Shown one piece after another: positions 1-42,831 of a stretch of DNA of 42,831 nucleotides (position 1 is its first letter; each line of letters opens with the position of its first letter). The DNA is from Bacilli bacterium (GTDB lineage: Bacteria; Bacillota_I; Bacilli_A; RF39; UBA660). The DNA lies in contig JAGARQ010000048.1 in the NCBI GenBank assembly GCA_017622175.1, positions 1-42,831 of the forward strand, in the 5' to 3' direction. Below the pieces are notes generated by a model. The model worked only from the letters and a program-made list of their open reading frames with translations, did not search any database and was not told where the DNA came from. Both the position numbers and the translations under genes were made by a program.

Positions 1-1
1 A

Positions 2-787
2 GTTATTTCTATGGAAAAATTACTTAGTAAAGAAGGTGGCTTTTATGAAGCATTAAAAGCACACCAAGATGATGATTTCATATTAAGTGATGTTGTTGAT
101 ATAAGAGAAGATAAACATGGAATGAGAGAGTTTAGAGCATTTGTTGTAGATGGAAGACCAGTAAATATTTCTAGAGTTCATGATTATTTAGTGGGAATTG
201 TTAATCCTGACTTTGAATATAAAGTTATTGAAGTAATGGATTCTGTTAAAGATACAGATTTTCCAAGATGCTTAGTAATTGATATGTTTGAATATTACGA
301 TGAAGATGGTAAGGTACAAATTGATGTATTAGAATGTAATCCATTTATAGCATCAGGTACATATTTATATAATAGTGTTTTTGCTCGAAAAGGATATTTA
401 AATCATATTCCAATGGATGGTTCTATGGATCCATATAAAACTATTCCAGATGAGAAATTGAAATATGGTCCAGTAGAAATGTATTCTAAAGATTCAACAA
501 TTAAGGGTAGACCATCTATTTGTTATGAACTACCTGGTGGATTTGCGGCTGATATAATTTCTTATTCAATGTTTGGTAAACCATCTAATGGAATGTTCTT
601 ACATTTTGAAACTAGTCATAATATTAATCCTTTAAATATTGGTCCAATTGATTTATCAACTATTACATGTGATGATGAATTGGATAGTGATGGTTCAAGG
701 GATATGGATGAAGAAGCAAAGGCGTTAATTAAAAGAATTAGTGAAGCTAGAAGAGTAAAAACTGAAAGTGATGCTGAAGAAGAATAA
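2..787 (+). CDS. ATP-grasp-like protein, 5' end outside the window
   Basis: The reading frame is open from base 2, so the ATG at 11 is probably internal and the gene is cut by the window edge. An early segment reads REFRAFVVDG, followed by a Val-Ile-Asp strand (LVIDMF) and then VLECNPFIASGTYLYN. This order (Glu/Arg strand, acidic strand, E-x-N-P followed by SG-Y) resembles the C-terminal half of R2K-clade ATP-grasp enzymes, where the Glu and Asn bind Mg-ATP. The end is acidic and low in complexity. ATP-grasp enzymes join a carboxylate to an amine using ATP; the substrate here is unknown. A terminator-ended RNA gene separates it from the peptide export locus, so it need not belong to it. Family assignment is by eye. 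Confidence 0.55.
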   Translation, partial: VISMEKLLSKEGGFYEALKAHQDDDFILSDVVDIREDKHGMREFRAFVVDGRPVNISRVHDYLVGIVNPDFEYKVIEVMDSVKDTDFPRCLVIDMFEYYDEDGKVQIDVLECNPFIASGTYLYNSVFARKGYLNHIPMDGSMDPYKTIPDEKLKYGPVEMYSKDSTIKGRPSICYELPGGFAADIISYSMFGKPSNGMFLHFETSHNINPLNIGPIDLSTITCDDELDSDGSRDMDEEAKALIKRISEARRVKTESDAEEE

Positions 788-845
788 TTTATATACATAT
801 ATTTAATGTAAAATGATGAAATTTGTAAAAAATTGTCTAAATATG

Positions 846-874
846 TTGTTTATTTTAAAAAAATATGTTACTAT
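846..874 (+). promoter_or_regulatory. Promoter of the small RNA at 881
   Basis: TTGTTT (846-851), a 17-base spacer and TACTAT (869-874) form a near-consensus housekeeping promoter. The predicted start, about 7 bases later, falls exactly at the first base of the RNA's closing stem. Confidence 0.6.
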
Positions 875-880
875 TTATTT

Positions 881-988
881 AGAGGTTGGCTCTAGTACCA
901 AGAATGTTATTTTTCTGTAGGTCCTAGACATACTCACGCGCATGACCAACCTCTAAAAAAGAGAGAAACGAAAGTTTCTCTTTTTTTT
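881..988 (+). ncRNA. Unassigned structured small RNA with its own terminator
   Basis: The element opens with AGAGGTTGG (881-889) and closes with its perfect complement CCAACCTCT (946-954), enclosing about 56 bases. Inside, TCTAGTACC (891-899) pairs with GGTCCTAGA (920-928) with one mismatch. The interior includes an unusually GC-rich patch, CACGCGC, for this genome. A Rho-independent terminator follows at once (GAGAAAC/GTTTCTC, then eight T). Promoter at one end and terminator at the other suggest a free transcript of about 108 bases. It lacks the T-loop of a tRNA and the GAAGCAGC signature of SRP RNA, and I could not match it to a riboswitch I know. A leader of the transporter gene at 1055 is the alternative. 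Confidence 0.55.
962..988 (+). terminator. Rho-independent terminator of the small RNA
   Basis: Stem GAGAAAC, loop GAAA, stem GTTTCTC, then a run of T. Confidence 0.8.
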
Positions 989-1054
989 GTTTTTGTGATA
1001 GAAAAATAAAAGTTTTATCGAATAATACTATAGGAGGTAGTAAGATAAGACTTT

Positions 1055-3133
1055 ATGAAAATAGTATTACAAGATGGATTTAAAGATTGTGGTGTTTGTT
1101 CACTATTAAGTATTATTAGATTTTATGGAGGAGAAGTATCTAAAGAATATTTAAGAGAAATAACAAACACCACTAAGAATGGTGTAAGTGCTTTTAATTT
1201 AATTGAAGGAGCAAGAAAATTAGGATTTGATGCTTACGGTGTGTGTGGTGACATGACAAATCTAAAAAATAATAACTTACCTTGCATCGCACATTTACTT
1301 GTTAGTAAAGAATATAAACATTTTGTTGTAATATATAAAATTGATGAAGAAAGTAAAAAACTTATGGTAATGGATCCAGCCAAAGGAAAAAGAATTATGT
1401 CTTTTTCAGAGTTTAAGTTACATTCTACTAATAATTTTATATTACTTAAACCAATTAAAGGTATTCCATCTTTTAATAATAAAAGAATGGTTTTAAAAAC
1501 CATTAGAAATATTTTTTATGAGAATAAAAAAATATTTCTTATATTGTTATTTTTAATATTAGTTTATTTTTTATTAAATATTTTAGTTTCATTTAGTTTT
1601 AAATATCTTCTTAAGTTTTCTATTGAATATAATGTTTCTACTAATATTGAAATAATATCTTTTGTTATTTTTAATTTATATATATTAAAAAGTTTTTCAG
1701 AATTTTTAAAGAACTTTTTCGTATTAAAAGTTAGTAGTATTATTGATGAAAAAATAACAATAAAAACTTTTAAACAAATCTTACTACTTCCATATTTATA
1801 TTATAAAAATAGAACTACTGGTGAAGTGATTACTAGACTTAAAGATTTAACTATTGTTAAGAATTATTTAATTAATTTATTTTCTACAATTATTATTGAT
1901 GGAATAAGTGTAATTTTATTTTTAGTTATTTTATTTAGTTTTAGTAAAACAATTACAATAATTATATTAGTATTGGTTTTGTTAATTTTGATTGTTAGTT
2001 TTATTAGAAATATTAAACAAAGAAAATTGTATTTAAAAGTATCTAAAGGAGAAGAGAAAGTTAATTCTTATTTATATGAAGCATTAAGTAATGTTGATAC
2101 AATAAAAGGTGGACATATTGAAAAGAGACTTTCCGATAAGTTTTTAATTATTTATAAAGATTTATTAGAAAAAAATTATATATATTTAGTATTTGAAAAT
2201 ATTAGTAAGTTTATTAAAGATAATATAATGGGACTTTTAAATTTAGTTGTTTATTGTCTTGGATGCATTTTAATATTAAAAGATAAAATAAGTATTGGAG
2301 ATATTATGTTATATCAGTCGTTTTTGATGTATTTTATTAATGGCCTTTCTGGAATATTAAGATTAATTGAAGAATACCATAATTATAAAATTTCATTAGA
2401 TAGAGTAGAAGATTTATATACGTTAACTAGTGAAAAGTTTAATGGTTCTTATTACTATTATGGGTATTTATTAGATGGAGATATTAAATTTAATAATTTA
2501 TCTTATAAGTATGGAAATAAGCTTATTTTAAATTCTATTAATTTAGTTATTAAAAGAGGTGAGAAGATTTTATTAACTGGAGAAAGTGGAAGTGGGAAAA
2601 GTAGTTTAGTTAAGATATTAATGAGATATTTAGAAGTTCCTTATGGAATGTGTTCTATTAGTGATATTGATATTAATCATTATCATTTAGATAATATTAG
2701 AAAAAATATTTCATATGTATCAAGTAATGAATTTTTATTTACAGATAGTTTATATAATAATTTAACTTTGGAAAAAGATGTATTAGACGATGAATTAAAT
2801 GAAGTTTGTAAAATTACAAAAGTTAATGAAATTTTACAAAAAAGGGATTCTAATTATAAAATGATGGTTGAAGAAAATGGATTTAATTTTAGTAATGGTG
2901 AACGACAAAGAATTATTCTTTGTAGATATTTGCTTAGAAAAAGTAATATTTATATTTTTGATGAAGCGTTTGGTCAGATTGATATAGATAAAGAAAGAGA
3001 AATACTAAAAAATGTTTTTTTATATTTAAAAGATAAGACTGTTATTGTGATAAGTCATAGGGTAAATAATAAAGATTTATTTGATAGATGGATTAGTTTA
3101 AAAGATGGGAAAATTTATGAAGAAAAACTATGA
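1055..3133 (+). CDS. Peptidase-containing ABC transporter for double-glycine peptides
   Basis: This PCAT-type exporter cleaves the leader of double-glycine peptides and pumps the core out. Residues 1-135 are a C39 cysteine peptidase with oxyanion Gln6, catalytic Cys12 (QDGFKDCGVC), His89 (KHFVVIY) and Asp107 (MVMDP). Residues 155-430 hold about six membrane segments. Residues 475-692 are the ATPase: Walker A GESGSGKS at 509, signature FSNGERQR at 612 instead of LSGGQ, Walker B YIFDE at 633, and H-loop His668. The usual Q-loop glutamine appears to be Ser (YVSS, 554-557). Length (692 aa) is typical. An AGGAGGT at 1032 lies about 16 bases before the ATG, too far for a normal site, yet an in-frame TAA at 1046 rules out an earlier start. 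It overlaps the next gene and heads the peptide operon. Confidence 0.93.
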   Translation: MKIVLQDGFKDCGVCSLLSIIRFYGGEVSKEYLREITNTTKNGVSAFNLIEGARKLGFDAYGVCGDMTNLKNNNLPCIAHLLVSKEYKHFVVIYKIDEESKKLMVMDPAKGKRIMSFSEFKLHSTNNFILLKPIKGIPSFNNKRMVLKTIRNIFYENKKIFLILLFLILVYFLLNILVSFSFKYLLKFSIEYNVSTNIEIISFVIFNLYILKSFSEFLKNFFVLKVSSIIDEKITIKTFKQILLLPYLYYKNRTTGEVITRLKDLTIVKNYLINLFSTIIIDGISVILFLVILFSFSKTITIIILVLVLLILIVSFIRNIKQRKLYLKVSKGEEKVNSYLYEALSNVDTIKGGHIEKRLSDKFLIIYKDLLEKNYIYLVFENISKFIKDNIMGLLNLVVYCLGCILILKDKISIGDIMLYQSFLMYFINGLSGILRLIEEYHNYKISLDRVEDLYTLTSEKFNGSYYYYGYLLDGDIKFNNLSYKYGNKLILNSINLVIKRGEKILLTGESGSGKSSLVKILMRYLEVPYGMCSISDIDINHYHLDNIRKNISYVSSNEFLFTDSLYNNLTLEKDVLDDELNEVCKITKVNEILQKRDSNYKMMVEENGFNFSNGERQRIILCRYLLRKSNIYIFDEAFGQIDIDKEREILKNVFLYLKDKTVIVISHRVNNKDLFDRWISLKDGKIYEEKL

Positions 3134-3524
3134 TAATTTTAATAAGTGTTTTATTTTATTATTTATTTTTTTGATTTATTTTTCCTTTTTATTTATATTT
3201 TTGTTTAATAAAAAACTAATTATTTTTAAAGTATTTAATGGAGTTGTTTTTGATAATAATAATGTTTTATTAGTACTTAATGATGATGAGTTAAAAATAT
3301 TTAATAAGAATAAAAAGTTATATATAAATAATAAGAGTTATGTGTTTAATATTTCGAAGATTGATAATGATGTATTAGAAAGGAATGGTGATAAATATAA
3401 TAATGTATTTATTGAAGTTAATTTACCTAATATGTATAAAGTAGGAGATGTATTAAGTCTTACTATTATGAATGATAGAAAATGTCTTTTTAAAATATTT
3501 AATGTAATATGGGATGGTGATTAA
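3117..3524 (+). CDS. Membrane-anchored transport accessory protein, HlyD-like
   Basis: A short protein (135 aa from ATG 3117; ATG 3105 is an alternative giving 139 aa). One very hydrophobic segment near residues 10-30 is followed by a small beta-rich outside domain. Its tail (EVNLPNMYKVGDVLSLTIMN) resembles the end of membrane fusion proteins of the HlyD/ComB type, but the protein is far shorter than the usual 450 aa and lacks the long coiled coil. It starts inside the transporter gene and its end overlaps the first precursor peptide, so it is tightly coupled to both. I infer an adaptor that helps the ABC exporter. Immunity or an unrelated membrane role cannot be excluded. The HlyD link is weak and by eye. 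Confidence 0.55.
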   Translation: MKKNYDNFNKCFILLFIFLIYFSFLFIFLFNKKLIIFKVFNGVVFDNNNVLLVLNDDELKIFNKNKKLYINNKSYVFNISKIDNDVLERNGDKYNNVFIEVNLPNMYKVGDVLSLTIMNDRKCLFKIFNVIWDGD

Positions 3525-3669
3525 TATAAAAAAAATTAGTGATGAAAAGTTAGAAAAAATATCCGGTGGTGGAATTGAATGGTTAGGAATAGGTGTTGGT
3601 ATTGCGACATTAATAGTTTTTATTTCGGGTATTATTGAAGGTTATACAAACCCAGGGAGGTGTAATTGA
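3514..3669 (+). CDS. Double-glycine bacteriocin-like precursor peptide A
   Basis: A 51-aa ORF too short for ordinary ORF calling. The leader MVINIKKISDEKLEKISGG has the double-glycine pattern (Leu -7, Ile -4, Gly -2, Gly -1) that C39 peptidases recognise. The predicted core is 32 residues, starting GIEWLGIGVG, hydrophobic, with GxxxG at core 6-10 and 20-24, one Cys near the end (PGRCN), and no visible lanthionine pattern. The ATG at 3514 lies 10 bases inside the preceding gene, and the ribosome site is weak, so translation is probably coupled. The stop overlaps the start of peptide B (TGATG). GxxxG helices in paired short peptides are typical of class IIb two-peptide bacteriocins. A signalling peptide is the other option. 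Confidence 0.75.
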   Translation: MVINIKKISDEKLEKISGGGIEWLGIGVGIATLIVFISGIIEGYTNPGRCN

Positions 3670-3842
3670 TGGAGTGTATTGATGATATAAAGTTAGAGAA
3701 AATATCTGGTGGAGGCACCACAATAACTGGTACATTAATTAGTGCATTTGGTGAAGTTTTTAAAATCTTTTTTGAGGCTGGTCATTCAGTAGGTTCATCT
3801 ATTAGAAGAATGAGTAATAAAGAATTATGTCCAATAAAGTAA
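3669..3842 (+). CDS. Double-glycine bacteriocin-like precursor peptide B
   Basis: A 57-aa ORF with a very strong ribosome site, GGGAGGTG at 3655-3662, six bases before the ATG. The 15-residue leader MECIDDIKLEKISGG shares KLEKISGGG with peptide A, so both should be cut by the same C39 peptidase. The 42-residue core begins GTTITGTLIS, contains a GxxxG (GHSVG at core 23-27), an amphipathic hydrophobic first half and a cationic end (SIRRMSNKEL) with one Cys. Adjacent placement and the shared leader suggest the two peptides act as a pair. The 3' end overlaps another small ORF by 16 bases. Confidence 0.78.
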   Translation: MECIDDIKLEKISGGGTTITGTLISAFGEVFKIFFEAGHSVGSSIRRMSNKELCPIK

Positions 3843-3967
3843 AACACTTTTTAATTGGTTGTTTCTTCATTATTTTAGGGATTTGTAGTTGTCCAATACT
3901 TTGTCGTTTTTGGAGATGGATATTTTATTTAGGTTTACTTGTTGGAAAATATTTGCGTTTTTTGTAA
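3827..3967 (+). CDS. Small hydrophobic protein, candidate bacteriocin immunity protein
   Basis: A 46-aa ORF starting 16 bases before the stop of peptide B. It begins MSNKVKHFLIG and has two hydrophobic stretches (about residues 8-26 and 28-40) split by Arg/Trp (CRFWRW), with four Cys at 12, 20, 22 and 26 and a basic end. In class IIb loci a small membrane immunity gene usually follows the two structural genes, and this is the only ORF in that place. The ribosome site is poor (GAG about 12 bases upstream), so it would depend on coupling. No homology is recognised; it could be a chance ORF. Confidence 0.45.
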   Translation: MSNKVKHFLIGCFFIILGICSCPILCRFWRWIFYLGLLVGKYLRFL

Positions 3968-4006
3968 AAAAAGTAGTAATTTAGTAAAAAAAATATAAAA
4001 AAGTTG

Positions 4007-4035
4007 TTGAAAAATAAAGAATCATCTGATATAAT
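4007..4035 (+). promoter_or_regulatory. rpsU promoter
   Basis: TTGAAA (4007-4012), 17-base spacer, TATAAT (4030-4035). No terminator for the peptide operon is visible between 3968 and this promoter, so read-through into rpsU is possible. Confidence 0.8.
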
Positions 4036-4067
4036 TCTTTGTAGTTGAAGCGAAGGGAGGGAAAAAG

Positions 4068-4268
4068 ATGGCAACTAAAGTAACTGTTAGAGGTAATTTA
4101 GATCAAGCTCTAAGAAAGTTTAAACAAAAAGTAGCAAGAGACGGTGTCCCTTCAGAATTCAAAAAAAGAGAAGCTTACGATAAACCAGGAGTAAGAAGAA
4201 GACTTGCTAAAAAAGAAGGTATTAAAAATTCTCAAAAGAGAAATCGTGCAAACAATAGAGATTATTAA
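4068..4268 (+). CDS. rpsU: 30S ribosomal protein bS21
   Basis: A small basic protein of the 30S subunit that lies near the 3' end of 16S rRNA and helps mRNA recognition. The 66-aa sequence is full length for the family: an N-terminal strand with VTVRGNLDQALRKFKQK, the conserved EFKKREAYDKPGVRRR and a lysine/arginine-rich helix (KKEGIKNSQKRNRAN). AGGGAGG at 4054-4060 is the ribosome site. As in Bacillus it lies upstream of yqeY, but here one extra gene separates them. It has its own promoter, and its stop codon lies in the terminator stem, giving a single-gene unit. Confidence 0.95.
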   Translation: MATKVTVRGNLDQALRKFKQKVARDGVPSEFKKREAYDKPGVRRRLAKKEGIKNSQKRNRANNRDY

Positions 4269-4282
4269 TCTCTATTTTTTTT
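4256..4282 (+). terminator. rpsU terminator
   Basis: TAGAGATT/AATCTCTA stem with a 3-base loop that includes part of the stop codon region, then a T run. Confidence 0.85.
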
Positions 4283-4309
4283 GACTATATGTGAAGATTA
4301 TGATATGAT
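4281..4309 (+). promoter_or_regulatory. Promoter for the 311-aa gene at 4337
   Basis: TTGACT (4281-4286), 17-base spacer, TATGAT (4304-4309). The -35 begins in the T run of the rpsU terminator. Confidence 0.75.
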
Positions 4310-4336
4310 AACTTCACTCTTAAAGGGGGATATTTT

Positions 4337-5272
4337 ATGAGTATGCATGATGTTGTTAATGAAAGATTAAATTATAGTAAAGAGATGATTAAACAAATAA
4401 ATCATATTAATGGTACAAGTAGTGAGTTAAGTGATGTTTTGGAACTTGCTTTTGCAGGGATGCTTGCTCATTATGGACAAGAAGCATTAAATGAAATTTA
4501 TGTGGCTTTTTTAAAGACAAAGTTTGTTGTTTGTAATGAACCAATTGAAGAATTTTTAATGAAAAAATATAAGATTTCTAAAAATGCTGCTAGTGATGTT
4601 GTTAGTCATGCACCTGGAACTTTTTATGAGGTTACTGGGCATGAATATATTGATAAGAATCATAGGAGAAAATATAAGTTTGATAGATGTGTTTATGTAC
4701 AAAATGATGGAAGTGTTGATAAAGCAACATTACTTAGAAGTGTTATTCATCAAGTTAATCACGTGTTAAATTCAATTAATAATTCTGTTGTGAATGTTCA
4801 AGGAAGACTTGCTGCAAGAATGGGAATATCACTAGATGTTTTTGTATCTCGTGAAAATATTCATATTAAAGCAGAAGAAGCAATTAATGCTATGCAAAGT
4901 GATGAAATTATGAATGAAATATATGAGTTTTTATTAGTTGATATTGATAATGAGGATATTAAAAGAAATTTAGATGAAGTTTCAAGTTACCCTAAATATG
5001 AAGTTGTTGATGATTCTATAACAGAAATTTTAAGACCATTATATGAAGACGATTTCTTTAAAAATATTTTAGTTGATAGAAGAATTAGTGGAAGATTAAA
5101 TGGTATAAGAGCAGAATTTGAATCTTATACTGATATTGGTAGTTATGCTACATTTTTAACCGCATGTGGTGTTGTTGCAAGTACAAAAGATGAAGAAGAA
5201 AAAGCAAAATGTATGGAAACTGCGAAACAATTAGTTAAAAAATATTTAGATGTAACTGATGAAGATAACTAA
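4337..5272 (+). CDS. Uncharacterised protein with a degenerate HxxxH motif
   Basis: I do not recognise the family. The 311-aa product is soluble, with no signal peptide or membrane segment. A helix at residues 132-146 reads LLRSVIHQVNHVLNS: His138 and His142 have the spacing of the zinc-metallopeptidase HExxH helix, but the catalytic Glu is Gln139. Upstream is an Asp/Lys-rich beta stretch, as in neutral metallopeptidase folds; the C-terminal half is acidic and helical. It has its own promoter and a GGGGGA ribosome site, and sits between rpsU and yqeY, which are adjacent in Bacillus, so it looks inserted. An inactive peptidase-like scaffold is possible, but this rests on one motif. Confidence 0.6.
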   Translation: MSMHDVVNERLNYSKEMIKQINHINGTSSELSDVLELAFAGMLAHYGQEALNEIYVAFLKTKFVVCNEPIEEFLMKKYKISKNAASDVVSHAPGTFYEVTGHEYIDKNHRRKYKFDRCVYVQNDGSVDKATLLRSVIHQVNHVLNSINNSVVNVQGRLAARMGISLDVFVSRENIHIKAEEAINAMQSDEIMNEIYEFLLVDIDNEDIKRNLDEVSSYPKYEVVDDSITEILRPLYEDDFFKNILVDRRISGRLNGIRAEFESYTDIGSYATFLTACGVVASTKDEEEKAKCMETAKQLVKKYLDVTDEDN

Positions 5273-5301
5273 TTGAATAATGTGTAAATTTTTTATATAA
5301 T
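5273..5301 (+). promoter_or_regulatory. yqeY promoter
   Basis: TTGAAT (5273-5278), directly after the stop of the preceding gene, a 17-base spacer, then TATAAT (5296-5301). Confidence 0.75.
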
Positions 5302-5321
5302 ATGTACAAGGAGTGATAAAA

Positions 5322-5759
5322 ATGGTAGAAAAGTTAAAACAAGATATGGTAGAAGCCATGAAGAATAAAGAAAAAGAAAGATTAACAGTTATTAGAATGG
5401 TTAAAGCAGCAATGGATCAAGAACATATTGATCGTAAAAGAGAAATTAATGATGAATTATTAATAGATGTTGTTAATAAACAAATTAAAATGAGAAAAGA
5501 TTCAATTGCTGAATTTGATAAAGCAGGTAGAACAGATTTATCTGAAAAAACTCAAAGTGAAGTTGAGATATTAATGGCTTATTTACCAGAACAATTATCT
5601 TTAGAAGAAGTAGCAAAAATTATTGATGAAATATTTGAAGAAGTTAAACCAGAAGGTCAAAAAGATATGGGTAAAGTTATGAAAGAAGCAACTGCTAAAC
5701 TTAAAGGTAAAGCTGATATGAAAGAAGTAAGTAATATTATTAAAGAGAAGCTACAATAG
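5322..5759 (+). CDS. yqeY: GatB/YqeY domain protein
   Basis: A 145-aa stand-alone GatB/YqeY domain. The same helical fold ends the GatB subunit of the tRNA amidotransferase, where it contacts tRNA; the free protein's exact role is not settled. Diagnostic stretches are ERLTVIRMVKAAMDQ near the start, ISxF-like DSIAEFDKAGRTDL, YLPEQLS in the middle, and DMGKVMKEATAKLKGKAD near the end. The ATG at 5322 is chosen because AAGGAG at 5308-5313 is 8 bases upstream; the GTG at 5313 overlaps that site. The rpsU-yqeY association is conserved in Bacillus. Confidence 0.92.
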   Translation: MVEKLKQDMVEAMKNKEKERLTVIRMVKAAMDQEHIDRKREINDELLIDVVNKQIKMRKDSIAEFDKAGRTDLSEKTQSEVEILMAYLPEQLSLEEVAKIIDEIFEEVKPEGQKDMGKVMKEATAKLKGKADMKEVSNIIKEKLQ

Positions 5760-5770
5760 TTTCTTTTTTT
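5742..5770 (+). terminator. yqeY terminator
   Basis: AGAGAAGCT pairs with AGTTTCTT across a 5-base loop (one or two G-T pairs), then a T run; the stop codon is in the hairpin. Confidence 0.65.
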
Positions 5771-5815
5771 GTTTTGTTTTTATATTTTTTTCATATACTT
5801 TTATAGGTGATGGTA

Positions 5816-6055
5816 ATGCTTAGACGAGTATATGAATATGTAAAAGATGAAGAATTTAGATTTACTGTTTATAATGATAGAATTCATTTTATTAATTTTT
5901 TAAAGATTAATACTTTAAATAGTGATTATGTTTTGATTGAAAGTAATGATAGAAAGATTAGTATTAAAGGGAAAAATTTAATATTAAATAGACTATTAGA
6001 AAAAGAAGTGTTAATTATTGGAGATATTTATGGTATAGAGGTTATTTATGGATAA
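5816..6055 (+). CDS. yqfC: Sporulation protein YqfC family
   Basis: A 79-aa protein of the YqfC/YabP-like family, which works with YqfD in endospore formation in the mother cell. The sequence has the short strand-rich pattern of the family (FRFTVYNDRIHFINF, then SDYVLIESNDRKISIKGKNL). The ATG at 5816 is six bases after AGGTG (5805-5809); GTG 5807 and ATG 5810 overlap that site. The start of yqfD lies 8 bases inside its end. In Bacillus yqfC-yqfD lie in this same neighbourhood. A housekeeping promoter is not obvious upstream, which would fit a sporulation sigma factor. Confidence 0.82.
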   Translation: MLRRVYEYVKDEEFRFTVYNDRIHFINFLKINTLNSDYVLIESNDRKISIKGKNLILNRLLEKEVLIIGDIYGIEVIYG

Positions 6056-7202
6056 ATATAAATTATGTATTAAAGGAAAAAATCCCGATTATTTTTTAAG
6101 AAAAATAATTGATAAAAAAATTAATATATATGAGATTGAAAAAGGTTTTAAAAAATTATGTATTGTTGTTGACGATGATGGTTATAAAGTTATAAAGAAA
6201 ATTAAAACTAGTTATGATATTGAATTATTAAGTGTTAGTGGTTTTTTAAAAATAAAAGAGGTATTTCATAAATATTTCTTTTTTATATTATTTTTTGTAA
6301 TGGGTATTTTTCTTAATATATTTTTAAGTAATATTATATTTGATGTTGAAGTTGTACATTCTAATAAAGAAGTTAGAGAAATTATTTATAATGATTTAGA
6401 AAAGTTAGGTATTAGTAAATTTAAATTTAAAGTTAGTTTTTCTAAAAAAGAGAAGATTATTAAAGAAATTTTAAATAAAGAAAAAGAAGATATTGAGTGG
6501 TTAGAAATAGAGGAGATTGGTACTAAATATTTAGTTAAAGTTGAACAAAGAAAATTAAATGATAATAATGATATTTGTAATAATAGAGATATTGTAGCGA
6601 AGAAGAATGCTATTATTTTAGAAATATTTGCGGAAAGTGGAGAAGTTATAAAAAAGAAAAATGATTATGTATTAAAAGATGAGGTTATTATAAGTGGAGT
6701 TATTCATAATAAAGAAGATATTGTTTCTAATAAATGTAGCGTGGGTAAAGTATTTGGAGAAGTATGGTATAAAGTGGATGTTTCTTTACCCACAAAGTAT
6801 AGTGAAAGTAATAAAACTGGAAAAAGTAATTATAGATTTAGATATAAATTTTTAGATAAAGAATATTTGTTGTTTAATAAATTTGATAATTATAAAGAAG
6901 AAAATATTTTTGAATTTTCTAATAAATTATTACCTATTAGTTTTGGTTTTTCTAAATACTATGAAGTTATAAAAAAAGATATAATTTATACTATTGATAA
7001 TTGTGATGAAGAGGCTTTAAAAATAGCTTTAGAAAAGTTATTATTAAAACTTGGTAAAGAGGATGTAATACTTACTAAAAAAGTTTTGAAAAAAGAGGTA
7101 AAAAATAGTAAAATATTAGTAGAAGTATTTTTTAAAGTAAAAGAAGATATTACTTCTTATAGAGATATAGTAATAGATGAGGCAAAAGAGGAAGGTGATT
7201 AA
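6048..7202 (+). CDS. yqfD: Sporulation protein YqfD
   Basis: A 384-aa membrane protein close to the usual length of about 390. Residues 1-75 form a basic cytoplasmic part with repeated strands (IKGKNPDYFLRKIIDKKI...), residues 88-112 the transmembrane helix (KYFFFILFFVMGIFLNIFLS), and the rest an outside domain with WLEIEEIGTKYLVKVEQRKL, which is typical of YqfD, followed by VSGxVWY-like KVFGEVWYKVDVSLP. It is required for efficient sporulation in Bacillus; its molecular role is not settled. It overlaps yqfC by 8 bases. The usual next genes, phoH and pgpH, are missing here. Confidence 0.87.
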   Translation: MDKYKLCIKGKNPDYFLRKIIDKKINIYEIEKGFKKLCIVVDDDGYKVIKKIKTSYDIELLSVSGFLKIKEVFHKYFFFILFFVMGIFLNIFLSNIIFDVEVVHSNKEVREIIYNDLEKLGISKFKFKVSFSKKEKIIKEILNKEKEDIEWLEIEEIGTKYLVKVEQRKLNDNNDICNNRDIVAKKNAIILEIFAESGEVIKKKNDYVLKDEVIISGVIHNKEDIVSNKCSVGKVFGEVWYKVDVSLPTKYSESNKTGKSNYRFRYKFLDKEYLLFNKFDNYKEENIFEFSNKLLPISFGFSKYYEVIKKDIIYTIDNCDEEALKIALEKLLLKLGKEDVILTKKVLKKEVKNSKILVEVFFKVKEDITSYRDIVIDEAKEEGD

Positions 7203-7203
7203 T

Positions 7204-7803
7204 GTGTTAGGAAGACTTACTAATACAATACAAGGTGTTGTGAATTTTGCTTGGCCAATGGTTTTAATATCAGTTGTGATACTTGTATCTTTTAGATTAA
7301 GTTATTTATTTAAGAATAAAGAGAAGTTAGTTTTATATAAAGAATTATTGGGGTTAAGTTTTGTTATTTATATTTTATGTTTATTCCAAGTTGTTACATT
7401 TCAAGATAATGTTTCTTGGTCTAGTAATAATTTTATTCCTTTTAGGGAAATGTTTAGATATAATATTGGAAGTCGTTTATTTGTAAAGAATGTACTTGGT
7501 AATGCATTAATGTTTTTACCATATGGTTTCTTTATTAGTTATTATTTAAAGAATAAGAAACCATGGTTAACGTTAGTGTTAACGTTAATTGCATCTTTTT
7601 CAATAGAACTTGTACAAATGGTTATTGGTAGAGTATTTGATATTGATGATATTTTACTTAATTTATTAGGTGGATATTTAGGATATTTACTTTATTATTG
7701 GTTAGGTAGATTTTATGAGAAATTACCTAGTGTATTTAAATCAGAATTATGTTTAAATATTATTTCAGCAATTATATTAATTGGAGTAATTAGTTTATTA
7801 TAG
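7204..7803 (+). CDS. VanZ-like membrane protein
   Basis: A 199-aa integral membrane protein with four to five hydrophobic segments. The VanZ-like signature is clear: NFIPFREMFRYN (the polar N-F-I-P-F loop), then NVLGNALMFLPYGFF, and SIELVQMVIGRVFDIDDILLNLLGGYLGY. VanZ family proteins are linked to low-level teicoplanin resistance or envelope processes; function here is unknown. GTG 7204 is chosen because GGAAGGTG at 7190-7197 precedes it; an ATG at 7177 would add 9 residues and overlap yqfD by 26 bases. It occupies the slot where phoH and the cyclic-di-AMP phosphodiesterase gene pgpH usually lie. Confidence 0.85.
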   Translation: MLGRLTNTIQGVVNFAWPMVLISVVILVSFRLSYLFKNKEKLVLYKELLGLSFVIYILCLFQVVTFQDNVSWSSNNFIPFREMFRYNIGSRLFVKNVLGNALMFLPYGFFISYYLKNKKPWLTLVLTLIASFSIELVQMVIGRVFDIDDILLNLLGGYLGYLLYYWLGRFYEKLPSVFKSELCLNIISAIILIGVISLL

Positions 7804-7813
7804 GAGGAAGTAA

Positions 7814-8266
7814 ATGAGTAAAATTGAGATATTTAATCAATTAGATGAAGAAATAAAGGAATTAGAAACAGTAGAGAAAGTATTGCTTAGTGCGATTGAA
7901 AAAGAAAAGTTAGAAGATGTTACTTTTAATTTGATTATTGTAGATAATGAGTATATTCATGAGCTTAATAAGAATTATAGAGGAATTGATAGAGAGACTG
8001 ATGTAATTACTTTTGCCCTTGAAGATGAGGATAGTATTATTGTTCCTGAAGAAGAGGGACGTAATCTTGGAGATATTTATATTTCTATTGATAAGGCTCG
8101 TAGTCAAGCAGAAGAGTACGGGCATGGACTTTTACGTGAACTTTCATTTTTAGCAGTACATGGTTTTTATCATTTACTTGGGTTTGATCATATGACTCCA
8201 GAAGAAGAGAAAGTTATGTTTGCAAAACAAGAGGAGGTTTTGGAAGAGTATGGGATTACTAGATAA
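7814..8266 (+). CDS. ybeY: Endoribonuclease YbeY, 16S rRNA 3' end maturation
   Basis: A single-strand-specific metalloendoribonuclease for 16S rRNA processing and ribosome quality control. The 150-aa protein has the signature HGFYHLLGFDH: His116, His120 and His126 bind the zinc ion. Upstream are the family strands LNKNYRGIDRETDVITF and LGDIYISID, where the conserved Arg/Thr-Asp-Val loop lies. TAGGAGGAAG precedes the ATG with good spacing. It overlaps the start region of dgkA by 17 bases, the same order (ybeY-dgkA-cdd-era) as in Bacillus. Confidence 0.95.
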   Translation: MSKIEIFNQLDEEIKELETVEKVLLSAIEKEKLEDVTFNLIIVDNEYIHELNKNYRGIDRETDVITFALEDEDSIIVPEEEGRNLGDIYISIDKARSQAEEYGHGLLRELSFLAVHGFYHLLGFDHMTPEEEKVMFAKQEEVLEEYGITR

Positions 8267-8675
8267 GTTTAAGAAAAGAAAAATGGAGTATAATAATAGC
8301 CTTGATATAAGACGATTAGGAAGAAGTTTCAAAGCTGCATTTGAGGGGATTGCATCTACATATAAGAAAGAACAAAATATAAAGATTCATACAATTATTT
8401 CAATTATTGTTATTATTGGAGGAATTCTTTTTAAGATTAATTATATTGAATGGTTAGTTTGTTTAGTATTAATTGGTTTTGTTTTGATGGCAGAATTTTT
8501 TAATACAGCAATTGAATATGTAGTTGATTTGGCATCACCTAATATTCATCCTTTAGCTAAAGCGGCTAAAGATACTGCGAGTGCGGGAGTATTGATGATG
8601 GCAATTATTTCGGCGTTAATTGGTTGTGTTATATTTATACCAAAAATTATAGATTTTGTTGGAGGATTATTTTAA
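8250..8675 (+). CDS. dgkA: Diacylglycerol/undecaprenol kinase family
   Basis: A small integral membrane kinase that phosphorylates undecaprenol (Gram-positive type) or diacylglycerol, feeding C55-phosphate for wall synthesis. Three hydrophobic helices are visible. The conserved AEFFNTAIEYVVDL block (Glu82, Asn85, Glu89) and AKDTASAGVLMMA are the active-site signatures. The start is chosen as ATG 8250 (141 aa) after GGAAGAG at 8242; the ATG at 8283 is possible and would give 130 aa. Its stop overlaps the start of cdd by one base. Confidence 0.93.
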   Translation: MGLLDKFKKRKMEYNNSLDIRRLGRSFKAAFEGIASTYKKEQNIKIHTIISIIVIIGGILFKINYIEWLVCLVLIGFVLMAEFFNTAIEYVVDLASPNIHPLAKAAKDTASAGVLMMAIISALIGCVIFIPKIIDFVGGLF

Positions 8676-9061
8676 TGAAAGAGAAGTTATTAGAGTTATT
8701 AAAAAATAGTTATGCACCATATTCTAACTTTCCAGTAGCAGCTGTTGTTGTTACAAAAGATGGTAGAGAGTTTAGTGGAGTAAATGTAGAAGATGCTAGT
8801 ACAAGAGCAGGGACTTGTGCTGAAAGAACTGCAATATTTAGTGCTATAGCAGCAGGAGTTAAAAAAGGTGAATTTAAAGAAGTTAATGTTATGGTTTCAA
8901 GTGGAGAAATTGGAACACCTTGTTTTGTTTGTAGACAAATGATTTTAGAAGTTTTTGATAAAGATTCAATTGTTAGATGTTGGGCAACAGACGGTAGATA
9001 TAAAGAATTTACTGTTAATGAATTATGTCCTTATCCATTTGATAGTGAGGATTTAAAATAA
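8675..9061 (+). CDS. cdd: Cytidine deaminase
   Basis: Converts cytidine and deoxycytidine to uridine and deoxyuridine in pyrimidine salvage. The 128-aa size and ligands fit the tetrameric type: TCAERTAIF (Cys48 binds zinc, Glu50 shuttles protons) and PCFVCRQ (Cys83, Cys86). AYPYSNFPVAA-like YAPYSNFPVAA near the start and the GVNVEDAS strand bind the nucleoside. The ATG at 8675 has GGAGG at 8661-8665 and overlaps the dgkA stop; a longer frame from 8624 is just overlap with dgkA. Its stop overlaps era by one base. Confidence 0.95.
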   Translation: MKEKLLELLKNSYAPYSNFPVAAVVVTKDGREFSGVNVEDASTRAGTCAERTAIFSAIAAGVKKGEFKEVNVMVSSGEIGTPCFVCRQMILEVFDKDSIVRCWATDGRYKEFTVNELCPYPFDSEDLK

Positions 9062-9951
9062 TGAAGTGTGGTTTTGTTAGTTTAGTAGGTAGACCTAATG
9101 TTGGAAAGAGTACATTACTTAATAGTGTACTTGGGATGAAACTAGCAATTACTTCTAATGTTAGTGGTACTACAAGAAATGTAATTCAAGGTATTTATAA
9201 TGATAATGATTCACAAATAGTATTTGTAGATACACCAGGTATTCATAAACCAACACATAAGCTTGGTAATTTAATGAATAAAAAAGCGTATAATAATACT
9301 GAAGGTGTTGATGTAATATTATTCTTAATTGATATTTCTAAAGGATTTGGTAGAGGAGATCAATTTATCTTAGATAAAATTAAAGATAAAGGTGTACCTA
9401 TATTTTTACTTCTTAATAAAATTGATCAAGTTAAGAATAAAGAAAATTTATTAAGTGAAATTAATAAATTAAAAGAGTTATATGATTTTGCGGAAATTAT
9501 TCCAATTTCGGCAATGAAACATGATAATGTTGATGTATTAGTTAATTGTATTAAAAAATATTTAGATGATAGTGAAGCTATTTTTTCAGAAGATGATTTA
9601 ACTAATGTTTCAACTAGATTTATTATGGCTGAGTTTTTAAGAGAAAAGATTTTAGAACTTACTCATGATGAAATTCCACATACAGTTACTTGTTATGTAG
9701 AAAACTATGAAGAAGATGATGAAGTAGTGCATATTCAAGTATTAGTTGTTGTTGATAGAGATAATATTAAAAAGATTATTATTGGAAAAGGTGGCTCTAT
9801 GTTAAAAGAAATTGGTACTAGAGCTAGACATGATATGGAAGAATTTCTTGGTAAGAAAGTATTCTTAGAGACTTATGTTAAGACTTTAAAGAATTGGCGT
9901 GATCAAGAAAAGTATTTCTTAGAACTTGGTTTAAAAGACGAAGATGAATAA
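9061..9951 (+). CDS. era: GTPase Era, 30S ribosome assembly
   Basis: An essential GTPase that binds the 3' end of 16S rRNA during 30S maturation. At 296 aa it is full length. G1 is GRPNVGKST (10-18), G3 DTPG, G4 NKID and G5 SAMK. The C-terminal KH domain carries VIIGKGG-like IIIGKGGSMLKEIG, then the family ending KVFLETYVKTLKNWRD. It starts on the last base of the cdd stop, with GAGG about 9 bases upstream, so it is co-translated with cdd. YbeY and Era act on the same rRNA end. Confidence 0.97.
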   Translation: MKCGFVSLVGRPNVGKSTLLNSVLGMKLAITSNVSGTTRNVIQGIYNDNDSQIVFVDTPGIHKPTHKLGNLMNKKAYNNTEGVDVILFLIDISKGFGRGDQFILDKIKDKGVPIFLLLNKIDQVKNKENLLSEINKLKELYDFAEIIPISAMKHDNVDVLVNCIKKYLDDSEAIFSEDDLTNVSTRFIMAEFLREKILELTHDEIPHTVTCYVENYEEDDEVVHIQVLVVVDRDNIKKIIIGKGGSMLKEIGTRARHDMEEFLGKKVFLETYVKTLKNWRDQEKYFLELGLKDEDE

Positions 9952-9972
9952 AATTTGAATAAATTAAAAATT

Positions 9973-10002
9973 AAATCACCACTATATTAATAGAGGTGAT
10001 TT
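9973..10002 (+). promoter_or_regulatory. Hairpin covering the yqzL ribosome binding site
   Basis: AAATCACCACTAT (9973-9985), loop ATTA, then ATAGAGGTGATTT (9990-10002): 13 paired positions with one mismatch. The right arm contains the AGAGGTGA ribosome site of yqzL. It could hold back translation of yqzL and perhaps recO, or act as a weak terminator of the era operon; only three to four T follow. Confidence 0.5.
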
Positions 10003-10003
10003 T

Positions 10004-10093
10004 ATGAGTTATGATATTTTATGGAAGTTATTTATTAAGACTGGAGATATTAAATATTATAATTTAATGCAAGCATTAAAGAAGAGTGATTAG
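10004..10093 (+). CDS. yqzL: YqzL-like small protein
   Basis: A 29-aa ORF too short for ordinary ORF calling, with a good ribosome site AGAGGTGA (9992-9999). The sequence has the YqzL pattern: a Trp then hydrophobics (DILWKLFIKTGDIKYYN), where W-x-x-F-x-x-TG-x-I-x-x-Y is the family core. In Bacillus yqzL also sits between era and recO, and the recO start follows the stop codon directly. Function is unknown. It is shorter than the Bacillus protein (about 47 aa). Confidence 0.75.
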   Translation: MSYDILWKLFIKTGDIKYYNLMQALKKSD

Positions 10094-10834
10094 ATGAAAA
10101 TAGAGAGTTTTGAGGGTATTGTTTTAACTGAAACTAATTATAGTGAATCAAGTAAGATTCTTAATGTTTTAACTAATGATCGTGGTATTGTTGGGATTAT
10201 GTCTAAGGGATGTAGAAATGTTAAGAGTAAGTTACGTGGTGTAAGTAGAAAATTAATTTATGGTACATTTCATGTTTATTATAAAGAGAATGGTTTGTCT
10301 ACTTTAATTGGGGTAGATTTAATTAATTCATTTTCTAAAACAATGATGGATTTAGAAAGAATTAGCTTTTCTTTATATTTACTTGATTTAAGTTATCAGG
10401 TAGTTAAACAAAATGATGATAATGAAATATTTGAATTATTAAAGGATACTTTATTAAAGATTGAAGAAGGTCTTAATCCGTTTGTTTTGACTAATATTTT
10501 AGAACTTAAATTACTTGATTATTTAGGTGTTAGACCTAGTATTGATGCTTGTAGTATTTGTGGTAGCGATAAAGGTATTGTTACTTTATCTAGTGATAGT
10601 GGTGGATATGTATGTAGAAATTGTTTTAATAATGAAGGATATGTATCTGAAAAGACTATTAAAATGATTAGAATGTATTATTATGTTGAAATTAAAAATA
10701 TATCTAAGTTAGATGTATCTGATGAGGTAAGTAGAGAGATTAATCAATTCTTAGATATGTATTATGAAAGATATACTGGTCTATATTTAAAGAGTAAGGA
10801 ATTTATAAAAGGACTTAATAAGTTAACTAATTAG
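10094..10834 (+). CDS. recO: DNA repair protein RecO
   Basis: Recombination mediator that helps load RecA onto SSB-coated DNA in the RecFOR pathway. The 246-aa protein begins with the OB fold (ESFEGIVLTETNYSESSKIL, NDRGIVGIMSKGCR), continues with a helical middle, and has a zinc finger CSIC (153/156) and CRNC (174/177) with YLGVRPSID just before it. The ATG follows the yqzL stop with no gap, so the two are coupled. A terminator follows. Confidence 0.93.
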   Translation: MKIESFEGIVLTETNYSESSKILNVLTNDRGIVGIMSKGCRNVKSKLRGVSRKLIYGTFHVYYKENGLSTLIGVDLINSFSKTMMDLERISFSLYLLDLSYQVVKQNDDNEIFELLKDTLLKIEEGLNPFVLTNILELKLLDYLGVRPSIDACSICGSDKGIVTLSSDSGGYVCRNCFNNEGYVSEKTIKMIRMYYYVEIKNISKLDVSDEVSREINQFLDMYYERYTGLYLKSKEFIKGLNKLTN

Positions 10835-10838
10835 ATAT

Positions 10839-10863
10839 AAGCAAGGATTTCTTGCTTTTTTTG
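10839..10863 (+). terminator. recO terminator
   Basis: AAGCAAG, loop GATTT, CTTGCTT, then T run. Confidence 0.85.
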
Positions 10864-10880
10864 TGGTTTTATGTTATAAT
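10852..10880 (+). promoter_or_regulatory. Promoter for the small membrane protein at 10907
   Basis: TTGCTT (10852-10857, inside the recO terminator), 17-base spacer, TATAAT (10875-10880). Confidence 0.6.
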
Positions 10881-10906
10881 ATAGCCACATTTTGGGGGAA
10901 TGGATT

Positions 10907-11005
10907 ATGGATATGATATTTGTATTATTAATGATTACAATGCATGTATTCTTTTTACTTGTAAAAGAAGTATGTGAATTAGTTATTGATTATAGAAAGT
11001 TTTAA
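10907..11005 (+). CDS. Small single-pass membrane protein, 32 aa
   Basis: An ORF too short for ordinary ORF calling, with its own TATAAT promoter and a strong GGGGGA ribosome site (10894-10899) 7 bases from the ATG. The product is almost all one hydrophobic helix (MDMIFVLLMITMHVFFLLV) followed by a short charged tail ending in YRKF. Family unknown. Its stop overlaps the AAGGTGA ribosome site of the next gene, which implies a two-gene operon and possibly a shared membrane role. Confidence 0.6.
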   Translation: MDMIFVLLMITMHVFFLLVKEVCELVIDYRKF

Positions 11006-11013
11006 GGTGAGTT

Positions 11014-11961
11014 ATGAATAAGGAAAGGGTAAAGAAGGGACTTATCAGTGCAGCTCCTTTTATAGCTGGTGCAGGAATTCAAATACCATATATATTTGAT
11101 GATGGTGGATGGTTTAATCTTGCAATGTTATTAACTAATGCTGGAGTTGCATATATAAATTATAAAAATGGTGTTGTTAAATTTGATAGAGAAGCTTTTG
11201 TTAAGTCTCCTATTTGCCAGGAGTACTTAGAATTATATAAAGACTTTGTTAAAGATATTGCAACAGCATATGAAGAACTTGGGATAAATCCTGGATTAGA
11301 AGCAGCTGTTGCTTTTAGGTATTGTTTAGAAAATGGAATGTTTTCTAAAGATAAAACAAATAGTTATGCATTATTTGAAAATGATAATGATAAATTTATT
11401 GCATTTTTAGGTGGTAGAGTTGCCACTGGTAAACAATGTTGTAGACATAGTGCTTCATTGTTTTCAGATATTAATAGTAATATGAAGAAAGGTTTATCAC
11501 CTAAAATATCTGTTTTTTTAAGTGATACTTATAGTAAGAAAATAAAGTTAAAACCTAATCATTTAGTATCTGGATTAGTACATAAGAATAAGAAAATGTT
11601 ATTTGATAGCACTTCGTCTTTTAATAATGTGTTTGCGGATGGTCTTGGATTTATCCAAGATAAAAAAGTTAGAGGAAGAGTAGTTGCGGAAAATGTTACT
11701 GGTACTAAATTTAATTTTGTTAATGATGCATATGATAATAAATTACTTGCAACAGATACGTATGAGCTATTTATGGATTTAGAAAGTATTAAAGATTCAT
11801 CTGAAATATTTGATGATTATATGGAAGCTATTTTTTCTATCGTAGGACATGCTAAAGACTTTAGTGATTTACATGAAGAAGAGAAACCAAAAATTTTACA
11901 ACTGGCTAATTTAAGTACAATTGTTTCTTCTCATGGAAAAGAAATTGTTAAAGAAAAGTAG
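11014..11961 (+). CDS. Membrane-linked protein with papain/transglutaminase-like Cys-His-Asp pattern
   Basis: I do not recognise the family with certainty. The 315-aa product has a hydrophobic hairpin at residues 9-50 (two short segments around YIFDDGGWF), then a globular part. Within it, GKQCCRHSASLFSDI (Cys142/143 opening a helix), KPNHLVSGLV (His183 on a strand) and KMLFDST (Asp198 on the next strand) follow the order and spacing of the transglutaminase/papain-like triad. It could be a peptidase or a cross-linking enzyme, or an inactive relative. It is coupled to the 32-aa membrane protein upstream and ends just before the glyS promoter. Confidence 0.5.
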   Translation: MNKERVKKGLISAAPFIAGAGIQIPYIFDDGGWFNLAMLLTNAGVAYINYKNGVVKFDREAFVKSPICQEYLELYKDFVKDIATAYEELGINPGLEAAVAFRYCLENGMFSKDKTNSYALFENDNDKFIAFLGGRVATGKQCCRHSASLFSDINSNMKKGLSPKISVFLSDTYSKKIKLKPNHLVSGLVHKNKKMLFDSTSSFNNVFADGLGFIQDKKVRGRVVAENVTGTKFNFVNDAYDNKLLATDTYELFMDLESIKDSSEIFDDYMEAIFSIVGHAKDFSDLHEEEKPKILQLANLSTIVSSHGKEIVKEK

Positions 11962-11964
11962 GAC

Positions 11965-11993
11965 TTGACTTTAATAAAAAAGTTCAGTATATT
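11965..11993 (+). promoter_or_regulatory. glyS promoter
   Basis: TTGACT (11965-11970), 17-base spacer, TATATT (11988-11993), putting the start near 12000. Confidence 0.7.
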
Positions 11994-11999
11994 ATTAGA

Positions 12000-12131
12000 A
12001 ACAAGTGATAAGTGCGATGACGGGTGTGGAAAGCCAAGAGCAGTATAAACAAGAGCAGATTCTTCTAGAATAAGTAAGGTGGAACCGCGGAAAATAATTT
12101 TTCGTCCTTACGTTATTCTAGAAGTTTTTTA
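12000..12131 (+). promoter_or_regulatory. T-box riboswitch of glyS
   Basis: The 14-base T-box core GGTGGAACCGCGG lies at 12078-12090 and its partner CGTCCTTA at 12103-12110. The competing terminator is the long stem TTCTAGAATAAGTAAGG (12062-12079) with CCTTACGTTATTCTAGAA (12106-12123) and a T run. Uncharged tRNA-Gly should bind the leader, hold the antiterminator and turn glyS on. Only about 78 bases separate the predicted start from the T-box core, so Stem I must be very short. I could not place the specifier codon with confidence. Confidence 0.88.
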
Positions 12132-12182
12132 TTTATTATTACTTGTATATTACAAAAGTTTATTAAAAAAGGAGGAATAGGA

Positions 12183-13553
12183 ATGGAAAAATTAACAATG
12201 GAAAAGTTAGTAAACTACTGTAAGCAATATGGATTCATATTTCAAGGAAGTGAGATTTACGGCGGTTTAGCTAATACATGGGATTATGGTCCATTAGGTT
12301 CAAGATTAAAAAATAATATTAAAGATTCTTGGAGAAAAAGATTTATTCAAGAAAGACCAAATGCATATGAAGTTGATTCAGCAATTTTAATGCATCCGAG
12401 GGTTTGGGAAGCTAGCGGCCACGTTTCAAGTTTCTCTGATCCACTTATAGATTGTAAAGGATGTAAGATGAGACATCGTGTTGATAACTTAATTGATGAC
12501 TTTGATCCTGAAGCTAAAGCTGATGGTATGAGTCAAGAAGAAATGATGGCTTATATTAAAGAACACAAAGTACCATGTCCAAAATGTGGTAAGAGTGATT
12601 ATACTGATATTCGTCAATTCAATTTAATGTTTGAAACACATAGAGGTGTTACTGAAGATGGTAAAAATAAAGTTTATCTTCGTCCAGAAAATGCACAAGG
12701 TGAATATACAAATTTCTTAAATGTACAAAGAAGTATGAGAGCTAAATTACCATTTAGTATTGGTCAAATTGGTAAAGCATTTAGAAATGAAATTACACCA
12801 GGTAACTTTACTTTTAGAACAATTGAATTTGAACAAATGGAATATCAAACTTTCTGTAAAGAAGGAACTGATAGTGAACTTTATGCATACTTTAAAGAAT
12901 ATGCTAAAAAGTATTTTATGGATTTAGGAATACCTGAAGAGAAATTAAGATATCATGATCATGAAAAGTTAGCTCATTATGCTAAAGAAGCATGTGATGT
13001 TGATTATAAATTCTGTTTTGGATGGGGAGAAATTAATGGTACTCATAACAGAACTAATTATGATTTAGGACGTCATCAAGAATATTCATCTACTTCACAA
13101 GAATATTTAGATCCTGAAACTAATGAAAAATTTATTCCATATATTATTGAATCAACATATGGATGTGATCGTATGGTTTTAGCAATTCTTGATAATAGTT
13201 ATGATGAAGAAGTTCTTGAAAATGGTGAAACTCGTGAAGTTATGAGATTTAGTCCATATTTAGCACCATATAAATTAGCTGTACTTCCACTTAATAAAAA
13301 ATATCATGGTGAAAAAGCTAAAGAATTATTTGAACAATTTAATAAATGCTTTATGACTACTTATGATGAAACTGCATCAATTGGTAAACGTTATAGAAGA
13401 CAAGATGCTATTGGTACACCATTTGCAATTACTGTTGATGATGAAACTTTAAATAATGGAACAGTTACTTTAAGAGATAGAGATACTATGGAACAAATAG
13501 TATTAAAAGTTGAAGAAGTAGAAGCATACGTATTAAGTAAAATTAAGTTTTAA
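12183..13553 (+). CDS. glyS: Glycyl-tRNA synthetase, single-chain alpha-2 type
   Basis: Charges tRNA-Gly. At 456 aa it is the dimeric eukaryote/archaea-like form found in Mycoplasma and Staphylococcus, not the alpha2-beta2 GlyQ-GlyS of Bacillus subtilis. It begins with YCKQYGFIFQGSEIYGGL, has class II motif 2 in QIGKAFRNEITP and motif 3 in STYGCDRMVLAIL, a zinc-type CKGCKMRH/CPKCGK pair (about residues 93-139), and the C-terminal anticodon-binding domain from LAPYKLAVLPL. AGGAGGAATAG precedes the ATG. The T-box leader upstream controls it. Confidence 0.97.
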   Translation: MEKLTMEKLVNYCKQYGFIFQGSEIYGGLANTWDYGPLGSRLKNNIKDSWRKRFIQERPNAYEVDSAILMHPRVWEASGHVSSFSDPLIDCKGCKMRHRVDNLIDDFDPEAKADGMSQEEMMAYIKEHKVPCPKCGKSDYTDIRQFNLMFETHRGVTEDGKNKVYLRPENAQGEYTNFLNVQRSMRAKLPFSIGQIGKAFRNEITPGNFTFRTIEFEQMEYQTFCKEGTDSELYAYFKEYAKKYFMDLGIPEEKLRYHDHEKLAHYAKEACDVDYKFCFGWGEINGTHNRTNYDLGRHQEYSSTSQEYLDPETNEKFIPYIIESTYGCDRMVLAILDNSYDEEVLENGETREVMRFSPYLAPYKLAVLPLNKKYHGEKAKELFEQFNKCFMTTYDETASIGKRYRRQDAIGTPFAITVDDETLNNGTVTLRDRDTMEQIVLKVEEVEAYVLSKIKF

Positions 13554-13557
13554 TTAG

Positions 13558-13580
13558 AAGAGGAGAAATCCTCTTTTTTT
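13558..13580 (+). terminator. glyS terminator
   Basis: AAGAGGA, loop GAAA, TCCTCTT, then T run. Confidence 0.88.
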
Positions 13581-13660
13581 GTTTTACGTTAAGTAATTAA
13601 ATATTATTAGGTAATGTGTTTGTTCCATGATACAATTTAAGAGAGTGTAGGAGGTTATTT

Positions 13661-14068
13661 ATGAGTGATACTTTGAAAGATGTTTATGAAATTATTTGTG
13701 GTAAAGTAGATTTTACTGAAGAAGAGTTTTTTAGTTTGTCTGATAAAGAAAAAAATGATTGGATAGAAGCGTGCCGTTTAGCAGCTATTTTATATGAAAA
13801 TAAAAAAGTTGAATTATACAATGGTTATCGTTCAACTAAGTTAATTGATGATAATGGAAATATTGATTTAGCTGAATGTGTTATTTTGGTTAAGAGTAAA
13901 AAGAAATTATATGATGTTATTTCTAATGATCCTAATAGACCAGGTACTTTAGTTGAATTTGTATTACTTGGAGAAGTTGGTACTTCTGAAATAGTTAATC
14001 AAGCTATTCATAATGAATATAAAGAAACTGCTAAAGATATTAATGATGCAAAACAAAATTATTATTAA
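13661..14068 (+). CDS. Hypothetical protein, 135 aa
   Basis: A small acidic soluble protein I do not recognise. It has a helical N-terminal half (VYEIICGKVDFTEEEFFSLSDKEKNDWIEACRLAAIL) and a strand-containing second half ending in an asparagine- and lysine-rich helix. No catalytic motif or membrane segment is seen. The ribosome site TAGGAGG is strong, and the glutaminase-type gene begins 13 bases after its stop, so the two form an operon. It may assist that enzyme, but nothing in the sequence says how. Confidence 0.7.
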   Translation: MSDTLKDVYEIICGKVDFTEEEFFSLSDKEKNDWIEACRLAAILYENKKVELYNGYRSTKLIDDNGNIDLAECVILVKSKKKLYDVISNDPNRPGTLVEFVLLGEVGTSEIVNQAIHNEYKETAKDINDAKQNYY

Positions 14069-14081
14069 TAGAGGTGATTTA

Positions 14082-14792
14082 ATGAAACCTGTAATTGGTA
14101 TTCCGCTTAGATATCAAAAGTTAGTTGATAATAGAGCAATTGTTTATATGAGTGAGAGAATGAGAAGAACTGTTCAACTAGCTGGAGGATTTGTGTATGC
14201 GATTAGTCCGGTACAAAATTTAGATAATATTCATACAAAGGGAAATGAGTTTCCTGAACTTACTGATAGTGAAAAAGAAGATATAAATACTAGTTTAAAT
14301 ATGTGTGATGGAATTATTTTTCCTGGTGGAATTAAATTTACTCCATACGATAGATATTTATTTGAAATGGCAATTGAAAAGAAAATACCTGTTTTAGGAA
14401 TTTGTTTAGGTATGCAGATGATGAGTTGTTTGAAAAAAGATATTGAACTTTTTGATGTTGAAACAGGAGTTGATCATTATCAAGAGTCTGATTTTGAACT
14501 TTGTCATAGTGTAAAGATAAGTAAAGAAAGTAAATTGTTTGAGATTATTGGTAAAGAAGAAATTATGGTTAATAGTTATCATAAGAGGTGTATAGGCACA
14601 AATGATTTATTTAAGATAAGTGCTGTTTGTGATGATGGAATCATTGAATCTATTGAGTATTTAGGAGATAGTTTTGCTGTTGGAGTGCAATGGCATCCTG
14701 AAATTAGTTATGAGTTTGATGAAAATTCTAAGAAGGTAATAGATAATTTTATAGAAGTTTGTAAAAAACATAGTTTAGAAAGAAGCGTATAG
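14082..14792 (+). CDS. Class I glutamine amidotransferase / gamma-glutamyl hydrolase (peptidase C26)
   Basis: A 236-aa glutaminase-fold enzyme of the PuuD/C26 type that removes gamma-linked glutamyl groups. GICLGMQMM carries the nucleophile Cys108, and VQWHPEI carries His205 and Glu207 of the triad. The oxyanion strand is GIIFPGGIK. The start MKPVIGIP matches the family; AGAGGTGATTT just upstream of ATG 14082 decides against the longer frame from 14013. Substrate is not deducible; candidates are gamma-glutamyl-GABA, folate polyglutamate or a wall peptide. Confidence 0.88.
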   Translation: MKPVIGIPLRYQKLVDNRAIVYMSERMRRTVQLAGGFVYAISPVQNLDNIHTKGNEFPELTDSEKEDINTSLNMCDGIIFPGGIKFTPYDRYLFEMAIEKKIPVLGICLGMQMMSCLKKDIELFDVETGVDHYQESDFELCHSVKISKESKLFEIIGKEEIMVNSYHKRCIGTNDLFKISAVCDDGIIESIEYLGDSFAVGVQWHPEISYEFDENSKKVIDNFIEVCKKHSLERSV

Positions 14793-14806
14793 TACTTCTT
14801 TTTTTA
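14779..14806 (+). terminator. Terminator after the C26 gene
   Basis: AAAGAAG (14779-14785), 9-base loop, CTTCTTT, then T run; it overlaps the stop codon. Confidence 0.6.
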
Positions 14807-16909
14807 TTTATAATTGATTTATCATATGTTATACTAAATTATAGAGTAGTGTAGGAAAGGGGATGTAGTATGAAGTTAAAAGATAATAGTGGATTTACTT
14901 TGATTGAATTATTAGCTGTAATTACTATTATGGGTGTTTTGATGATGATTGCGATTCCTGGAATTAATGGAATTATTCAAAATGTTAGAAAAAATGTTTA
15001 TGTTAATGATGCTAAGGCTTTTAAAAGTGAAGTTCAAAAAGCTGTAATGGAACAAACTTGGTCAAAACTAACAGATCCGGATACGACATATTACATTCAT
15101 ATTAATAATGTAAGTGATAAAAAACCATCTCCAAGTCCTTGGGCAGAATGGAAAGATGCTTATGTTGTTGTGACTATTGGTGAAAAAGGGGAATTTAATT
15201 TTCATTGGTTAAGTGTAGATGATGCTGGATGGAAGATAGATTTGAAAGTAGCTGATAAGTTAGTAAAAAGTGATGTTTATAAATCTAATGTAAAAAGAGT
15301 TAATTATAGAGAAGCATTGGGTGAAACAACAAAGGTTGTTGTATTAGATGCGAATGGTGTATGGAGGGAGTTTGAACCTCATTTAGAATTGACTGGTGAA
15401 GAAGCTGATAAATGTTATAGTTATGAAAGATTAGAAGATAATACAATTACAATTACTTGGTATAATGATCAGTGTGGTAAAGATATTACACTTCCAGCAA
15501 GAATAGATGGCTATCTTGTAACAGCTATTCATAGTTATGCCTTTAATAATAAAGGATTAACATCTATATTTATTCCTGATACTATTAAAACTATTGGTTC
15601 TAATGCTTTTTCTAATAATAATTTAACTCAACTGTATGTACCTGAAAGTGTTAAAACAATTAATTCTTCTGCTTTTTCTAATAATAAACTTACTAATTTA
15701 ACTTTAGAAGAAGGATTAAAAACAATGGGTGCAAGTTGTTTTAAGAACAATAGATTAACAGTTGCATTAGTACCAGGTACGGTTACTTCTTTGGGAGCAT
15801 GTAGTTATTGTGATAATCCAATACCTAATCCATCGTTTTTATATAAACAAAATGGTGATTTAATTGATTATTCTTCTATTAGGGGATATATAGGAGATTT
15901 AACTGAATTTAGTGGTAAAAACTTTGTTATTCCTAGTGAGGTTAATGGTGTTCAATTAAAAACTATAGAATCAGGAGCATTTCAATCTATGAGTTTATCT
16001 GGATGGAACGTTGTTATTCCTAGTACGGTTACTTATATTGGAGGTAATGCTTTCTGGGGTGCCGGCATAGGTTCTGTTAATTTACCTGAAGGCCTTAAAT
16101 ATATTGGAGGATCAGCCTTTTATAGTAATAATTTAACATCTATTTATATACCTAATTCAGTTACTTATATTGGTAATATTGCTTTTGCAAGAAACTATAT
16201 AACTGATCCTAATAGAATATTTATTTATAAGAGAACTGAAAGTGGAATTGATTATTCTACATTGATTGGATATTGTGGTAGAAATAGAACTGACGTAGTT
16301 ATTCCTGGTGAGAAGAATGGGGTTGCTTTAAAGAGTATAGAAGGGGCGTTTCAATATTCTAATTTAAAAGGTACGGTTACAATTCCAAGTAGTGTTACTT
16401 CTATAACTACATCATCTTTTATGTTAAATGAATTAACTGATGTTATTAATGGACCAGATGATAATGATGGTTTACCAATTGTTTATGCAAGAAGGTCTGA
16501 TGGTAGTTATGACAAATCAACTATTTTGATATATGCAGCTCATGGAGGTAGACATGTTGATATACCAAGCCATGTTGTAAATATTGGGTCGCAAGCATTT
16601 TATTATAGTTATATAAAAAGTGTTACTATTCCTGAGGGAGTAAAAACTATTGGTAGTCAGGCTTTTGCTTTATGCAAGTTGGAAGGAACTGTTACTATAC
16701 CATCTACTGTTGAGACAATTGGCTCAAAAGCATTTGAAAAGAATATTTCATGGACTGACCATAATGCTGGTTTAGTTAAAATTGTTAATAAAACAGGAAG
16801 AACATTTAACTGGAAAGATATTACTGGAGGACCAACAGCTGCTAATTTTGAAACTGGTACTGTTAGAAACTGGTATGGTAATATTGAGGTTACAAGAGAC
16901 TAGAAATAG
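14794..16909 (+). repeat. Tandem gene duplication, copy 1
   Basis: The 2.1-kb unit (upstream region, ribosome site and prepilin-LRR gene) recurs at 16910. The two starts are 2116 bases apart. The upstream regions, including TATACT and GGAAAGGGGATGTAGT before the ATG, are also nearly the same, so the duplicated segment includes regulatory DNA. Confidence 0.85.
14870..16903 (+). CDS. Prepilin-like protein with BspA-type leucine-rich repeats, copy 1
   Basis: A 677-aa exported protein. The N terminus is a class III (type IV prepilin) signal: KDNSG then FTLIELLAVITIMG, cleaved after Gly8, with Glu at +5 and a hydrophobic helix to about residue 33. Residues 35-190 are an alpha-beta pilin-like head. 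From about 200 on are LRR_5/BspA-type repeats (LTSIFIPDTIKTIGSNAF, then N/NLTQLYVPESVKTI) of about 23 residues. Such repeats on pathogens and commensals bind host matrix or other cells. Joined to a pilin anchor, it may be presented on a pseudopilus or held in the membrane. No prepilin peptidase or pilus motor gene lies in the window. Confidence 0.85.
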   Translation: MKLKDNSGFTLIELLAVITIMGVLMMIAIPGINGIIQNVRKNVYVNDAKAFKSEVQKAVMEQTWSKLTDPDTTYYIHINNVSDKKPSPSPWAEWKDAYVVVTIGEKGEFNFHWLSVDDAGWKIDLKVADKLVKSDVYKSNVKRVNYREALGETTKVVVLDANGVWREFEPHLELTGEEADKCYSYERLEDNTITITWYNDQCGKDITLPARIDGYLVTAIHSYAFNNKGLTSIFIPDTIKTIGSNAFSNNNLTQLYVPESVKTINSSAFSNNKLTNLTLEEGLKTMGASCFKNNRLTVALVPGTVTSLGACSYCDNPIPNPSFLYKQNGDLIDYSSIRGYIGDLTEFSGKNFVIPSEVNGVQLKTIESGAFQSMSLSGWNVVIPSTVTYIGGNAFWGAGIGSVNLPEGLKYIGGSAFYSNNLTSIYIPNSVTYIGNIAFARNYITDPNRIFIYKRTESGIDYSTLIGYCGRNRTDVVIPGEKNGVALKSIEGAFQYSNLKGTVTIPSSVTSITTSSFMLNELTDVINGPDDNDGLPIVYARRSDGSYDKSTILIYAAHGGRHVDIPSHVVNIGSQAFYYSYIKSVTIPEGVKTIGSQAFALCKLEGTVTIPSTVETIGSKAFEKNISWTDHNAGLVKIVNKTGRTFNWKDITGGPTAANFETGTVRNWYGNIEVTRD

Positions 16910-16921
16910 TTTCTTTTTTTT
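16895..16921 (+). terminator. Terminator of LRR copy 1
   Basis: AGAGACTA, loop GAAA, TAGTTTCT with one G-T pair, then T run; it overlaps the stop codon. Confidence 0.65.
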
Positions 16922-19025
16922 ATTTGTAATTGATATTTTATATGTTATACTTGATTATAGAATAGTGTAGGAAAGGGGATGTAGTATGAAGTTAAAAGAT
17001 AATAGTGGATTTACTTTGATTGAATTATTAGCTGTAATTACCATTATGGGTGTTTTGATGATGATTGCGATTCCTGGAATTAATGGAATTATTCAAAATG
17101 TTAGAAAAAATGTTTATGTTAATGATGCTAAGTCTTTTAAAAGTGAAGTTCAAAAAGCTGTAATGGAACAAACTTGGTCAAAACTAACAGATCCTGATAC
17201 GACATATTACATTCATATTAATAATGTAAGTGATAAAAAACCATCTCCAAGTCCTTGGGCAGAATGGAAAGATGCTTATGTTGCGGTAACTATTGGTGAA
17301 AAAGGTGAATTTAATTTTTTTTGGTTAAGTGTGGATGAAGCTGGATGGAAAGTTGATTTGCGTGCGGCTGATGATTTAATAAGAAGCGATGTTTATAAAT
17401 CTAATGTAAAAAGAGTTAATTATAGAGCAGCAATTGGTGCAACAACAAAAGTTGTTGTATTAGATGCGAATGGTGTATGGAGGGAGTTTGAACCTCATTT
17501 AGAGTTAACTAGTGAAGAAGCTGATAAATGTTATAGTTATGATGAATTAGAAGATGGAACTATTACTATTATTTGGTATAAGGATTCTTGTGGTAAAGAT
17601 ATTACAATTCCAGCAAGAATAGATGGTAAGATTGTTTCTGAAATTAGAAGTAGTGCTTTTGAAAGTAAAGGATTAACATCTATATTTATTCCTGATACTA
17701 TTAAAACTATTGGTTCAAGAGCATTTATTAATAATAAGTTATCACAGTTATATATACCAGAAACTGTTACTACTATTGGTAGTGATGCTTTTGCTAATAA
17801 TCAACTTACTAACTTAACATTAGAAGAAGGATTAAAAACCATGGGAGCTCGTTGTTTTCAAAATAATCGATTGAGTGTTGCATTAGTGCCTGGTTCGGTT
17901 ACTTCGTTTGGTGCATGTAGTTATTGTCAAAATCCAATACCTAATCCATCATTTTTATATAAGCAAAATGGTGATTTAATTGATTACTCTGTAGTTAGAG
18001 GTTATATAGGAGATATGACAGAGTTCACTAATAAAACTTTTGTTATTCCTAGTGAAGTTAATGGTGTTCAATTAAAAGAGATTGCAAGTGGTGCTTTTTC
18101 ATCAATGGGATTATCTGGATGGACAGTGGTAGTTCCTGATTCAGTAACTGTATTTGGGGATTCAGCATTTAGTTATTCGGGTATTTCACATATTAATTAT
18201 CCGAGTGGTTTAACAACTATTGGTTCAAGTGCACTTTATTATAATAATATTCATGAAGCTAATATACCTGCTTCAGTTACATATATTGGTTCTCAAGCAT
18301 TTACTGGTAATCAGGTAAGCGATCCTAATACAATGTGGATTTATAATAGAACATCATCTGGAATTGATTACAGTAGAATTATTGGCTATGCTGGAGCAAA
18401 TAGAAGAGATGTTGTAATACCTGGTGAGAAGAATGGCGTTGCTTTAAAAACAATTGATGGTGGAGCACTTCGTTACCAAAGCTTAACTGGTACGATTACT
18501 ATTCCTGATAGTGTTACTAGTATTGGTTCTCAGGCTTTTGCATTAAATAATTTAACAGATGTAGTAAATGGTTCTGGTGATACAGAGGTTGCTCCATTTG
18601 TTTATTCAAGAAAATCTGGTGGAGGATATGATAAAACATCAATACTTTCTTATGCTGGATATAGAACTGATAGTGTAACTGTTCCTAGTTATGTTAAAAG
18701 ATTAGAATATGGTGCGTTCCATTATACATATATTAAAAATGTTATTTTACCTGAAGGATTAGAATATATTGGACCATCTTGTTTTACTGTGTGTTCTTTA
18801 GAGGGAACAGTGACGATTCCTTCTACTGTTACTACAATAGGAAGTAATGCTTTTCAAAAAAGTATATCTTGGGATTCATTTAATGCAAAATTAACAAAGA
18901 TTATTAATAAGACAGGTAGAGAATTTGATTGGAGAAGTATTACGGGAGGTTCTAGACCGGCAACATTTGTTTCTGGAACAGCACCTAATTATTATGGGAA
19001 TATTGAGATTACTAGAAGCTAGTTT
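16910..19025 (+). repeat. Tandem gene duplication, copy 2
   Basis: Second copy of the unit described at 14794. Confidence 0.85.
16986..19022 (+). CDS. Prepilin-like protein with BspA-type leucine-rich repeats, copy 2
   Basis: A 678-aa paralogue of the preceding gene. The first 100 residues differ at only about four positions; divergence rises in the leucine-rich repeats, where insertions and substitutions change many exposed residues (for example VVVPDSVTVFGDSAFSYSG in place of the matching repeat). The prepilin cleavage site after Gly8, Glu at +5 and the pilin-like head are all kept. The pattern, a conserved anchor and variable repeats, suggests retained assembly function with changing binding surface. 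The stop codon sits in the terminator hairpin. Confidence 0.85.
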   Translation: MKLKDNSGFTLIELLAVITIMGVLMMIAIPGINGIIQNVRKNVYVNDAKSFKSEVQKAVMEQTWSKLTDPDTTYYIHINNVSDKKPSPSPWAEWKDAYVAVTIGEKGEFNFFWLSVDEAGWKVDLRAADDLIRSDVYKSNVKRVNYRAAIGATTKVVVLDANGVWREFEPHLELTSEEADKCYSYDELEDGTITIIWYKDSCGKDITIPARIDGKIVSEIRSSAFESKGLTSIFIPDTIKTIGSRAFINNKLSQLYIPETVTTIGSDAFANNQLTNLTLEEGLKTMGARCFQNNRLSVALVPGSVTSFGACSYCQNPIPNPSFLYKQNGDLIDYSVVRGYIGDMTEFTNKTFVIPSEVNGVQLKEIASGAFSSMGLSGWTVVVPDSVTVFGDSAFSYSGISHINYPSGLTTIGSSALYYNNIHEANIPASVTYIGSQAFTGNQVSDPNTMWIYNRTSSGIDYSRIIGYAGANRRDVVIPGEKNGVALKTIDGGALRYQSLTGTITIPDSVTSIGSQAFALNNLTDVVNGSGDTEVAPFVYSRKSGGGYDKTSILSYAGYRTDSVTVPSYVKRLEYGAFHYTYIKNVILPEGLEYIGPSCFTVCSLEGTVTIPSTVTTIGSNAFQKSISWDSFNAKLTKIINKTGREFDWRSITGGSRPATFVSGTAPNYYGNIEITRS

Positions 19026-19039
19026 AGCTTCTTTTTTTT
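19014..19039 (+). terminator. Terminator of LRR copy 2
   Basis: AGAAGCTA, 3-base loop, TAGCTTCT, then T run. Confidence 0.85.
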
Positions 19040-19066
19040 GACTTTTTTAGTGTTTTATGGTATAAT
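19038..19066 (+). promoter_or_regulatory. Promoter for the laccase-domain gene
   Basis: TTGACT (19038-19043), 17-base spacer, TATAAT (19061-19066). Confidence 0.8.
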
Positions 19067-19093
19067 TAGCCTACTAATTGAGGTGGGGTTTGT

Positions 19094-19888
19094 ATGGAAA
19101 GAGTAAAAGTTTTTGAAACTGGAAATAAATTTGGTAATATGAATACACAAGCTAGATTTTATCCTGAGGGTTCAACTCAAGAAGAAAGAAATGCTTGGTT
19201 TTTAGCAAGAAGAATGATTGCTGGTCGAGAGTTTGGATTTGATGGACATAAAATGTTTATGGCTGATCAAGTTCATAAAAATGGTAGTTATTTTGAAATT
19301 ACTGAGGATTATGTTGAAGCTTATCCTAATGGATGGAGTGATATTCCAGAAGATATATTAATTATTAGTGAAAATGTTCCAGGAGTAGTTATTGGTCATT
19401 CTGTTGCGGATTGTCCTGTAGTTATGATGGAAGACCCGATTAAAGGAGTTTCTGCAGTTGCACATTGTAGTGCTGAAATGATTGATAAAAGACTTCCTAT
19501 GATGCTTGCCGATGCATTAGTAGATGCATATGGGTCTAATGAAGAAGATATTATTACATATGTAAGTGCTTGTGCTGGAGATAATTGGACATATAATACT
19601 TTTCCTAAATGGGCATTAGATAGTAAAATGTGGGAAGATGGTATTTATGAAGAAAATGGTATTTTTCATATAGATATGAGAAAAGTTATTAGAAAGCAAT
19701 TAGAGGAAAGACATATAGATTTAAGTAATGTAACATTTAATATGGATGATACAATTACTAATCCTAATTATTATTCTAATAGTGCTGCTAGTCCTTATGG
19801 TTTAAATGATCCTAGTAAAGCTGGTAGACATTTTGCTGGATTGTTTTATCCTAAAACTAAACAATTAGTTAAAGAACTATCTAAATAA
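19094..19888 (+). CDS. Laccase-domain (YfiH/polyphenol oxidase) family protein, divergent
   Basis: A 264-aa relative of YfiH/PgeF, a zinc-binding family active on purine nucleosides. The three zinc ligands can be placed: His in MADQVHKN, Cys in SVADCPVVMM and His in VAHCSAEM. The family's HAGWRG after the last His is replaced by HCSAEM, and GPCI by ACAGDN, so activity may differ. A late GLNDPSKAGRHFAG matches the usual final strand and loop. The ATG follows GAGGTGGGG. It stands alone with its own promoter, ahead of the infC promoter. Confidence 0.72.
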   Translation: MERVKVFETGNKFGNMNTQARFYPEGSTQEERNAWFLARRMIAGREFGFDGHKMFMADQVHKNGSYFEITEDYVEAYPNGWSDIPEDILIISENVPGVVIGHSVADCPVVMMEDPIKGVSAVAHCSAEMIDKRLPMMLADALVDAYGSNEEDIITYVSACAGDNWTYNTFPKWALDSKMWEDGIYEENGIFHIDMRKVIRKQLEERHIDLSNVTFNMDDTITNPNYYSNSAASPYGLNDPSKAGRHFAGLFYPKTKQLVKELSK

Positions 19889-19900
19889 AGAAAAAAAGTG

Positions 19901-19929
19901 TTGACATTTGTAGTGTTGATGCATATAAT
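19901..19929 (+). promoter_or_regulatory. infC operon promoter, exact consensus
   Basis: TTGACA (19901-19906), 17-base spacer, TATAAT (19924-19929): a perfect vegetative promoter, as expected for a ribosomal protein operon. Confidence 0.93.
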
Positions 19930-19935
19930 ATTACT

Positions 19936-20075
19936 AGTCGAGAAAAAAGGAAAGAGATTTATATCCACCTGATCAGCGAATAGCGATGGGTCAAATGCCA
20001 AAGTTAAATTATAAAATATTATAATATTACTAGGTAATTGAGCGGATATAAAGTTTATATCCGCTTTTCTTATTA
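19936..20075 (+). promoter_or_regulatory. infC leader with transcription attenuator (L20-type leader)
   Basis: About 140 bases of leader. TTTATATCC (19958-19966) can pair with GGATATAAA (20044-20052), and the latter is also the left arm of a terminator (AGCGGATATAA 20041-20051 with TTATATCCGCT 20055-20065, then TTTTCTT). The two structures exclude each other. In Bacillus, L20 represses infC-rpmI-rplT by attenuation in the leader; gene order and structure fit that here. Confidence 0.8.
20041..20070 (+). terminator. Attenuator terminator before infC
   Basis: 11-bp stem, 3-base loop, TTTTCTT tail, upstream of the ribosome site. Confidence 0.8.
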
Positions 20076-20090
20076 ATGGAGGTGTTTTTT

Positions 20091-20621
20091 ATCGCAAACA
20101 ATAAGAACGGCTTGTTAATCAATGAACAAATTAAAGCCAGAGAAGTATTAGTTATTGGTCCAAATGGGGAACAAGTAGGAGTTAAGCCAATTCAAGATGC
20201 TTTAACATTAGCATCATATGCGGCGCTAGACTTAGTACTTTTAAGTCCTAATGCTAATCCACCAGTTTGTAAAGTTATGGATTATAACAAATATCGTTAT
20301 GAACAACAAAAGAAACAAAAGGAAGCATTAAAGAAACAAAAAGCTAATATGTCTGAGCTAAAAGAGTTCAGATTATCACCAGTTATCGACGTTGGGGATT
20401 TTGAAACTAAACTTAGAAATGCTACTAAGTATTTAGAGAAAGGTGATAGAATTAAACTTACTATTAGATTCAAGGGTCGTCAAATGGCTCATACTGAATT
20501 AGGTAAGGAAGTTCTAGAACGTTTTGCATCTCGAGTTACAGATTATGCGGATATAGAGCAAAAACCTAAATTAGACGGTAAAACAATGACTATGTTATTG
20601 GTACCAAAGAAAGATAAATAA
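20091..20621 (+). CDS. infC: Translation initiation factor IF-3
   Basis: Binds the 30S subunit, blocks early 50S joining and rejects wrong start codons and initiator tRNAs. The start is most likely ATC at 20091 (then Ala-Asn-Asn-Lys), six bases after GGAGGTG (20078-20084); the ATG at 20076 overlaps that ribosome site and cannot be served by it. The 176-aa protein shows INEQIKAREVLVIGPNGEQ, the lysine-rich linker (QQKKQKEALKKQKANMSELKE) and the C domain with KATKYL-like NATKYLEKGDRIKLTIRFKGRQM. A non-standard start codon lets IF-3 limit its own synthesis, as known in Escherichia coli. The rest of the operon is rpmI-rplT. Confidence 0.95.
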   Translation: MANNKNGLLINEQIKAREVLVIGPNGEQVGVKPIQDALTLASYAALDLVLLSPNANPPVCKVMDYNKYRYEQQKKQKEALKKQKANMSELKEFRLSPVIDVGDFETKLRNATKYLEKGDRIKLTIRFKGRQMAHTELGKEVLERFASRVTDYADIEQKPKLDGKTMTMLLVPKKDK

Positions 20622-20636
20622 TAGGAGGAATTAAAT

Positions 20637-20822
20637 ATGCCAAAAATTAAAACACATAAAGGTACAGCTAAAGTTATTAAAGCTCGTAAAAACGACTATA
20701 AAATTGGAAGACCTGGAAGTAGACATAATACAGGGTCTAAATCACAAAGCGTAAATAGAAAGAATAGAAAAGGATCTAACTTAAGTAACGCAGATTACAA
20801 CAGATTAAAGAACTTAATCTAA
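20637..20822 (+). CDS. rpmI: 50S ribosomal protein bL35
   Basis: A small very basic 50S protein. The 61-aa sequence starts MPKIKTHKGTAKVIKARKND and has the arginine/lysine-rich middle (GRPGSRHNTGSKSQSVNRKNRKG) typical of L35. AGGAGG lies 6-7 bases before the ATG. Position between infC and rplT is the universal order. Usual length is about 64 aa. Confidence 0.95.
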   Translation: MPKIKTHKGTAKVIKARKNDYKIGRPGSRHNTGSKSQSVNRKNRKGSNLSNADYNRLKNLI

Positions 20823-20850
20823 TTTAAATAATTGAGGGAGGAAGAAGAAA

Positions 20851-21426
20851 ATGGCAAGAGTTAAAAATGGAGCAGTTACAAAAGCTCGTCATAAAAAAGT
20901 ATTAAAAGCTGCTAAAGGATATTTTGGTAGTAAACATAGATTATATAAAACAGCAAAAGAACAATTAATGCATTCTGGACAATATGCTTTCAGAGATAGA
21001 AAACAAAAGAAGAGAGATTTCAGAAAATTATGGATTACTCGTATCAATGCTGCATGTCGTTTAAATGAAATTAGTTATTCAAGATTTATTGAAGGATTAA
21101 CTAAAGCTGGTGTTGAAATCAACAGAAAAATGTTATCAGAAATCGCTATTAACGATCCAAAAATGTTTAGCGAATTAGTAAAAGTTGCTAAAGATGGAAA
21201 AGCTGGTAAGATTACTAAGGCTACAGAAGTTGCTGGAAATGAAGTAACTATTGGTGGTAAAACTACTAAAGCTGCTGCTAAAAAAGAAGTAAAAGCTGAA
21301 GTTAAAGAAGAAACTGTTGATTATTCAAAAATGACAGTTGCTGAATTAAAAGAAGTTGCTGCAAGCAAAGATATCAATGTTGCAGGAATGAAAAAAGCTG
21401 AAATTATTGAAGCATTAACTAAATAA
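20851..21426 (+). CDS. rplT: 50S ribosomal protein bL20 with C-terminal Rho_N/SAP-like extension
   Basis: Early-assembly 23S rRNA-binding protein, and in Bacillus the repressor of its own operon. Residues 1-118 are a normal L20 ([50 protein letters not shown]). Normal length is about 118; here it is 191. Residues 119-155 are a charged linker (Lys/Glu/Thr-rich) and 157-191 form a compact helical motif beginning [15 protein letters not shown] and ending in [10 protein letters not shown], like the Rho_N or SAP fold. Almost the same tail ends rpsB. The domain may add an RNA- or DNA-binding arm. Confidence 0.95.
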
Positions 21427-21439
21427 TAAAAATAAACAT

Positions 21440-21492
21440 ATTAGTGGATTTGCTTATTCGTGCCTTAATGGTTATAAGTAGTGGAAACTAAT
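21440..21492 (+). promoter_or_regulatory. Possible rpsB leader hairpin
   Basis: ATTAGT (21440-21445) pairs with ACTAAT (21487-21492) and CTTAT (21453-21457) with ATAAG (21474-21478), around a GCC/GGT tip. It could be an autoregulatory element for S2, or part of an rplT-rpsB spacer. No promoter or U-tract terminator is visible, so transcription may run from infC through rpsB. Confidence 0.4.
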
Positions 21493-21525
21493 AGAAGATA
21501 AGAAAAACGAAGGAGAAAAATATAT

Positions 21526-22455
21526 ATGACAATTGTATCAATGAATTATTTATTAGAAGCTGGTGTACAATTTGGACACCAAAAGAGAAGATGGAATCCA
21601 AAGATGAGAGAATACATCTTCACTACAAGAGATGATATTTATATTATCGATTTACAAAAAACAGTTAAGAAATTAGAAGAAGCTTACGCTGCTATGAAAG
21701 AAATCGCTGAAAATGGTGGTAAAGTTTTATTCGTAGGAACTAAGAAACAAGCTCAAGAAGCTGCTGAAGAATGTGCTTTAAGAACTGATAACTATTTCGT
21801 AAATGAAAGATGGTTAGGTGGTACATTAACAAACTTCAAAACTATTCGTTCAAGAATTAGAAGAATGGAAGAAATCGAAAATATGGAAAAAGATGGTACT
21901 TTCGAAGCACTTCCTAAAAAAGAAGTTATCCAAATCAAAAAAGAATATGACAAATTAGTTAAAAACTTAAGAGGAATTCGTGAAATGAAGAGAATGCCTC
22001 AAGCTATGGTTATTGTAGATCCTCGTAAAGAAGAAATCGCAATTAAGGAAGCTAGAATTTTAGGAATTCCAGTATTTGGTATCGTAGATACAAACTGTGA
22101 TCCTGATATGGTAGATTACGTTATTCCAGGAAATGATGATGCTGTACGTTCAGTTAAATTACTAATTGGTGCTTTAACAAACGCTATCGCTGAAGTTAAT
22201 GGAAATGAAGTAATTGATTACATTTCAGAAGAAGATAAAAATAAAACTGAAAAAGTAGAAAAGAAAGCTAGCAAAAAAGAAGAAGCTGCTGAAGTTAAAG
22301 AAGAAGTAGTTGAAGAAGTAAAAGAAGAAGTTGCTAGTGAAGCAGTTGATTATTCAAAAATGACAGTTGCTCAATTAAAAGAAGTTGCTGCTGAAAAAGA
22401 AATCAACGTTACTGGAATGAAAAAAGCTGAAATTATTGAAGCATTAACTAAGTAA
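21526..22455 (+). CDS. rpsB: 30S ribosomal protein uS2 with C-terminal Rho_N/SAP-like extension
   Basis: Binds the 30S subunit near the platform. Residues 1-235 match S2: [74 protein letters not shown]. Residues 236-272 are a highly charged linker (Lys/Glu). Residues 275-309 repeat the tail of L20 ([15 protein letters not shown] ... [10 protein letters not shown]). Normal length is about 246. GAAGGAG is the ribosome site. In most Firmicutes rpsB is paired with tsf; here a terminator lies between them. Confidence 0.95.
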
Positions 22456-22475
22456 TTGATTTAATATAAGGTAGG

Positions 22476-22500
22476 AGGATGGGTAACCATCCTTTTTTTG
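22476..22500 (+). terminator. rpsB terminator
   Basis: AGGATGG, loop GTAA, CCATCCT, then T run. It separates rpsB from tsf. Confidence 0.88.
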
Positions 22501-22582
22501 TCTTATTTTAGTAAAAAGTATTTTAAAATTTATTTAAAATAAGTTATAATTATTATGGAAAAACAAAGAGGAGGATATATAC

Positions 22583-23455
22583 ATGTTTAAAGCAAGTGAT
22601 GTAAAAGAATTAAGAGAAAAAACTGGAGCTGGAATGCTTGATTGTAAGAAAGCTTTAGAAGAAAATAATGGAGATATGGAAAAAGCTATCGACTGGTTAA
22701 GAGAAAAAGGTATTGCTAAAGCAGCTAAGAAAGAAAGCCGTATTGCTGCTGAAGGATTATGCCAAATTAAAGTTGATGGAAATACAGCTGTTATCTTAGA
22801 AGTAAACTCTGAAACAGATTTCGTTGCTAAGAATGAAGAATTTACTAATTTCGTTGATTATTTAGCAGATCAAATTTTAGCTAATGATGTTACTACTGTT
22901 GAAGATGTTTTAGCTATTAATGATGGTGGAGAAACTATTAATGATAAATTAGTAGCTTTAGTTGCTAAAATTGGAGAAAAAATCAGTTTTAGAAGATTTG
23001 AAAAAGTTACAAAAGAAGATGATTCTAATTTCGGAACATACAAACATATGGGTGGAAAAATTGGCGTTATCGTAGTAGTTAAAGGTGCTAATGAAGAAGT
23101 TGCAAAAGATGTTGCAATGCAAGCATGTGCTATGAACCCAACTGGATTAAATAGAGAATCTATTCCAGCTGAAGTTGTTGAAAGAGAAGCTAAAATCATT
23201 AAAGAACAAGTTATGGCTGAAGGAAAACCTGAAGAAATCGCTGAAAAAATGGTTACTGGTAGATTAAATAAATTCTATAAAGAAGTATGTTTAGTTGAAC
23301 AAGCATTCATTAAAGATTCAGGAATGAGCGTAGCTGATTATGTTAAAAATAATGGTGGAGAAGTTCTATCAATGGTTAGAGTTGCTGTTGGTGAAGGTAT
23401 TGAAAAACGTCAAGATAACTTCGCTGAAGAAGTAATGGCTCAAATTAATGGTTAA
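22583..23455 (+). CDS. tsf: Elongation factor Ts
   Basis: Exchanges GDP for GTP on EF-Tu. The 290-aa sequence has the UBA-like start ASDVKELREKTGAGMLDCKKAL, the TDFVAKNEEF contact (NSETDFVAKN), the GKIGVIVVVK core and the C-terminal KDSGMSVADYVK. RBS GAGGAGG. It has a TATAAT at 22545-22550 with a poor -35, in keeping with its separate transcription after the rpsB terminator. Confidence 0.96.
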   Translation: MFKASDVKELREKTGAGMLDCKKALEENNGDMEKAIDWLREKGIAKAAKKESRIAAEGLCQIKVDGNTAVILEVNSETDFVAKNEEFTNFVDYLADQILANDVTTVEDVLAINDGGETINDKLVALVAKIGEKISFRRFEKVTKEDDSNFGTYKHMGGKIGVIVVVKGANEEVAKDVAMQACAMNPTGLNRESIPAEVVEREAKIIKEQVMAEGKPEEIAEKMVTGRLNKFYKEVCLVEQAFIKDSGMSVADYVKNNGGEVLSMVRVAVGEGIEKRQDNFAEEVMAQING

Positions 23456-23468
23456 TAAATAAAATTAA

Positions 23469-23506
23469 GGTGGTCGTGACCCGTAGGGTTGCGGTCATCT
23501 TTTTTT
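23469..23506 (+). terminator. tsf terminator
   Basis: 14-bp GC-rich stem (23469-23482 with 23486-23499, several G-T pairs), loop GTA, then T run. Confidence 0.88.
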
Positions 23507-23594
23507 GTTTACATTATTTTGTAAAATATGTAATGATATTAATTTTCATTTATTAATGACATGATATACTTATTATGAAAGAATAGGTGATTAT

Positions 23595-24824
23595 ATGGAA
23601 CATAGTAGAAAACAAAAATTATTAACAATTATTGCACTTGTTGTTGTAATTGCAAGTTTATCAATTGGTTTTGCAGCTTTTTCAACTACTTTAAATATTT
23701 CATCAAGTGCAAGTGTTAGTCCAAGTTCTGATACATTTAAAGTTAAATTTTCTACTAGTAGTGATAGTTTAGTTGAAGGTCCTGTTGTATCATCAAATAA
23801 TACAATGACTACTACAAGTGGAGTAATTGATAATTCTTCTAATCCAACTATTAAGGGAATATCTGTTACATTTACTAGTCCAGGTGAATATGCAGAGTTT
23901 ACCTTTTATGCTAGAAATGAAGGAGAGTATACAGCTTATTTAAATAATATTAATTTTTTAGGAGAAAAGGTATGTACTGCAGAAACAGGTACAACTGATT
24001 CTTTAGTACAAAGTGCTTGTTCTTTGATAGATATGATATTTGTTTATGATAATAGAACATATTATAGTGATACTCCAATAACAGGTCATTCTTTGAGTCC
24101 AAATAGTAGTAAAGAATATACATTAAGATTTGAGTATCCTGATTTTGCACCTAGTGCTGATGGACCTTTTTCAATTTCATTTCCTGATATAGCATTAGTT
24201 TATTCAACAATAGATGATTCTTCTTTTGTTCCTGAAAAAGTAGTTAAATTAGTAAGTGGTAATTTAAATGATCCAGGAAGTATAGTATCTATTGGAGATG
24301 AACAGTTCTATGTAATTGGTCAAGAAGATGGAAATGTAAAATTACTATCAATGTATAACTTACTTGTGGGAAATAGTGTTGATAGTTCAGGACGTGTAAC
24401 AGCATTATCAAATCCAACAGGAATACAAGATGAAGATGCAAGAGGTGCAGTTTTTGATGAAAATGACGCTCCTATAGATTATCCTTGGATAGGGACAATA
24501 GCTTGTTTCCCAGACGACTATAAAGAAAATTATGCTTCTTATTTATCTTCTTTTGGAATAAGTTTAGACGAAATAAGAAATATTACTGTTGAAGAATTAG
24601 AAGATTTAGGTTGTATTTTTGATAATACATCTTTGACAGGTAATTGTAGTGCTGCTCCTGATTGGGTTTATGATACATCGTATTGGACTAATTCCTTTCC
24701 TGATAGTGCTATATATCCTTTAGCAGTAATTAGTAATGGAAAACTTTCAGAATTGGAGTCTTATAGTGCTTCTAATGTTTATGGTGTTCGACCAGTTATA
24801 ATTATTTCAACATCAGAATTCTAG
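23595..24824 (+). CDS. Exported TasA/camelysin-like protein with C-terminal DUF6273-like domain
   Basis: A 409-aa secreted protein. The start MEHSRKQKLLTIIALVVVIASLSIGFAAFSTTL is cut here to its traits: a basic start, a hydrophobic core and then an AAFS-like junction, as in SipW-type substrates (TasA, CalY). Residues 40-205 form a beta-sandwich with the repeated theme FTSPGEYAEFTFYARNEGEY and AYLNNINFLG; Cys pairs near 128 and 142 may bond. Residues 215-409 resemble DUF6273 and end YGVRPVIIIST. TasA-type proteins make matrix fibres. It lacks a pyrH neighbour and lies between tsf and the next surface gene. Confidence 0.7.
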   Translation: MEHSRKQKLLTIIALVVVIASLSIGFAAFSTTLNISSSASVSPSSDTFKVKFSTSSDSLVEGPVVSSNNTMTTTSGVIDNSSNPTIKGISVTFTSPGEYAEFTFYARNEGEYTAYLNNINFLGEKVCTAETGTTDSLVQSACSLIDMIFVYDNRTYYSDTPITGHSLSPNSSKEYTLRFEYPDFAPSADGPFSISFPDIALVYSTIDDSSFVPEKVVKLVSGNLNDPGSIVSIGDEQFYVIGQEDGNVKLLSMYNLLVGNSVDSSGRVTALSNPTGIQDEDARGAVFDENDAPIDYPWIGTIACFPDDYKENYASYLSSFGISLDEIRNITVEELEDLGCIFDNTSLTGNCSAAPDWVYDTSYWTNSFPDSAIYPLAVISNGKLSELESYSASNVYGVRPVIIISTSEF

Positions 24825-24842
24825 ATAATTAGTATTTTATAT

Positions 24843-24868
24843 AAGAACGATAATTCGTTCTTTTTTTC
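24843..24868 (+). terminator. Terminator after the DUF6273-like gene
   Basis: AAGAACGA, loop TAAT, TCGTTCTT, then T run. Confidence 0.88.
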
Positions 24869-24934
24869 TATTTTTTTAGTCTATTAATTTTATTTTATTT
24901 TTGATATACTTATATAGAATAGAGGTGATGTCTT

Positions 24935-27013
24935 TTGGATAAGAAAGATGATTCTATTGAAAAGTTAAATGAACAAATTAAGAAGTTAGAAAATAGTCCT
25001 TCTGAAGAAGTTAAGGAAAAAGAATCTACTACTAAAGTATTTAGTGTTTCAACTGATACAAAAGTATTTGATAAAGATGATTTGGTTTCTGATGATGAAG
25101 ATATTGAATTATTAGATGATTTAATTGAAACTAAGAAGACTGATGTTGTTGAAGAAGCGGTTAAAGAAGAAACTAAAGAGGAGTCTATTACTGAAGAGGT
25201 TGTAGAAGAAAAGAAATTTCCTAAGAAGAAAATGAATGGCAAAAATATTGCCATAATAGCACTTCTTATTAGTATATTTGTAGTGCTAGGGGTTATTGTT
25301 ACTTGTGTTGTTATTTTTAGTAATAAAGATAATAAACCTGGTGTTGTAGAAGAAGATACTAAATTAACTGAAAAGGAAATGGAAGAGTTAATTATTAGTT
25401 ATGGTGAGGCACTTGAAGGAGTAATTAATATTTATTATTCTAAACAAGGTGTTTTACTTGAATATAATGATGCGGTTAAGTTAGTTGATTTTGAAGAAGA
25501 AATTAATTGTACTGTTCATGATATTTATAAAGATGGCAAAGTTTATTTAGATAAATGTAGTATTAATGGTATTAAGACTAAGTATACTTATGGTACTATG
25601 CAAGTTGATATTGAATCTGAAGATGAAATATTAAAAGTATATGTTGAAAAAGTTGGTAAGAAAGTTAGTTTAGAAGTACCTAAAGGTGCTACTTATGATA
25701 CTTATACTGTTCATTGTGGTGGTAAGTATAGTGAACCTGAAATTATTGGTGATTATGTAATTTATTTTGATAGTGATTATATACTTCATATGAAGAATTA
25801 TAAGACTGATGAGAATGTTTTGAAAAATGTTTCTTATCAAACAATTTGGCCAATTCGTGTAAGTGAAAGTAATTATGATTCGACTTATTTATTAGTTAAG
25901 ATTAGTAATTTCTGGGGTGTATACAACTATGTAACTGGTGAACAAGTTATTTCACCTATGTATACTGGATTCTTACCATCTGCTAGTGGAATAGTAGGTA
26001 ATTCTAAAGCAGTTGTTGCAATTGCTAATAATAAGATTGTTGCTTGGAATGGAACTAATTATGGTGTAATTGATTATACAACTAATAGAACGATTATTCC
26101 GTTTGATTATGTTAGTATTACATTAAAGGGAAATGATGTATGGGCTCTTATGAGTGATGGTACTGGACATATATATGATACTGATGGTAAAAGGCTTTTA
26201 GAAAATAGTTATGATAAGATTTATGGAATGGCTAGTAGTGATAATATATTAGTTAAAGATAAAGAAAATATTAAGTTAATTAAATCTAATGGTGAAGTTG
26301 TATATGATTATGGTAATTTAGAAAAAATTGGTAATTTTAACTTTAGTATTTATTATCAAGATCAAGCAATATTCCAATTTTATGAAGGAGATAGTATTAA
26401 TAATTGTGTAGAAGTTGTTTATAACACTAAGACTAAAGAGGGAAATACTAAGTCAGTAATATGTGGAGGACTTGCGAAACCAATTCTTTACTTATATCCA
26501 AAAGAGAAAACAAAAGTAAGTGTTACTTTTGAACATCCTGAGTATTTAAAAACTACTTATCCTAAATTTAATATTAGTTGGGAAGTAGTTGCTGATGTAG
26601 ATGGAACATTAACCGATAAGAACAATAAAAATTATTATGCTCTTTATTGGGATGAGAAAAAAGTACATAGTGTTGATTTTAGTGAAGGTTATTATGTTCA
26701 TAAAGATAATGCAATTAAGTTTTTAGAAAATAAACTTGATTATATTGGATTTACTGAAAGAGAAGCTAATGAGTTTATAATGTATTGGTTACCAATACTT
26801 GAAGATAATGTACATAGTTTAGTTTATTTTGAATTAACTGATGAAAGAGAAAGTTATAATAAAATTAATATTAGTCCGAATGTTGATTCTTTACTTAGAG
26901 TTGTCATTCATATAAAGAAAGTTGATAAAAAGGTTGATATTAAAAAACAAAGTTTAGTAAAATTTAAGAGAAAGGGTTTTGTTGCCGTTGAATGGGGCGG
27001 TACAACTTATTAG
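24935..27013 (+). CDS. Membrane-anchored WG-repeat protein with KPxIYLYP domain
   Basis: A 692-aa protein that starts at TTG 24935, 6-8 bases after AGAGGTGATG. Residues 1-100 are an acidic, probably disordered cytoplasmic arm; 104-129 the transmembrane helix; 140-500 an outside part with WG-type beta-propeller repeats (SNFWGVYNYVTGEQVISPMY, NYGVIDYTTNRTIIPFDYVS). From 515 on is the KPILYLYPKEKTKVSVTF domain, found in many bacterial hypothetical proteins, ending VAVEWGGTTY. Probably a sensor or binding protein of the cell surface; function unknown. It is the first gene of an operon with the DUF4176 protein, 9 bases away. Confidence 0.68.
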   Translation: MDKKDDSIEKLNEQIKKLENSPSEEVKEKESTTKVFSVSTDTKVFDKDDLVSDDEDIELLDDLIETKKTDVVEEAVKEETKEESITEEVVEEKKFPKKKMNGKNIAIIALLISIFVVLGVIVTCVVIFSNKDNKPGVVEEDTKLTEKEMEELIISYGEALEGVINIYYSKQGVLLEYNDAVKLVDFEEEINCTVHDIYKDGKVYLDKCSINGIKTKYTYGTMQVDIESEDEILKVYVEKVGKKVSLEVPKGATYDTYTVHCGGKYSEPEIIGDYVIYFDSDYILHMKNYKTDENVLKNVSYQTIWPIRVSESNYDSTYLLVKISNFWGVYNYVTGEQVISPMYTGFLPSASGIVGNSKAVVAIANNKIVAWNGTNYGVIDYTTNRTIIPFDYVSITLKGNDVWALMSDGTGHIYDTDGKRLLENSYDKIYGMASSDNILVKDKENIKLIKSNGEVVYDYGNLEKIGNFNFSIYYQDQAIFQFYEGDSINNCVEVVYNTKTKEGNTKSVICGGLAKPILYLYPKEKTKVSVTFEHPEYLKTTYPKFNISWEVVADVDGTLTDKNNKNYYALYWDEKKVHSVDFSEGYYVHKDNAIKFLENKLDYIGFTEREANEFIMYWLPILEDNVHSLVYFELTDERESYNKINISPNVDSLLRVVIHIKKVDKKVDIKKQSLVKFKRKGFVAVEWGGTTY

Positions 27014-27022
27014 GAGGGGACT

Positions 27023-27700
27023 ATGAAAGAGAAGTATTTACCTATAGGAACTGTTGTTTTATTAAAGGATGCTACTAAGCATTTAATGATTACTGGATAT
27101 TGTTCTTCTACACCAGAAGAGCCTAATAAATTTTATGATTATGTAAGTTTGTTATTTCCAGAAGGTGCTTTAGCTGGAGAAAGTGTTGCATTATTTGATC
27201 ATGAACAAATTGGTTCTATTATTCATATGGGACTTGAAAATGATGAGTTCGCTAATTTAAATAATATTATTAAGGAGTCTATTGCTAGTGATCAAGCGGC
27301 AGCTGCTGTACAACCTGCACCTGCTGCTAATGGTGAATTGCCACCATTTACTCCAGAAAATATTAATTTAATGTTACAAGAAATCCATAAGCATGGAGAT
27401 GAATATAAACCAATTGCAGAACCAACAGCATTTGATGAGGAAGCAATTAAGAAACCTATGTTCCAATTACCTACATTAGATGGTGGTTCTAAGAAAGAGG
27501 AAAAGAAGGAAGAAGAGGAAGAAGAAGATACTTCAGACTTTAATTTTGAAGAAGAACCAATTGAAACAGAAGAAAAAGAAGTTGTTCCTGAAGGGCAACC
27601 TGTTTTACAACTTCAACCAATTTTTGAAGGTGAAGCTGCACCTAGTGGTGATAATAGTGCTGCTAGTGATGGTGGAATTATTGGTTTAACTAGATTATAA
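27023..27700 (+). CDS. DUF4176 protein with acidic C-terminal tail
   Basis: Residues 1-85 match DUF4176: YLPIGTVVLLKDATKHLMITGY, then FYDYVSLLFPEGALAGESVALFDHEQIGSIIHMG. DUF4176 proteins are often found next to type VII (ESX-like) secretion genes in Firmicutes. The remaining 140 residues are Pro/Ala-rich and then a Glu/Lys-rich stretch (EEKKEEEEEED), likely disordered. 225 aa, RBS TAGGAGGGG. No EssC or WXG100 gene is present in this window. Confidence 0.8.
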   Translation: MKEKYLPIGTVVLLKDATKHLMITGYCSSTPEEPNKFYDYVSLLFPEGALAGESVALFDHEQIGSIIHMGLENDEFANLNNIIKESIASDQAAAAVQPAPAANGELPPFTPENINLMLQEIHKHGDEYKPIAEPTAFDEEAIKKPMFQLPTLDGGSKKEEKKEEEEEEDTSDFNFEEEPIETEEKEVVPEGQPVLQLQPIFEGEAAPSGDNSAASDGGIIGLTRL

Positions 27701-27773
27701 TAATGATTTTTCTTTATTTTATAAGATATTTATAATATAATAGTGGTATGAATTAAGGAGAGATGAATTTAAT

Positions 27774-28322
27774 ATGGATAGCGACATGATTATGTTGGAA
27801 CTTACTGAAAAAATGGATAAAGCAATTGAAGCTTTAGAAAAAAGATTTACTACTGTTAGAGCTGGTAGAGCAAATCCATCTAGTTTAGATGGTATTATGG
27901 TTGAATATTATGGAAGTATGACTCCATTAAAACAACTTGCTACTATATCTGTACCAGAAGCTAGACAACTTTTAATTAAACCATTTGATAAGAGTTGTTT
28001 ATCTGCTATTGAAAAAGCAATTTTAGCATCTAACTTAGGATATAATCCTGGTAATGATGGAGAAACAATTAGAATTGTTATTCCTGAACTTACTGAAGAA
28101 AGAAGAAGAGAACTTGCTAAACAAGTTAAAGCTATGGCAGAAGATGCTAAAGTAACAGTTAGAAATTTAAGACGTGAAGGTATTGAAGATGTTGAAAAAT
28201 TAGAATTACCTGAAGATCAAGAAAAGGGTATGGAAAAAGATATCCAAGATATGGTTAATGAATATAATAAGAAAATTGAAGCTTTAACTAAAGAAAAAGA
28301 ACAAGAATTACTTACTGTATAG
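27774..28322 (+). CDS. frr: Ribosome recycling factor
   Basis: With EF-G it splits the post-termination ribosome. The 182-aa sequence (family about 185) includes the signature TTVRAGRANPSSLDGIMVEYYG, the hinge PLKQLATISVPEARQ and the second helical arm LRREGIEDVEKLELPEDQEKGMEKDIQ. RBS AAGGAG at 27755 is about 14 bases before the ATG, slightly long; ATG 27786 is a shorter option. Its usual partner pyrH is absent, and three envelope-type genes precede it instead. Confidence 0.96.
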   Translation: MDSDMIMLELTEKMDKAIEALEKRFTTVRAGRANPSSLDGIMVEYYGSMTPLKQLATISVPEARQLLIKPFDKSCLSAIEKAILASNLGYNPGNDGETIRIVIPELTEERRRELAKQVKAMAEDAKVTVRNLRREGIEDVEKLELPEDQEKGMEKDIQDMVNEYNKKIEALTKEKEQELLTV

Positions 28323-28335
28323 TAATTCTTTTTTT
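28303..28335 (+). terminator. frr terminator
   Basis: GAATTACT (28305-28312), 8-base loop, AGTAATTC, then T run; overlaps the stop. Confidence 0.85.
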
Positions 28336-28384
28336 GTTTTTGTTAAAAATAGTGGTTTATTTTTAAAAAATGTGTTATAATCTA

Positions 28385-28600
28385 CTCATATCGATGGTGA
28401 TCGGGGAGTAGTAATTATTGATTACTTTATAGAGACTTTGTGGTTAGGTGGAAACAAAGAGGTATAAATAATGAATTCGTCCCGGGAGTCCTTACTAATA
28501 ATAAGCGTAGCTTCGCGTTAAGAAGATTTAAGTGTATAGTAGCAACTATAAAATAAGGTGGTACCGCGAATTTTGTCGTCCTTATGTTATAGTTGCTTTT
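28385..28600 (+). promoter_or_regulatory. T-box riboswitch of pheST
   Basis: The 310-base gap between frr and pheS is filled by a TATAAT promoter (28376-28381, weak -35) and this leader. The T-box core GGTGGTACCGCG is at 28557-28568, with CGTCCTTA about ten bases after it. The terminator stem is AGCAACTATAAAATAAGG (28541-28558) with CCTTATGTTATAGTTGCT and a T run. A GAATTCG context near 28472 is the likely specifier loop with TTC (Phe). Uncharged tRNA-Phe would permit read-through into pheS. Confidence 0.9.
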
Positions 28601-28631
28601 TTTGTTAGTAAGAAATATAAGGAGTGATATT

Positions 28632-29675
28632 ATGAATATGGAAGAAGTAAAGAGTAGTTTAATAAGTGATTTAGAAAAAGTTACTGATTTAAAAGAACTA
28701 AATGACTTAAAAGTTGAGTATTTAGGTAAAAAAGGAAAAATTACTGAACTTAATCAAATGATTAAAGATGTTCCAAATGAAGAAAAGAAAGAGTTTGGGC
28801 AAAAAGTAAATGAAATTCGTACAATGTTTAATGACATTTATGAAGAGAAAAGACAAGCTTTTGAAGCGGCTATTTTAAATGAAAAATTAGCTAAGGAAGC
28901 CATTGATATAACATTACCTAGTAAGAAAGTAAAACGTGGTAGTAAACATCCTATGACAAGAATTACTGAACAATTTGAAGATTTATTTGTATCAATGGGA
29001 TATACAGTTTACGAAGGACCTGAAATTGAAAGTGATGAAAATTGCTTCCAAAAATTAAATTTACCTAAAGGTCATCCTGCGAGAGATGCACAAGATACAT
29101 TCTATTTAAAGGATGAATATGAAAACTTCTTATTACGTAGTCAAACTTCTACAGCACAAGTTCGTGTTATGGAAGAAAATACTGAAAAAGGACCAATTAG
29201 AGTAGTTTGTCCTGGTAAAGTATACAGAAGAGATGAAGACGCTACTCATTCACATCAATTTATGCAAATAGAAGGATTAGTTATTGATGAGAATGTTTCT
29301 ATGGCTGATTTAAAAGGAACATTAGAATTATTCTGTAAGAAGATTTTAGGAGAAAAAACTAATGTTAGATTTAGACCTAGTTTCTTCCCATTTACTGAAC
29401 CTTCAGTAGAAGTAGATGTTACTTGTTTCAAATGTGGTGGAAAAGGTTGCCCATTATGTAAACAAACTGGATGGATTGAGGTATTAGGTGCTGGTATGGT
29501 TCATCCTAATGTATTAGAAATGAGTGGATATGATAGTACAAAATATCAAGGATTTGCATTTGGTACTGGAATGGATAGATTTGCTATGTTTAAGTATGGT
29601 ATTCCTGATATTAGAACTATTTATGGTAATGATATAAGATTCATCGAACAATTCGATAAAAAGGATGGTGAGTAA
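28632..29675 (+). CDS. pheS: Phenylalanyl-tRNA synthetase alpha subunit
   Basis: Catalytic subunit of the alpha2-beta2 enzyme. The ATG at 28632 follows AGGAGTGATA; a TTG at 28593 lies inside the T-box terminator and is not used. The 347-aa protein has an N-terminal coiled coil (from MNMEEVKSSL), then motif 1 at PMTRITEQFEDLFVSMGY, motif 2 at RVVCPGKVYRRDEDATHSHQF and motif 3 at FGTGMDRFAMFKYGIPDIR. The CFKCGGKGCPLCKQTGW insert (residues about 255-280) is the normal cysteine-rich part of the bacterial enzyme. Confidence 0.97.
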   Translation: MNMEEVKSSLISDLEKVTDLKELNDLKVEYLGKKGKITELNQMIKDVPNEEKKEFGQKVNEIRTMFNDIYEEKRQAFEAAILNEKLAKEAIDITLPSKKVKRGSKHPMTRITEQFEDLFVSMGYTVYEGPEIESDENCFQKLNLPKGHPARDAQDTFYLKDEYENFLLRSQTSTAQVRVMEENTEKGPIRVVCPGKVYRRDEDATHSHQFMQIEGLVIDENVSMADLKGTLELFCKKILGEKTNVRFRPSFFPFTEPSVEVDVTCFKCGGKGCPLCKQTGWIEVLGAGMVHPNVLEMSGYDSTKYQGFAFGTGMDRFAMFKYGIPDIRTIYGNDIRFIEQFDKKDGE

Positions 29676-29676
29676 G

Positions 29677-32046
29677 ATGAAGTTAAGTAGAAAATTTGTT
29701 AGTGATTATATTGATTTAGATGAAAGTTTAACTATTAATGAGATTGCTGAAGCAATGACTTCTGTTGGTAATGAATATGATTCTGCTGAAAAATTAATTA
29801 ATTGTACTAACTTAACTGTAGGGCATGTACTTGAATGTGTTGATCATCCTGATTCAGATCATTTACATGTATGTAAAGTTGATGTTGGTAGTGAAGTTTT
29901 AAATATAGTTTGTGGTGCTCCTAATGTTAGAAAAGGATTAAAAGTAATCGTTGCTTTAGCTGGGGCTAAACTTCCTGGTGGAGAGATTAAAAGAGGAGTT
30001 ATTCGTGGAGTTGAATCTAATGGTATGCTTTGTTCTAAAGCAGAACTTGGACTTGATTCTAAATTCTTAACTGAAGAAGATAAAGCTGGTATTCATGAAC
30101 TTCCTGAAGATACAGAAATTGGTAGTGATCCAATTGTTGCTTTAGGATTAGACGATGAAGTAATTGACTTTGAACTTACTTCTAATAGAGGAGATTTATT
30201 AAGTATCATGGGTATGGCTTATGAACTTGGTGCAATCTATAAGAAACCTGTAAAAGAAGTTGATTTAAGCTATACTGAAAATACTGATGATATTAATAAT
30301 AGTTTTAAAGTTGATGTTCAAACAGAAGATTGTCCATTATTCTTAGGAAAAATGGTTAAGAATGTTACTATTAAAGAAAGCCCAGAATTTATTAAAAATA
30401 GATTAATGGCTAGTGGAATTCGTCCAATTAATAACGTAGTTGATATTTCAAATTATGTAATGTTAGAAACTGGTCAACCACTTCATTACTATGATGCTGA
30501 TAGACTTGGAGATACACTTGTTGTTAGACATGCTAATGATGGTGAGAAATTAGTTACTCTTGATTCGCAAGAAAGAGAATTATCTAGTGAAGATATCGTT
30601 ATTGCTAATAAAACTGATGCAGTAGGTCTTGCTGGAGTTATGGGTGGTTTATCTACTGAAGTTGAGATGGATACTAAAAACATCTTAATTGAAGCAGCAA
30701 TATTCAATAATGTTATGATTAGAAAAACTTCTAAGAAGATTTTAAGAAGTGAAGCTTCTAATAGATTTGAAAAAGGACTTGATCCTAAGAGAACATATCT
30801 TGCTATTGAAAGAAGCTGTCATTTACTTGAAAAGTATGCAGATGCAGAAGTTGTTGGTGGAATGTCTGTTTATGATAAAACAGATAAAGCTGATAAGAAG
30901 ATTTCTGTTTCAATAGAAAAGATTAATAAAGTTCTTGGTATTGAAATACCAGAAGAAACATGTGTTTCTATTTTAAAAGATTTAGGATTTGAAGTAAGTT
31001 CTAATAATGGATTATTAGATGTAGTAGTACCAACTCGTAGACTTGATGTTAATATACCTGAAGATTTAATTGAAGAAGTTGGTAGAATCTATGGAATGGA
31101 TAATATTAAAGGTAAATTACCAGTATTAAATGTTGTTACTGGAAGTTATGATAAAACTAAACGTGAAATTAAGAATAAGATGGTAGCTATGGGATTAAAT
31201 GAAACTTGTAGTTATACATTAATTCCTAAAGAAGAAGTTCATAAATTTACAACTGATTCTTTCGAAGAAATTTATTTAGCTGATCCAATGAGTGAAGATA
31301 GAAATACTTTAAGATATAGTTTACTTTATTCATTAAAAGAAATTTATTTATATAATAAAGCACGTAATAATACTAATATTTCAATCTTTGAAGTAGGTAA
31401 AGGATTCTATAAAGAAGATGGTATTTATAAAGAAGATTTAAAATTAGCTGGTTTAATGACTGGGGATTATTATTTAGATATTAATAATAGTAAAGTTGAT
31501 TTCTATACTGTTAAAGGTGTGGTTGAAGAATTACTTGAATATTTAGGGTTTGGTGGAAGATATAGTTTTGTGGTTGGTGGAATAAGTGATGAATTCCATC
31601 CAGGACAAAGTGCTAGTATTATTCTACAAGGAAAACCAGTAGGAGTTATTGGTAAACTTCATCCTAATGTATTAAAAGATAATGTTTATGTATTTGAAAT
31701 TAATTTAGATAAGTTACTTTCTAATTATCCAAGTAAAATGAGTTATAAAGATATTCCTAAGTTCCCATCTATTTCTAAAGATATTGCATTTATTTTAAAG
31801 AAAGATGTAACTGCTGGAGAAGTTATGGCTACTATTAAGAAAGCTGGAGGTAAACTTCTACAAAGTATTTCAGTATTTGATGTTTATACTGGAGAAAATG
31901 TTGGTGAAGATGAAAAATCAATTGCATTTAAACTTAATTTCTTAGATCCAACAAGAACACTTACTGATGAAGAGGTTATGAATGTATTTAATACAATTAT
32001 TACTAAAGTAGAAAGTACTCATAATGCAAAATTGCGTGACAAGTAA
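29677..32046 (+). CDS. pheT: Phenylalanyl-tRNA synthetase beta subunit
   Basis: The 789-aa partner. Residues 40-150 are the EMAP-II-like OB fold (GHVLECVDHPDSDHLHVCKVDVG), then B3/B4 editing domain (NNVVDISNYVMLETGQPLHYYD), B5 (KIDKVLGIEIPEE-type SIEKINKVLGIEIP), core, and the FDX-ACB anticodon domain (PKFPSISKDIAFILKKDVTAGE). ATG 29677 lies one base after the pheS stop; GTG/ATG at 29665 would overlap pheS. RBS GGTGAG. Confidence 0.97.
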   Translation: MKLSRKFVSDYIDLDESLTINEIAEAMTSVGNEYDSAEKLINCTNLTVGHVLECVDHPDSDHLHVCKVDVGSEVLNIVCGAPNVRKGLKVIVALAGAKLPGGEIKRGVIRGVESNGMLCSKAELGLDSKFLTEEDKAGIHELPEDTEIGSDPIVALGLDDEVIDFELTSNRGDLLSIMGMAYELGAIYKKPVKEVDLSYTENTDDINNSFKVDVQTEDCPLFLGKMVKNVTIKESPEFIKNRLMASGIRPINNVVDISNYVMLETGQPLHYYDADRLGDTLVVRHANDGEKLVTLDSQERELSSEDIVIANKTDAVGLAGVMGGLSTEVEMDTKNILIEAAIFNNVMIRKTSKKILRSEASNRFEKGLDPKRTYLAIERSCHLLEKYADAEVVGGMSVYDKTDKADKKISVSIEKINKVLGIEIPEETCVSILKDLGFEVSSNNGLLDVVVPTRRLDVNIPEDLIEEVGRIYGMDNIKGKLPVLNVVTGSYDKTKREIKNKMVAMGLNETCSYTLIPKEEVHKFTTDSFEEIYLADPMSEDRNTLRYSLLYSLKEIYLYNKARNNTNISIFEVGKGFYKEDGIYKEDLKLAGLMTGDYYLDINNSKVDFYTVKGVVEELLEYLGFGGRYSFVVGGISDEFHPGQSASIILQGKPVGVIGKLHPNVLKDNVYVFEINLDKLLSNYPSKMSYKDIPKFPSISKDIAFILKKDVTAGEVMATIKKAGGKLLQSISVFDVYTGENVGEDEKSIAFKLNFLDPTRTLTDEEVMNVFNTIITKVESTHNAKLRDK

Positions 32047-32050
32047 AAAT

Positions 32051-32086
32051 AAAGACTTTAAGAATTTAACTTAAAGTCTTTTTTTA
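32051..32086 (+). terminator. pheT terminator
   Basis: AAAGACTTTAAG, 7-base loop, CTTAAAGTCTTT, then T run. Confidence 0.92.
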
Positions 32087-32112
32087 TGTTATACTGATAA
32101 TAGGTGAAGAGT

Positions 32113-33153
32113 ATGAAGAAACTTAATAAATTACCCGAAGGTATAATTTTAAATGAAAAAGGTTATTTAATTAATAAAGATGGTAAGAGAGTTAATCTTA
32201 AAGGAGAAGAGTTGATTGAAGTAGATGCTGAAGCATTTATGAATGCTATGGAAACTAGAATTTTTTCAACTGTTTCATTTGTTATTGCTGGGTTTGCATT
32301 ACTTGTTTTTTTTATAATTTTAATTAATAATCCTGAGTCTCCTCCTACAAGACAAGAATCAGCACTGTTTTTAGGAATTTTCTTTACATTTCTAGTATTA
32401 GGTATTTTATTTATAATATCTGGTAGATGGAAACATAAATTATATAAGGAACCTAAATTTGTTGTTAGTTTACCAAAGTCAGCGATTGAAAGTCTTACTG
32501 CAAGTGATTATATTGTTGGAACTGTATTAAATGAAAATACTAGTCTTGATAAAGATGGAGATGGACGAGTATTAATATCAGAAGTTTATACTTTAACTGA
32601 AGAAGAAGTATTAAAAAAACTTTTAGATAATGATAGTAATTTTACTGTTTTAAATTTTAAAGATTATGTTAAAAGTATATTTACTTTAGTACAAGATAGT
32701 TGGAGTGATAATGATTATCGTAGATTAAGAGCTTATGAATCTGATTTATTATATGTAAGACATAAACTTCGTATAGAAAGTATGATTGAAGATAATATTA
32801 CTAATAAAAGAAGTCATATTAGAGTAAAAGGTGTTTTACTTAAAGATTATTGTATTGAAGATGAATATGAGACTTTAGTTGTTGCATTAACTGCGAAGAT
32901 GGAAGTAGAAAATTCTGAAAATATGTATATGACTAAAGAAGGGGATTTTCCATATATTTTAAAATTTGTTAGAAAAAAGGATGTTAAAACTAATAAGAAA
33001 AAACATTTATCTACTGGTAATTGTTGTAACTGCGGAGCAGCTATTGATGTAGATGATAATGGTATTTGTAAGTATTGCGAGACATCAGTTGTATCAGGTG
33101 AAAATGATTGGATTTTAGCTGATATTAGAAACATTAAAATTCAAGGAATATAA
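32113..33153 (+). CDS. Two-TM Tim44-like domain protein with zinc ribbon
   Basis: A 346-aa membrane protein. Residues 50-72 and 86-106 are transmembrane helices after a short cytoplasmic start (GIILNEKGYLINKDGKRVNLKGEEL). From about 155 on is a Tim44-like domain: FTLVQDSWSDNDYRRLRAYE, SMIEDNITNKR, IRVKGVLLKDY, then FPYILKFVRKK, followed by a CNCGAAIDVDDNGICKYC zinc ribbon (the pair CxxC-x13-CxxC). Bacterial Tim44-like proteins are of unknown function. Starts at ATG 32113 after AGGTGAAGAG. It is on its own between pheT and sspI. Confidence 0.75.
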   Translation: MKKLNKLPEGIILNEKGYLINKDGKRVNLKGEELIEVDAEAFMNAMETRIFSTVSFVIAGFALLVFFIILINNPESPPTRQESALFLGIFFTFLVLGILFIISGRWKHKLYKEPKFVVSLPKSAIESLTASDYIVGTVLNENTSLDKDGDGRVLISEVYTLTEEEVLKKLLDNDSNFTVLNFKDYVKSIFTLVQDSWSDNDYRRLRAYESDLLYVRHKLRIESMIEDNITNKRSHIRVKGVLLKDYCIEDEYETLVVALTAKMEVENSENMYMTKEGDFPYILKFVRKKDVKTNKKKHLSTGNCCNCGAAIDVDDNGICKYCETSVVSGENDWILADIRNIKIQGI

Positions 33154-33175
33154 AAAAGACAATAATGTCTTTTTT
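33152..33175. terminator. Bidirectional terminator between converging genes
   Basis: AAAAAAGAC, loop AATAAT, GTCTTTTTT: works for the Tim44-like gene on the + strand and for sspI on the - strand. Confidence 0.75.
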
Positions 33176-33380
33176 AATTTGAATTTATTTGTTGTTTTAA
33201 AATATCTATTAAATTGTTTTTTAATTCTTTATCGGCACCTTCCCAAATAAGTGATAAAAATACTCCAAGTCCTGGTAAGGTAACTTCATCATTTGATTCT
33301 ACTGATTCTTCTATTGCTTCAATTAATGTTTTGTGATCGTCATTTTTAAAATTATTAATTATATGTTCTTTTATATTCAT
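33174..33380 (-). CDS. sspI: Small acid-soluble spore protein, SspI type
   Basis: The only minus-strand gene. The 68-aa protein matches SspI of Bacillus (about 71 aa): an N-terminal helix with IEAIEESVESNDEVTLPGLGVF, where LPGLGV is the hallmark, and LIWEGADKELKNNL. SspI is a minor spore protein made only in the forespore. On the minus strand AGGAGG (complement of 33386-33392) precedes the ATG. In Bacillus sspI also lies next to a TrmH-type methyltransferase and pheS, as here. Good evidence of spore formation. Confidence 0.87.
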   Translation of the reverse strand: MNIKEHIINNFKNDDHKTLIEAIEESVESNDEVTLPGLGVFLSLIWEGADKELKNNLIDILKQQINSN

Positions 33381-33397
33381 ATTATTCCTCCTAAAGT

Positions 33398-33426
33398 TAG
33401 TATAAGTAATAATTTTTTAATTATAC
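33398..33426 (-). promoter_or_regulatory. Possible SigG promoter of sspI
   Basis: Read on the minus strand: GTATA (33422-33426), 17-base spacer, TATACTA (33398-33404), similar to the SigG consensus (G-x-ATR ... CATxxTA) with one -10 mismatch. Confidence 0.35.
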
Positions 33427-33494
33427 GTATATTTAACAATGTGTAGAGGTTTTCTTTTTTTTAAATTTATTGTAAAATATAGGTGGTGATTAAT

Positions 33495-34136
33495 ATGAAG
33501 TTAGATGTTGATGGCAAATATTACGACATTGTTATTGAGAAAAAGTCCGGAAACAGAAATACTTATATAAGAGTAAAAAAAGATTTAACTATTCAAGTTA
33601 CAACTAATAAATTTACAACTAACAAAGCAATTGAAAAATTAATTGAAGATAATTATGATAAAATTTTAAAAATGATTGAAGCCCAAGAAACAAAGAAAAG
33701 TAATAATGAGGGTGGATTCTTTTATCTAGGTAAGAAATATGATATCGTTTATGCAGAATGGTGTGATATTTCTTTTGGAGAAGATAAAGTATTTTTAAAT
33801 AGAAAAGTAGATATAGATAAATGGTATAAAGAACAAGCTAAAACTTTATTTCAAGAACATTTTGATGAAATGTATCATAAGTTTAGTAAAAGAATTCCTT
33901 ATCCAAAACTTAAAATTAGAAAAATGAAAAGTAGATGGGGAGTTTGTAATATTAGAACTAAGGAGATTACTCTTAATTTAGAATTAATTAAAAGAGATAC
34001 TAAATATTTAGATTATGTTATTGTTCATGAATTAAGTCATTTAATTCATGGGGATCATTCTTCGGCATTTTGGAAATTAGTTGGAGAAAATATGCCTGAA
34101 TATAAAAAGTATCGTGAGGAGATGAAGGAATTTTGA
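33495..34136 (+). CDS. YgjP-like (M48/WLM-type) zinc metallopeptidase
   Basis: A 213-aa protein of the YgjP/DUF45 family. VIVHELSHLIHGDHSSAFW holds the HExxH zinc site (His178, Glu179, His182) and the downstream His188. Before it is the KLKIRKMKSRWGVCN stretch that is conserved in the family. Substrate unknown; YgjP-type enzymes have been linked to DNA-protein crosslink or nucleotide-related processes. ATG 33495 is six or so bases after AGGTGGTGA; GTG 33483 overlaps this site. Its stop overlaps the next gene (TGATG). Confidence 0.88.
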   Translation: MKLDVDGKYYDIVIEKKSGNRNTYIRVKKDLTIQVTTNKFTTNKAIEKLIEDNYDKILKMIEAQETKKSNNEGGFFYLGKKYDIVYAEWCDISFGEDKVFLNRKVDIDKWYKEQAKTLFQEHFDEMYHKFSKRIPYPKLKIRKMKSRWGVCNIRTKEITLNLELIKRDTKYLDYVIVHELSHLIHGDHSSAFWKLVGENMPEYKKYREEMKEF

Positions 34137-34873
34137 TGACGATTACAAGTTTAGAAAATGATAAAGTAAAAAAGTTTAGAAAATTACAAAAGAGAAAATA
34201 TAGAGAAGAATATAATGAATATATTATTGAAGGACATCATTTAATTTTAGAAGCTTTTAAAAGAGGGGCAATACTTGAATTAATTGTTTTAGAAGGAAAA
34301 GATACTCCAGTTCCAGCTCCTTACAATTATTATAGTTATGAAGTTATGAAGAAGATTTCTGCTATGGATAATCCTCCTGAAGTTATGGCTTTATGTAAGA
34401 TGCTTGATATTGATAATGATATTAAAGGAGATAAGATTTTAGTATTAGATGAGATTCAAGATCCTGGTAATTTAGGGACTATTATTAGAAGTGCAGTGGC
34501 ATTTAATATTGATACTATTGTACTTACAGAAAATACAGTTGATTTATATAATCCTAAAGTATTACGTGCCACACAGGGAATGTTTTTTCACATAAATATC
34601 ATTACTAAGAAGGCAATGGATTTAGTTTTACTTTTACAAAATTTAGGTATTCCTGTATATGGTACTGATGTATGTGGTGGTTTTGATGTTAGAGACTTAG
34701 AACCTGAAGAAAAAGAGAAATTTGCTTTAGTAATGGGTAATGAAGGTAATGGAGTAAGACAATCTATTAAAGAACAATGTACTAAAAATTTATATATTGA
34801 AATGAATAGAAATGTTGAAAGTTTAAATGTAGGTATTGCAGCTTCAATATTACTTTATGAGTTGGGGAGATAA
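34136..34873 (+). CDS. SpoU/TrmH-family RNA 2'-O-methyltransferase
   Basis: A 245-aa methyltransferase. An N-terminal L30e-like RNA-binding part (EYIIEGHHLILEAFKRG) is followed by the knotted SpoU domain: motif 1 LDEIQDPGNLGTIIRSA, motif 2 LVMGNEGNGVR, motif 3 ESLNVGIAASILLYEL. It likely methylates 23S rRNA or tRNA, as YsgA/RlmB-type proteins. The ATG overlaps the YgjP stop (TGATG). The sspI-SpoU-methyltransferase order matches Bacillus. Confidence 0.9.
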   Translation: MTITSLENDKVKKFRKLQKRKYREEYNEYIIEGHHLILEAFKRGAILELIVLEGKDTPVPAPYNYYSYEVMKKISAMDNPPEVMALCKMLDIDNDIKGDKILVLDEIQDPGNLGTIIRSAVAFNIDTIVLTENTVDLYNPKVLRATQGMFFHINIITKKAMDLVLLLQNLGIPVYGTDVCGGFDVRDLEPEEKEKFALVMGNEGNGVRQSIKEQCTKNLYIEMNRNVESLNVGIAASILLYELGR

Positions 34874-34875
34874 TT

Positions 34876-35358
34876 ATGGATAAGGTTTATGTAGGTAAAG
34901 TTGTTTCTACTCATGGTATTAAGGGAGAAATTAGAATACTTAGTGATTTTGAATATAAAGATAAAGTATTTATTGTTGGGAAGAAATTAATTATTGATGA
35001 TAAAGATTATGTAATTAAAAGCTATCGTCATCATAAGAATTTTGAAATGGTTACTTTAAATGATTATAATGATATTAATGAAGTGTTATTTTTAATGAAG
35101 AAAAAAGTATATATTTTAGATAGTGATCTTGAACTTTTAGATGATGAAGTACTTGATGATGAATTAATAACTTTTAAAGTAATTAGTACTGATGGAAGAG
35201 TTGGTAGTATTGAAGAAGTATTTTTTGCATCAGAAAATAATAAAATAATTAGAGTGAATTTAGAAAAGGAAATATTAATTCCTATGAAATCACCAATGAT
35301 TAAAGAAATTAGAAAAGATAAAAAAGAAATAGTTATTGAATTAATTAGTGGAATGTAG
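34876..35358 (+). CDS. rimM: 16S rRNA maturation factor RimM
   Basis: Assists folding of the 30S head with S19. The 160-aa protein has the start [22 protein letters not shown], which is diagnostic, and a PRC-barrel end ([19 protein letters not shown], then [14 protein letters not shown]). It starts two bases after the methyltransferase stop and is followed closely by trmD, the standard pair. The usual upstream rpsP and ffh are not here. Confidence 0.93.
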
Positions 35359-35366
35359 GTGATTAT

Positions 35367-36032
35367 ATGACAATTGATATTTTGACATTGTTTCCAAATA
35401 TGTATCAAGGTATATTTGATGAATCAATTATTAAAAGAGCAATTGATGAAAAAAGAGTAGAGATAAATATTCATAATTTTAGAGATTATACTCTTGATCC
35501 TCATAAAAAAGTAGATGATACTCCTTATGGTGGAGGAGCTGGAATGGTACTTACTTGTCAACCGATATTTGATTGTGTTAAGAGTTTAAGAAGAGAAGAT
35601 TCTATTGTTATTTTAATGACACCTGATGGAGAAGTTTATAAGCAAAAACGTGCTTATGAATTAAGTAAATGTGGTCATTTAATTTTAATTTGTGGTCATT
35701 ATGAAGGCTTTGATGAAAGAATTAGAAGTATATGTGATATGGAAATTAGTATTGGGGACTATGTACTTACTGGTGGAGAACTTGCTTCTATGGTATTAGT
35801 TGATTCAATAGTTAGATTAATGCCAGGTGTTATTGAAGAAGATAGTCATGTTAATGATTCATTTAATAATAATTTACTTGATTATCCTACTTATACAAAA
35901 CCTAGAGTATATGAAGGGATGGAAGTACCTGAAGTATTGCTTTCAGGTGATCATAAAAAAATTGAAGAATATAGAAGAGAAATGAGTTTACAAAGAACCA
36001 AAGAGAGAAGACCTGATTTATTAGAAAAGTAG
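35367..36032 (+). CDS. trmD: tRNA (guanine37-N1)-methyltransferase
   Basis: Methylates G37 next to the anticodon, preventing +1 frameshifts. The 221-aa protein begins [13 protein letters not shown] and has the knotted site with [29 protein letters not shown] and [20 protein letters not shown]. It lacks nothing of the core, though it is slightly shorter than the usual 240. RBS TAGGTGAT, 8 bases after rimM. Confidence 0.96.
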
Positions 36033-36040
36033 GTGAATAT

Positions 36041-36481
36041 ATGTATAGTTTAGTTAAAACTAAGAGAAAAGGAAAAGTTAAACCTAAAAAGTCATTAGTA
36101 GAATTAAGTGGTTTTATGATGACTTCGAAGAAGGGTTTTGTAGTAGCAGAAACATTAGTATTTAATTTAGAAATTATGAATAAGAAGTTAGCTAATGGTG
36201 TTGTTTCAAAACAAGTATTTAAAAAATATAATAGGTTAATTGCACTTTTAACTGAACTATTAATTAGTGATGATGATAGTGGGGATGCTTTTAGAGAAGC
36301 ATTAAATCATATTGAAAAATTTAGATTAGAAGTAAAAATAAAGTATCGTGAATTTTTAAAACAACAAGAACTTGAAAAGATGGGAAAACAGTTAACTTTG
36401 TTAAAGAAAGAAGCTGATAAAAGAATGTTTGAAATTCAAGATGCATATTTAAATATGAAGTCTAGTGGTAAGGGCAAATAA
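36041..36481 (+). CDS. Hypothetical helical protein, 146 aa
   Basis: Not recognised. The product is basic at both ends and long-helical, with a coiled-coil-like stretch in the last 45 residues (EFLKQQELEKMGKQLTLLKK). No membrane segment or catalytic motif. It starts 8 bases after trmD with TAGGTGA and is the last gene before the terminator, so it belongs to the rimM-trmD operon; a role in RNA processing or translation could be guessed from that alone. Confidence 0.75.
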   Translation: MYSLVKTKRKGKVKPKKSLVELSGFMMTSKKGFVVAETLVFNLEIMNKKLANGVVSKQVFKKYNRLIALLTELLISDDDSGDAFREALNHIEKFRLEVKIKYREFLKQQELEKMGKQLTLLKKEADKRMFEIQDAYLNMKSSGKGK

Positions 36482-36507
36482 GAGAAATTAGAAATAATTT
36501 CTCTTTT
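36481..36507 (+). terminator. Terminator of the trmD operon
   Basis: AGAGAAATTA, loop GAAA, TAATTTCTCT, then TTTT. Confidence 0.85.
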
Positions 36508-36513
36508 CATTTA

Positions 36514-36542
36514 TTGTACTTATTTTAAAATTGTGATATATT
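36514..36542 (+). promoter_or_regulatory. Promoter for the exported-protein pair
   Basis: TTGTAC (36514-36519), 17-base spacer, TATATT (36537-36542). Confidence 0.6.
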
Positions 36543-36567
36543 CATATAAGATAAGAGGTGTGGCTAG

Positions 36568-37080
36568 ATGTTTAAGAAGAATAAAGAATTGAAGATGTTA
36601 GCAATAGGTGCTTTACTTCTTGCAGTGTTTGGGGTTATTTCATCTGTTGTTGCGATGAGTACTGCATTAAGTATAAAAGAAGCAAATCAATTTTGGAAAG
36701 TTGATGTAACAGATGTTGAAATTGATGTAGATGGTAGTGCTAAAACTGAAGGCGTTGAAGTTAGTTCTACTAGTTTAAATAATATAAGTATTTATTTTAC
36801 TGGTAAAGGTGAAGTTACTTATAACTTCAGAGTTAGAAATAGTGGAGCAGTCGATGCAATACTTAGAAATATTAATATAAGTAGACCATTATGCGGACTT
36901 TCATGTGATTGTCATGGTCTTAGTTATAAGTTGACTTATGAAGATGGTAGAGAAGTAATTACAGGGGATATGATTAATTTTGAAACTAATATGAAAATGA
37001 AGTTAGTTGTTAGTTATACAGGGGATACAAGTATAATGGTAAAAGATTTAGATTTAACTTTACTTTATGAACAAGCTTAG
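36568..37080 (+). CDS. TasA/camelysin-like exported protein
   Basis: A 170-aa protein. A basic start and hydrophobic stretch (LKMLAIGALLLAVFGVISSVVAMSTAL) give a SipW-type signal or anchor. The rest is a beta-sandwich: ISIYFTGKGEVTYNFRVRNSG, then AILRNINISRP, the same FT-x-G ... RN-x-G ... A-x-L-x-NIN theme as the protein at 23595. A Cys cluster (CGLSCDC) lies in a loop. Such proteins are fibre subunits or surface protease inhibitors in Bacillus. It starts after AGAGGTG, and the next gene follows by 23 bases. Confidence 0.65.
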   Translation: MFKKNKELKMLAIGALLLAVFGVISSVVAMSTALSIKEANQFWKVDVTDVEIDVDGSAKTEGVEVSSTSLNNISIYFTGKGEVTYNFRVRNSGAVDAILRNINISRPLCGLSCDCHGLSYKLTYEDGREVITGDMINFETNMKMKLVVSYTGDTSIMVKDLDLTLLYEQA

Positions 37081-37103
37081 TGTGATGAAGGGTGATATAA
37101 ATA

Positions 37104-37664
37104 ATGAGAAAGGCAAAATCAAGAAACTTTATCTTAATAGTATGTGGTGTTTTAATCACGATGTTATTAGGATTAGTTTTAGCAAAGACTATTATTAATG
37201 TGTTAGATGAAGTTAATAATAAAAATTCTGATGAAGAAATAGAAAAAAACATTTTGTCTTCTTCATCAAAAATTAAATTAAATGGAAAAGGTAATTTTAT
37301 TGATACTACACCACGTATTGAAAAAACAGCAATTTCAGAATTTAATGTTAGATTAAATGATATAAATGATGCAGTTTATTATTCAATTAGTTTTTGTAAT
37401 ATGAATAATAAAGAGGTTATGTATAAAGATTTAGTTGTAGAGGCGGTTAGTTGTTTTAATGATTTGGATATTGATAGTTGCAGCGATATTAGTATTGATA
37501 CTTACGTTGCTAGACATAGTAAAAGATTAAATAAAGGTGATATAATTTCTGCTAATAGTTGTGTAGATGTTATTATAGATGTAAGACATATTGGAGAAAT
37601 TCCATTAGAAAGAGAAGTATCTATTAGTAGAGTTGTGTTAGAGTTTGGAGCATTAAAAAGATAA
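37104..37664 (+). CDS. Exported protein, partner of the TasA-like gene
   Basis: A 186-aa product with one membrane segment at residues 8-30 (NFILIVCGVLITMLLGLVLA) and a beta-rich outside domain with two possible disulfides (Cys near 109, 126, 132 and 151). It ends in VSISRVVLEFGALKR. I infer a second fibre subunit or an assembly partner because it follows the TasA-like gene by 23 bases, with GGGTGATA as RBS. Family not recognised. Confidence 0.6.
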   Translation: MRKAKSRNFILIVCGVLITMLLGLVLAKTIINVLDEVNNKNSDEEIEKNILSSSSKIKLNGKGNFIDTTPRIEKTAISEFNVRLNDINDAVYYSISFCNMNNKEVMYKDLVVEAVSCFNDLDIDSCSDISIDTYVARHSKRLNKGDIISANSCVDVIIDVRHIGEIPLEREVSISRVVLEFGALKR

Positions 37665-37684
37665 TACGAAAGTATTATTTTTTT
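37660..37684 (+). terminator. Terminator of the exported-protein pair
   Basis: ATAATAC, loop GAAA, GTATTAT, then T run; overlaps the stop codon. Confidence 0.75.
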
Positions 37685-37777
37685 AATTTTAAATATTGTT
37701 TATTTAGTAAAATATGGTATACTTTATATATGATAGAGGGGTTAGGCAAAAATATATGTAAATTGGGGTGAATAGCG

Positions 37778-39343
37778 ATGGCGAAGAGTAATGATTTTTC
37801 TGGTAGAGTTGTTTCTAGTAGAAATAGAAATAAGAATAAAAATATGAATCTTCAAAATAAAGCTCGTGAGAGAGTTATTGCTAAACAAGAAAGAAAACGT
37901 AAAGTTGAACCAGTAGTAGAAGAAGTGGATGTAGAAGAAATCTTAAAGGATGAGAAAGTAGAAGTAAAAGCAATTGTTGTAGATACACCATTACGTGATA
38001 ATGTAGTTGTTGTACCTGATAGAAAAGTAGTTGTAGAAGATGAAGACGATGATCCTAACTTTATATCTATTGATATTGATAAATTTAGATTTACTGAAAG
38101 TGATGATGAAGAATTTGTAAGTAAGTTTAAGTTTGAAGAAGAGGAAGACGAAGTAGTAGAAGAAGAGGAAGAATTAGAAGAATTCCTTGAATACGAAAAT
38201 GTTGAAGAAGTTCCTTATGAAGAAACTCCGCAATTAGATAGAGATGAAGTTGAAATTGAAACTGTTTCAGTTGATGAGGAAATCATTCCTAGAGCTACTG
38301 ATAATGTTGATATTAATGCTAGAAAATACTTTAGTTTTGAAAGTAGAATTATGTTACTTCTTACTGTTGTTATTATTTCATTCTTTATAGCTGGATTCTT
38401 TATATTTAAAGCAGTTACTTATACTTCAAAAGATGCAATTATTTATGATGAAAAGAGTAATGTAAATTATGAAGTTTGTATGAGTGATATAAATAGTCAA
38501 TATTACACTGAAAAATGTGTAGAAAGTGATATGGAATATTTAGGAGATTATACTGATAGAATTCCTGTAACTTTTGATTATGAAATGGACTTTAATGGTT
38601 CAGTATCTACTAAAGTAAGTTATTATGTTGTTTCTAAAATTAATATTTATCGTGAAAAACATGGAAAAGTTTTAAATACAATGGAAGAAGTTTTAGTAGA
38701 AAGAACAGAACATGAAGTATTTGGTGATGAAACAAGTTTCTCTATAGATGTAGATTTACCATTTAAAAAGTATAGAACTTATGTAAGTAATTATAATAAG
38801 CAATATGGAGTAGAAGGTTATGCGGAACTTGAAGTAGTATTCTATGTTGATAATGGTAATGTTATTAAGAAAGCTTCTTCAATTAATTTACCTTTATCTA
38901 CACAAACTTTTGCTTTAGATGTATTTGAAGTAAATAATAATAAACAAAATTTAACTTTAAGTAGTGAAGGATGGGCAGGTATTAATACTTCATATGGTGC
39001 TGTTGGAATAATCTTTGTATTATTTGGAGTACTTGGAATTATTAGACTTTCTAACTTAGTATTTAAGGTTATGGGTACAACTAGTATGTATCAAAGAAAA
39101 CTTAATAAGATTTTAAGAGAATATGATAAATATATAGTAATTTCAAATGGAGATTATGATATTGATGGAAGTAAGAGATTAATTAAGGTTGCTTCATTTG
39201 GAGAGTTACTTGATGCTAGAAATACATTAGAAAAACCAATTGTTTATGTAAAAGTAAATAATGTAAAAAGCGAATTCTATGTAGAAGATAGTGAATCTAT
39301 TTATAAATATACATTAAAAGAAGCAGATGTAGAAGGAAAGTAA
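37778..39343 (+). CDS. DUF5305-like two-TM protein
   Basis: A 521-aa membrane protein. Residues 1-190 are cytoplasmic and strongly acidic in the middle, with no fold apparent. TM1 is about 192-212. Residues 220-400 are outside, with VNYEVCMSDINSQYYTEKCVESD, then FDYEMDFNGSVSTKVSYYVV and LPLSTQTFALDV, a pattern seen in DUF5305. TM2 is about 409-428, and the rest is a cytoplasmic tail. DUF5305 proteins are commonly found by SipW-type signal peptidases and TasA-like proteins, both relevant here. Its stop codon lies in the terminator loop. Confidence 0.62.
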   Translation: MAKSNDFSGRVVSSRNRNKNKNMNLQNKARERVIAKQERKRKVEPVVEEVDVEEILKDEKVEVKAIVVDTPLRDNVVVVPDRKVVVEDEDDDPNFISIDIDKFRFTESDDEEFVSKFKFEEEEDEVVEEEEELEEFLEYENVEEVPYEETPQLDRDEVEIETVSVDEEIIPRATDNVDINARKYFSFESRIMLLLTVVIISFFIAGFFIFKAVTYTSKDAIIYDEKSNVNYEVCMSDINSQYYTEKCVESDMEYLGDYTDRIPVTFDYEMDFNGSVSTKVSYYVVSKINIYREKHGKVLNTMEEVLVERTEHEVFGDETSFSIDVDLPFKKYRTYVSNYNKQYGVEGYAELEVVFYVDNGNVIKKASSINLPLSTQTFALDVFEVNNNKQNLTLSSEGWAGINTSYGAVGIIFVLFGVLGIIRLSNLVFKVMGTTSMYQRKLNKILREYDKYIVISNGDYDIDGSKRLIKVASFGELLDARNTLEKPIVYVKVNNVKSEFYVEDSESIYKYTLKEADVEGK

Positions 39344-39357
39344 TTTCCTTCTTTTTT
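39331..39357 (+). terminator. Terminator of the DUF5305-like gene
   Basis: AGAAGGAAA, loop GTAA, TTTCCTTCT, then T run. Confidence 0.9.
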
Positions 39358-39414
39358 GTTTTGTAAAAAAATAATTTTGTAATATACTAATGTTATAAGC
39401 TAGAGGTGAATTTT

Positions 39415-40356
39415 ATGAGTAAAGATGAAATGATAAATGGATTTAAAAGTATGCGTATTGTTGATAATTTCTATCAAACTTCAAGTTTTTTTCCAATGCC
39501 TACGATAGAAATATCTACAATTGATGAGAATGGTTTTACTAATATTGGGTCATATTCTTTATGTTTTCCGTATTATATTGCTGGTAAGGGATATTATGCG
39601 ATGGTTTTAGAATGTAGAAATAGTTCTAATACATGTAGAAATTTATTAACAACTGGCAAATGTGCACTTAATTTTTTACCAGATGATAGAAAGTATTTCA
39701 AGGAAGCAGTTAGATTGGGATTTCCTGGAGATACACCAGAAGAAAAGATGAAAGATTGTATGTACACTTTAGTTGATGGTAAAAGGGCAATTGATGATCC
39801 AAAGGGAAAATATCCTAAGGTTGTTAAAGAAGCGTTTCAAGTATTTGAATGTACTTGGGTAAAAGAACTTGACGGGGCAGAAAATGATAAAGTGCAAGAT
39901 GAATATCCAGGTCCATATCATGATTTTAATGGAATTACGTCAGAATTTGGGGCACATTTTATCTTAAAAATTGATAATATTTTAATGCAAGAAAAGTATT
40001 ATGATACTATAATTAATGGTGTTGGAACATGGGGATTTCCGAGGGTTCCAGTTGATTACGGATATAGAGATTCTAAAAATTTCTGGTATACAAAGTTTAA
40101 AACACCAATTGCGATGCCTATTCCTAAGAATAAAGGTGTTGGATTAGATTCAGTTAAATATGCAGCTAGTAGAATTGATCCGGAAGTTAAGTTTACTGAT
40201 GAAGCTTGTGCAATGTTAGTTAAAGTACCACGTCCATTCTTAAATTTAGTTTTAAAAGGATGCGTTAGTTGGGCTAAAGAAAATAATGTTTCACTAATTA
40301 CAGAGGTAGAAATGCAAATAATTAACGATAAAAGAGCTAAAGAGAAAAACAAATAA
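39415..40356 (+). CDS. Flavin reductase-like protein with PCP_red-like tail
   Basis: A 313-aa protein. Residues 20-215 resemble the FMN-binding split barrel of flavin reductases: PTIEISTIDENGFTNIGSYSL, MVLECRNSSNTCRNLLTTGKCALNFL, then FGAHFILKIDNILM. Residues 250-300 (EVKFTDEACAMLVKVPRPFL, then LITEVEMQ) form a small helical domain resembling the protochlorophyllide-reductase C-terminal fold (PCP_red). The fusion suggests an iron-sulfur or porphyrin-related flavin enzyme, but no cofactor ligand can be named. ATG 39415 is chosen because GTG 39406 overlaps AGAGGTGAA. Confidence 0.7.
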   Translation: MSKDEMINGFKSMRIVDNFYQTSSFFPMPTIEISTIDENGFTNIGSYSLCFPYYIAGKGYYAMVLECRNSSNTCRNLLTTGKCALNFLPDDRKYFKEAVRLGFPGDTPEEKMKDCMYTLVDGKRAIDDPKGKYPKVVKEAFQVFECTWVKELDGAENDKVQDEYPGPYHDFNGITSEFGAHFILKIDNILMQEKYYDTIINGVGTWGFPRVPVDYGYRDSKNFWYTKFKTPIAMPIPKNKGVGLDSVKYAASRIDPEVKFTDEACAMLVKVPRPFLNLVLKGCVSWAKENNVSLITEVEMQIINDKRAKEKNK

Positions 40357-40382
40357 TTGCCAATAATATTATGATATTTTAG

Positions 40383-40411
40383 TTGATTTTTTATTTTTAT
40401 TATGTTATAAT
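40383..40411 (+). promoter_or_regulatory. rplS promoter
   Basis: TTGATT (40383-40388), 17-base spacer, TATAAT (40406-40411). Confidence 0.85.
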
Positions 40412-40417
40412 CAACTT

Positions 40418-40500
40418 TGTCAAAGCGCGATGATCCGCTGTTATCTAAGTATATATTAAATATGATCATTGTTAGAATAAATTTAGAGAGGAGAACTTAA
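40418..40500 (+). promoter_or_regulatory. rplS leader, possible L19-type element
   Basis: An 83-base leader. CGATGATC (40428-40435) pairs with GATCATTG (40464-40471) with one G-T pair. An L19 autoregulatory leader is known in Bacillus, so this is a candidate; I could not align it to that model. Confidence 0.45.
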
Positions 40501-40501
40501 T

Positions 40502-40846
40502 ATGAATATTATTGACAAAATTAACGCTAAACAAATTAATCCTAATGTTCCTGAATTCCGTGTTGGAGATACAATCAGAGTTGACGTTAAGATTATCGAA
40601 GGTAAAAGAGAACGTATCCAAGCTTTCGAAGGTACAGTAGTTGCTAGACGTGGTGGTTCAGTTTCTGAAACTTTCACAGTTCGTAAAATGTCTAGTGGTG
40701 TAGGTGTTGAAAGAACTTTCCCAATGCATTCACCAAAAATCGCTGGTATTACAGTTGTACGTAGAGGTAAAGTAAGACGTGCTAAACTTACATTCCTTAG
40801 AGGTATGGTTGGCGGATACCGTATTAAAGAAAGAGGACAAAAATAA
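40502..40846 (+). CDS. rplS: 50S ribosomal protein bL19
   Basis: Lies at the 30S-50S interface. The 114-aa protein is full length: [49 protein letters not shown] and the basic end [24 protein letters not shown] precedes the ATG. In Bacillus rplS follows rimM-trmD directly; here some 4.4 kb of membrane-protein genes lie between. Confidence 0.97.
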
Positions 40847-40866
40847 GGCCATGCCTTATTTTTTTG
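40841..40866 (+). terminator. rplS terminator
   Basis: AAATAAGGC, loop CAT, GCCTTATTT, then T run; the stop codon is in the stem. Confidence 0.9.
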
Positions 40867-40882
40867 TTATTAGGTGAATATT

Positions 40883-41404
40883 ATGGAAGAAAACAAGAAT
40901 AAGAAGGTTAATCTTAAGAAAGCAATATTAGAAGTATTATCTTATGTTGCAATAATAGCTTTTGTTATATTATTTAAAACATTTGTTGCATCACCAATAA
41001 GAGTTAATGGAAGTTCTATGTATAAGACATTACATGATAAAGATATTATGATTTTAAATGAAATGGCTTATTATTTTGACGATATCAAAAGAGGCGATAT
41101 TGTTGTTGTTAAAGAAAAGGGAGAACTTCTTATAAAAAGAGTAGTTGCATTACCAGGAGAAACAATTGAATGTAGAGATGGTGTAATTTTTATTAATGAT
41201 AAGAAATTAATTGAAAGTTATACTTCTTCTGAAACTAAGGACTTTGAAAAGGTATTAGTTGGTGATAATGATTATTTTGTTTTAGGTGATAATAGAGAAG
41301 TTTCTTTAGATAGTAGAGTGTATGGTGCTTATAATAAGAAAGATATTAAGGGTAAAGCTAATTTTACTATTTATCCTTTTAATAGGTTTGGTGAAGTAGA
41401 ATAA
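40883..41404 (+). CDS. lepB: Type I signal peptidase
   Basis: Cuts signal peptides at the outer face of the membrane. The 173-aa protein has one N-terminal TM (residues 20-36), the nucleophile in VNGSSMYKTL (Ser45), the general base Lys85 in IKRVVALPGE, and box E GDNREVSLDSRVYG. This is the standard Gram-positive Lys/Ser type, not the SipW type with His in place of Lys. ATG 40883 follows AGGTGA; GTG 40874 overlaps this site. It may serve the TasA-like and other exported proteins in this region, though they are not in one operon. Confidence 0.95.
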   Translation: MEENKNKKVNLKKAILEVLSYVAIIAFVILFKTFVASPIRVNGSSMYKTLHDKDIMILNEMAYYFDDIKRGDIVVVKEKGELLIKRVVALPGETIECRDGVIFINDKKLIESYTSSETKDFEKVLVGDNDYFVLGDNREVSLDSRVYGAYNKKDIKGKANFTIYPFNRFGEVE

Positions 41405-42114
41405 TGAATGTTTATTTTGATAATTTTTCAAAATATAGAGATTATGTTTCTAATTTTGATGGAGATAGTTATATTGATTTAGTTGAAGATGTTCAAAGAT
41501 TAGTTGTTCCAAAAGTAGGGGATGATGATGAAAAACATGCGATTGTTATGCATGGTTTTTCTGGTAATGGTAAATCTACTTGGATTAGAAACTTTTGTTT
41601 AGAACATCCTGAATATATTGTTTTATCAATGGATACAGTTGTTAGAAAAAGACAGGCAGAATTGGGTAGAAGAATTGAAGGGATGGAAATAACTGAAGCT
41701 TTTAGTAAGGCTTTTGATGAAGCATGTAGTTCTAGTAAGAAAATTATTGTTGATGGTAATTTCTTAAATTTACTTACTAGAATGGCCTTAGTTGATTCGT
41801 TTCATATGAATGGTTATAGTGTTTCTTTAGTAGATATTACACCAATATTTGATATAACAATTGAAAGAAGAATTATGGATGAAGCAAGTCGTGTTTTTGG
41901 TGTTAGAATAACAGATGAAAATGTAGGACTAGTGAGAAATCATCCTACATATAAACAAGTTGAAGCACATGTTAGATCTTTTCATGAACAAGAAAGAGCA
42001 AGTGCTAATTACGATGAACAAAAATTAGTTCTTGGTACTTCAATTGGAGTAGAAGAAGTTATTGTCGTTGGCAATGGTGAAAAGTACGATGGTGTTGGCG
42101 GAAAGAAGATGTAA
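41404..42114 (+). CDS. P-loop kinase-like ATPase
   Basis: A 236-aa AAA/zeta-toxin-like P-loop protein. Walker A is GFSGNGKST at 51-59, followed by VLSMDTVVRKRQAEL, a strand with Asp then Arg as in zeta-toxin or polynucleotide kinases, and a second acidic strand KIIVDGNFL. HAYTFxx-type LID not seen. It lacks the RecA or ABC features, so it is likely a small-molecule or nucleotide kinase. The ATG overlaps the lepB stop by one base. Confidence 0.75.
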   Translation: MNVYFDNFSKYRDYVSNFDGDSYIDLVEDVQRLVVPKVGDDDEKHAIVMHGFSGNGKSTWIRNFCLEHPEYIVLSMDTVVRKRQAELGRRIEGMEITEAFSKAFDEACSSSKKIIVDGNFLNLLTRMALVDSFHMNGYSVSLVDITPIFDITIERRIMDEASRVFGVRITDENVGLVRNHPTYKQVEAHVRSFHEQERASANYDEQKLVLGTSIGVEEVIVVGNGEKYDGVGGKKM

Positions 42115-42116
42115 GT

Positions 42117-42695
42117 ATGTCAAAGATAGTTTTTTTAGGAGATTCTATTACTGAATATATGCCTTATATTTATAAGGATAAAGTTGGTAGTGAAGAAGAT
42201 GAAGTTTTTTATCATGGTGTTGAAAATATTGGTGTAGGTAATTTTTGCCAATATTGTTGGCCGCGTGTTAAAGAAAAAGAAAGTGATGCAGATATATTTG
42301 TATTATTAATTGGTACTAATAACTTATCTAGACCAGATTGTGATTATGATGATAGAGAAACTTTTGATGATTTAGTTATGAAAATGAAAGAAATGATTAA
42401 TGAAGTTGTTTTAACTGGTTCAAGATTAATTGTTCAAAGTGTTTATCCAACTAAATATATTAGAAGAGATGAAGAGATTCGTAAATTGAATTTAGAAGTT
42501 GAAAATTATTGTAATGCAATTGGTGTTGAATATGTAGATATGTATAGTTTACTTGAAAAAGATAATTTATTTAATGAAGAATATACTGATGATGGGATTC
42601 ATCCTAATAAAAATGGGTATGGGCTTATTGTAAGTAAATTAAATAAATATTTTGTTAGTGGTAAAAAGAAATTAGTTAAGAGTGAGGATAATTAA
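42117..42695 (+). CDS. SGNH/GDSL-type hydrolase
   Basis: A 192-aa esterase/lipase fold. Block I is FLGDSITEY with nucleophile Ser10, block III GTNN in LLIGTNNLSR, and block V DGIHPNKNGY with the catalytic Asp/His. Block II (Gly) is visible as VGNFCQY. No signal peptide, so it acts inside. Likely acts on acyl or acetyl esters. It starts two bases after the kinase gene and its stop overlaps the next gene, so the three form an operon after lepB. Confidence 0.88.
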   Translation: MSKIVFLGDSITEYMPYIYKDKVGSEEDEVFYHGVENIGVGNFCQYCWPRVKEKESDADIFVLLIGTNNLSRPDCDYDDRETFDDLVMKMKEMINEVVLTGSRLIVQSVYPTKYIRRDEEIRKLNLEVENYCNAIGVEYVDMYSLLEKDNLFNEEYTDDGIHPNKNGYGLIVSKLNKYFVSGKKKLVKSEDN

Positions 42696-42831
42696 TGGAG
42701 ATAGTAGAATACAGTGATAAATATTTGGAAGATGTAAAAGACTTACTTGTTGAACTTGAAGAATATATAATTTCAATTGATAAAGATGAACTTGATCAAT
42801 TACATCCTGAGTATAGAGATAAGATGGCTAT
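42695..42831 (+). CDS. Start of a possible GNAT acetyltransferase, 3' end outside the window
   Basis: The ATG overlaps the previous stop (TAATG). The 45 visible residues run MEIVEYSDKYLEDVKDLLVE, then ELEEYIISIDKDELDQLHPE. The beginning, Y-x-x-x-I-x-x-L-L-x-E-L, is like the first strand and helix of GNAT acetyltransferases, but the acetyl-CoA site is beyond the window edge. Confidence 0.5.
   Translation, partial: MEIVEYSDKYLEDVKDLLVELEEYIISIDKDELDQLHPEYRDKMA

Follow-up and report, generated by a model that had tools for sequence, protein, structure and literature searches.

An order-wide C39 exporter locus with a putative class IIb-type peptide pair in RF39 Bacilli

A C39-type ABC exporter followed by tiny open reading frames (ORFs) with double-glycine (GG) leaders raises the question of what is exported: a two-peptide bacteriocin, a signalling pair or something else. 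Such a locus lies near one end of the 42,831-nucleotide stretch of DNA analysed in this study (contig JAGARQ010000048.1 of assembly GCA_017622175.1; hereafter the window), which comes from a 1.43-Mb genome in 66 contigs. Its near relatives are uncultured "Bacilli" or "Erysipelotrichaceae" MAGs, several of them from goat, roe deer, rabbit or rumen, and the GTDB order RF39 (family UBA660) to which it belongs is predicted to be mostly thin-walled (PMC10868615). The initial annotation had read five ORFs here and proposed a new class IIb bacteriocin. All five were found at the positions claimed (Table 1), each overlapping its successor, by 17, 8-11, 1 and 16 nt in order along the locus. The conserved start of the accessory gene is the ATG at 3117, rather than an upstream start at 3105, and its end is at 3524; judging from two relatives (L009 and L010), the conserved start of peptide A may be the GTG at 3517. 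The rpsU gene reported beside the locus is likewise present (4068-4268; Ribosomal_S21, 53.7 bits). No earlier account of the locus was found in the open-licence literature, which is weak evidence limited to that scope.

Table 1. Features of the exporter locus and a further annotated element of the window
Feature	Position	Strand	Description
C39-peptidase-containing ABC exporter (PCAT)	1055..3133	+	692 aa; Pfam domains over cut-off
Accessory protein	3117..3524	+	135 aa; one membrane helix and beta-barrel (predicted)
Peptide A precursor	3514..3669	+	51 aa; GG leader; core GIEWLGIGVGIATLIVFISGIIEGYTNPGRCN
Peptide B precursor	3669..3842	+	57 aa; GG leader; core GTTITGTLISAFGEVFKIFFEAGHSVGSSIRRMSNKELCPIK
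Small hydrophobic ORF	3827..3967	+	46 aa; no leader; like C-terminal half of peptide B
T-box leader	28388-28586	+	RF00230, 124.5 bits

The exporter was rightly described as C39-type: Peptidase_C39, ABC_membrane and ABC_tran domains each score over the Pfam cut-off, and the protease residues Gln6, Cys12, His89 and Asp107 are kept wherever they are aligned among 90 homologues. No other match in its genome is full-length; the rest cover just the ATPase and membrane parts. Among solved structures it is closest to 4ry2 (PCAT1, an ABC-type bacteriocin transporter) and the pheromone exporter ComA, both of which have the same domain order (~690-aa alignments, E 7e-88 and 7e-79) but a different cargo. 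Against TIGR01193 it scores 344 bits, under the curated cut-off of 524.

An AlphaFold2 model of the accessory protein, built with 15 sequences (pLDDT 86.5), contains a long N-terminal helix and a beta-barrel. No fold was significant by E-value in a Foldseek search with this model; several membrane fusion proteins recur among the matches, and HlyD of the HlyB/D complex has the top listed TM-score (0.53, query). We read the modelled protein as a putative minimal adaptor of the HlyD (membrane fusion protein) type. In a minority of loci no accessory gene was detected between the exporter and the peptides, peptide A lying directly 3' of the exporter; loci without the ORF where peptide A abuts or overlaps the exporter end are L058, L062, L068, L085, L088, L093, L096 and L097. 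Mycoplasmas have a comparable arrangement, the Mbov_0121/MAG1140 pair (NF045998, NF045999), in which a small single-helix accessory protein comes after a C39-type exporter; the profiles of this pair match both window proteins weakly and under both NCBIfam cut-offs (accessory protein versus NF045999, 16.3 bits, curated cut-off 35 bits). The MAG1140 loci of mycoplasmas that were read have, as judged from their ORFs, ybeY-, cdd- and era-like neighbours and no adjoining peptide pair. In the mycoplasma-like genomes of L194-L200, a MAG1140-type gene lies directly 3' of an ABC exporter, of which the C-terminal half alone is in the stretch.

Both peptide precursors contain the KLEKISGGG stretch described as common to them, and the reported number of GxxxG motifs (two in core A, one in core B) was also correct. 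Family-wide, the leaders mostly have Leu at -7 and Ile or Val at -4, followed by Gly-Gly. Core A (median 31 aa) has the C-terminal pattern F-[LI]-x-G-x-x-x-G-[YF]-x-[NRH]-P-x-x-C, in which the two glycines are each conserved at 100%, the proline at 97% and the cysteine at 99%. Core B (median 41 aa) follows INAF...D-x-G-R-x-x-G-S-A-I-R-R......C-P-L, with glycines at 96 and 98%, arginines at 96 and 98% and the cysteine at 98%. Only the second GxxxG of A (precursor G39/G43) and the single one of B (G38/G42) are invariant across the family. Of 88 A cores, 76 have exactly one cysteine, as have 81 of 85 B cores, so that a disulfide between the two peptides is possible, which the sequences allow rather than demonstrate.

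Known families recognise the two peptides unequally. Among 34 peptide A homologues, 26 match TIGR03949 (class IIb, lactobin A/cerein 7B) at E<0.01, several of them over the cut-off (up to 31.7 versus 21.5 bits), and 20 match lactococcin G-beta (NF038034), below cut-off where scores are shown; peptide A of the window itself reaches 16.8 bits against TIGR03949 (cut-off 21.5). Matches of peptide B to class IIb models are weak, lying over the leader where the stretch is shown, and no class IIb model recognises it beyond that leader. Its predicted structure, which is of low confidence, consists of one long helix alone. Gene finders using length cut-offs likely miss both peptides.

Of the family's 291 genomes, 262 have an exporter homologue (E<=1e-50), as do 190 of its 207 good genomes and 144 of 150 genera, and the homologue is nearly always single. 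This rules out a system restricted to the window's genus. Following the check proposed in the initial annotation, the DNA behind 90 exporter homologues was read: peptide A lies 3' of the exporter in 88 loci and peptide B in 87, and both tiny ORFs are in frame, in the same order and in the same place in ~87 of the 90. The count for B leaves out L066, whose B match is the same ORF as its peptide A; in L088, peptide B is cut by the contig end. Three genomes without B at the locus still carry it (G084, ~3 kb downstream; G191, on another contig; and G017), and all 90 genomes of the compared loci carry peptide B. A profile search found B in 359 of the order's 385 genomes (290 of the 306 good ones), the order sample searched being a single family; the shortfall of ~5% would be of the size expected from incomplete assemblies. 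A class-wide search of 395 genomes, ~54 of them from the window's family, returned full-length peptide B in 0 of the ~341 genomes from other families. The B profile matched 17 genomes of other Bacilli in the leader region alone (profile positions 1-36); ten such stretches were read, and any GG-leader ORF seen there was a different ORF. Other small ORFs with GG leaders were also seen in small mycoplasma-like genomes (L177, L179, L182, L184) and in other Bacilli families (L180, L181). They have a hydrophobic stretch, several with a C-terminal motif such as ..F.W(D/K), and are apparently unrelated cargo of other C39 exporters.

Genomes without B are informative about the link between peptides and exporter. 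No C39 was found in the B-less genomes G080, G082, G102, G127, G130, G141, G154, G158, G226 and G259, and G068 has a C39 match of 22.5 bits alone, in a 1073-aa ORF; G243 and G067 keep the exporter, and their contigs end directly after it or inside it. Conversely, all eight genomes that have B and fall under the exporter threshold (E<=1e-50) contain C39. A truly missing B thus goes with a missing exporter, which indicates that the peptides co-vary with it. The opposite pattern, named in the initial annotation as evidence against its own reading, was peptides lost beside a conserved transporter or varying independently of it; the peptides instead remain in frame and co-occur with the exporter. 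Apparent peptide losses with the exporter kept (L027, L036, L066, L107, L111, G029, G243, G067) are explained by peptides further off or on another contig, or by contig ends. At L027 (G084:C1:93825-99103), other sequence including a 358-aa ORF lies between the accessory gene and the peptides, which are kept, indicating that the operon can split without peptide loss.

Pooled over 18 close pairs, pN/pS was 0.11/0.57 for core A and 0.14/0.58 for core B, against 0.17/0.58 in the exporter and 0.26/0.51 in the last ORF; both cores are more conserved than the exporter. On the exporter tree, 23 labelled genera need 22 label changes, which is the minimum, so every labelled genus groups together. Exporter and peptide distances are correlated (Mantel 0.53 and 0.44), with 0 of 2000 permutations as high. 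As judged from these comparisons, the system is inherited vertically under constraint (purifying selection) across the order. Mobile or plasmid cargo was considered and rejected, a peptide B homologue giving no plasmid match, as was phage cargo, the top phage-record matches to the exporter reaching just ~27-28% identity.

The last ORF, where called, overlaps the stop of peptide B by 13-16 nt in most loci. In its profile the two glycines of a GxxxG motif are invariant and an arginine is kept at 90%. With hhalign this profile matches the C-terminal half of peptide B (probability 93.5, P 2.3e-7), and 0 of 200 column shuffles come near the score; no alignment to peptide A was obtained. Some members have B-like endings, for example ILFDSGQIIGDYIRRITEIGIC (L086). 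We infer that the last ORF is a candidate immunity or partner protein. It lies directly downstream of the peptides, where class IIb loci have their immunity gene, but was detected in just 59 of 88 loci. A genome-wide search of 16 genomes without a B-adjacent copy gave no convincing copy elsewhere, and the best match (G052) falls, by coordinates, within peptide B itself. With the last ORF undetected in about one third of loci, obligate self-protection by it is doubtful: if A and B together were always self-toxic, genomes without it would need another protector. In gallocin A of Streptococcus gallolyticus, immunity requires the third gene, gip, which also suffices for it; the gip product was modelled as a look-alike of both gallocin A peptides (PMC10100652). 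The likeness of the last ORF to B, taken with this precedent, suggests decoy immunity.

Taken together, we lean towards the reading that the products of the locus are a class IIb-type pair of membrane-active peptides, whose killing activity is putative. Similar to class IIb systems (TIGR03949, lactobin A/cerein 7B; NF038034, lactococcin G-beta), it has two adjoining short GG-leader peptides, GxxxG helices, a dedicated C39 ABC exporter and a small hydrophobic ORF after the peptides. The class IIb assignment made initially is thus supported in part, by anatomy, leaders, exporter, GxxxG motifs, A homologues over the TIGR03949 cut-off and the co-occurrence of peptides and exporter. A class IIb system proper would also show synergistic killing, optimal when both peptides act together. 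The idea of a new bacteriocin as an isolated locus is not supported: the system is near-universal and vertical throughout the order, with cores that have changed less than the exporter. Bacteriocins are usually patchy, mobile and fast-changing. In our best reading, class IIb anatomy is the known part and order-wide retention, in place of the usual trading of bacteriocins, is what differs here. Further differences from class IIb are the slow evolution in single copy, one C-terminal cysteine per core and a last ORF that is not constant.

By analogy with the known family, the C39 domain would trim both leaders after the GG, and the exporter with its minimal adaptor would push the cores out. A and B might then associate within a membrane by way of their invariant GxxxG helices, with a possible bond between the lone C-terminal cysteine of each, and together would permeabilise target cells. 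Where present, the last-ORF product may protect the producer by mimicking the helix of B (GxxxGxxxR), staying in the producer membrane and pairing with A in B's place, as proposed for the gallocin A immunity protein. For a core-genome trait of the order, targets are more likely to lie outside the lineage, or the pair might serve a lineage-wide process such as fratricide. Several observations weigh against such a weapon: typical bacteriocins are not near-universal, single-copy and slow to evolve, as these peptides are; the last ORF is frequently undetected with no copy elsewhere in the 16 such genomes searched; peptide A of the window falls short of the TIGR03949 threshold; and B lacks a class IIb match of its own.

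Gallocin A (GllA1, GllA2, GIP; PMC10100652) resembles the present system in having two GG peptides with cysteine-containing cores and a peptide-like third small gene; it differs in having two cysteines per peptide, which form an intramolecular bond, where each core here has one, and in a regulated, strain-specific locus as opposed to an order-wide one. The Cdz system of Caulobacter (CdzC/CdzD; PMC5380434) can be likened to the present one in design, with type I secretion, two small glycine-motif proteins and a small membrane immunity protein; the proteins are different, and Cdz has a two-membrane host, divergent operons and contact dependence.

A tentative alternative, which we judge possible but would not favour, is that the class IIb-type pair is a core, inherited, order-wide factor with a role other than or beyond killing, in which the B-like protein would be a membrane-resident regulator and not classical immunity. 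The main rival to our preferred reading, and less likely than it, is a non-killing, lineage-wide secreted pair. A and B would work in the producer's envelope or take part in some common process such as division, sporulation, response to membrane stress or host contact, and the last ORF, where present, would be a third, membrane-resident partner. Presence in ~95% of good genomes of the order, strict vertical inheritance and cores more conserved than the exporter speak for such a role, although the same would be seen with a conserved weapon whose targets lie outside the lineage. The persistence of A and B where the putative immunity ORF is undetected also favours it, as does the similar exporter and accessory pair adjoining housekeeping-type genes in mycoplasmas, but the peptide design and profile matches indicate class IIb bacteriocins, and a mechanism of immunity already known would account for a last ORF that resembles B.

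The signalling pair that the initial annotation offered as an alternative, a pheromone pair exported by a ComA-like PCAT, is improbable. The resemblance of the exporter to ComA as well as the GG leaders would suit it, but the ORFs flanking the operon, in the window and in the loci read, include no recognisable histidine kinase, response regulator or receptor, and the alternative gains no support from these surroundings. Two co-conserved hydrophobic GxxxG peptides with a B look-alike are, moreover, unlike known pheromones, and signals usually diversify whereas A and B are conserved. Chance ORFs beside a real transporter, suggested by the AT-rich genome and by lengths of just 51, 57 and 46 aa, are scarcely credible and can be dismissed, since recurrence in frame, order and place in ~87 of 90 loci, together with invariant residues and pN well under pS, excludes chance.

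An order-wide, single-copy, slow-evolving pair in uncultured gut bacteria would mean either that two-peptide weapons can become fixed equipment or that class IIb-like pairs serve roles outside warfare. The ~90 natural peptide pairs, some accompanied by the B-like protein and some not, provide a series for studying pair assembly and look-alike immunity.

Just 5' of the exporter, the element initially called a small RNA (~874-989) is 116 nt long and structured with its own terminator. It matched no Rfam family and is kept in the three genomes of the genus (L001, L009, L010); beyond the genus no copy was found, the other matches being the terminator hairpin alone. On the other side of the locus, downstream of yqeY, the window contains YabP-like and YqfD-like sporulation-family genes (5807-7202), which would fit a lineage that sporulates or once did.
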